A DNA stretch of 40,337 nt, from assembly GCA_006503475.1 (NCBI GenBank), contig RSEH01000344.1:1-40337 (forward strand), read 5' to 3'. This document shows, in pieces, positions 1 through 40,337 of this stretch. The position numbers and the translations under genes were made by a program. The notes under the pieces are model-generated. The model saw only the letters and a list, made by a program, of their open reading frames with translations. It was not told the DNA's origin and made no database searches. The stretch's first letter is position 1; each line of letters starts with the position of its first letter. Source of the DNA: Stentor roeselii (lineage: Eukaryota; Ciliophora; Heterotrichea; Heterotrichida; Stentoridae).

Positions 1-1212
1 GGAATTTGGAATAATGCGTTCAAATTTTTTTCCACAGTAATAAACTGGCTCACGAGGACCTCCTGCATTGGAAAAGACTAAAGTTGCTTTGTTTACCAGG
101 TAAAAGACTAAATTTTTCATTATGAACTTCGGTAAAATACTTATGCCTAGTTTCACGGAATAAAAAGAAACAAATGGGTCAATTGAATTTTTCATTTGGT
201 TAAAAATTTTAGAGCACTGATAAGGAAGATCATCAGAAACTTCTGGAAATTCAGTTGTAACAACGACTAAATTATTTTCCATTTTCATAAAAGAACCATC
301 TTCAGGTTGTCCTACAAGTGAAACAGGAATATTAGCAGTGATTGTTCCCAGTTCACATCCAGCGTATTCCTGAAGACTCTGTAAAACATTTGCAGTTAAA
401 AAGTCATTAAAAGTAATCTTCTTTTCTTTACAGTATTTAAAAATTCCTTTCAACCTGATTTTATCACTCCAACAAATAGTCTTCTCTCCTGAAAGTTGAT
501 CTTTATGCAGAATATTCACGTCTTTTTTCTTCATCATGAACTTAATCAAAAAATAAACACTAGTAAGTCCTGTGACAAGTATTACAAAAATTTTCTTAAA
601 GAAACCCAACCCTTTCGGCGAATAAAGCTTTTTACAAGACCCTTCATCCGCACACCACAGAACAAAAGACGTTATTGAAAGCCCATCAGCGATTGAATGA
701 TGAAATCGGAAAACGACTGCTGAGGTTGTTTCAAAGTTCTCAAAAAGATGCAATTGGTACAAAGGTTTGTCCATATCCAGTGATTTTGACGAAATTTCTG
801 ACATAAACTTTTCTAAGTCTTCTTTGGAAACTTGTTCTGTGTGACGGATGAAGTGGTTGTCCAGGTTGAATGAAGTGTCTTGTTTCCAGTAGTACCTTCC
901 TAAAATCTTTACCACTTTTGAGGTCAGTTTTTGGTCTTTTGGTAGACCACGTGAAAAACAGGACTTGTACTCACCTATTGTTATTTTTTCTGAAAAAATA
1001 CCGATACTTGTCACTATCAACTTGTTGGTCTCGGTTTCGTAAAACATCAGAGAGTCGAATGATGACATTGGGTGCAGGCCGAAGAAATTTGGAAGGATGT
1101 TGATGAAGAAGTAAACGAGACATAAAGAAAGAAGGGATTCGAAATAGGAGAAGTAATGATAGCTGAGAATTGGAGGAATGAACCATGCTATGGTATAGAG
1201 AATGTCAAGCAT
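1..1212 (-). CDS. Wax-ester synthase / diacylglycerol acyltransferase-like protein, 3' end cut by the window edge
   Basis: An uninterrupted frame of 404 codons runs from an ATG at 1212 to the window edge with no stop, so the C-terminus is missing. The N-terminus carries one or two hydrophobic segments (about residues 5-45), suggesting an ER-membrane protein. Near residue 165 is the acyltransferase motif HHSIADG, matching the HHxxxDG active site of the WS/DGAT family, whose first His is the catalytic base. Near the end, SNAGGPREP followed by YYCGKKFERI fits the conserved SNVPGP-type block of the family's C-terminal domain. These enzymes join acyl-CoA to a fatty alcohol or diacylglycerol to make wax esters or triacylglycerol; which substrate is used cannot be read from sequence. 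A second hydrophobic segment follows the active site at about residues 195-220. Start chosen as the first ATG, immediately followed by the hydrophobic leader. Confidence 0.8.
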   Translation of the reverse strand, partial: MLDILYTIAWFIPPILSYHYFSYFESLLSLCLVYFFINILPNFFGLHPMSSFDSLMFYETETNKLIVTSIGIFSEKITIGEYKSCFSRGLPKDQKLTSKVVKILGRYYWKQDTSFNLDNHFIRHTEQVSKEDLEKFMSEISSKSLDMDKPLYQLHLFENFETTSAVVFRFHHSIADGLSITSFVLWCADEGSCKKLYSPKGLGFFKKIFVILVTGLTSVYFLIKFMMKKKDVNILHKDQLSGEKTICWSDKIRLKGIFKYCKEKKITFNDFLTANVLQSLQEYAGCELGTITANIPVSLVGQPEDGSFMKMENNLVVVTTEFPEVSDDLPYQCSKIFNQMKNSIDPFVSFYSVKLGISILPKFIMKNLVFYLVNKATLVFSNAGGPREPVYYCGKKFERIIPNS

Positions 1213-1979
1213 TTGCGATTATTTTTTGATTTTAATTTAAAAGGTAATTTACAAGAGATGTAAGAATTAGTTAGAATTTCTGAAAGTTTCAAGTTTTTTA
1301 TAGAAATTTGATCAAATATATTACTATTTTAGCACTGATGAATTGTTAGATGCTTTTTGTTTGGAAGTTATGCTTGACCAAGAAATCTTTAGTGCTAGGA
1401 AATATGTTTTCCAAAGAAATATTTATTAATAGTTAAGTTTGTGTCATTCAATAGTCCTTGTTCTTTGAGTATTAGCAGTGCTTTTGATTTGCGAAAATTT
1501 GATATGGATAGCCTATAGCTTCATGTTTCAATAATTAGAGTTATTCTATCAATTTGCTTTAAGCCTTAAAATAATCTGACATTTGTGAAAATCGATGATG
1601 TTCATGAATCTCTTCTCAATCTGAAATTTTAAAAAATCCTTATTTTCAGTGTTTTGTCATTGGTATTTTTCAATATTGTTATTAACTCTATTAGATAATT
1701 ATCCTTGCAGATTATTAAACAATAAGAAATAGCACAAAAAGATTTTCCATTTTTTAAAATCTGATATAAATCATATTTCTAAAAAATCTTAGTATTTCTA
1801 AAAGAATCAAATGAAATGCCAACAAAACCTTACAAATTATTAAATCATGAAAAACTTAATTCTGAAATAAATAAGAAAATACTTAAAAACCCATAATTTC
1901 TATTATTCCTATAAATTAACCATTTCTTCCCAATAAAACCATTCAAACATTCCAGAACCTATCTTAATTATAAATCCTG
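1213..1979. other. AT-rich intergenic region
   Basis: About 770 bp upstream of the acyltransferase gene and downstream of a decayed thioredoxin-fold gene. Very AT-rich with frequent stops in all frames. I see no ORF, tRNA or repeat here. Confidence 0.6.
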
Positions 1980-2640
1980 TTTGTGTCCATCTCCAGCCCC
2001 CCATCCAAACTGAAAAATTCTCTCGCATTATTCAAAGACCCAACTAAAGCATCCACAAAGCACTCAGCACCTTGTTCATCAGAACAAAAACAGGGGTAAA
2101 CTTCTGCTTCTTTCCTCTAACAATAACATTTCGACTTCCAAGTTTTTCTAAGAACATCTGGAAATTTCCTGCTACTGACCCACAAAATACTAACAGGATC
2201 CGACGAGAACTGTTGAACAAGGTAATTAAGAACTTCTCTCATTTTTAAATTAGGGTCAAAAGCAAGAAAACAGAACTATCGATCATTTTTTCCACAGCTT
2301 CCCTGATCTAAAGCAGCCTGGTCAAGTTCTTGATTGAAACTAACAACGACATGTTTACTTTTCTTTATCCTGACCCAGTCCTCCAGATGTCTTCTCTGCA
2401 AAGGTGCCCTGAAGTGTTCAAATCCTTTCTGAGTCACGACGATTAAACTCGGAAAACTTTCGACATTGTACTTCCTGACAAGTTCTCTTTCATTGCTTCG
2501 AACCTCGCCAAACATTGTCTAGTCCACAAAAGTCAACGCGACTTGTTTGACAACAGGCCAGGTTTCTTTATTTTCACAGAACAAGATGAGCTTGGGCTTA
2601 TCAGGTTCTGTTGCCAAGAACTGAAAAAAAGAATTTCAAG
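1980..2640 (-). pseudogene. Decayed thioredoxin-fold protein (PDI / DNAJC16-like)
   Basis: Reading leftward from 2620, one frame gives a convincing thioredoxin-fold segment (LILFCENK, then FGEVRSNERELVRKYN, then FPSLIVV), the typical second half of PDI or DNAJC16-like domains. It is broken by an in-frame TAG at about 2519-2521, between FVD and TMFGEV, and by TAG at 2276-2278. Further on, homologous-looking sequence moves to another frame (FLEKLGSRNVIVRGKKQKF, about 2105-2155), implying at least one frameshift. None of these interruptions can be removed by a 15-nt GTA...TAG intron. No start codon, J domain or CxxC active site is visible, so the 5' part is missing. I infer a truncated, inactivated copy; sequencing errors are a less likely explanation because there are several lesions. 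The exact ends are uncertain. Confidence 0.6.
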
Positions 2641-3169
2641 ATACTTGATTTAGTTTTATGATAATAATTTATATTATTGAATAGGTCATTTTATTTAAAA
2701 ATTCTATACAGGTCTAAATTATGTTGATCAATTTATAGAGTATATTATCATTTCAAATAATCCTGAACTGCTTTAAAACATTATCCTTAAATTAATTAGT
2801 AATATTTTGTTCTATTTTATTCTTGGATTAATCATAAATTCAAAATAAATATTAAACATCATGTTATTCATCATTGGCTTTATTTATACCTTTAGGTATA
2901 GAGCCATTCTTAATCTAAGGATTATATAAACCAAAAAAATATTAATAAACTATAATATCTAATCAATTGTATTCAAGCAATTCCTATTACACTAAAACTG
3001 AACATAAAACCTAAAATCGGCTAATTCTTTAAACCCACTAATCCAATACCTTAAAACCTAAAATCGGCTAATTCTTTAAACCCACTAATCCAATACCTCA
3101 CCTAAAAATCTCCTAAATTAAAACCCCAACTAAAAACATTAATATTTCTATTTAAAACCTAGATAACCT
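2641..3169. other. AT-rich intergenic region
   Basis: About 530 bp between the decayed thioredoxin-fold gene and the WDR90-like gene. It holds no plausible ORF. Its only clear structure is a 47-bp perfect tandem duplication at 3005-3098, listed separately. Confidence 0.6.
3005..3098. repeat. Perfect 47-bp tandem duplication
   Basis: The 47-bp unit at 3005-3051 is repeated without a mismatch at 3052-3098. It lies in the 3' flank of the WDR90-like gene, about 70 bp beyond its stop codon. It is non-coding and perfect, so it is probably a recent slippage or repair duplication. Confidence 0.9.
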
Positions 3170-6052
3170 CTAATTAAGTCCATAAGGAGTTGCAGAGTTG
3201 CTGGTATCCCCATTAAACTTCCACACAAAAATGCCATCAGGTCCAGCAGCACAAGAAATAAGATAATTCCTATCCAGACTGAACCTCAAATGCTGTATCT
3301 GATAAGAATGCCCAATAAACCCTTGAGACCTGAGACTATTCTGCCTAGCTCCATATTCCCAAAGTTTAATCAATTTATCCGACCCACCAGTGACTAAATA
3401 CTTGCTATTCTGAGAAACAGCAAAATCACTGATTTCAGCAGAAGGATGACATCCACTAAACTCTTTAATAAAAATAGCTTCAAATCCATTAAGTCCATAA
3501 AACTTCACCTTATAATCCTGACCATAACTGACAACAAGTAAATCCTGCCCATTAGGAGCGAAAATCATTTTCTGTATCACAAACCCAGCAGTATTTATTC
3601 TGAACTTCTGCGAAAAAGTCTGAACTTCCCAAATAAAAATAATTGAATTGTAAGTCCCTAAAACCGCGAATTGTTTCGAGTCAAAAGAAAAACAAACATC
3701 AACTTTTTCCCCCAGGACCTCAACAGGGATAGTCTTAACCGGCTGGTACTTCCTAAGCGAGTCATAAAGACAAACGACTCCATCTTCACTGGCACTAAGC
3801 AGGAACTTCCCATCAAGTGAATGAACACATTTGACGATTTTCGTTTCATGTTGCAAGAACTCATCTTTCATCGACGTTGTTTCCACTTCAAAGATCCGAA
3901 GACTGCCAGATTCGAATCCACAAGCAAAGAGATTTTGAAGTGGGTGAAAAGAAACAGTAAGAGGAAGGTCTTGAGGAGAAAAGAACTCGAATTGTTCTTC
4001 AAAGTGCTCAGGACTCCAAATTCGTAAAGTTTTGTCTTCAGAGGCTGTGAGCAGCATGCCTGAGGCAGGGTGGATGTCGACTGCGAGGACTGGGGCAGTG
4101 TGAGAGCGAAGCAAGGTGCGGTAGGCGTTGGTCGAGATGTCAAGTGACCCGATGGTGCAGTTGGAAGTTCCACAGACGATGTTGTACCTGTCCATGCTGA
4201 TATCAACGGAAACCACAGGCCCTTCATGTCGCGCTTCTAAGAGATACTCAGAGAAATCTAAAGGCCAAACCCGGAGAAAACAATCATCTGAACCTGTCAC
4301 ACAGTAACCTTCTGCAACCATTATCGAGTTAATCGCAGAATCATGTAACTGAAGTACTCCTTCTAACTCAGTCGATTCATAGTTTATCTGAAATAACATC
4401 CCCTGATTAGAAACCACAAAAATCCTCTTCAAATACGCATCAACTTCTAAACTTTTACTAGTCGATGTGAAAATATCGTAGTCCAGGTCAAGAAACTCAG
4501 AAGCTCTTGCATGATGACTTAAAACAACAGCTTTTCCTGATAAATGGTCTCGATTTATCCTCCAGGACCTGATACTTTCCTTTCCACAGCTCATAAGTCG
4601 CTCACTGTCAATCGGTGAGAATTTTATTGTGTTTATGTGAAAGTTGCTTACTTGCTTCGCTTTGATCTCTGCTGGTTTGCCTTGAGTGATGCCAGTGATG
4701 TCCCAGACGATTATCGTTTCTCGAGCTTTTGTGTCTGTCCCCGCGGTCACCACGTGTTTACAGTCGTGGCTCACGTCGACTGCCTTCAAAGTGCTCAGCT
4801 TGCCGAAGGCGATGAACGTCGGGGCTCGCATTGTTTTTATCTCCCAGACGAGGGTCAGGGCTGGAGAGGCCTGGCCTGAGACGATCAAGGAACCGTTGAG
4901 GCTTAAAGAGTTGATGGGAGCTGTGTGGCCAAATAAAAAATGCTGCTTTCTTGAAACTGGGTTCATTAATACCAATGTGCAACCTGAAGGGTACACGATG
5001 AACTTGGAGGAGGATTGAGTGAAGTCTCGTGGGTAGCAAGTGAAAACGCTTTGTTGTTTCGTCCATTTTACTGTTCTTGAATTGTTACCTGAGTACCCGA
5101 TCACGTGGTTTAAACTCATCAGAGGGTCTGGAAGCATCAGATCTCCGGGTTTTGAAGATTTTTCGGGTTTTTCTTTTATTTCTGGCTTTTCTGGGATCTT
5201 TGGAGATGGTGTTGGACGAGATATGCTTTGGGGCTTTTGATCGATTTTTAGGAGATTTGAGGATTGGTTCTCTGGTTTTGTGGATTCTTTGGTTGGATCG
5301 GATGATGGAGGCTTGAGTTTTGGGGAAGATTCGGGTTTTATTTGGTTTGGAGTTTGGTCTTCTTCTTCGATTAGGGGCTGTGGATGAATCTTTTCGATTA
5401 CTGCGGTTTTTGGTCTGACAAGCCCGGCATCAATGACAGTCCAATCATAAACATCAAGCCAATTCTGTTCTCTAGCAAGTTTAAAGCTCATCTCTTTCGG
5501 TAGATTTCCAGAATGATACATAATATCCGATGTATAAACGCCTTTAACAAACAACGTGGAGCAAATAGTCAAAGACCTCATGGTATGCGCAGTGATATGA
5601 CTTCCCACAAACTTCTGCAAAAGATTTCTAACATCAAGAACAACAACAGTCCACTTATTTCCCAAATGGCAAGAAAGTTGAAGTCCACTATTGGTAAGTT
5701 TTGTTTCTTTATAAATATTGCTGAGAGTTATCCTTAAAGGCTCATCAAGACGAGTTTTTGAATTCGAGATGCTGTATTCGAGGTGAATCGAAAAAAGCTT
5801 CTCAGGGACTTCCAGAAGTTGAAGGTAAACATATTGTCCTGTCAGTCCTAAAGTTTTTAATTGAGACTTCGCTCGCGGGATTTGAATGTAATTCGCCGCT
5901 GAAACTGCACCGGCTAAGCGGAAAACTCGTTTTCCTGTCACTCGGTCTAGGCACTCGTTCACGTCGCCTTCTTTTTGACCTACTCGCCACTCGTTTAGGT
6001 TTACTAGTTTGAAGATATCGACAAATGGGTGTTGCCACAGTTCTGCTTTCAT
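3170..6052 (-). CDS. WDR90: WDR90/POC16-like protein: CFAP20-type N-terminal domain plus WD40 propellers
   Basis: A single 960-codon frame. Residues 1 to about 190 form a CFAP20/DUF667-like domain: WQHPFVDIFK at the start, then VSAANYIQIP and LGLTGQYVYLQ, matching the start of WDR90/POC16. A Pro/Lys/Ser-rich linker covers about 215-330. Residues 345-955 contain many WD40 repeats (for example SEDKTLRIWSP, GSDDCFLRVWPL, GGSDKLIKLWEY, with GH and WD-type ends), probably two propellers. In other organisms WDR90/POC16 localises to the inner wall of centrioles and binds microtubules through its CFAP20-like domain; a basal-body role here is inference. At 960 residues it is much shorter than vertebrate WDR90 (about 1750), so later propellers are absent. 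The start at 6052 is supported because family homology begins within the first five residues. Confidence 0.85.
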   Translation of the reverse strand: MKAELWQHPFVDIFKLVNLNEWRVGQKEGDVNECLDRVTGKRVFRLAGAVSAANYIQIPRAKSQLKTLGLTGQYVYLQLLEVPEKLFSIHLEYSISNSKTRLDEPLRITLSNIYKETKLTNSGLQLSCHLGNKWTVVVLDVRNLLQKFVGSHITAHTMRSLTICSTLFVKGVYTSDIMYHSGNLPKEMSFKLAREQNWLDVYDWTVIDAGLVRPKTAVIEKIHPQPLIEEEDQTPNQIKPESSPKLKPPSSDPTKESTKPENQSSNLLKIDQKPQSISRPTPSPKIPEKPEIKEKPEKSSKPGDLMLPDPLMSLNHVIGYSGNNSRTVKWTKQQSVFTCYPRDFTQSSSKFIVYPSGCTLVLMNPVSRKQHFLFGHTAPINSLSLNGSLIVSGQASPALTLVWEIKTMRAPTFIAFGKLSTLKAVDVSHDCKHVVTAGTDTKARETIIVWDITGITQGKPAEIKAKQVSNFHINTIKFSPIDSERLMSCGKESIRSWRINRDHLSGKAVVLSHHARASEFLDLDYDIFTSTSKSLEVDAYLKRIFVVSNQGMLFQINYESTELEGVLQLHDSAINSIMVAEGYCVTGSDDCFLRVWPLDFSEYLLEARHEGPVVSVDISMDRYNIVCGTSNCTIGSLDISTNAYRTLLRSHTAPVLAVDIHPASGMLLTASEDKTLRIWSPEHFEEQFEFFSPQDLPLTVSFHPLQNLFACGFESGSLRIFEVETTSMKDEFLQHETKIVKCVHSLDGKFLLSASEDGVVCLYDSLRKYQPVKTIPVEVLGEKVDVCFSFDSKQFAVLGTYNSIIFIWEVQTFSQKFRINTAGFVIQKMIFAPNGQDLLVVSYGQDYKVKFYGLNGFEAIFIKEFSGCHPSAEISDFAVSQNSKYLVTGGSDKLIKLWEYGARQNSLRSQGFIGHSYQIQHLRFSLDRNYLISCAAGPDGIFVWKFNGDTSNSATPYGLN

Positions 6053-6403
6053 TTATTATATTTCAGATGAGGGTTTTTTTTTTAAGGTTGGAAGGATTTT
6101 CAGGGGTTTAGAGGAAGTTTAGAATGGAGGTTGAGGTTTGGATTTTTTGGATTGTTGAGAATTTAGAGGTTTGAAATTGTTTTAAAGGATTTTAGTGGGA
6201 TTATTTTGGAAGGACTGGGAAGAGGAACCTTAGGTTTTTAGTTATAAATGAGATTTTTCTTGCAATTTGAAATGATTAAGCAGAGAAACTATGAAAAAAC
6301 TACGAAAATCATTATTATTCCTCTTATATAAACTTGTTTTCAATGCTTTATATTTAAAACTGTATCCCACAATAAAAACCGAATTAAGTAATTAAAATAT
6401 AAG
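6053..6403. other. Intergenic region, strongly G/T-skewed on the plus strand
   Basis: About 350 bp between two minus-strand genes. The part next to the WDR90-like start codon (6060-6240) is unusually rich in G and T and poor in C on the plus strand, i.e. A/C-rich in the direction of transcription; 6250-6400 is plain AT-rich. No ORF or motif was recognised. Confidence 0.5.
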
Positions 6404-8347
6404 TTAAGGAGAGTTCTTAATTTTCGCAATATAACCTAAAATCTCATTATCCAGGTCTTCCTGCATGTTCAATATTTTGGCATAATCGTCTTCATCAACA
6501 ATTGCATGTATTTCATGATGGTCAATAACTCGCTCCTGAAGGTCCATAGAAGAAACAGAAGAAAATTCATTTTCACTGCAGGCGAATCCTAAAAACTGGT
6601 CTTCATTGTCTTGTTCTTCAAACTCTTCGATATGAGAATCTCCTTCAAGAGAATCTTCGAATTTTAAGCTCACTGGCTTTATCTGCAAGTCGATGTTGAG
6701 GACTTTTGAAAAGACTGACTTTTCTGTTGAGATTACCTTGTCGAACTCAGTGTCGTTTAAAAGTAGTTCTGATAAAGTTTTGTGTTTTAAGTGCTTTTGG
6801 ATGGATTTGTTTGAGAATTTTGTTAGACTTGGAATCTTGTAGATTTTTCCGCAGGATTTTAGAAGAGTCCAGATCATTAGAACGAGATATGGACTTTTTG
6901 TAAGGTCCTCTTCCAAAATCGACCTGATTTTAATAATAAGAGAAAATATTACAGGAACATGCGAAACTGACCCTTGATTAATAACATCTAATATGAGTTT
7001 CAAAGCAATTTTGCAAACCTTATTATTAAGCTGTTCATTTTTCAGCACATGTATAATCATCGAAAATAAAGGATACACCTCAAGTTTGGTAAAAGCCAAA
7101 TTTTTCGCAAGCCTTTCCACCAAAAACGCAAGATTCTACTTAAACCTTACCTTAAACACGAATTCCGAGTAATTTTCCTTAACATCCGCAATACATTCAA
7201 ACACAACCTCAACAACACTCTGCACAAAAAGTGTCTGAGTCTTTTTTTTCTTCATTTCAAAAGTTATTCTCGTATTACATTCCCCAAGAGCATTGAAAAA
7301 CTGATTCTTTTTCTCAGTTCCAATTAAAATATCCCGATAAAGCCTAAAAAAGCTTAAAACATCAACTTTTTGGCTCCAAAGTCTTAAAACCTGTTGCGCG
7401 ACTTGTCCATCAGCAAGATCCAATTTTTTAATGAATTTTTTGAACTTATCTGAAAAGTTGATAGTGTTGACACTCTCCTGATTTTCCAAGACAACAATGA
7501 GACATTCACCGATATTGACAGGATTCGTTGTTTTATTGCTTAAAGCGTAGTCAGTCATCAGTCTTATTATCACAGAGCCCTGGTCGTCTAGTTTGAATGT
7601 CACTGACTTAAAAATCTGAATCGCTCCTCTTCCCCAGGCTTCTTTTTTGTGAAGGAAATTTAAAAGAAATTTGAAGAACTCGTCGCGAATCATACCGAAT
7701 TCGAAGAGTTCTTTGCAGAAGGTTTTTAAGAGATGGACTTCGTCTTCGAATTCTCCTGATTCGATTATTCTTTCTAGGATTAGACTTGTTAGTTTTTTCC
7801 AATCGAAGGCGTTGTTTTCGGCTATTTTTGTGTGGATTGGGACTAGCAGGCTTTGGAGAAGGTTGATTTCTAAATTTGTTAGGTTTTTAGGCTCGGTTAG
7901 GTAGCGGAGAATTTCATTTAATATGTCTTCTAGGGTGTTCGCCTCGTCATCTGGGTACAAAGAAGTAGTAGTTTTAAGAGTTTCATAAACTTCAGTCTTA
8001 ACATTAGAAAAATAAGGAAGTTTAAGTATTTTCAATATGCACATATAAGTCACATGTAAAAATTCCTTAAGTACCTCACTCATGGACTTGAGTGCCAACA
8101 AGATAATAGTGCAAGTCCTTTCCGAGTCAGCAGCCAACCGACTGACCATGATTTTAAACTCATCCACACACTGAGGAATTTGCGAGCGTCGGTCTTTGAG
8201 GTACTCACAAAGCTTGAGTCCCTTGTTCCTGCAGTAAGACTCAGTGATCATCATAGGGGCCTGACTGAAAACATTCTCAATTCGTTCCTTGAGTGTCTGC
8301 TGTTTACGGAAAGGTCTACAGCAAAGTCTTCCACACTGAGAACCCAT
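6404..8347 (-). CDS. EFR3-like plasma-membrane scaffold protein (two exons)
   Basis: Exon 1 is 8347-7151 and exon 2 is 7135-6404; the 15-nt intron 7136-7150 removes an in-frame TAG and joins FVFK to NLAFLVERLA, giving 642 residues ending at TAA. The N-terminus MGSQCGRLCC has Gly2 and a cluster of cysteines, suggesting lipid modification (myristoyl and/or palmitoyl). It is followed by KERIENVF and a long series of alpha-helical, ARM/HEAT-like segments, and the tail is acidic (about residues 555-600). This layout resembles EFR3, the palmitoylated anchor that recruits the type III PI4-kinase complex (TTC7/FAM126) to the plasma membrane. The match rests on the N-terminal Cys pattern and helical organisation, so the name is tentative. 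It is divergently arranged with the next gene, only 20 bp between start codons. Confidence 0.6.
7136..7150 (-). other. 15-nt spliceosomal intron in the EFR3-like gene
   Basis: Reads GTAAGGTTTAAGTAG on the minus strand: GTA start, TAG end, A at position 10. It lies in phase 0 after AAG. Removing it deletes an in-frame stop and joins two frames of 399 and 243 codons. Confidence 0.93.
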
Positions 8348-8367
8348 AATTATAACTTATTAATTAC
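8348..8367. promoter_or_regulatory. 20-bp gap between two divergent start codons
   Basis: Only 20 bp separate the ATG of the EFR3-like gene (minus) from the ATG of the following plus-strand gene. The gap is almost pure A/T (18 of 20). Both transcription start sites must lie within it or inside the opposing coding region, so the promoters are shared or overlap the genes. No TATA-like or other motif can be assigned. Confidence 0.5.
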
Positions 8368-9018
8368 ATGGCGAGTCAAAGGTTCCACGAGAAATTCAAA
8401 GAAAAAATAAAAATCGTTTCTAGTTATGCTGACATCGGTTTTAACCCTGAAAACGCCGTGAAAAAAATAAATTATTCACAAATTCATGAATCTGGGTCGG
8501 TTTTGTTGAAAACTGCTGGAAACTCAGTGATTGGATCAGATTCTCCCTTGACCTACGCGAGTAAAACCAGTGGGTTGATTGGAAGGTCATCTTTTAAATC
8601 TCATTCAGAATTACTTGCGTCAAGGAAAAGTTCCACGAAAAGGTCTCAGGTTGTTGCGAATAAAATTCTGTTGAATGATGTTAAAATTGATAAGAATGTT
8701 AATAAAAGTTACTCTAATGTTGAGTATAAACCTTATACGCTTAAAGATTATCAGTCCATCAGGCAGGAAAGGTATTTTCGACTTGGAGGACTTGGACCTT
8801 CTAATGTCGGGTCTGAAGATTGGAATAAAAAAAAAAGAATGATTGATAAGAGGATGAAATATGGAAAAGATGTTTATTTCATTAATGCTGTTAAATTACC
8901 GATGTTTCCTTCGGCTTCGCCTATTAGGTTTAAACAGAGAGATTCTAGGACTAAGGCTTGGGAGTATGCTGCAAATATTTTAAAACCTTTTAATCTGCAG
9001 AAGAGGAAGGATAATTGA
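8368..9018 (+). CDS. Basic protein of unknown function, 216 residues
   Basis: A complete frame from ATG at 8368 to TGA at 9016-9018. I do not recognise the family. Residues 1-120 are Ser/Lys-rich and probably largely disordered. The C-terminal half is denser and looks like a conserved core: YTLKDYQSI, then RYFRLGGLGPSNVGSEDW followed by a strongly basic helix (KKKRMIDKRMKYGKD), then FPSASPIRFKQRDSRTKAWEYA. The glycine-rich GGLGP turn followed by a charged helix recalls microtubule- or axoneme-associated small proteins of ciliates, but this is only an impression. No signal peptide or membrane segment. It shares a 20-bp divergent promoter region with the EFR3-like gene. The first ATG is used; no other start fits better. 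Confidence 0.75.
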   Translation: MASQRFHEKFKEKIKIVSSYADIGFNPENAVKKINYSQIHESGSVLLKTAGNSVIGSDSPLTYASKTSGLIGRSSFKSHSELLASRKSSTKRSQVVANKILLNDVKIDKNVNKSYSNVEYKPYTLKDYQSIRQERYFRLGGLGPSNVGSEDWNKKKRMIDKRMKYGKDVYFINAVKLPMFPSASPIRFKQRDSRTKAWEYAANILKPFNLQKRKDN

Positions 9019-9349
9019 TCAGAAATTAAGTAATGAATAAAAAATTTTCAGTTTTTCTTTAAGCTGCGATGAGTAGTTTATCATTAGAAATATCGAGATT
9101 ATAAGTTTTAGGGATTTTTATGATCTAGTTATCAGTCAATATTTCATTTCATTACTTTTACACATAACCCACCTAGTTATAAAGAGAATCTCTAAATTTC
9201 CTAATACTAAAACTCTAAAAATCCTCCACAAATATAATTATTTATCAAAGTCCTTAAATCCCCCTGATTCCATAAAATTTTTCACAACAAACCCAAAAAC
9301 AAACAAATTACCCCAAAATTATTCCCCAATCAAAAAAAACCCATCAAAA
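9019..9349. other. Intergenic region
   Basis: About 330 bp between two plus-strand genes. It shifts from T/G-rich just after the upstream stop codon to strongly A/C-rich (9180-9349) ahead of the ribosomal protein gene. No ORF or RNA gene was recognised. Confidence 0.5.
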
Positions 9350-9576
9350 ATGCTTAAATTCCTCCAAAACCTTATAATCCTCATCACTTCCGCCTGGTCA
9401 AAAGTGCATATTCAAGGCATCTCTAAAAATCCCCAGGGTGAAAATCCCCAATCTTCCATTCTAAAAAAGCTTTATCCACGTTAAAACCCTTTCCACCCGA
9501 TTTGACTTCGTCTTTTCCAGTTAAAATGCCGAAGAATAAGGCTCCGCAAAGGGAAGGCGTGAAATATGGTCTATAA
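9350..9576 (+). CDS. Possible small ORF(s) upstream of the S3a gene, joined by a -1 slippery site
   Basis: An ATG at 9350 opens a 44-codon frame ending at TAA 9482-9484, with a hydrophobic start (LQNLIILITSAW). Near its end is CTA AAA AAG, a zero-frame A_AAA_AAG heptamer, the classical -1 slippery sequence. The -1 frame continues without a stop for 37 more codons to TAA at 9574-9576, three bases before the ATG of the ribosomal protein gene. The last part also forms an independent 16-codon upstream ORF (ATG 9526) encoding a basic peptide beginning MPKNKAPQREG. This could be a small gene with a homopolymer indel, a frameshifted ORF, a regulatory upstream ORF, or chance in a C-rich stretch. I have no family match. 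Confidence 0.22.
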
Positions 9577-9579
9577 TAA

Positions 9580-10365
9580 ATGGCACAGGGGAAGAACAAA
9601 AAAGTCTTCAAGGCAAGGAAAGGAGCTAAAAAGCGAGTAGGAGATCCTTTTGCCAAAAAAGAAGTTTACGAGATCAAGGCACCCTCTGTGTTCAACGTGA
9701 GGAATGTCGGAAAGACCTTTGTGAACAAAACCCAAGGCACAAAGATTGCCTCTGATGCCCTCAAAGGCCGAGTCTTCGAAACCAACCTGACTGAGCTTCA
9801 AAACGACGACAACGTCTCATACCGCAAAGTCAAGTTGATAGTAGACGACGTGCAAGGCAAGAGCTGTCTGACCTCTTTCTATGGACTTGATTTCACTAGA
9901 GACCATCTTTGCTCACTCTTGAGGAAATGGCAAACTCTCATTGAAGCTCAGCTTGAAACTGAAACTAAGGACGGAACTAGGGTCAGAATGTTCGCTATTG
10001 CTTTTACTGCTAAGAGAGTTAAACAGGTCAAGAAAACTTGCTATGCTACTAGTGCTCAAGTCAGACAAATTAGAAGAATCATCATGAACCTCTTGAAGAC
10101 TGAAGCTGAAAGCAATGAAGTTCAAGGCTTGGTTAAGAGCGTCATTGGAGAAGAGTTCAATAAGAAGATAGTCAAAGCGACTGCTCATATTTTCCCTCTC
10201 CAAAACGTGTTTGTGAGGAAGATCAAAGTAGTGAAAAGACCTAAACTTGACGTGGCCAAGCTGATGGAACAACATAAGGAAGTCGTCACTGCAGTCAGTG
10301 GAAATGCGAAGCCCGAAGCCGAAGAAGCCAAGAATCTTCTGACTTCCGAGATAACTTCTAAATAA
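9580..10365 (+). CDS. RPS3A: Small-subunit ribosomal protein eS1 (S3a)
   Basis: A complete 261-residue frame, close to the usual 260-265 for eukaryotic S3a/eS1. It begins MAQGKNK and GAKKRVGDPFAKKEVYEIKAPSVFNVRNVGKT, the typical eS1 N-terminus, and contains the family blocks KGRVFE, FYGLDFTRDHLCSLLRKWQTLIEA and FPLQNVFVRKIKVVKRPKLDV. It is a structural protein of the 40S subunit near the mRNA exit and eIF3 contact surface. The 3' tail (AKPEAEEAKNLLTSEI) is the usual variable end. Codon choice is more C-rich at the 5' end than in neighbours, as expected of a highly expressed gene. The next gene begins only 25 bp after the stop codon. Confidence 0.96.
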   Translation: MAQGKNKKVFKARKGAKKRVGDPFAKKEVYEIKAPSVFNVRNVGKTFVNKTQGTKIASDALKGRVFETNLTELQNDDNVSYRKVKLIVDDVQGKSCLTSFYGLDFTRDHLCSLLRKWQTLIEAQLETETKDGTRVRMFAIAFTAKRVKQVKKTCYATSAQVRQIRRIIMNLLKTEAESNEVQGLVKSVIGEEFNKKIVKATAHIFPLQNVFVRKIKVVKRPKLDVAKLMEQHKEVVTAVSGNAKPEAEEAKNLLTSEITSK

Positions 10366-10390
10366 GGTTAGTTAGTCACAGAGGTTATAA

Positions 10391-10699
10391 ATGATTTCTA
10401 AGCTAAAACAGAAGAAAGGAAAAGAAAAAAAAATCATTCTTCCTCGAATAGAAAAAAAATTTTTGCCTAAGTCTCAGAGTCCTTCTCCAATAACGATTCG
10501 ATCAAAAACTCCAGTTTTTTCTCCTAAAAGTGTGGATCTTGATACTTATTTTCAGGAATTTGACAGAATTTTCAGTAAAAATACTGTTGTAAGGAAAAAC
10601 TGGGTCTTGGCGAAGGAGAAGCTGATTGATTTACAAGTTTCTAAGAAGATTTGTCAAGCTACTCCGAATCGGATTGATGATTTGAAGGTTTATGATTAA
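10391..10699 (+). CDS. Small basic protein of unknown function, 102 residues
   Basis: A complete frame starting 25 bp after the ribosomal S3a stop codon and ending TAA. The N-terminal half is very rich in Lys, Ser and Pro (KQKKGKEKK, SQSPSPITIRSKTPVFSPKS) and probably disordered with possible proline-directed phosphorylation sites. The C-terminal half (DTYFQEFDRIFSKNTVVRKNW onward) could form one or two helices. No signal peptide, membrane segment or known motif. The ORF is supported mainly by its position, in the tight head-to-tail spacing typical of this window, and by amphipathic helical content; it could be a lineage-specific protein. Confidence 0.6.
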   Translation: MISKLKQKKGKEKKIILPRIEKKFLPKSQSPSPITIRSKTPVFSPKSVDLDTYFQEFDRIFSKNTVVRKNWVLAKEKLIDLQVSKKICQATPNRIDDLKVYD

Positions 10700-10995
10700 T
10701 TTAATTAAGATTAGAATGTTTAAATCAGAGGATGAATGGTTTTGTTTAGAAAGAGTTTGTTGAAAGATTTGGATGGTTTTGATAAATTTTTTTGATATTT
10801 GGAAGTTTGAGGGTTTTAAGATGGATGGCCTTCTAGAGATGGTTTAGAATGAAAGGAAAATCAAATAATTTTTAGAAAGACTTTGAACTAATATTCAAAA
10901 TTTTTTACTTTAAGAATTATTTAAGCTCAATCGATTCAACCATTCAATCCACTCTAAATCTATTTTTACAAAGTCTTTAATATAAATAATTAGAA
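10700..10995. other. Convergent intergenic region
   Basis: About 300 bp between two convergent genes. The left part (10700-10860) is G/T-rich on the plus strand, the right part A/T/C-rich, so each gene's 3' flank is G/T-rich in its own sense direction. No ORF or hairpin terminator seen. Confidence 0.5.
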
Positions 10996-11901
10996 TTAAT
11001 CAAATCTTTCATTAAACTCCTCAAAGATCTTCTCAAGATTCTCGATAGACCCGATGTCGAAATAAGCTGGTTGGTACTCAGAAAGGGTCAGTTCTTTAGC
11101 AAGGATCTTGTCAAGGTTCCACTTTTCAAAAAAATCTCCCTTACGAGCAACTCTTTCACTTTCTTTACAGCTTCCGAGAATACCTGCTCCAACAATTTTA
11201 TCTTGAGTAACTCCAAACTCGACAGTGTAAAAGTAAACTTTTGCAATTAGATCAATTAGTTGGTCATCAGCGTCTAGAGCCATTTGGCCTACTTTTCTTG
11301 TGAAACTCGCAAAATTTTTATTGGCGAGTAAAGGAACATGGCCCATTAGCTCATGAACAACGTCAGGTTCGGGTGAATAAAAAGGGACTGACGCATGCCT
11401 TATATACTGCGTTGAATAAAACACTCCAAAAGCAAGTCCATACAAAAATGTACGAGCATTGATCATCCCTCCAACATTCACAAGTTTAAACCCTGTCTTA
11501 CTCTTAAGAAATCGATTAATATTCTCAAACTGAGGAATTTCATTTCTTTTAAATATTCCAAGTTTTTCAAGTTCTGATAAAGACTTGACATGTTCCTTGC
11601 ACCCGAATTCGTAATGAAGTTCTCGAAGTGGCTTGTAAATAGTTTCCCAAGTCGAGTGGTGAATGGAAGAATATTCGACTTTAGCAACTGGGTCAAGAAC
11701 TTTAGAACAACGCGATCTTACTTTCAGCAACCATGACATGTACTGCTCGTCTGAGGCGCCTGGGTAAGAGTCACCCAGTTTTGATACGAAGTCCTCGAAG
11801 GTCTTTGGAAGTGAGTCCAGCATTGATATTGAATGAAATGAATTCAGAGTTGAATTCATTGGGTTGAGCTTCGGACGAAGAGATGATGAAAGGATTTGCA
11901 T
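10996..11901 (-). CDS. Aromatic amino acid hydroxylase (phenylalanine 4-hydroxylase type), catalytic domain only
   Basis: A complete 301-residue frame ending TAA. The catalytic core of the biopterin-dependent hydroxylases is clear: QYIRHASVPFYSPEPDVVHELMGHVPLLANKNFASF, with iron ligands His183 and His188 (HELMGH) and Glu228 in VEFG, plus GFKLVNVGGMINARTFLYGLAFGVF upstream. The enzyme uses tetrahydrobiopterin, O2 and Fe(II) to hydroxylate phenylalanine (or tyrosine/tryptophan). Wording around RHASVPFYSPEPD is closest to phenylalanine hydroxylase, but substrate cannot be settled by eye. The N-terminal ACT regulatory domain and the C-terminal tetramerisation helix of animal enzymes are both missing, so it resembles the minimal bacterial-type enzyme in length. 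Homology begins near residue 33; residues 1-30 could be a short leader. An out-of-frame ATG lies 10 bp upstream of the chosen start. Confidence 0.9.
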   Translation of the reverse strand: MQILSSSLRPKLNPMNSTLNSFHSISMLDSLPKTFEDFVSKLGDSYPGASDEQYMSWLLKVRSRCSKVLDPVAKVEYSSIHHSTWETIYKPLRELHYEFGCKEHVKSLSELEKLGIFKRNEIPQFENINRFLKSKTGFKLVNVGGMINARTFLYGLAFGVFYSTQYIRHASVPFYSPEPDVVHELMGHVPLLANKNFASFTRKVGQMALDADDQLIDLIAKVYFYTVEFGVTQDKIVGAGILGSCKESERVARKGDFFEKWNLDKILAKELTLSEYQPAYFDIGSIENLEKIFEEFNERFD

Positions 11902-12253
11902 TTGCTTGCATGATACGCGATCTGTTTTAAAGCTTGAGGTAAACTTCAGATGGGGAAAATTTCATTTATGAGGATTTTTTATATCACTGAAGAACTTTTA
12001 TCGTTTTAAATTGATAAAAAGTTCAAGGTTTAAGATATTTTAAATGAAAAGTCTTATACTGAAAGTAAGACTAATTACTCACCCTTATCTTATCCTCGAA
12101 AGTAAAGAAAACCTCGAAAATAACTAAATAAAGAAGACTAATCACTCACCCTTATCTTAACCTCAAAAGTAAAGAAAACCTCAAAAATAACTAAATAATA
12201 CCCTTTTCCTATCATTTCAATAAACTCAGTTTACCATCTTCCACTTTAATAAT
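11902..12253. other. Divergent intergenic region with tandem duplication
   Basis: About 350 bp between the divergent hydroxylase and Rab start codons. It contains an imperfect 67-bp tandem duplication (listed separately) and no ORF. The Rab-proximal half is A/C-rich in the Rab sense direction. Confidence 0.5.
12067..12198. repeat. Imperfect 67-bp tandem duplication
   Basis: The 67-bp unit at 12067-12133 recurs at 12134-12198 with a handful of substitutions (for example TATCCTCG versus AACCTCA) and a slightly shorter end. It sits just upstream of the Rab start codon, so it could duplicate promoter sequence. The mismatches make it older than the perfect 47-bp repeat at 3005. Confidence 0.85.
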
Positions 12254-12832
12254 ATGGAGTTTACCAAAAAGCCCCGAGTCAAACTGCTGATCCTTGGAGA
12301 CTCAGGAGTTGGAAAGTCAAGTATTTTAGTTCGCTACACAGAAGAAAAATTCAATCATTCTCACATCGCAACCATCGGCCTTGACTTCAAAACGAAAACG
12401 ATCGAAGTCGAAGGAAAAATGCTTGAAATGCAAATCTGGGACACGGCAGGGACTGAGAAATTTCGAGTAATTACCAAAACTTATTATCAAAGATGCTCTG
12501 GAATCATCATCGCTTATGACTGTTCCAACCAGAAGTCCTTTGATAATGTCAGCAAATGGATTGAACAGATAAAAAGCAATGTTGAAGATGATGTACCTAA
12601 AGTTTTAATTGCTTGCAAAATTGATAGACCTGATCGCAAGATTTCGAAAAGTGACGGGGAAAATTTAGCGAAAACTTTGAATATTTCTTACTTTGAAACT
12701 AGTGCCAAGTCGAATATTGGCATTCAAGAAACTTTTAATCATCTTGCACTTATGTGCTTTGATAGGGGAATTGCTAAGTGTACTGGAGTTACTTTGGAAA
12801 TCAATATGCCACAGACTGGATGCAGATGTTGA
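12254..12832 (+). CDS. Rab-family small GTPase with non-canonical G3 and G4 motifs
   Basis: A complete 192-residue Rab. The P-loop is GDSGVGKS (15-22), switch I is IATIGLDFKTKTI, and the C-terminus ends CRC, a CxC geranylgeranylation signal for membrane attachment. The RabF-like block IWDTAGTEKFRVITKTYYQRC identifies the Rab1/Rab8 group, which acts in secretory and ciliary vesicle traffic. Two nucleotide-binding motifs are altered: WDTAGQE reads WDTAGTE, so the catalytic Gln is Thr67, and NKxD reads CKID (121-124), with Cys for Asn. ETSAK (G5) is retained. Known biology says loss of the G3 Gln slows GTP hydrolysis and changing the G4 Asn lowers guanine affinity; I infer a slow-cycling or specialised Rab. 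The start is the first ATG and homology begins within eight residues. Confidence 0.93.
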   Translation: MEFTKKPRVKLLILGDSGVGKSSILVRYTEEKFNHSHIATIGLDFKTKTIEVEGKMLEMQIWDTAGTEKFRVITKTYYQRCSGIIIAYDCSNQKSFDNVSKWIEQIKSNVEDDVPKVLIACKIDRPDRKISKSDGENLAKTLNISYFETSAKSNIGIQETFNHLALMCFDRGIAKCTGVTLEINMPQTGCRC

Positions 12833-13243
12833 ATTTTTTTAAGTTTTGGGAATAATAAGGTTATGTATTAGGAGAATTTAGACTGGATATTTTAGGCTAG
12901 ATGTAGTTTAAGCAGAGTTAGTCTGTAACATCAAGTGTTGTATTGTTGGATAGATAGATCCATCGTATTATTTATTCGATCTTTTATTAAGAAATTATTG
13001 AAAATAAACTCTTGTTTTAAATACCTCGAAATATAAACAAACTCTCTATAAAAATTCAAGTAATTCTCACAAACAATAAGGCATACATAAAAATTCTTAA
13101 AATCTTCGATAAAACTTCAATAAATCCCTAAGATTCTAAATCCTATATAACTAAACCAAATAAAAAACAACCAAAAATCTTATAAATCTCTTCTTCCAAA
13201 AACATGATAATCTCCTGAGGCTCTAAAAACTTCTCCACATAAA
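12833..13243. other. Intergenic region between Rab and lipin genes
   Basis: About 410 bp between two plus-strand genes. It changes from G/T-rich just after the Rab stop to A/C-rich before the lipin start. No ORF of interest; a four-codon ATG...TGA frame lies at 13204-13218, about 25 bp upstream of the lipin start. Confidence 0.5.
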
Positions 13244-14377
13244 ATGGAAAAAGTAAATCGATTTTTTGCAAATGTTTCCGAGTACATGAGCCCAAGCAAG
13301 GGAAACCTTTCAGGAGCAATGGACGTGGTAGTAATCAAAAGGTCAGACGACACCTTATCCTCAACTCCCTTCTTCATAAAATTTGGCCGCTTCAAGTTGA
13401 TGAAGTCCAGAGACATAAAAGTGAACCTTCTAATAAACGACTCTCCAGTGGACATTCAAATGATTCTAAAAAAATCAGGCAAAGCAAGGATAATCCACAC
13501 CAAGCCTCAAAGTCGCATAGAAGAGCGAAAAGGTGACTCAGAGCCCGACATAATCCTTTCCTCTTCAGAAGAAGAGCCAGTCGCAGACCTTCCCGAGCAA
13601 GACCAAGGCGAGTCCTCAATCGTTGAAGACCTGACAGCGCAGCCTCCAGTAGTCCGAACTCGAAGCTACCGTCAAAACGTTGGAGTGATAAACTCAGAAA
13701 AACACATGACTTCAGATGAACTCAAATCTCTTCGACTTCAAGAAGGTCTCAACAAAGTCGAGTACGTGACTCAAACGAAGAAGAAGAAAAGTTTGACTGG
13801 AAGGATTTTCTTCTGGGATGAAAATGTGAGAATCGTTGTTAGTGACATTGATGGAACTCTTACCAAGTCTGATATGAAAGGACACCTTTATTATTTTATG
13901 GGAAAAGACTGGAGTAGGGAAGGAGTCGTCAGTCTTTATAATGAAATCTCTTTGAGAAATTATAAGATTTTGTATGTGTCTTCGAGAAGTCTTAGCCAGG
14001 TAGGAGCCACTATTGGACTACTGAATTTTGTTGATCAGAATGGAGCTAAGTTACCTCAGGGACCTATTTTGCTTAGTCCTGATGGCATGTTTAGGTCTAT
14101 TGTCAGAGAACTGTCTAATTATAGTCAAAATTTAAAAGAAACTACTTTGTTTGAACTTGAACAGAATTTTCCTTTAGATAAAAAACCGTTTTGGGCTGGG
14201 TTTGGAAATCGCATGGGAGATGCACGGGCTTATTACAATAGTTGCATTGAACCTGGTAGGATTTTCATATTTGACCAGAAGACGAAAAATGACTGTCAGG
14301 CTATTAAGAACTTTAATGAAATCTCGCTGAATATTGATGAGCATTTCCCGGTTTATCATTATGTCATAATGAAATGA
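13244..14377 (+). CDS. Lipin-type phosphatidate phosphatase
   Basis: A complete 377-residue frame ending TGA. Residues 1-90 are the N-LIP domain (SGAMDVVVIKR, PFFIKFGRFKLMKS, VNLLINDSPVDIQMIL). A disordered acidic Ser/Glu/Pro linker covers about 95-185. The C-LIP domain follows, with the HAD-type catalytic motif DIDGTLT at residues 201-207 (Asp201 nucleophile, Asp203 acid/base), then GKDWSREGVVSLY, LPQGPILLSPDGMF and FWAGFGNRMGDARAY. It should remove phosphate from phosphatidic acid to give diacylglycerol for triacylglycerol and phospholipid synthesis, Mg2+-dependent, shuttling between cytosol and ER membrane. At 377 residues it is less than half the length of animal lipins and has an almost minimal linker. 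The N-terminal amphipathic helix (NRFFANVSEYM) is retained, which supports the chosen start. Confidence 0.94.
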   Translation: MEKVNRFFANVSEYMSPSKGNLSGAMDVVVIKRSDDTLSSTPFFIKFGRFKLMKSRDIKVNLLINDSPVDIQMILKKSGKARIIHTKPQSRIEERKGDSEPDIILSSSEEEPVADLPEQDQGESSIVEDLTAQPPVVRTRSYRQNVGVINSEKHMTSDELKSLRLQEGLNKVEYVTQTKKKKSLTGRIFFWDENVRIVVSDIDGTLTKSDMKGHLYYFMGKDWSREGVVSLYNEISLRNYKILYVSSRSLSQVGATIGLLNFVDQNGAKLPQGPILLSPDGMFRSIVRELSNYSQNLKETTLFELEQNFPLDKKPFWAGFGNRMGDARAYYNSCIEPGRIFIFDQKTKNDCQAIKNFNEISLNIDEHFPVYHYVIMK

Positions 14378-14416
14378 TCATTAGTTTAAAAATCATTAAA
14401 TAATTAGATACAATCG

Positions 14417-15049
14417 CTATTTATTCTGAACTCGTTTAGGTGACTTTGTCGGGGTTCTTAGTGAAGAGATCCAGTTTTGTGCTGAATAAGATAAAAAGGG
14501 CATGTTAAGTTCTTGCTTTCCTTTGTCTTCTAGCTTTGTGGTCGACTTGGTCATGTATACTCCTTGATAGCTTCCATTGATAGGAATAAATTTATTACTT
14601 TTGCAAGATTCTAATGTCTTTTGTGGCTTTTTGACTGAAATTTGGACAGTTTCGAAAAGTCCAGAGATTTTTTCAGTCTGCTCGAGAATTATGAGATCTC
14701 TTTGAAACTAATTACAAGCTACCAGTGATTCTTCGGTTTTTGTTACTAAGTTCTTCAAACTTTCTAGTCCAATTCTACCTTGCTTCAAGGCCCTTCTCTT
14801 ATCAGCGAGTATTTCTCGAAGTTTATGGATCTCTAAGTCTTTATGACTGATCCTTGCATTGAGAAGTTCATTTTCATTAGCCAAGTCTGTGAGCTGGTCA
14901 ACAATTTCCTGATTTTCAGGGTCCCACTGATCATGAAGAACAGTTCTAAGTGTGATTTTCACGTCTTTTTCAAAGTTCTCAATTTTTTCCTGAGTCTTTT
15001 TGTTAGTAAGAAGATATTCTTGAATCATGGTATCAGTGCTGTCTTCCAT
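14417..15049 (-). CDS. Coiled-coil protein of unknown function, 205 residues (two exons)
   Basis: Exon 1 is 15049-14723 (109 codons) and exon 2 is 14707-14417 (96 codons plus TAG). The 15-nt intron 14708-14722 contains an in-frame TAG; after removal the frame continues SL-FQRDLIILEQTEKISGLF to its end. Residues 1-115 are strongly charged and helical (coiled coil likely, e.g. NENELLNARISHKDLEIHKL), while the C-terminal part is basic and Ser/Thr-rich (ISSLRTPTKSPKR). No family is recognised. The gene converges with lipin (39 bp between stop codons) and starts 69 bp downstream of the GBP-like gene's stop on the same strand. Confidence 0.75.
14708..14722 (-). other. 15-nt spliceosomal intron in the coiled-coil protein gene
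   Basis: Reads GTAGCTTGTAATTAG on the minus strand, phase 0 after CTG, with A at position 10 and TAG at the end. Removing it opens a further 96 codons. Confidence 0.9.
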
Positions 15050-15118
15050 TTGTATTCAAATTTAAGTATTATTTGAAAACCTAATTCCAAAAATCAAGTC
15101 CAGACTAATCTAAACTAT

Positions 15119-17485
15119 CTAGTCTTGATGATTAGCTCCAGCTTCTAAAGTGCTGATGATACTTGTATATCTTTTCTTTTCTTCTTCATTTTTCGCCTTC
15201 AATTCCTCGACCTCCTGCTCCAAAAACTCAATCTTCTGAACTAAAATCGCATTATCCTGTGCCCAGATAGCCATATCATTTCTCAAAAGCTCATCCGAAT
15301 TTCTTAATTTTTTTTCAGTTTCGCTAAGCCTAGCCCTGAGTCTAGAAGTAGAAACTTTATAATCCTGTTCAATTTTTTCTATTTTTTTTACATAAAAAGC
15401 TTCTTTTTCCACAAGCTGAGCCTTGAGTTCAATATTTTCCATTTCAATTTTTCCCTTAAAATTTTCAAATTCTGTTTTAGTTTCATTAAGCAAAGCTTGA
15501 ACCTGTTCTAAAAGTGCTTCTTTAAGTTCAACTTCATTTTCAAGTTCATTATTTTCCTTATTTTTTTCATTGATTCTTTCATTAAGCTTTTCAATCTGCT
15601 GTTCGTATTTCGCCTGAAGTGCCTTCTGTGCCTGTGACTGTTCAGCTCTGAACTCTTTGAGTCTTTCTGAGTAGTTCCTGTCCTTCGCCTTGAACTCCTC
15701 AAGAGAAGTTTCAGTGAATGAAAGTTTTTGCTCAAGAAGAGCTTTCTGGTCCTCGACTTCAGACAAGGCGTTATTATGACTTCTCTGCAGGTCTTTCATT
15801 GCACTTTCAAGAGCTGAATACTTTACTTTCAACTCTCCCAGTTCTCCTGATTTGTTCCTTTGAAGGTCTTTGACGCTTTGTTCCAGGTCTTCCTTTTGGC
15901 TTTGCAGGGCCAAGACTTGATCCCGAAGGGCATTTTCTTTACTTTGAGAAACTGTTAAATCAGCTGAAACTCTTGAAAGTTGTTTTTCTAAATCGCTTCT
16001 TCCACTGCTGAAGTTTTCTTTCGCTTCTTTAATCTCTGCTGTTAGTTTTTCGTGAAGGTCTTCAAATGCCTGTTTTTCTAGTTTTGCCTCGTTTGAATAG
16101 AAACTGATTAGAAAGTCGGCAGCTTTGTTTGAAATTTCTCGAGCGAAAGTCAGGAAAATTTCGGATTTTAACTGGCCTGGAATGCAACTTTCGAAGTAGT
16201 CTTTTTCGACGAGTTTTAAGGTTTTTTCGAAGAGGTGCATTGAGATGAACTTACCTGATCGGATTTCGGAGTCCAGGCTGGTGTATTGGTCTTTTAGGAA
16301 TGTCATGTAGTGAAGCTTTAGCTCGTATTGGTTTTGAAGTTTGGCCTCGGATAGCTTTTCAGTGATTTGGGATTTGAAGGAGTTTATTAGGTCTTGGTCT
16401 TTGGTTAGTAGGTTTTTTTTTAGGTGTTTTAAACCTTCATCCTTCGCTTCTTGATGAACTGAAATCAATTCAGCTTCTTCCATAGGCAAAACATTATCAG
16501 TGAGTATCTTACTATAAACCTCAACAGCATTTTCAAGTGCTTTCCTATTCGAGTTCTTGCAAATATAATTCCAGCTCGTATCAACATTCGGAATTCCTCC
16601 ATCATTAAAAGCTTTAACACAGTCCTCAAGCAGTTTAACAACAAGTTCCCCACTGACTTCAGTGCCATTAATTTTTTTGGGTTTAGCTTTAAAAGTGATT
16701 TTTTTTCTTAATTCCAAAACTTGTTCAACAAATTTAGGTCTCAAGTCACTTATTTCAAGTTGGTCCAGTTTTTGAAGTTCCAAGTCTTTCACAGTGGGTC
16801 TTATAAGAGGCACACATTCTCTTTCTTGGTAAAAACCTTTCAAGGTGTTCCTGATTCGGTTCTTTTTTTCGACTGCGTCGCTGAAACCTTTTACTTGGTT
16901 CAAGGCTTTTTCGAGATATTCGTTTGGGTTGATTGAGCGCCCGTCTTCGTCTACTAGTTCTAAGCTGAAATCGCGAAGGACCCAGATGAACTTTGGGAAA
17001 AAAGAGGAAGGACTTGATGATTGAACCATTTTGGATAGATTTACTATCAGGGATAAGGAGTCTATTGCACTTTCATCGATTGCTCCTGTTGAGTTGTAGA
17101 TGAAGCAGGAGGATATTATTGAGGCGATGGAAAAGACGCGAGAGTCGTAGTTACTGTCTCGATCTAGACCTCCCATGCCTTCACTATCAATCACTAAAAT
17201 CGAGCATGGAAATCCATCCTCAGTAGTCCCTGAAATTGCTTCCCCCCAGATCCAAAGTCCCTTAGTACACGGATTAACCGTCGGTCCTACTTCAAATCCA
17301 CGATTTCTATCTAGAATGACTCGATTTAATAAATAAGACTTTCCAGTTCTGTAAACTCCGGCGACTGAAACAATAGATAACGGAGCTGGTAACTTACGAA
17401 TAAATGAAAGTGCTTCTTGGTTTAAAATGAACATTTGAGTGTTTTCGTCCATGGTCAAAAGTTCAAAAGCTTTAGGACTGGTCAT
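15119..17485 (-). CDS. Guanylate-binding-protein (GBP)-like large GTPase with long coiled-coil tail
   Basis: A complete 788-residue frame ending TAG. The N-terminal GTPase domain has the GBP-type P-loop GVYRTGKSYLLN (from residue 43), TVNPCTKGLWIW (G2 region), LVIDSEGMGGLDRD (G3, DSEG at 100-103), and WVLRDFSLEL (about 168-177), matching the RD-type G4 motif of GBPs and atlastins. A helical middle domain resembling the GBP helical bundle covers about 280-470, and residues 470-780 form a long coiled coil (repeated Glu/Lys/Leu heptads). GBPs hydrolyse GTP, oligomerise and act on membranes, in animals often against intracellular pathogens; the role here is unknown. It has no C-terminal CaaX box, unlike farnesylated animal GBPs. 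The start is taken at 17485; conserved sequence begins about residue 6. Confidence 0.9.
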   Translation of the reverse strand: MTSPKAFELLTMDENTQMFILNQEALSFIRKLPAPLSIVSVAGVYRTGKSYLLNRVILDRNRGFEVGPTVNPCTKGLWIWGEAISGTTEDGFPCSILVIDSEGMGGLDRDSNYDSRVFSIASIISSCFIYNSTGAIDESAIDSLSLIVNLSKMVQSSSPSSFFPKFIWVLRDFSLELVDEDGRSINPNEYLEKALNQVKGFSDAVEKKNRIRNTLKGFYQERECVPLIRPTVKDLELQKLDQLEISDLRPKFVEQVLELRKKITFKAKPKKINGTEVSGELVVKLLEDCVKAFNDGGIPNVDTSWNYICKNSNRKALENAVEVYSKILTDNVLPMEEAELISVHQEAKDEGLKHLKKNLLTKDQDLINSFKSQITEKLSEAKLQNQYELKLHYMTFLKDQYTSLDSEIRSGKFISMHLFEKTLKLVEKDYFESCIPGQLKSEIFLTFAREISNKAADFLISFYSNEAKLEKQAFEDLHEKLTAEIKEAKENFSSGRSDLEKQLSRVSADLTVSQSKENALRDQVLALQSQKEDLEQSVKDLQRNKSGELGELKVKYSALESAMKDLQRSHNNALSEVEDQKALLEQKLSFTETSLEEFKAKDRNYSERLKEFRAEQSQAQKALQAKYEQQIEKLNERINEKNKENNELENEVELKEALLEQVQALLNETKTEFENFKGKIEMENIELKAQLVEKEAFYVKKIEKIEQDYKVSTSRLRARLSETEKKLRNSDELLRNDMAIWAQDNAILVQKIEFLEQEVEELKAKNEEEKKRYTSIISTLEAGANHQD

Positions 17486-17896
17486 GTTGTTTTATGTTTA
17501 TCAAGATATGGATTCAATTAAACTAAAGCAAGGATTTTCAATTCTAAATTTTCTTATACAATAAAACTCATGAGTTCATATTTATTCAAAAAATATTGAA
17601 CGAGTTTTTAAGTTCCTTTGTAAGAAAAGTGATTTTTTTGAATCATTTTATAAAAATTTTCATTCTTTTATAATTGTAATTAAGTTGTTGTTTCTGGTAA
17701 TAAACCAGTTCATTAAAATATATTAATTTTTAAATTTACAATAAGCCTCCAGAATCAAACAAAGAAAAAGCCTTCTAAAGTAATCCACCTTCTACACCCC
17801 ACAAATAAAATTTTCCATATCGTTAAAATTTCATCCACCTAAATCAAATTTAAACTTTTAATCTAATGACAGCCATTACAAACATTAATACAATAA
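17486..17896. other. Divergent intergenic region
   Basis: About 410 bp between the GBP-like gene (minus) and the protease-like gene (plus). AT-rich on the left, A/C-rich (17740-17896) just before the plus-strand start. No ORF or RNA gene recognised. Confidence 0.5.
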
Positions 17897-19123
17897 ATGC
17901 TATTTCCTTTAATCTCCTTCCTCTTAATAGCATTGACTACTTCCGAGAACCTAAGAACGATTTCCCTTCGTCCAAAGCCAAAAGCCCGAGCAGGAGGTGC
18001 AGATGCAAAAGCAGCCGAGATATTTTCCGTACTTTTCACATAGTTCGCTTTCGTGTCTTCCGTATACATAACAGACACCGATCATCTTTTCACCCTAAGC
18101 GTGGGAGTATTGATGGAAAACATCTGGGTGGTTGACACTGAATGCACAAACTGCAAAGAAACCAGCATTCAATACAACACGACATCAATTCAGCCTTATT
18201 CTCCTAAAACTGACTCAAATTACAAGAACCCTCTTCTAAACCTTGACATAAAAGGAACTTTCTACAAAGACATCATTCAAATTCAAGACTATCCTTCAAT
18301 AACATCAACTTTCGTCGCTTGTTCTAAATTTGTCGACGTTCTTGGTCTTGCAATTGACGGAGTTTTAGGCCTGGGGACTAATAAAAGTTCGATAGTTTAC
18401 AAAATGTATGAAGAAAAATTGATTGATAAGCCGATTTACAGTTTGTCTTTTTTGAATAATCCTTATTTGATTTTAGGAACTCCGAACTTTTTGAACTTGA
18501 GTCTTGTGATCGAGACTCAAGACACTATCAAGTTTCAGAGTCCTTTAATTGTTAGTCACTTTCAATTTGATGAGTTTCAAGAGCCTGAAGACTTGGAAGT
18601 TGAAATCAGTTCGATGAGCTCTTATGTCACTGGGCCTTTTGAGATTTTAGAGAGAATTTATAAGATACTTACTGGAAGAGGATGTCATTATGAGGAGGAA
18701 TTACTCATGTGTGACTGTCATGAAGAGTTCCCTGAAATGATTTTTACTATTCAGGGAGTTCCTTTGAGTATTGGAAGTCGCGAATACTTGATTCAGGTAA
18801 GGAATAGGTAGCTTGGGGATAATTGCTTTCTTGGGTTAAAAAGTGGAGATCATTGGATTTTAGGGGAACCGTTTTTGAAGGCTTACTTTTTTGAAATGAA
18901 TTTGGAAAATAGGGATATTACCCTTTATAAAACTTCTGCACTTGAAACTGAACTGCCCAGTCCGTTCGATACTACTGAAGGGTGGGCTACAATGATTTCT
19001 CTAGGAATTGCTTCAATAGCCTTATACATCTTCGCATTTTTGGTATTTTTAAAATACGAAGACCACAAATTAGCCCAATACCAAGCAGAAAACGAAGGAA
19101 AGCGCAGGCCAAGGATTTTATAA
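17897..19123 (+). CDS. Aspartic-protease-like membrane protein lacking both catalytic aspartates (three exons)
   Basis: Exons 17897-18028, 18044-18796 and 18812-19123 join through two 15-nt introns to 398 residues. A signal peptide (LFPLISFLLIALTTS) is followed by a pepsin-type fold and a C-terminal membrane helix (about residues 345-365) with a short basic cytosolic tail. Fold landmarks: FTLSV..NIWVV with CTNC after it, VDVLGLAIDGVLGLG, LSFLNNPYLILGTPN, the second-lobe block VTGPFEILERIYKIL, MIFTIQGVPLSI, and DHWILGEPFLKAYFF. Where pepsin has FTVxFDTGSSxLWV this protein has FTLSVGVLMENIWV, and where pepsin has VDTGTSLLTGP it has ISSMSSYVTGP. Both active-site Asp are therefore replaced, so it is predicted to be catalytically dead, perhaps a binding protein or receptor at a membrane or in the secretory path. 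The start gives the signal peptide. Confidence 0.87.
18029..18043 (+). other. 15-nt spliceosomal intron 1 of the protease-like gene
   Basis: Reads GTACTTTTCACATAG, phase 0 after TCC, with A at position 10. It contains an in-frame TAG. Removing it links the signal-peptide exon to the first protease lobe. Confidence 0.88.
18797..18811 (+). other. 15-nt spliceosomal intron 2 of the protease-like gene
   Basis: Reads GTAAGGAATAGGTAG, phase 0 after CAG, with A at position 10. Its removal restores LIQLGDNCFLGL and the DHWILGEPFL block. Confidence 0.93.
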
Positions 19124-19152
19124 GGTAGATAATGGATTAGGTAATGATTAAC

Positions 19153-21078
19153 TTAAATCTCTTCATTGCACAAAAGCAGATAATGATTTTGCAGCAGTTC
19201 AAAGTATTCTTCATAGCCATCATCCGAAAAATCTTCAATAAACCTTGAACAAGGCAGGACCTGCGGCACTTTAGTCTTTTCCCAGAGTCTCTTCCTAAAG
19301 AACTCTTCAGCATCAACATGTTTTTTACACAATTCTTGAAACACAAATTCAAGTTCATTCACTTTTTCAAACCCCTTCTTCCCACTTCTACTTATTTTCT
19401 TGACCTTCGGCTCATCATCCGCTGCAGTCCAACATTTAACACGACTTTCTTTTTTCCATTCAATTTTTTTAGGTTCATAAGTTTTTGACTTGCGTTTTAA
19501 GAAATTTTTTGAACCTGGGCGATTTTCATTGTTTTTTTCAGGGTTTTCATGGTTTTTATCAGTTTTTTCGTTATTTTTTAGATCTTTTTGGAGACTTTGA
19601 GTGTTTTTAGGGATTTCTAGGTCTTCAGGGTTGTAAAGATCATCATCTTCGAACTCGTAAGGTATAGTGGGAACTGAAGGAATCGACTCAGGACGGGGAG
19701 GAATGCAGATTTGAGGGACTTTCTCAGATCTTATAGCTTTTGAAGGACTTTTACTTGAATTTTGTTGAGTTTTTGGGTTGTATTTGGCGTTTTGTCCTCT
19801 TCTGAGGAAGTTTTTGAAGACTTTTTCAGGTTTTTTCACTTCTAAAGGCATGTCGTCTTCATTGAGGTCGAACTTGCAGGTTTTAACAGGTTCTTCATCT
19901 CGACAAAAACGAATTTTCCCTGGGCTGGGGTCTTTTGATGGAGAAAGGCTTTGAGTTGCTTGAACAAAGGAAAAGTTTGAAGGCTTTGAAGGCTTCTCAA
20001 GCTTTGGAGGTTTCAGGTACTTGTTCGAGTTGTAAAGAGCTTTGAACTCGTTTAGAAGCTTTTGCTTCATGATAGGAATTTGAAGCGTCATTTGATTGTA
20101 AAGCGATTCAGAAGACGTTGACTCCAGTTCCAAGATCAACGCTTCCAGGTCCTGAATTCCTTTTTTCAAATGAAGGATCTTAGAACTTTGAAGCACTTTT
20201 CTTGTTTTCCATCCAGTTATTAAACTTTTTATTTTTTCACGGGCGTTTTTGCGGGTTTTTAAGAAACCTGAGAACTTTTGACGTGTTTTGAAACCTTTCC
20301 AGCATTTTTGTATGAAAGTTGCTGAGTACCTTCTGAACATTTGCATTACTTTTGCTTTTTCTCTTCTTCTGATCCTGACCCACTTTTTCAATGCATTGAG
20401 AACGATGTAAGGAGCGAATAAAATTTTTATTCTTTTAGAAATTTCTCTTAAAGTCTGAAATTTCACTTTTTTTAAATGTTTCTGCCAAAGCGGTTTAAAT
20501 CTTTTACGCTGAAGAAGGCCTCGAAACCAGGCCTGGATCATCACAGCTGATTTTTTTCGTTTTAACATGAATAATTCCTTTTGTTTCGCCTTTTCTCGCA
20601 GTTCTAACAAGGAAGATTGCTTTGAACTTCCCTTGTTTGATGAAAAATCTCGAGAAATGTCTTTTTTTAGAACTTTTGAGGAAAATATACTTGAAGGGTT
20701 ACTTGGAAAGTAAGAAAATGACTGGTTCACTGATTGGAAATTTTCGATGAAACTTGATGAAATTGAATAACTTTTGTCGAGGTTTTTTAAGGTGTTAAAG
20801 GGTTTTTCCTCGTGGTATTCAAGCATTTGGCATAGCTTTGTTATTGGCTTGAAGGATTTCCAAGTGTTTTTCAACTCGCTTGAGGAAGTTAGAGGATTTG
20901 GATAAGGTTCAAATGATTTTGAAGGAATTGAGTTTGGGAAAATTTGGAGTGATTTTATTGGAGATTGTACTGGATCTGGAATCGGGGATTCTCTTTCACC
21001 TGTGCTTGAAACTATTGGCTTGGATGATTCAAATCGTTTATACAAATTTTGTTTCGAAGTAAATCTTTCATCATTCAT
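19153..21078 (-). CDS. IQ-motif (calmodulin-binding) protein, largely disordered
   Basis: A complete 641-residue frame ending TAA. Two IQ motifs are visible: SAVMIQAWFRGLLQRKRF (about 177-194) and SATFIQKCWKGFKTRQKF (about 252-269), the typical IQxxxRGxxxR calmodulin or centrin-binding pattern, with further helical basic sequence between and after them. The N-terminal 150 residues and residues 360-590 are rich in Ser, Pro, Lys and Asn and are probably disordered. A short acidic, aromatic end (FIEDFSDDGYEEYFELLQNHY) may be a binding segment. Ca2+ sensor binding is the only supported role; it could belong to the cortex or ciliary cytoskeleton (inference). It converges with the protease-like gene, 29 bp between stops, and its start lies 19 bp after the stop of the upstream gene on the same strand. 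Confidence 0.85.
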   Translation of the reverse strand: MNDERFTSKQNLYKRFESSKPIVSSTGERESPIPDPVQSPIKSLQIFPNSIPSKSFEPYPNPLTSSSELKNTWKSFKPITKLCQMLEYHEEKPFNTLKNLDKSYSISSSFIENFQSVNQSFSYFPSNPSSIFSSKVLKKDISRDFSSNKGSSKQSSLLELREKAKQKELFMLKRKKSAVMIQAWFRGLLQRKRFKPLWQKHLKKVKFQTLREISKRIKILFAPYIVLNALKKWVRIRRREKAKVMQMFRRYSATFIQKCWKGFKTRQKFSGFLKTRKNAREKIKSLITGWKTRKVLQSSKILHLKKGIQDLEALILELESTSSESLYNQMTLQIPIMKQKLLNEFKALYNSNKYLKPPKLEKPSKPSNFSFVQATQSLSPSKDPSPGKIRFCRDEEPVKTCKFDLNEDDMPLEVKKPEKVFKNFLRRGQNAKYNPKTQQNSSKSPSKAIRSEKVPQICIPPRPESIPSVPTIPYEFEDDDLYNPEDLEIPKNTQSLQKDLKNNEKTDKNHENPEKNNENRPGSKNFLKRKSKTYEPKKIEWKKESRVKCWTAADDEPKVKKISRSGKKGFEKVNELEFVFQELCKKHVDAEEFFRKRLWEKTKVPQVLPCSRFIEDFSDDGYEEYFELLQNHYLLLCNEEI

Positions 21079-21097
21079 ATTATCGTCGATTATCTAA

Positions 21098-23773
21098 TTA
21101 AATCAAATATAATCCTAAAACCGCTAAAATCATTCCAGCCCAATCAGAATCACACTCACGATTAACAGCAAAGCAAGAATAAACAGCCTGAACATAAGCA
21201 AACATTTCAAAAGAGTTAGTAGATTCAACACTACCCTTATACAAGACCCCAGCATCATAATCAGCGAGATAAACATTTTTCTGCCCAACACAGACCCCTT
21301 TAGGCGAAATCAAATCTTGACTCTGAAAGCTTTCATACAACAAGCTGCTAAGGCTAAGAGCTTTGACTTCAGGAGTTTCAATAGAGTAAAAAGCGATATC
21401 CTTATAAAGACCCACTCCCCAAGTGAGATTCGCTTCAACGACCAAAGCTTGACTAGCAAGAGTTTCAACTTCAAGTCGATAAACACTTCCATTTCCATTA
21501 TTTGAGGTAAAAATAAGACTTTCATCTTGAAACAAATCAATTCCAGCAGGATAAGTCCCAGGCGAGTTGAAAAGGACAGAAAAAGTATCTGAATAAGAAA
21601 AAGAAAGGTCTGAATACCGAACTTTATTCACAGTACTCGAGTAATAATCAGTGAAAAACAAGTTCCCATAAGCATCAACTTTGCAGTCATAAGGAGTCCC
21701 TGAGTAAATCACGTAAGAAACATTTGAAACCACTTCGAACTTCTTCGAGTTAAAAGACACAAAAAACTGGTAAATTTTTCCTGTTTCATTGAAACCTTGG
21801 TCAGCGATGTATAAATAATTATGATTCACGTCGACACAAACACCTGTTGGCTTCTCAAGTCCTTCAACAAGAATCTTACTTTCCATGTTGTCCTCGTCAA
21901 TTAGAAAAACCTTGCCAGTCCCACTTTTCCCTTCAATAAAAGTAGAAACAATTAAAAACTCAGTTGACCCTTCATGAAAATCCTTTCCTTTCGTAGTTTC
22001 ACTAGAATTTTCCTCTTCAATCTGCAGAAATCCAGTAAAAATCTTCGAAATCTGCAGAAAACTACTAGAAACAAAATTTCTTTCCATTAAAATTTCTTCT
22101 CCTTCTGCTAAAACCTCTTCAGAAACCGAGTTAGAAGTTATAATCAAATCAGAAGTCTTATAAGAGCTAGAACCTTCAACAAAATCATTAAAATCTTCTG
22201 AAGATAAACTGGAAGAATCAATGATTTTAGGAGTAGGGACTAAAGAAAATTCTCCTTCATTTGAGACTTGATACAACATTCCAACCGGCAGGTCTTCAGC
22301 TAAAGTTTTAATATCTTCAGCAGTTTCTTTAGCAGCTGAATAAGAATAGTTCTGCCCGTTGACCTCGACGAAGTCGTCATTGTCCATGGCTTCGACGAGT
22401 GCGCTCCAGTGCTTTTGAAGTTCGTTTAACTCGCTGTAACAGGCGTAGTCCCCGAGCGACTCGTAGCAGTTGTTTAAATAAAGAATTTCTTCGTCTTGGA
22501 TTTCTTTATGTTCTAATTCGACTGCGTCTTCTTCAGCTTGATTTGCAAGGGATTCTATTTGGGCGAAGGTGTATTCGTCTCCGTCGATTATCACTGTCTT
22601 TTCCTCGTCCATCACTGTGAGAAGGGAAGAGTAGGCCTCGGAAAGGTCGTGCAGTTGAGAAGAGTTCTTGTTTTCGATTGAGGTTAGAGATTGAATCACG
22701 GAGACTTTTTCGCTTATCGACATTCGGTAGTCGAAGTCGTCTTCCGAGATGAAGGAAACTTCTTCTGAAGTGTCTGAGGGTTCTAGTTGGACTAAATCGT
22801 CATCTGAAAGGTAGTCTTGAAGAGCAATTTGTGAATCTGTGAATTCTTTTAACTCTTCTCGTGTGTAGTTCTCGTTGTTTAGATTTACTAGTTCGGTGTC
22901 AAGCATCAGGTCATAGATATTATCAAGGTGTTCGATTTCATCCTCTAGTTGGTCTGCTGTTGTATAAGTATTTCCGTACACATCAACATTTTTAACGAGT
23001 AGGTCCTCGTATAACTGTATTTCCTTGTTTATTTTTTCTGTTCTTTTTAGGTTGTCAGCTTTTTCATTGAGATAGATTATTTTTGCCTCTATGTCACTCA
23101 TTGTCATGTTCTCATTATTGATAGTTACTGTTTGATTTTCGCGATAGTTCTGGTCTTCCATTTCTTGCAAAACTTCATCATAATCAGCAGCAAGTTGATA
23201 ATAATCACTAGAAGTAACAGCTAAATAAGTATCCTCTTCAACCTTATCAATCTTTTTCTGCATTTTATCCTGCAATTCAATATCATGAGTCATATAATCA
23301 GCTCGCTCTATCTCTAGTTTAACTTCAGTTTTATTATATTCGACATCATTAATAACAACAGTATCATTTTCTTGCATCTGATCTTCCAAATCTTCAAGAC
23401 AATCTTGATAGTTTTCATATTGTTCAACAGTAGTTGCATTTCCCAGAGCTTCTTCGCATTCTTGAGCAGTTTTATCGAGTTCTTCTTGATGTCTCAGCTG
23501 ATCCCTTTGCAGAGTCAAATCGTTAATATAATCATTCAGTTCCTCTCGAGTGTAGCTTTCTCCATTGATGATAACGACAGTGGAAGGGTCCATCAAATCA
23601 TACACATCTTGAAGTTCATCAATATATTCAGTCAGAGTTTCAGAGGTTCCATCTAATTTCAAATAAGCGGTTTCAGCTTCTGAGACTTCAGTGTTCAAAT
23701 CACTGGAATCATCTGAATCCTCACTTTCGGAAGCGATAACAGCACAAACAAAAGCTAAGATAAAGAATTTCAT
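21098..23773 (-). CDS. Secreted acidic protein with about six internal repeats and a C-terminal NHL-like propeller
   Basis: A complete 891-residue frame ending TAA. It starts with a signal peptide (KFFILAFVCAVIAS) then a Ser/Asp/Glu-rich stretch. Residues 35 to about 530 are about six divergent repeats of about 70 residues, each with a helical acidic part and a core of the type VVIINGESYTREELNDYI (also TVVINDVEYNKTEV, TVTINNENMTMSDI, VNLNNENYTREELK, TVIIDGDEYTFAQI, VEVNGQNYSYSAAK). Residues 610-870 look like an NHL/SMP-30-type beta-propeller (KPTGVCVDVNHNYLYIADQG, YDCKVDAYGNLFFTDY, SPKGVCVGQKNVYLADY). The end, DWAGMILAVLGLYLI after a Cys, suggests a GPI anchor or a short membrane tail. Together this suggests a cell-surface or extracellular-coat protein. 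No known family assigned; the repeat motif looks undescribed. Confidence 0.85.
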   Translation of the reverse strand: MKFFILAFVCAVIASESEDSDDSSDLNTEVSEAETAYLKLDGTSETLTEYIDELQDVYDLMDPSTVVIINGESYTREELNDYINDLTLQRDQLRHQEELDKTAQECEEALGNATTVEQYENYQDCLEDLEDQMQENDTVVINDVEYNKTEVKLEIERADYMTHDIELQDKMQKKIDKVEEDTYLAVTSSDYYQLAADYDEVLQEMEDQNYRENQTVTINNENMTMSDIEAKIIYLNEKADNLKRTEKINKEIQLYEDLLVKNVDVYGNTYTTADQLEDEIEHLDNIYDLMLDTELVNLNNENYTREELKEFTDSQIALQDYLSDDDLVQLEPSDTSEEVSFISEDDFDYRMSISEKVSVIQSLTSIENKNSSQLHDLSEAYSSLLTVMDEEKTVIIDGDEYTFAQIESLANQAEEDAVELEHKEIQDEEILYLNNCYESLGDYACYSELNELQKHWSALVEAMDNDDFVEVNGQNYSYSAAKETAEDIKTLAEDLPVGMLYQVSNEGEFSLVPTPKIIDSSSLSSEDFNDFVEGSSSYKTSDLIITSNSVSEEVLAEGEEILMERNFVSSSFLQISKIFTGFLQIEEENSSETTKGKDFHEGSTEFLIVSTFIEGKSGTGKVFLIDEDNMESKILVEGLEKPTGVCVDVNHNYLYIADQGFNETGKIYQFFVSFNSKKFEVVSNVSYVIYSGTPYDCKVDAYGNLFFTDYYSSTVNKVRYSDLSFSYSDTFSVLFNSPGTYPAGIDLFQDESLIFTSNNGNGSVYRLEVETLASQALVVEANLTWGVGLYKDIAFYSIETPEVKALSLSSLLYESFQSQDLISPKGVCVGQKNVYLADYDAGVLYKGSVESTNSFEMFAYVQAVYSCFAVNRECDSDWAGMILAVLGLYLI

Positions 23774-23825
23774 TTATAACAAAATATTTTAAACAAATTA
23801 CTTTTTTCGTGATCCTCAGAAATTC

Positions 23826-24190
23826 CTAGTGATTGATTTTTCATCATCATCCCTATCTTCAATTATTCGCATAAGTTCCTTATCAGTCAATGGTTTCTCC
23901 TAACACCTGGAACTCTTTTAACATTCTAAATGTAATTTTTCAGTATTATCATCATCAAACAACCAAAGCTTTTAAACTCTCTTCGTTAAGTCCCTATCAG
24001 TAATTTTACAACCTATCATCTTCAAACTCTAGATTTTCAATATTTCCCGACCGTCTTTATCCATATCCTTATCATCCTCTTCTTCTTTCCTATTCCAAAG
24101 CCTATTCTTCAAGCCACCTTAACTTCTTCGACACTTCCAAGCCTTCAGTATCAAAAAATCAAAGGCATCTTTTATTTCTTGTCTTTATTC
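23826..24190 (-). pseudogene. Decayed centrin (EF-hand protein) copy
   Basis: The leftward strand shows centrin pieces in the right order, split among frames: EIKDAF at about 24160, then after a one-base slip FDTEGLEVSKKL, then DKDMDKDGREIL, ITDRDLTKRV, KLWLFDDDNTEKLHL, MLKEFQVLGETI and PLTDKELMRIIEDRDDDE at the end. These match the centrin order EEIxEAFxLFDTDG, EIDKDGxGxIxFxEFL, ILKAFRLFDDDNTGKI, LKRVAxELGEN, LTDEELQEMIxEADRDGDGE. FDDDNT is characteristic of centrin C-lobes. At least three frameshifts and several in-frame stops make it non-functional, and 15-nt introns cannot explain them. The ends are approximate. It lies just upstream of the start of the secreted repeat protein, so it may now contribute promoter sequence. 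Confidence 0.72.
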
Positions 24191-24278
24191 TTCAGCAACT
24201 TCTGCCCGGCCTTTCTCTGAATTTTAACTGGGACTCTTAGAGACTGACATTTGAATTATAAGAAAATAACTATTTGAA

Positions 24279-24611
24279 TTAAAATTCTGGGATTTCTTCG
24301 AGGATTCGGAAGAAACGAGTGTTTGGCAAAAGGATACGAATCGAGTATTTCAAGCAGTAGACTATTGAAAATACTAGAATTATTAAACCCACTGATAACA
24401 GAAGATGGGATTTCAGCTGGTCGTTGTGCGATGAGGCTTTGAAGGACACGTAGAGAATTCCGAGGCTTAGGATTGAGGAAAAGAACAGGTAGATGAAGGG
24501 CATGTAGGAGTGCTCTTGCTTTTGTTGTTTTATTTTGCCGTAGATTTGGGATAGGGTTATTTCTGGAAGGGTTTCTTCTCCTTTTTTTATCTCTTCTGGA
24601 TGAATACTCAT
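24279..24611 (-). CDS. Small membrane protein with two transmembrane helices, 110 residues
   Basis: A complete frame ending TAA. After a charged N-terminus of about 35 residues come two clear hydrophobic helices, FIYLFFSSILSLGILYVSF (about 40-58) and LLLSVGLIILVFSIVYCL (about 71-88), linked by a short polar loop (KASSHNDQLKSH). The C-terminus is basic then acidic (RILLPNTRFFRILEEIPEF). No signal peptide and no known family recognised; both termini are likely cytosolic. Good hydrophobic patterning across the frame argues that it is real, although no neighbour clarifies its role. Confidence 0.7.
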   Translation of the reverse strand: MSIHPEEIKKGEETLPEITLSQIYGKIKQQKQEHSYMPFIYLFFSSILSLGILYVSFKASSHNDQLKSHLLLSVGLIILVFSIVYCLKYSIRILLPNTRFFRILEEIPEF

Positions 24612-25149
24612 TTATGAGATTAGGAATTTTTTTAAATTCAATTGAAGTGGATCTATGTGTTATTTAATATTGGATTATTTGATTAAGAGTGGTTTTAAGT
24701 TGGATAATGAGAGATTTTAGAAATAGATTTAGAAAATAAAGAATGATTCAAAAGAATCTAATATTTTATTAAGTAATAAAGGCTTTAATTGGCTGTGGCT
24801 CTTTACTTTAGATTATATTTTAAGACTATCTGGTTTGAGAATTAGTTTTAAATTTAATATCTTTCAGCGTTGACTTATCAGTATTGATTGAATTCGAAAT
24901 ATACATCTTAAGATTCAAATTATTTTTAATTAATCGAATAATTTTAAATTGATTATCATCTTCGAGTCCTTCATTAAAATTTATAGAACAATGAATATGT
25001 TTCAATGAATAAATTGAAGGAATCAATAGTTATTAATAGTTATATAAAGAGAAAAGTGTAATTTAGAAGTTGTTTTATGTAATTTTTTAGGATTATTTGA
25101 TTTTTTGTGGTTTGAAACAGATTAGGATTTATGGATATTATTATTTTAT
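24612..25149. other. AT-rich intergenic region
   Basis: About 540 bp, mainly AT-rich. Its only coding-like feature is a 66-codon minus-strand frame at 24826-25026, listed separately. No RNA gene seen. Confidence 0.5.
24826..25026 (-). pseudogene. Possible fragment of a leucine-rich-repeat-like gene
   Basis: A 66-codon frame (MIPSIYSLKHIHCSINFN near its start, then FKIIRLIKNNLNLKMYIS). Its Leu/Ile spacing resembles ciliate leucine-rich-repeat-like proteins, but it is isolated: no signal, no upstream continuation, and stops close in on both sides. It may be a remnant or a chance ORF in AT-rich DNA. Confidence 0.25.
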
Positions 25150-25560
25150 ATTTCAATAATGCAAATCACTTTCTAATAATTTAATTTGTCACTCACGAAC
25201 AGGATAATTCTACCTTAATTACACACTTTACAAGTAACAGTGAAAGAATATTCACAGTAATGATGGTCGCATTTTAATGAGAAAAGTCGCCCATTTCAAG
25301 TAAATATAAAAAAATCAGCGTAGGATTGAAAAGATTCAAATACCTAGTTTTCTGAAGGCTTCTGAGTGATCGTAGTTGGTATTTTTTGCCTGTATCTACA
25401 CTTAAAAGTAGTTTATATGGTAAAATTACAATCAATTTGATCTTAAAAAGAAACTTAATACTCTTGAGTACAGAAATTTTATCATATCAAGAAGAAGGTG
25501 ATAGAATCATAAACCACTGAGTATTATTAATTTTATCATTATAGAATCAAATTTTAGTTT
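25150..25560 (-). pseudogene. Heavily decayed fourth RBR copy
   Basis: Fragments aligned by eye with the RBR genes to the right. Around 25250-25290, TTCACAGTAATGATGGTCGC corresponds to TTTGCAGTAACGATGGTCGC of the intact copy (reverse-strand codons for CDHRYC; here CDHHYC). From 25355, TCTGAAGGCTTCTGAGTGAT... corresponds to TCCGAAGGCTCTTCGGGTTAT... Further on, GTTTATATGGTAAAATTACA corresponds to GTATTTGGTCAAATTGCC, in the same order and direction. Stops and indels are scattered throughout. The outer limits are approximate. Confidence 0.6.
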
Positions 25561-25763
25561 TATTTGAATATTTGTAAGTGGTAAAAAATGATGATTATAG
25601 TGAATGATTAATCTTAATGATAAGATTAGGTATTTATAAAATACATTCGATACTCAACTTAATTGATATAAGTTTAAACATATCAAATCAAAAGAATCAT
25701 ATCTCTAATTCAATCCAAAAAAATTAAACTTCCCTTTCCCTAAAATTTCTAAATCTATTAATC

Positions 25764-26870
25764 CTACCAAAAGACTAGTTTCTTGAAGAATCCCTTAATC
25801 CTGTTAGAAATAACATCTTTTGTAACGCAATCATGTACCTGATGTTTAGTAAGCAATTTACTTCCACAGTCCCAACAAAAGAAATTCTTCCCAGAGCACA
25901 CATCAGTAGCACAAGTGACATACTTACAAGCCTCATCCTTCATAACAGGAATACTGCACCAAGGACAAATTTTCATAACTCCTTGTTCAATCTGTTCTTT
26001 AATATACGGGTCAGAAAGTGCAACTAAATTTTTCTTCTGTTCACAATTCAGCTTCGGATGGGGGTCATTATTGCATTTAGGACAAAATTTCGCATTACAA
26101 ACTGGACATTCAAAAATTTCTCTATCGACTGAAATAAACTGACTGAACTTACAGTTGATACCTGGTGATCCCTTGCATCTTACATATCTTTCTCCTGATT
26201 TCGCATCAAGACTTCTTAATAAGAAATCATCGTATTTTTCTCTTGTTGACTCGTCGATCAAGCCTAGGATTATATGAGGGTCGACGATTTTTTGGCATTC
26301 TGGACAATTTATTTCGTTGCCGACGTTGCCTTCTTTGATTAAGATCTCGATGCTCATTGAAATACAATCTTTGCAGTAACGATGGTCGCATTCTAATGTT
26401 ATGAAGTCGCTTACTGGTAATTCAAGTCCGCAGATTGGACATGATAGTTTAGGCTCGTATTTTTTACTTACTTCGGAAAGGAGCTTGAAAAATATTTCGT
26501 CTCCTCCGAAGGCTCTTCGGGTTATCTTTGTTGAGATTTTTTTACCGCATTTACAATGGAGAATGTCGTATTTGGTCAAATTGCCTTCAAGTTGATCTGA
26601 AATTAAGGACTCAATACATTTTTGACTGCAGATACAGTGTTTGCAGTCTAGTATCGTTGCAGCCGAACCAATAACAGAACAGCAGATAATGCAAGATCTT
26701 TCCTTTTCTTGAAGTTTTACCCTGAATAAAGAACGAGATAAAAGAGAAGTATATTCGATAAAGACTTGCTTGTTGTCCTGAACTGATGATGGATTTTTCA
26801 AAATTTCATTCAACTGCTCTTGAAGAGTCATCATTCTTATGTACTCTTGCTGGTTGATTAATTTCGTCAT
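25764..26870 (-). CDS. RBR-type E3 ubiquitin ligase, copy 1 (complete, catalytic Cys present)
   Basis: A complete 368-residue frame ending TAG. An N-terminal RING-like zinc module (C60-C63, DCKHCIC at 75-81, C85, C106, C108) is followed by RING1 (C144 to C192: CPICGLELPVSDFITLECDH, with CDHRYCKDC after), an IBR (about C232 to C276: CPVCNAKFCPKC) and RING2 (C302 to C348: CPWCSIPVMKDEACKYVTC, then FCWDCG). RBR ligases take ubiquitin from E2 onto a RING2 cysteine and pass it to a substrate; here that cysteine is Cys315 in DEACKYVTC, aligned with GGCxHMxC of parkin/HHARI. No membrane helix or UBA domain. It is the only intact catalytic copy of the tandem array. The start ATG is shared with the other copies. 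Confidence 0.92.
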   Translation of the reverse strand: MTKLINQQEYIRMMTLQEQLNEILKNPSSVQDNKQVFIEYTSLLSRSLFRVKLQEKERSCIICCSVIGSAATILDCKHCICSQKCIESLISDQLEGNLTKYDILHCKCGKKISTKITRRAFGGDEIFFKLLSEVSKKYEPKLSCPICGLELPVSDFITLECDHRYCKDCISMSIEILIKEGNVGNEINCPECQKIVDPHIILGLIDESTREKYDDFLLRSLDAKSGERYVRCKGSPGINCKFSQFISVDREIFECPVCNAKFCPKCNNDPHPKLNCEQKKNLVALSDPYIKEQIEQGVMKICPWCSIPVMKDEACKYVTCATDVCSGKNFFCWDCGSKLLTKHQVHDCVTKDVISNRIKGFFKKLVFW

Positions 26871-26999
26871 TTATAGAACATTTAGTTTAGAGAAAATGGA
26901 AGAGATTATCTTGCAGGAAATTCAATAAGATGTGAATAAATTCCAAAAGAGATACCTTATAATAGTTTTTCTGTAGTAAAATATATAAATTAATAGAAT
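26596..26999. repeat. 404-bp identical tract, copy A (pairs with 29257-29660)
   Basis: Every base from 26596 to 26999 equals 29257-29660 by direct comparison, covering the first about 90 codons of the RBR gene and about 130 bp of 5' flank. Outside it, the two units differ at many positions. This is the signature of a gene-conversion tract between tandem copies. Confidence 0.85.
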
Positions 27000-28435
27000 G
27001 ATGTATAATCTTGTGAAAACTCTCAACGAAATAGTTATAAATATAATTAAAATTTTATATCTATTCTTTTATGTAATTTCAAATTATAATTCTCTCAAGA
27101 ACCCTTAATTTTTATGAATGTTAAGCTGAGTCAATTATCGATCACAATTATATGTAAATCTGATCTAAAAAGATAATCAGAATGGATAGCCTCGTTAATT
27201 TCGAAGAAATAACTGAGCTATTTTCCATAAGTCACTTCCAAAAATACTTAGAAATATCAAATAAACCACAAAAGACTCGAAAAATTATATAATCAACTTC
27301 CTTCTAATTTCAATACGATATCAATCTATAGAAAGTAATAATACCTTATATATTTTTTCAAAAAATCTACAAAATTAAGTTCATTTCTAAAGTTTCCTGA
27401 AACAAGGTAATTTCCATGTTCTACAAAAGAAGATATTTTCACTCTAGATGACGATCTCAATTAGATCTTTCTCATAATTAGACAAACCTGAGTGAACTTT
27501 ACTGCCAGACTTTGATCGACCTTGAGACACAATCATTCCAGTAATCTCTGCAAAATGCGGAAAATTGTTCTAAGAAAAAGGAAAACAAACCCTTTTGAAA
27601 AAGAAAACCTTATCAACACTTATCAAGAAGGCAAGTCAGATCTTTCATGAATTCATTCGTAAAAATTTTCAAAGGGCTTCAATATTAGATCATGCAAGAA
27701 AAGTTTAGAATGATTTACCAGGTAAGCGAAAAATGATTCAGTTTAAACAAGGAAAAGCTTTTGAGGATAATCGAGACTTTTTTATGAGAACATTAGAAAT
27801 TTTTGATGTGATGGAAATTTCGACTCTGCCTGATAAAAAACCTTGAAAAAGTTTAAAGATTCACTCTTTTTCATTGAAATATTAAAAAGATGTAAAGGTG
27901 ATAAGATTTCACTTTTATAGTTATTTATAATTTAAAAGATTTGAAATCAGGTCAAATTAGGAATTTTTTAACATATTCAAAAAACTCTTCAGAAGTTTGA
28001 ATGACTATTCTGAACTTTTGGAAGCTTCTGTAGAAAAATATCCTTTAAATTTCAATAGTTTGACAAGTCCTATCAACCTGACTACTGAATTTGTTCAGTT
28101 TTTGTTGTATTAAAATTATTGAATACAAAGCCCATGTAGGAAAAGTCAGGGCTTCATAGCTTTAGATGTCATCGGAACAAAGATGAAGCGATTTAAATTT
28201 CGACAGAGAAAATTTTCACTATTGAAATAATTGGCTTTCAGGATAATAAAATGATTTGGGTTTTCATATCAGGCGGCTCGACTACACCTTTGACTGTCAA
28301 CAGTTTTGCATGATTAAAGGAGAGTTATATACTTTTCGGAGAAAAAAGATTCGGGACTCTGAGACGGGCTCTATACTGAATCCTAAAAGAAACTTTCCCT
28401 GTAGCTTTCAATTAATCAATTTAACTAACTTTATC
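26871..28435 (+). pseudogene. 5' flank of RBR copy 1 with a decaying plus-strand reading frame
   Basis: This 1.56-kb flank carries remnants of a plus-strand gene. ATG at 27182 opens MDSLVNFEEITELFSISHF and stops after 36 codons. Further coding-like pieces follow in shifting frames, e.g. FKQGKAFEDNRDFFMRTLEI near 27740-27800, and near 27990-28110 LNDYSELLEASVEKYPLNF with SPINLTTEFVQFL after it. A last piece at 28256-28450 (FCMIKGELYTFRRKKI) may be its end. The same pieces recur in the flank of copy 2, so the gene was already decaying, or decayed in parallel, after duplication. I do not recognise the family; no transposase motif is visible. The ends are approximate. Confidence 0.5.
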
Positions 28436-29531
28436 CTACCAAAACATTAATTTTTTGAAGAAACCTTTAATCCTGTTAACAAGTACATCTTCTGTATAGC
28501 ATTCATGAGGTTGATGCCTAGAATTCAATTTTTTTCCACAGTCCCAACAAAAGTTTTTCTTTCCAATACACAAATCACTAATACAATTATAATACTTGTC
28601 ACCCTCATCCTTCAGAACAGGAAATTTGCACCAAGGACAAAATTTCATGTTTCCTTTTTCAATCTGTTCTTTAAGAAAAGGGTCAGATAACACTAACGAC
28701 TTTAACATCTGCTCGCAAGTCATCTCCGGATGCGGGTCACGTTTGCACTTAGGACAAAATTTCGCATTACAAACTTTGCACTCAAAAATTTCTCTATCGA
28801 CCGAAATGAACTGACTGAAGTTGCAGTCGATGCCAGGTGATCCCTTGCATCTGACAAATCTTTCTTTTACTTCCTCCATTTAAGAAATCTTCATATATCT
28901 TTCTTGTCGAATCGTCAATTGAGTATATTATTGAATAAGGTTCAACCAGATTTAGGCACTTAGGACAATTTATTTGATTTCCGAGATTGCCTTGCTGAAT
29001 CAAGATCTCAACACTTGTTGAAATACAATCTTTGCAGTAACGATGGTCGCATTCTAATGTTATGAAGTCGCTTACTGGTAATTCAACTCCGCAGATTGGA
29101 CATGTTAGTTTAGGCTCGTATTTTTTACTTACTTTTGAGAAATGCTTGAAAAATTTTTCATCTCCTCCGAAGGCTGTTCGAGTTATCTTTGTTGAGATTT
29201 TTTTACCGCATTTACAATGGAGAATGTCGTATTTGGTCAAATTGCCTTCAAGTTGGTCTGAAATTAAGGACTCAATACATTTTTGACTGCAGATACAGTG
29301 TTTGCAGTCTAGTATCGTTGCAGCCGAACCAATAACAGAACAGCAGATAATGCAAGATCTTTCCTTTTCTTGAAGTTTTACCCTGAATAAAGAACGAGAT
29401 AAAAGAGAAGTATATTCGATAAAGACTTGCTTGTTGTCCTGAACTGATGATGGATTTTTCAAAATTTCATTCAACTGCTCTTGAAGAGTCATCATTCTTA
29501 TGTACTCTTGCTGGTTGATTAATTTCGTCAT
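28436..29531 (-). pseudogene. RBR-type E3 ubiquitin ligase, copy 2 (frameshifted, catalytic Cys replaced by Asp)
   Basis: Two overlapping frames cover the gene: 29531-28794 encodes the N-terminal RING-like module and RING1, and 28879-28436 encodes the IBR and RING2. Compared with copy 3, about 8 bp are missing around 28864-28877 (GGAGGAAGTAAAAG here, against GGAGGAATGGAGAAAGTAAAAG), which shifts the frame after EDFLNGG. No GTA...TAG intron of 15-16 nt can repair it. If expressed, the first frame gives a 245-residue protein ending soon after RING1, without IBR or RING2. In RING2 the catalytic position reads DEGDKYYNC, Asp for Cys, so even a repaired frame would lack the usual catalysis. Its first about 90 codons are identical to copy 1, while later parts are closer to copy 3. 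Confidence 0.85.
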
Positions 29532-29660
29532 TTATAGAACATTTAGTTTAGAGAAAATGGAAGAGATTATCTTGCAGGAAATTCAATAAGATGTGAATAA
29601 ATTCCAAAAGAGATACCTTATAATAGTTTTTCTGTAGTAAAATATATAAATTAATAGAAT
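29257..29660. repeat. 404-bp identical tract, copy B (pairs with 26596-26999)
   Basis: Identical to 26596-26999 at an offset of 2661 bp. The first mismatches bounding it are G29256 versus A26595, and A29661 versus G27000. Confidence 0.85.
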
Positions 29661-31140
29661 AATGTATAATCTAGTTAAAACTCTCACCCAAATTACTCAT
29701 AAATATAATTTAAACCTTATATCTATTCGTTTATGAAATTTCAAATTATAATTCTCTTAAGAACCCCTTATTTTTTATGAATGTTAAGCTGAGTCAATTA
29801 TCGATCACAATTATACATAAATCTATTCTAAAAAGATAATCAGAATGGATAGCCTCGTTAATTTCGAAGAAATAACTGAGCTATTTTCCATAAGTCACTT
29901 CCAAAAGACTTAAAAATATCAAATAAATCACGAAAGACTCAAAAACTTGTATAATCAACTTCCTTCTAATTTCAATACGATATCAATCTACAGAAAGTAA
30001 TAATACCTGAGATATTTTTTCAAAAATCTACAAAATTAAGTTCATTTCTAAAGTTTCCTGAAACAAGGTAATTTCCATCTCCTACAAAAGAAGGTATTTT
30101 CAGTCTAGATGACGATCTCAATTAGATCTTTTCCATAATTAGACAAGCTGAGTGAACTTTATTACCAGACTCTTGATCGACCTTGAGACACAATCATTCC
30201 AGTAATCTCTGCAAATTGCGAAAATTGTTCTAAGAAAAGGAAAACTAACCCTTTCGAAAAAGAAAACCTAATCGGTGCTTATCATAAGATAAATCAAATC
30301 CTTCATGAATTCATTGGTAAAAATTTTCAAAGGGCTTCAATATTTGATCATGCAAGATAAGTTAGAATGATTTACCAGGTAAGCGAAAAGTGATTCAGTT
30401 TAAACAAGGAAAAGCTTTTAAGGATAGTCGAGACGTTTTTTTTTAGACATAAGAAATTTTTGATGTGATGGAAATTTCAACTCTGCCTAATAAAAACTTT
30501 GAAAAAGTTTAAAGATTCACTCTTTTCATTGAAATATTTAAAAAAGATGTAAAAGGTGATAAGATTTCACTTTTTATGGTTTTTTATAATTTAAAAGATT
30601 TCAAATCAGGTCATATTAGGAATATTTTAACGTATTCGAAATACTTTTAAGGAAGTTTGAATGACTGTTCTGAACTTTTGGAAGCTTCTGTAGAAAAATA
30701 TTATTTAAATTTCAATAGTTTGGCAAGTCCTATCAACCTGACTACTGTATTTGTTCAGTTTTGTTGTACTAAAATTCATTGAAATACAAAAGTCCATGTA
30801 GGAAAAGTCAGGGCTTCATAGCTCTAGATGTCATCGGAGTAAAGATGAAGCGATAAATAGTTCAACTCAGAAATTTTCACTATTTAAATAATTGGCCTTC
30901 AGGATGATTAAATGCTTGGGGTTTATGCCAGGCGGCTTGACTACACCTATTGACTGTCAATAGTTTTGCATGATTAAAGGAGAGTTACATAATTTTTAGA
31001 GAGAAAAGACTCGAGACAGCTCTATACTAGACCCATATACGGGTACAAACTCATGATTTCAAATAAAAGTAATATAATTGTAATGAAATACATATGGTTT
31101 TATTACAATTCTGTAATCAAATTTACCTATAGCTTTCAAT
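29532..31140 (+). pseudogene. 5' flank of RBR copy 2 with a second copy of the decaying plus-strand reading frame
   Basis: Collinear with the flank of copy 1 over about 1.5 kb at roughly 90% identity. It repeats the ATG start (29845, MDSLVNFEEITELFSISHF) and later pieces (near 30660-30770: LNDCSELLEASVEKYYLNF, then SPINLTTVFVQF), with different stops and indels. Independent lesions on top of shared ones show neutral decay since duplication. Near its end it has about 95 bp absent from the other flank, containing an inverted repeat (31076-31110, listed separately). Confidence 0.5.
31076..31110. repeat. Short inverted repeat inside flank-specific sequence
   Basis: AATTGTAAT (31076-31084) and ATTACAATT (31102-31110) are perfect inverted arms around a 17-bp spacer; the pairing extends imperfectly into the spacer. 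It lies in about 95 bp (31030-31125) present in this flank and absent from the corresponding place at about 28380-28400. Confidence 0.6.
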
Positions 31141-31163
31141 TAATTAATTCAACTAACTTTATC

Positions 31164-32264
31164 CTACCAAAATATTAATTTTTTGTAGAAACCTTTAATC
31201 CTGTTAACAAGTACATCTTCTGTATAGCATTGATGAAGTTGATTCTTAGAATTCAATTTTTTTCCACAGTCCCAACAAAATCTTCTCCTTCCAATACACA
31301 AATCACTACTACAAATATAATACTTGTAACCCTCATTCTTCAGAACAGGAACGTTGCACCAAGGACAAATTTTCATGTCTCCTTTTTCAATCTGTTCTGT
31401 AATAAAAGGGTCAGATAACGGTAACGACTTTAACATCTGCTCGCAAGTCATCTCCAGATGCGGGTCACTTTTGCACTTAGGACAAAATTTCGCATTACAG
31501 ACTTTGCACTCAAAAACTTCTCTATCGACCGAAATGAACTGGCTGAAGTTGCAGTTGATGCCAGATAATCCCTTGCATCTGACAAATCTTTCTTTTACTT
31601 TCTCCATTCCTCCATCTAAGAAATCTTCATATATCTTTCTTGTCGAATCGTCGATTGAGTATATTATTGAATAAGGTTCAACTAGATTTAGGCACTCAGG
31701 ACAATTTATTTGATTTCCGAGATTGCATTGTTGAATCAAGATCTCAACACTTGTTGAAATACAATTTTTACAGTAACGATGCTCGCATTCTAATGTTATG
31801 AAGTCGCTTACTGGCTTGTCATCATCACAGATTGGACATGTTAGTTTAGGCTCGTATTTTTTACTTACTTTTGAGAAATGCTTGAAAAATTTTTCATCTC
31901 CTCCGAAGGCTGTTCGAGTTATCTTTGTTGAGATTTTTTTACCGCATTTACAATGGAGAATTTCGTATTTGGTCAAATTGCCTTCAAGTTGGTCTGAAAT
32001 TAAAGACTCAATACACTTTTTACTGCAGATACAGTGTTCGCAGTCTAAGATTGTTACAACTGAGCCAATGGGTGAGCTGCAGACCACGCATCTTTCCTTT
32101 TCTTGAACTTTGGCCCTGAATAAAGAACGAGATAAAAGAGAAGTATATTCTATAAAGACTTGCTTTTTGTCCTTAACTGATGATGGATTTTTCATTATTT
32201 CATTCAACTGCTCTTGAAGAGTCATCATTCTTAAGTACTCTTGCTGGTTGATTAAATTTGCCAT
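31164..32264 (-). CDS. RBR-type E3 ubiquitin-ligase-like protein, copy 3 (full length, catalytic Cys replaced by Tyr)
   Basis: A complete 366-residue frame ending TAA, with the same order as copy 1: N-terminal RING-like module (CVVC, DCEHCIC), RING1 (CPICDDDKPVSDFITLECEH), IBR (CKVCNAKFCPKC) and RING2 (CPWCNVPVLKNEGYKYYIC, then FCWDCG). All zinc-ligand cysteines of RING1 and IBR that I can align are kept, but the RING2 catalytic cysteine is Tyr313 (NEGYKYYIC). It should fold and could bind an E2 or substrate but should not form the ubiquitin thioester. Open frame over full length despite this loss suggests selection for a non-catalytic role (inference). The N-terminus is about 90% identical to copy 1; the centre and end match copy 2 most closely. 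Confidence 0.87.
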   Translation of the reverse strand: MANLINQQEYLRMMTLQEQLNEIMKNPSSVKDKKQVFIEYTSLLSRSLFRAKVQEKERCVVCSSPIGSVVTILDCEHCICSKKCIESLISDQLEGNLTKYEILHCKCGKKISTKITRTAFGGDEKFFKHFSKVSKKYEPKLTCPICDDDKPVSDFITLECEHRYCKNCISTSVEILIQQCNLGNQINCPECLNLVEPYSIIYSIDDSTRKIYEDFLDGGMEKVKERFVRCKGLSGINCNFSQFISVDREVFECKVCNAKFCPKCKSDPHLEMTCEQMLKSLPLSDPFITEQIEKGDMKICPWCNVPVLKNEGYKYYICSSDLCIGRRRFCWDCGKKLNSKNQLHQCYTEDVLVNRIKGFYKKLIFW

Positions 32265-33439
32265 TTATAGAATAAGGAAAATGGAAAAATTTAACCTGCA
32301 GGATTCTATAGAAGTGAATGATTTATGATTTCTAGTTAAAGGATTTATGATTGTTAGAATTCGAACATTCCTAATGAATTATTGAATAATACAAAATAAG
32401 TTTTTATGAATTGTGTAATTAGCAACATATGGGCTTGCTAAAAACAAGAAAAGCTTTTAGGACAGTCGAAATACGTTTTTCCAGAAAATTTGTAAATTTC
32501 AGAGAATATGATGAGAATATCAATTCTGCTTAATAAACTCGAAAAACTTTGCCTTTGAATAACAGTAAACTTTAAACTTAGCTTGTTAACAGATAATTAT
32601 ATTCTCGAATCTAAAGGATTATTAATAATTTCTTTTGCCCCTCGGGCCATGAATCTTTTTTTTCCTAATATCCAAGGGGTTCAACGATATCTATTGTGAC
32701 AATTGCGAGATATCGTATTTAAAATCTCAGGGAAAGTGCATTAAGATTATGGTTTAGATTAATTAAGTTTGACGATATTAATTAAGATTGGAATAATAAA
32801 TGGTTTCATGTTTAATTATCTGTGTTTTAATAAATTTTGGGATCAGATAGAATATAATTTTTATAGATGAGTTTAAGCTTCAGATGAAAATTATTTGTAT
32901 TTCTTTATACTGCGTGATCTTTACTGATAAAAGTATCTCAATAGTCTATGATCATACTATATCTAAATATGAACGAACAAAAAGTATCTGCTACTATTTT
33001 TAAAATCTATTACATATAAATATGGGTTTATGAATACAAATAGTAAATAAAATAAAGATTAAGACCAAAAGTATCACACTATTTATAAATAAATACTATT
33101 TTCAGTTAATTTTTTTATTATGACATCATTAATTTCCTGATTCGTAGTGTTTTTATAATCAATATTTGATTTATTTGAATATCTCTAAATTTAAAAGTCT
33201 ATTGGTTAATACATGAAAATTGTACATTTTAAACAATCAGAAAGACTTGAAAACGATTCAATCTAAAACAATATCTAAAACTATCATGATTTTCCAAATA
33301 AATTTATAAAAATCTTTTATTTATACAAAGAAAACCAAACAGATAAAGTTTTACTCATTTAACTGTCATTTATTCACTTAAAATCTAAAATCTTCATATC
33401 TAAATATAATTAACTATCTAGTTCTATAATAATAATTAA
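32265..33439. other. Intergenic region with fragments of the RBR flank and a zinc-finger remnant
   Basis: The first about 70 bp resemble the 5' flank of RBR copies 1 and 2 (TTTATAGAA start). At 32440-32560, pieces of the decayed plus-strand frame recur (AAGAAAAGCTTTTAGGACAG and onward), so this flank is a shortened version of the other two, with several hundred bp lost. At 32634-32745 a zinc-finger-like remnant is visible: CPSGHESFF, then after a slip YCDNCEISYLKSQGKC. The rest (32750-33439) is AT-rich with no ORF or RNA gene seen. Confidence 0.5.
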
Positions 33440-34345
33440 TTACTTTCTTCCTCTTTCCATTTTCGAATAAGGATATATAATACCAAGGCTAAACCCAGTT
33501 TTCCTATTTTTTAAATCATCATTTTCTCTTAATTGACTCCCAAATATTCCAGTAAAAGGTGCCACAAAATTCGATGGAACATCCAGAGGAACAAAATTTG
33601 CTTGAAACTTGGGAAGACTTAAATTTTTGGGCCATTGAGTATTTTGATATTCACTTGAAAAATTATTGAAAGATGGCATCGAACTTGATGTTTTCATTTC
33701 GAGTTCTATATTTTGATTATTTTGAAGAAAAGGAGGTGGATTCAAATGAGGAGCTGACTCTACATTAGGGGTCTGATCAACTAAAGGAAATTGATGGGGA
33801 GAAGAAAAGTTTTGGGATATTGGAAATAATTTTAACTGAGGAACTCCCTGAAATTGATGAAATGACTGGAATTCGCTCTCAATGTTAAACATTTGCTGAT
33901 AATTTGAAATCCTACTTAAAAAACTCTTCATATTTTCCTGGATTCCAACTTTTATTTCGCAAGACAAAATATCCATCGACATTGAAAAATCATAATTTTT
34001 TTTTATATTTGATTGAGAAGTCTGAACATGCCATGAATTTTTAAGATTTTTACTGACACAATTCAGCGATTTTATGATGAGATTACTTGTTTGAGTGATG
34101 GCTGAAATCGCTGCTGAAGTATTTTGAGTGACTTTTGAGATCGATTTTTTTACTTCTTGTTTAAGTTCTTTGATATAATTTCGTTTTAAATCATTTGGGC
34201 CAGCAGACTCAACTCGATGATTGAAATAAAGTTTGTGATGTCTTGCATGCTCAATGCACAAAAAAGGAATCAGGGGGCAGTCCCTGCAGACAAAAACAGA
34301 TTCATTAGCGCAGGGTTTAAAGTCTTGGTTAAACATACAGAACAT
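33440..34345 (-). CDS. B-box-like zinc-finger protein with helical middle and Pro/Asn/Gln-rich tail
   Basis: A complete 301-residue frame ending TAA (the ATG at 34345 is the first). Residues 1-46 fit a B-box-type zinc site: C12, C20-x2-C23, C30-x2-H33, H36/H37 and H43 (FVCRDCPLIPFLCIEHARHH). A helical region follows at about 55-165 (KELKQEVKKSISKVTQNTSA), likely a coiled coil, as in TRIM-like proteins. Residues 170-301 are rich in Pro, Asn, Phe, Gln and Ser and probably disordered. There is no RING before the B-box, so ligase activity is not indicated; a scaffold or adaptor role is inference. Nearby RBR genes may be unrelated. Confidence 0.7.
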   Translation of the reverse strand: MFCMFNQDFKPCANESVFVCRDCPLIPFLCIEHARHHKLYFNHRVESAGPNDLKRNYIKELKQEVKKSISKVTQNTSAAISAITQTSNLIIKSLNCVSKNLKNSWHVQTSQSNIKKNYDFSMSMDILSCEIKVGIQENMKSFLSRISNYQQMFNIESEFQSFHQFQGVPQLKLFPISQNFSSPHQFPLVDQTPNVESAPHLNPPPFLQNNQNIELEMKTSSSMPSFNNFSSEYQNTQWPKNLSLPKFQANFVPLDVPSNFVAPFTGIFGSQLRENDDLKNRKTGFSLGIIYPYSKMERGRK

Positions 34346-34430
34346 ATTTATACCCCCTATCTAAAGTTAATTTATTACCAATTTAAAGACTGAAATTCTT
34401 AATTATTTATCATTTCTGGAACTTATAAAT

Positions 34431-34446
34431 GTTACTATATAGTAAC
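34431..34446. repeat. 16-bp perfect palindrome
   Basis: GTTACTATATAGTAAC equals its own reverse complement. It lies 86 bp upstream of the B-box-like gene start. It could be a dimeric protein binding site; I cannot name one. Confidence 0.75.
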
Positions 34447-34530
34447 CCCAGTAATCTTATGGTTTGATCCATGCTGATACTTATCTAAAAAGTTTTATTT
34501 TTGTTTCTTTATATGACCGTGTTTTATAAT

Positions 34531-34624
34531 GAGAAGGGGATATCTAGGTTAGGAATATCATTACCCAATCTTGGGCAGACCTGCTTCTCCACTCCATTCT
34601 CAAAGGAATTACAATTATAATTCC
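34531..34624. other. Possible structured RNA or clustered hairpins
   Basis: GAGAAG (34531-34536) can pair with CTTCTC (34584-34589), enclosing two hairpins: GATAT...ATATC (34538-34559) and CCCA-ATCT-TGGG (34564-34575). A further arm pair GGAATTA...TAATTCC lies at 34605-34624. The region is less AT-rich than its surroundings. It does not fit tRNA length or conserved positions. Calling it an RNA is speculation. Confidence 0.25.
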
Positions 34625-34888
34625 CAGGATAATTTTATACCATCAAGTAAACATAAACTATCGAATTAGAATTATGCCAAACAACTTTTTAGATACAACA
34701 GCAATTAGAGTGCCGAACAAGTAAAAATAATAAGTTACTTTTAAGTTTTGAAGCCTCTGTTTCATTTCTAATCATTAAAGCACCTCATATTAAAATAGTC
34801 TTATTGATTAATCTCATTCATATTTCTTCAAATCAAAAGATTTAAAGTATTCTTTCTTTCCCTCCAATTCGATTTTAAACTAACCTAT

Positions 34889-37800
34889 CTAACTATCTTC
34901 AGTAATTAAAAGATTCTGATCAAACGACATAGCAATAGTCTCCGAAACCTTAACATCAAACTCCTCAACATTATCCAAAGAAAGCTCAATAAACCTATTT
35001 CCATAAAATTCTCTAAACACTTCCATAGTTTTGTTTAAAACATATGAAAGTTTCACAAATAAAAACAAAATTCCTCTTTCCTTCATAATTGTAAGCTGTT
35101 CCTTCCAACTGATTCCACAAGGACATCCTTCAGGATAACAAGTCTCAGCATTAAATTCAGGTCCATGAGGACAATCATCAGTGATAACCACAAACATTTT
35201 CTGACTTTTCATTCTAAATTTCAATTTATTGGCTTGAGCAAGTCCATCAATAAGAGCCTCTCCCTGGTTCCCTCCTCCTCCATCAGCTTGAAACTGACTG
35301 ATGAACTCTCCAACTTTCTGAGAATCTCCATCACTGAGTTCTCCAGATTCAGGAAACATCAAAACATGACTATTTTCAGGGAAAAAACTTCCATTGTTAG
35401 GATAATGGTCAGTAAATCCAACAACTGCAAATCGACTTGCATCAGTTCCCCATTTTTCCACTAATTTATTGATGGTGTTTTTACATTTCTCGAAATAAGG
35501 CTCCATACTGCCAGTGCAGTCAATGATAAAAACTATGTCATTTAGGAGTAGGTCTTTGTGGGAACATTGGAAGGAGTGATGGTGGGGAAGGTTTGAGGAT
35601 GTGTGAAATAATAAGTCTTGACAGAAAATAATTTCGATTTTTTTGATGTGTTCTTTGTGACCGCAAAAAAATTTGCATTTTCCGAATTCGATTTGCTTTT
35701 GTTTGCTTAACATTTCTACGGGTGGTATCCAGTTTTGGTACTTCCAGTATGAGGAACATTCGAATAGGTCTATTGATGTTTTGATACCGTTTAGGAGTAC
35801 TGGAGAGGGATGATGTTTTACACTTAAGATTTTTTTGTTTTCGTGGCATTCTTTTGGACTTTTGCATTTAACTGAATGAACGTGTCCTTGGCCTTTTAGG
35901 AGGCAGTACTGCTCGCAGTTTAAAGGAGTTGGGCAGTCACCTGGCATAAATTCAGCTAATAGTTTTTTTCCCTCTTTATCTTGGACTATTTCTTTGAATA
36001 TTTTTTCAGATGATATGAATCTTGCTTGGTCTTTATTACGATGTTTTGAAGATTCATGAGGGCCTTGATGGCTTACAGTTTTTTCACAAAATGTTCCGCA
36101 GTCAGGACATTTAGCATCACAAAAATGCTTTATTTGACCACAATAATGCTCAAAATCATGAGAAATTTTCATTCCAGGAATAATTAAAGTGCAATAATTC
36201 TTAATTCCTTTTAATTCCCAATAATCATACTCAAAACTTCCAGTGCTGGATTGGTACTTTCTTACAGACTTTACAATATCTACAGAGCAATTGGCTTTAA
36301 TAGAGCAGAGTTTATTGCAAACATGTGCACGGCCACATAAATGATTTCCAAAACCTTCAATTTCGAAATGATGAGTATGGCTGAGACTACAACATTCATG
36401 ATTTTCATTCAACTCGCATTTAAATCCGCATTTTTTTTTTAGGCAAATATGAGTTTGATGATCCAAGTCGAAGGGCTCTTTACAAAATGAATCACATCCA
36501 GGCACACTGCAGTTTATTGGACATTGATGAATGGCAGCACATTTATGGTGACTTTGATGTAGTTTCATCAAAATACACTCATCATGACACCTTTCACATT
36601 TTTCTTTACATTTTTTATATTTATTCAAAGTTCTTCTTTTTTTATGCGGCTCGAGATGCCCAACAAATAAATTACAAGAGCGAGTTTTGCCTGCTTTGAT
36701 GAATTTGAATCCACAAATATGATTGGTCTCACAATTACAATGATGATCTTTTTTCTTATCATCAACACAATAAAGTTCACAAAACTTGCATCTATTCAAG
36801 CAAACGCCTACATCAGTGCAGTCACTTAAGATCATATTCTCAATTTTCACAACTTCGAACTCTTTATTGATCCCCTTCAAATCCTTTATTTGTGATGCGA
36901 AATGATTCGCCAATATTTGTTTGCGATTTCTTGTAAATGATTCAATTTGAGTAATGATCTGGTCACAGGTAAAGTTATGATCGATGTTCTTTGTATTTAA
37001 TTCATCGCTTCCTTTTAAATGAATAAATAAGTTATAAAGTGTCTGGACACTCAAATCAATATCCTTAAATTTCTTTTCATATCTAAAACTCTCTCCCCCA
37101 AGCAGGGTAATCTGAAAGACAAAAGTCGAATCCGGTATTCCAACTTCTTGAATTTTCTGATTCTTCAAAAACAACTCAGCCTGATTCCGAATCTGAATAA
37201 TTTTCATAGCATTAAATCGAGCCTCAGCAGTTTGAATATCATCTGTAAAGAGTTGACAAATAATCACTTTCAACATAATATTAAGATCACTTCCAAATTC
37301 CCACTTTTTCTTAAATCCATCAAAAATTTTCCCTCGAATTTCCTGAATTTTTTTCTTAAACTCTTTTTGTTTTTGATAGAAAGGCAAAGAAAAGACTTTA
37401 AAGTCTTTAATAAAAAAAGGTTCACATCTGACAAGAAAAGCTCCAAAATTAAAAAATTCTTCAGTTTCAGGTGACAAGATAATAAGTTGAGAATAAAAAA
37501 GACTAGACCCAGTGACCTTATTTTTCATCATTTCAATCAACAAGGGCAAAGTCCCTCTGATTTTCGGTTGATCTGCAGGGAAGAGAAAAACAAAATCACT
37601 GACACTCCACATCAACAACAGTGCTTTGGTCTTATCCTGCATATTAAAAGTCTCATCAAAAAACCCTTCACATTCTAAAAGAAAAATCCTATTCGTGTTG
37701 ATTTGTCCGTAACTAAGCCAGATGCCGAACTCTTCCTTAAAAACTCTTCTTTTACTTCTCGAGCCGATCAAATAGTTAAAAAAATTGTCCTGTCCTAAAG

Positions 37801-40318
37801 CGGAAAACACGAAAGGACTGCCGGATTCTTGCAAAAATCTCTCTAAATGACTGAAATTCAATGATTCGAAAAGTCTTTGAAAAACTTCCTCTCCTTCTGA
37901 AAAATTTAAACTTGAATTAAATGAATCTTTCCCGGAAGTTAAAGGAATCATTAAACCTTTTGAAAGTTTTGCAATGTGAACTGGGAGTTTTTTACAGACT
38001 GTTGAGAGAAAAGTGGTTTTTTTTACTTTTAAGTTATTTATGCAAGGTTTTTTTGTGAAATTTATGTTTTCGAAGGTTTTTTTGAGATTTGGAAGATTTT
38101 TCAGGTAATTTTCTATTTTTTCACTGGCTTCTGATTGGATGTTGTATAAAAGTTTTCTTTTGTGATTGAGAAGGTCGGTTGATTTGTTTAGGTCACCGAA
38201 AAGGGTGAAGGATAAGTGAAGGGAATCGACTAATGGGTTTCCTGGGACTGGATTTGACGTTTTTGAGATAAGTCTCTCGATTTCTTCTAGTTTTTTTGAG
38301 AAAAATACTTCGTAAAGTTGAAATTTGGAAATTTTTGATTGCTTTTGAGCTAAAATAAAATATTTTTCATTGTTTTCGTAACAGGTTAACTTTTTTAAAG
38401 CTTTTGATGAGTCTGGTACTTGAATGGTTAAAGTTTTGGTTAGGATTTTTTTGAAGGATTTCAAAAGAAAGATCTCGAGTTTAGAGTTTGATAATAAAAT
38501 TAGTAGTTTTTGATTGGGTGATACGCAAAGATCGATGTAGTGAGTTATTTCAGAAGACTTGTGCTTGTTTAGGTGAAAAATATCTTTAAAAACTTTTGAT
38601 TGGATGTCTAAGATATTAATATTTCCACTTTTACTTAAAATAATCAGTGATTCAGGATCTGTCAAGTAGTAAAACGTTTTTATTACAAGATCTTCAGTAT
38701 TGTATATAGTTAAATATTCGTCATAAGTTCCAGTAAAGTTACGACAAGTAATAATTTTTTTATTTTCCTCAAATAAAAAACACGAATCTAGTTTTGAATT
38801 CCAAGCGATTTTGATACATGGATCATTAATCTCAAATTTTAATTCAAAATTTTTCAGCAGTTTATTAAAATTTATAACTCTTAAGTAAGTGGAAGAAAGT
38901 TCATTAGAAAAAGAAATCAAAACAAAATTTGATTCAAAAGAAACGATTTGAGTGACTTTTACCTTCTCATATTTGAACTCAAAATCTTTAGAAATTTTCA
39001 GAGGTTTTATCTTGAAAGTTGAGGAAGATTTTGAATATTTTATTAAACTGAAGTTTAGAGACATTATTGAAAGGATGTTTAATGGGTTGATAAATTTGTT
39101 GAATTCAGATTCAAGCTTTACTTCCAGGGGTTTTAGTTCTGATAAATAGGATAAGAAGGTTTTTTTTGTGAGTTTTTTTCGAGTTTTAAAAGGAATTGAT
39201 TTGATTTCTGTAAATGTTTTGGATTTTTTTATTTTTTTGAAGAGAGATTTAGCTGTTTTATCTTTTTCTTTTTTTAGGAAGTTTTGGAAGAACTGAAGAA
39301 TTTGATTATTTTTTTCTGTCATCAATGGAAAGATTCTTGTAATCAGCAAATTGGTTAAGTTGTCGATTTTATTGTCTCTTTCCGTCAAAAACTCCTGAAT
39401 AGCATCCCGAAGAGTACAAATCAGTTGATTATTACTCGTATCTATAATTTCACTAAAATCATTCAATTGTAGACTTAAAATTTCCTTGACATCATCAATA
39501 TTTAAAATTTTCTTCCAAATTTTTAATTTTTTCTTTTCAAAGTCTTGAGATTCCCTGATATTAAAGTATTTTTTTTTAACTTCTACAACATTTTGAAACT
39601 TATCTTTCATGATCCGAAATCGAGCATCACTTGAAAGATTTTTAAAATTCTGTTTTTCTAAAGTTCCATTTTCATATTCACTCAAAAGTTTTGCTTGATT
39701 AAAGGGGTTGAGTTTTCCTTCTTCTTCATAGAACCACTGCAGGATTTCATGAGGAATTAAAAAATTATCAGGAATTATTGGAATGATTGTATCTGACACA
39801 TCAACCAGCAGTCTTAATACAAAATTCAACCTATTCGTCTCTAAAATCGGAGGATTTATCATTTCGTCTTCAGAAACAACATAAACAACTATGACTATCT
39901 CACAATTCTTCTTAAATAAACAGTAAACCCCATCTGAGTCCTCTATAATTATTTCCCTGTATCCGAAAAACTCACATAAAAAGCTTTTTACATCAGATCT
40001 TCTTCCATATATAGAAGTTACTCCAAAGTCATTAGGCAATTGTTTATTTAGTTGATCGTACACCTCAGATTGTAAAGCTTCTTCATAGAAACCTGCCTCA
40101 TTCCTACAGAATGAAAATATCTTGAATGTGATGATTTCATTTTGATTTTCAAGATTCACTATTCTTCTTTCCTGATTGTATTCTTCAATCAATCTCGAAT
40201 TTCTGAATGAAAGTTTCATTTGGTTTTGATTTAAATCCACTTGGTTTTTTCTTTTTACTGAAGGGAGAACGCTGGCGCATCTTCTTTTTTTAGGTGATAT
40301 GATATTCTGTCTTGACAT
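34889..40318 (-). CDS. Giant multidomain protein: propeller-like region, degenerate GTPase-like domain, Cys/His-rich array and vWA domain
   Basis: One 1809-codon frame. Residues 1-400 are unassigned and partly helical, 420-680 look like beta-propeller strands (e.g. LICTL, SIIILS-type repeats with INILDIQSKVF), and 800-1000 resemble a large-GTPase domain: FSALGQDNFFNYLIGSR aligns with a GBP/VLIG-type P-loop region but lacks GKS, followed by GIWLSYGQ, LLECEGFFDE (in place of DTEG) and LLLMWSVSDFVFLF. Residues 1175-1550 are a long Cys/His-rich array (CKFCELYC, CERCHDEC, HCNCE, HVCNKLC, KHFCDAKCPDCGTFC), probably many zinc sites. Residues 1593-1800 are a vWA domain with a MIDAS-type DCTGSM (Asp1600), GFTDHYPNNG and TDDCPHG. 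Nucleotide binding is doubtful. Function unknown; membrane or signalling scaffolding is inference. It starts at 40318 and ends TAG. Confidence 0.82.
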   Translation of the reverse strand: MSRQNIISPKKRRCASVLPSVKRKNQVDLNQNQMKLSFRNSRLIEEYNQERRIVNLENQNEIITFKIFSFCRNEAGFYEEALQSEVYDQLNKQLPNDFGVTSIYGRRSDVKSFLCEFFGYREIIIEDSDGVYCLFKKNCEIVIVVYVVSEDEMINPPILETNRLNFVLRLLVDVSDTIIPIIPDNFLIPHEILQWFYEEEGKLNPFNQAKLLSEYENGTLEKQNFKNLSSDARFRIMKDKFQNVVEVKKKYFNIRESQDFEKKKLKIWKKILNIDDVKEILSLQLNDFSEIIDTSNNQLICTLRDAIQEFLTERDNKIDNLTNLLITRIFPLMTEKNNQILQFFQNFLKKEKDKTAKSLFKKIKKSKTFTEIKSIPFKTRKKLTKKTFLSYLSELKPLEVKLESEFNKFINPLNILSIMSLNFSLIKYSKSSSTFKIKPLKISKDFEFKYEKVKVTQIVSFESNFVLISFSNELSSTYLRVINFNKLLKNFELKFEINDPCIKIAWNSKLDSCFLFEENKKIITCRNFTGTYDEYLTIYNTEDLVIKTFYYLTDPESLIILSKSGNINILDIQSKVFKDIFHLNKHKSSEITHYIDLCVSPNQKLLILLSNSKLEIFLLKSFKKILTKTLTIQVPDSSKALKKLTCYENNEKYFILAQKQSKISKFQLYEVFFSKKLEEIERLISKTSNPVPGNPLVDSLHLSFTLFGDLNKSTDLLNHKRKLLYNIQSEASEKIENYLKNLPNLKKTFENINFTKKPCINNLKVKKTTFLSTVCKKLPVHIAKLSKGLMIPLTSGKDSFNSSLNFSEGEEVFQRLFESLNFSHLERFLQESGSPFVFSALGQDNFFNYLIGSRSKRRVFKEEFGIWLSYGQINTNRIFLLECEGFFDETFNMQDKTKALLLMWSVSDFVFLFPADQPKIRGTLPLLIEMMKNKVTGSSLFYSQLIILSPETEEFFNFGAFLVRCEPFFIKDFKVFSLPFYQKQKEFKKKIQEIRGKIFDGFKKKWEFGSDLNIMLKVIICQLFTDDIQTAEARFNAMKIIQIRNQAELFLKNQKIQEVGIPDSTFVFQITLLGGESFRYEKKFKDIDLSVQTLYNLFIHLKGSDELNTKNIDHNFTCDQIITQIESFTRNRKQILANHFASQIKDLKGINKEFEVVKIENMILSDCTDVGVCLNRCKFCELYCVDDKKKDHHCNCETNHICGFKFIKAGKTRSCNLFVGHLEPHKKRRTLNKYKKCKEKCERCHDECILMKLHQSHHKCAAIHQCPINCSVPGCDSFCKEPFDLDHQTHICLKKKCGFKCELNENHECCSLSHTHHFEIEGFGNHLCGRAHVCNKLCSIKANCSVDIVKSVRKYQSSTGSFEYDYWELKGIKNYCTLIIPGMKISHDFEHYCGQIKHFCDAKCPDCGTFCEKTVSHQGPHESSKHRNKDQARFISSEKIFKEIVQDKEGKKLLAEFMPGDCPTPLNCEQYCLLKGQGHVHSVKCKSPKECHENKKILSVKHHPSPVLLNGIKTSIDLFECSSYWKYQNWIPPVEMLSKQKQIEFGKCKFFCGHKEHIKKIEIIFCQDLLFHTSSNLPHHHSFQCSHKDLLLNDIVFIIDCTGSMEPYFEKCKNTINKLVEKWGTDASRFAVVGFTDHYPNNGSFFPENSHVLMFPESGELSDGDSQKVGEFISQFQADGGGGNQGEALIDGLAQANKLKFRMKSQKMFVVITDDCPHGPEFNAETCYPEGCPCGISWKEQLTIMKERGILFLFVKLSYVLNKTMEVFREFYGNRFIELSLDNVEEFDVKVSETIAMSFDQNLLITEDS

Positions 40319-40337
40319 TTATTGATATTATTAAACT

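Follow-up and report, generated by a model that had tools for sequence, protein, structure and literature searches.

Tandem duplication of RBR ubiquitin-ligase genes has already been published, as has an RBR protein in which the RING2 cysteine is replaced. In C. elegans, ari-1.1, ari-1.2 and ari-1.3 are three tandem RBR genes spanning approximately 7 kb and belong to an expanded family (PMC6288150). Recent, lineage-specific tandem RBR copies are also described in Arabidopsis and rice, where 'becoming non-functional' is one explanation offered (PMC2904391). In Arabidopsis ARIADNE12 (ARI12), serine replaces the RING2 thioester cysteine and a zinc ligand is missing as well (PMC4503874). The literature that we searched yielded no papers on RBR pseudoligases and none on Stentor RBR ubiquitin ligases.

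The window, i.e. the whole 40,337-nt stretch of Stentor roeselii DNA analysed here, contains three tandem RBR copies at 25764-26870 (copy 1), 28436-29531 (copy 2) and 31164-32264 (copy 3). All three are on the minus strand, as are the other array features described below. A three-copy tandem array with the RING2 motifs DEACKYVTC, DEGDKYYNC and NEGYKYYIC in copies 1, 2 and 3, respectively, had been proposed in the original prediction; the array is present and the motifs are exact in the sequence. The 366-codon open frame proposed for copy 3 was borne out by the ORF listing, in which closure by TAA, TAG and TGA is a consequence of the code chosen. Stentor genes are described as using the standard code and 15-16-nt introns (PMC9505925). 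Between two ORFs near position 7130 of the window there is a 15-nt GT...AG sequence containing an in-frame stop.

Copy 1 encodes 368 amino acids comprising a RING-like module followed by RING1, IBR and RING2 in that order. Pfam matches were obtained to zf-C3HC4 (29 bits, cut-off 21) and IBR (27.5 bits, cut-off 24.3), the latter in two stretches. The best solved-structure match by sequence was human ARIH1 (HHARI; E 1.6e-13), and one alignment runs through RING1, IBR and RING2. In this phmmer alignment Cys315 of copy 1 (TGT, 25926-25928), lying in RING2 as the catalytic cysteine of an RBR E3 ligase does, corresponds to ARIH1 chain residue 357, with the position counted along the alignment. Residue 357 is the active-site cysteine of ARIH1 (PMC5548887, PMC3305615). 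The catalytic column had thus been placed correctly, and its residues were confirmed as Cys in copy 1, Asp in copy 2 and Tyr in copy 3. As the only copy of the array that keeps the cysteine needed for ubiquitin transfer, copy 1 is likely a working ligase, in which RING1 would take up E2~Ub and ubiquitin would pass onto Cys315 in RING2 and then to the substrate. A structure model of copy 1 built with copy 3 as the sole other alignment row had a mean pLDDT of 34.9 and was useless.

The copy 3 protein (366 amino acids) is 71% identical to that of copy 1 and the two align throughout. RING1, IBR and RING2 are found in order in copy 3, with zf-C3HC4 at 26.5 bits (cut-off 21); IBR scored 21.8 bits, below the cut-off of 24.3, and 26.2 bits in the genome search. 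The catalytic cysteine required of an RBR E3 ligase is absent, with Tyr313 (TAC, 31326-31328) in its place, and copy 3 would be inactive in this respect. The equivalent codon of copy 2 is GAC (28598-28600). Another conserved cysteine at this position in copies 2 and 3, which the original prediction had named as counting against it, was looked for in the alignments and not found. The surrounding zinc ligands had been described as conserved. This holds for the cysteines, as every RING1, IBR and RING2 cysteine is retained in copy 3, but not for a RING2 histidine. This residue, found in 12 of the 14 rows of the alignment, copies 1 (His343) and 2 included, is Asn341 in copy 3 (AAT, 31242-31244), a change that probably removed a zinc ligand.

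The cysteine appears to be ancestral, being present in 11/11 aligned paralogues outside the array. These were the seven best outside places (L013-L019) and four of our own choosing (L021, L024, L027 and L031); the better-scoring places L020, L022, L023 and L025, which keep the cysteine, and L026, which had no RING2 match, were omitted from the alignment. A profile search of the genome gave 103 IBR matches, with more than one per gene; the RING2 census covered 80 loci, several of them overlapping. In these a RING2 profile identified 68 distinct segments, from which six were removed by hand (four judged to be IBR and two cut duplicates). The catalytic cysteine was present in 57 of the 62 RING2 domains counted and absent in five, three of which lie outside the array. 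As 13 of the 80 loci had no RING2 match at E 0.001, and at least one of these (L047, C76) has a RING2-like stretch by eye with Ser at the catalytic column, cysteine losses are undercounted. No additional array copies were found elsewhere in the genome; the best match outside the array shares 37% protein identity.

The original prediction held that the cysteine was lost differently in each copy. However, copies 2 and 3 are sisters in this region, and their GAC and TAC codons share the second and third bases, compared to TGT in copy 1. A single loss followed by one further change is the simplest explanation of this shared codon and sister relationship; independent losses in copies 2 and 3 are less simple. 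Judging from this one codon, the cysteine was probably lost once, in the copy 3 lineage.

No single open reading frame crosses the RBR region of copy 2. Relative to copy 3, 8 nt are missing at approximately 28880, which shifts the frame and leaves a 5' ORF of 245 amino acids read from stop to stop (28797-29531) and a 3' ORF of 147 amino acids (28436-28879). Copy 3 has two 8-nt units at this site that match at 7 of 8 bases. Rescue by a tiny intron was also considered; only a length of 1 mod 3 would restore the frame. By eye, the break has a GT...AG stretch of 20 nt and none of 16 nt was seen, and this possibility was rejected. From these data we conclude that no full-length protein can be made from copy 2.

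Copy 2 is also a hybrid of copies 1 and 3. In CDS nt 1-275, copies 1 and 2 go together at all 32 informative sites, and a 404-nt tract spanning the copy 1 start codon (26596-26999) is identical to 29257-29660, which covers the start codon of copy 2. The remainder of copy 2 resembles copy 3, beginning in the 5' ORF beyond CDS nt 275 and continuing through the IBR part, RING2 and tail of the 3' ORF. From CDS nt 456 to the end, copies 2 and 3 agree at 120 of the 159 variable sites, copies 1 and 2 at 19 and copies 1 and 3 at 13; the three copies all differ at seven. The spacer between copies 1 and 2 (26871-28435) is approximately 91% like that between copies 2 and 3 (29532-31163), with differences at 143/1552 sites. 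A mosaic copy flanked by similar spacers is what unequal crossing-over together with conversion characteristically leaves. The outer flanks are as a crossover model predicts: downstream of copy 1 no spacer match was better than E 0.034, and upstream of copy 3 there were only short matches (72% over 98 nt, E 1.4e-7; 78% over 46 nt). The genome search, in which counts are lower bounds, found spacer matches within the array only. Downstream of the array lies a degraded fourth copy (25247-25474), with collinear stretches at 25474-25351 and 25279-25247 corresponding to CDS nt 239-366 and 473-505; its score was reached by 0 of 500 shuffles. Neither the hybrid build of copy 2 nor this relic was part of the original prediction.

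Substitution rates were estimated over codons 93-368 (271 used). The long branch leading to copy 1 had an omega of 0.34 and the branches to copies 2 and 3 one of 1.22; two rates fitted better than one (p 0.0023), and 1.22 did not differ from 1 (p 0.62). For the RBR part on the copy 3 branch omega was 1.04 (2dL vs 1 = 0.01), or 1.52 without codons 147-152 (2dL 0.34), a test with little power as copies 2 and 3 differ at seven silent codons. Differences between these copies were distributed 18/15/15 over the codon positions, and the 36 changed and seven silent codons were within neutral simulation (P of seven or fewer silent 0.14-0.31). We conclude that the RBR part of copy 3 has changed with no clear sign of purifying constraint since parting from copy 2. 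This is the dN/dS near 1 along copy 3 that the original prediction had held to speak against its reading, found in the RBR part since the 2/3 split. That copy 3 is still open says little for its upkeep, as the 825-nt part would stay open 35-27% of the time after 20-25 neutral substitutions. Codons 1-92, compared between copies 1 and 3, are constrained (omega 0.27, 2dL 10.2), a result that is not divisible between the lineages.

The order of events that we infer begins with an old duplication giving copies 1 and 3, followed by a single loss of the RING2 cysteine in the copy 3 lineage. Unequal crossing-over between copies 1 and 3 would then have duplicated the spacer and produced hybrid copy 2, to which copy 1 contributed the 5' part with the upstream side and copy 3 the 3' part with the downstream side. 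Subsequent conversion may have made copies 1 and 2 alike again at their 5' ends, giving the 404-nt tract, and the 8-nt deletion would have broken copy 2. Copy 3 would be the member that is still open, with an RBR part free of detectable constraint and a probable zinc-binding histidine gone. Our reading, to which we give a probability of about 0.75, is that this is a small tandem RBR family turning over, with copy 1 intact, copy 2 hybrid and broken, and copy 3 decaying. The original prediction had offered fast turnover of the array, with a single active gene, as one of its proposals. The turnover is well supported by the hybrid, the converted tract, the frameshift, the relic and the relaxed rates; the activity of copy 1 is expected from its sequence.

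The other proposal, that the cysteine-less copies are pseudo-ligase decoys, gained no positive support, as the copy 2 frame is broken and omega is near 1 in the RBR part of copy 3. It is nonetheless an unlikely alternative that copy 3 is a kept pseudo-ligase whose RING1 and IBR bind E2~Ub or substrates and so block or guide the partners of copy 1. Besides its 366-codon frame and full set of cysteines, copy 3 retains the CPIC isoleucine, which corresponds to ARIH1 Ile188, a residue required for E2 binding (PMC5548887). However, the RING1 loop just past CPIC is altered in 4/5 residues' worth of codons (approximately 148-151), the probable RING2 zinc ligand is gone, and purifying constraint is not detectable since the split. 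Indels are fewer than the spacer would predict: the part shared by copies 2 and 3 has one, compared to 7.4 expected at the spacer indel-to-substitution ratio (P 0.005; this becomes 0.02 when base runs of 5+ are scaled for, and 0.07 for runs of 4+). Divergence between the two copies is also lower (5.9%, 48/820) than in the spacer (9.2%). These two results suggest either that the reading frames were under protection for some of the time or that they were converted in part.

RING2 plus the tail (codons 293-368) has 17 changed and no silent codons between copies 2 and 3, which would also suit a kept pseudo-ligase. Omega was at its bound (p 0.014 vs 1), the probability of zero silent codons was 0.02-0.035, and that of so long a run anywhere was 0.016-0.032. 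In RING1 plus IBR there were 14 changed and six silent codons (omega 0.70). For a region chosen post hoc, these values are a hint of diversifying selection. A somewhat more doubtful version of the pseudo-ligase explanation builds on this hint: RING2 of copy 3, freed after the loss of catalysis, would be diversifying as a non-catalytic binding surface of a protein acting on copy 1's partners, with crossing-over adding RING2 variants behind the copy 1 upstream region.

It is improbable that copy 3 acts through RING1 or its N-terminal RING-like module, with no need for the RING2 cysteine, either as an ordinary RING-type ligase or as an adaptor that is not an enzyme. Its two N-terminal cysteine-rich modules are intact, but HHARI RING1-IBR gave no increase in E2~Ub reactivity (PMC3305615) and no change towards plain RING function is visible in RING1 of copy 3. 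Near-identical tandem units are error-prone in assembly and sequencing, but there is equally little chance that the copy 2 frameshift or the whole array is such an artefact, as spacers differing by 9.2% and coding copies differing by more make collapse or false duplication unlikely, the deletion lies at a short direct repeat like real slippage deletions, and the Tyr and Asp codons are independent of the frameshift.

The features of the array fit ordinary gene turnover. It is a clear example of gain and loss of members in a tandem enzyme family, with hybrid formation, conversion, frameshift and loss of a catalytic residue all inside approximately 7 kb. It also cautions that loss of an active site in a tandem copy should not be taken for an evolved pseudo-enzyme until frame and rates have been checked. 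If copy 3 is expressed and kept in relatives, it would provide a natural cysteine-less RBR for testing scaffold roles.

Loss of the cysteine is not reported for ari-1.1, ari-1.2 and ari-1.3 in the available part of the C. elegans source (PMC6288150), nor is it mentioned in that of the Arabidopsis and rice study, which concerns plants (PMC2904391). The ARIH1 alignment begins at residue 141, and the additional RING-like module at the N-terminus of copy 1 has no counterpart there; two residues past the catalytic Cys, copy 1 has Tyr where ARIH1 has His. ARI12 is expressed and UV-B induced. The serine of ARI12 can form an oxyester, and the protein carries out monoubiquitination in vitro (PMC4503874), whereas oxyester formation would not be expected of the Asp and Tyr in copies 2 and 3.

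The genome assembly (44.4 Mb) consists of 522 contigs, and the window is one entire contig of 40,337 nt. Three tandem minus-strand genes with a start-to-start spacing of ~2.7 kb encode RBR-type proteins: copy 1 (25764–26870), copy 2 (28436–29531) and copy 3 (31164–32264). Pfam identified a RING finger and an IBR in every copy, spread over separate pieces in copy 2; the copy 3 IBR scored 21.8 bits in this search, below the 24.3-bit cut-off, and 26.2 bits, above the cut-off, in the genome search. Using phmmer, residues 141–335 of copy 1 were aligned with human ARIH1 across RING1, IBR and RING2 (E 1.6e-13). Counting back along this alignment paired Cys315 of copy 1 with ARIH1 residue 357, described as the active-site cysteine (PMC5548887, PMC3305615). 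This alignment confirms the catalytic column of the original prediction, with Cys, Asp and Tyr in copies 1, 2 and 3, respectively. Two residues past the cysteine ARIH1 has His, whereas copy 1 already has Tyr; of the 57 RING2 domains counted in the genome that keep the Cys, 25 have His there. The Cys of the triad is described as essential and the remaining residues as not fully conserved (PMC9834252). A cysteine-rich RING-like module precedes the RBR at residues ~58–112 of copy 1 (gene given as 25767–26870). It received no Pfam name at E 0.1 and by eye is common to copy 1 and nine paralogues (L013–L019, L021 and L024).

The codons at the catalytic column are TGT in copy 1, GAC in copy 2 and TAC in copy 3, and all 11 paralogues aligned from other parts of the genome have Cys in this column. 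Copies 2 and 3, which are sisters over this part of the CDS, share the second and third bases. The simplest history would be a single loss of Cys before copies 2 and 3 split, followed by a first-base change in one of them, although this is parsimony on one codon rather than proof. The proposal that the cysteine was lost differently in each copy was not borne out, as the two codons share xAC. Conservation of the zinc ligands, also proposed, held for the RING2 cysteines, which persist in copy 3, but not for the RING2 His. This residue was kept in 12 of 14 aligned rows, including copies 1 and 2, and was Asn in copy 3 and Tyr in L024; its conservation suggests that it binds zinc. The predicted structure model (mean pLDDT 34.9) was useless for judging this His as a ligand.

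The genome contained 103 IBR matches, and other RBR genes also lie close together. We counted 62 RING2 domains in the examined loci, a number that leaves out six dropped rows; 13 loci gave no RING2 match. Cys was found at the column in 57 of the 62. The other five were copies 2 and 3 of the array and domains on contigs C77 (Ser), C90 (Leu) and C188 (Asn). Clustered RBR genes on C402 (four), C338 (three), C75 (two) and C170 (a pair) kept the Cys. From the 57 domains with Cys and the losses on C77, C90 and C188, we conclude that Cys loss is uncommon in this genome, yet not unique to the array. The three loci on those contigs (L056, L058 and L069, respectively) are open RBR-like ORFs, as is L047 on C76, with Ser at the column by eye. 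Contig C122 carries adjacent genes (L067, L072 and L075), each with an IBR-like zinc module; in L072 and L075 at least, this module precedes a region that by eye resembles a PARP catalytic domain.

Copy 2 is broken. A 245-aa ORF departs from the RBR frame at ~28880; part of the IBR, followed by RING2 and the tail, lies in another ORF, 147 aa long. Copy 2 is 8 nt shorter than copy 3 at a site that in copy 3 carries a pair of 8-nt units matching at 7 of 8 bases, and this loss at a short repeat resembles slippage deletions. Copy 2 is also a hybrid, as its variable sites show. Copies 1 and 2 were grouped by 32/32 informative sites in CDS nt 1–275 and by 8/9 sites in a patch at nt 441–455, and copies 2 and 3 by 12/13 sites in nt 276–440. 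From nt 456 to the end, 120 of 159 variable sites grouped copies 2 and 3, 19 grouped copies 1 and 2, 13 grouped copies 1 and 3, and seven were all different. A 404-nt tract spanning the start codon is identical between copies 1 and 2. Between the two spacers (26871–28435 and 29532–31163), 143 of 1552 sites are substituted and there are 22 indels. When compared with the spacers, the flank downstream of copy 1 gave nothing better than E 0.034 and the flank upstream of copy 3 gave short matches only (72% over 98 nt and 78% over 46 nt); in a genome search with the spacer, the matches found all lay within this array. Copy 2 would have arisen when copies 1 and 3 crossed over unequally, with subsequent conversion of the 5′ ends of copies 1 and 2, and these events would explain the mosaic sites, the 404-nt identity, and the spacer and flank pattern. 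Copy 3 has a substitution burst in its RING1 loop (31815–31827; codons 147–151 in copy 1 numbering), with copies 1 and 2 alike at 8/9 variable sites there; either a multi-base mutation or micro-conversion by some other sequence may be responsible. A relic of an array gene lies at 25474–25351 and 25279–25247, collinear with CDS nt 239–366 and 473–505; its best single match or pair was reached by 0/500 dinucleotide shuffles of the region.

Selection was analyzed over codons 93–368 using a three-sequence codon model in our own script. Omega was 0.34 on the long branch to copy 1 and 1.92 on the copy 2 branch, the latter not different from 1 (2dL 0.30). The original prediction had named dN/dS near 1 in copy 3 as a result against it, and this was found in the RBR part (branch omega 1.04, not different from 1; 2dL 0.01), in a test of low power. 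When the two young branches shared one rate, omega was 1.22 (p 0.0023 versus the old branch; p 0.62 versus 1). Differences between copies 2 and 3 numbered 18, 15 and 15 at the three codon positions, and their 36 changed and 7 silent codons were inside neutral simulation (P of ≤7 silent 0.14–0.31). As a neutral 825-nt frame is still open 35–27% of the time after 20–25 substitutions, the openness of copy 3 says little. However, several results argue against simple decay. Copies 2 and 3 have one indel versus 7.4 expected from the spacer ratio (P 0.005; P 0.02–0.07 after base-run scaling), and they diverge by 5.9% (48/820), less than the 9.2% of the spacer. Moreover, RING2 plus tail, a region selected after the fact, has 17 changed and 0 silent codons (p 0.014 versus omega 1; simulation P 0.02–0.035; 0.016–0.032 for an equally long run anywhere), unlike RING1 plus IBR (14 changed, 6 silent). 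Codons 1–92 are constrained between copies 1 and 3 (omega 0.27, 2dL 10.2), a constraint not assignable to either lineage.

Elsewhere in the window, 3170–6052 encodes a CFA20 domain plus WDR90/POC16-like propeller protein of cilium or centriole type, and 15119–17491 a GTPase resembling guanylate-binding proteins (Pfam GBP, E 3.4e-52). Near 7130, a 15-nt GT...AG stretch containing an in-frame stop falls between two ORFs and may correspond to the 15–16-nt introns reported for Stentor, which uses the standard code (PMC9505925). Together with the WDR90/POC16-like protein, this stretch suggests that the genome may be that of a heterotrich ciliate.

The array adds one more case of ordinary gene turnover, with the RING2 changes as its one real curiosity. 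An RBR protein with a replaced catalytic cysteine has already been described in Arabidopsis (ARI12; PMC4503874), as have tandem RBR duplicates in Arabidopsis and rice (PMC2904391) and a tandem of three RBR genes in C. elegans (PMC6288150).
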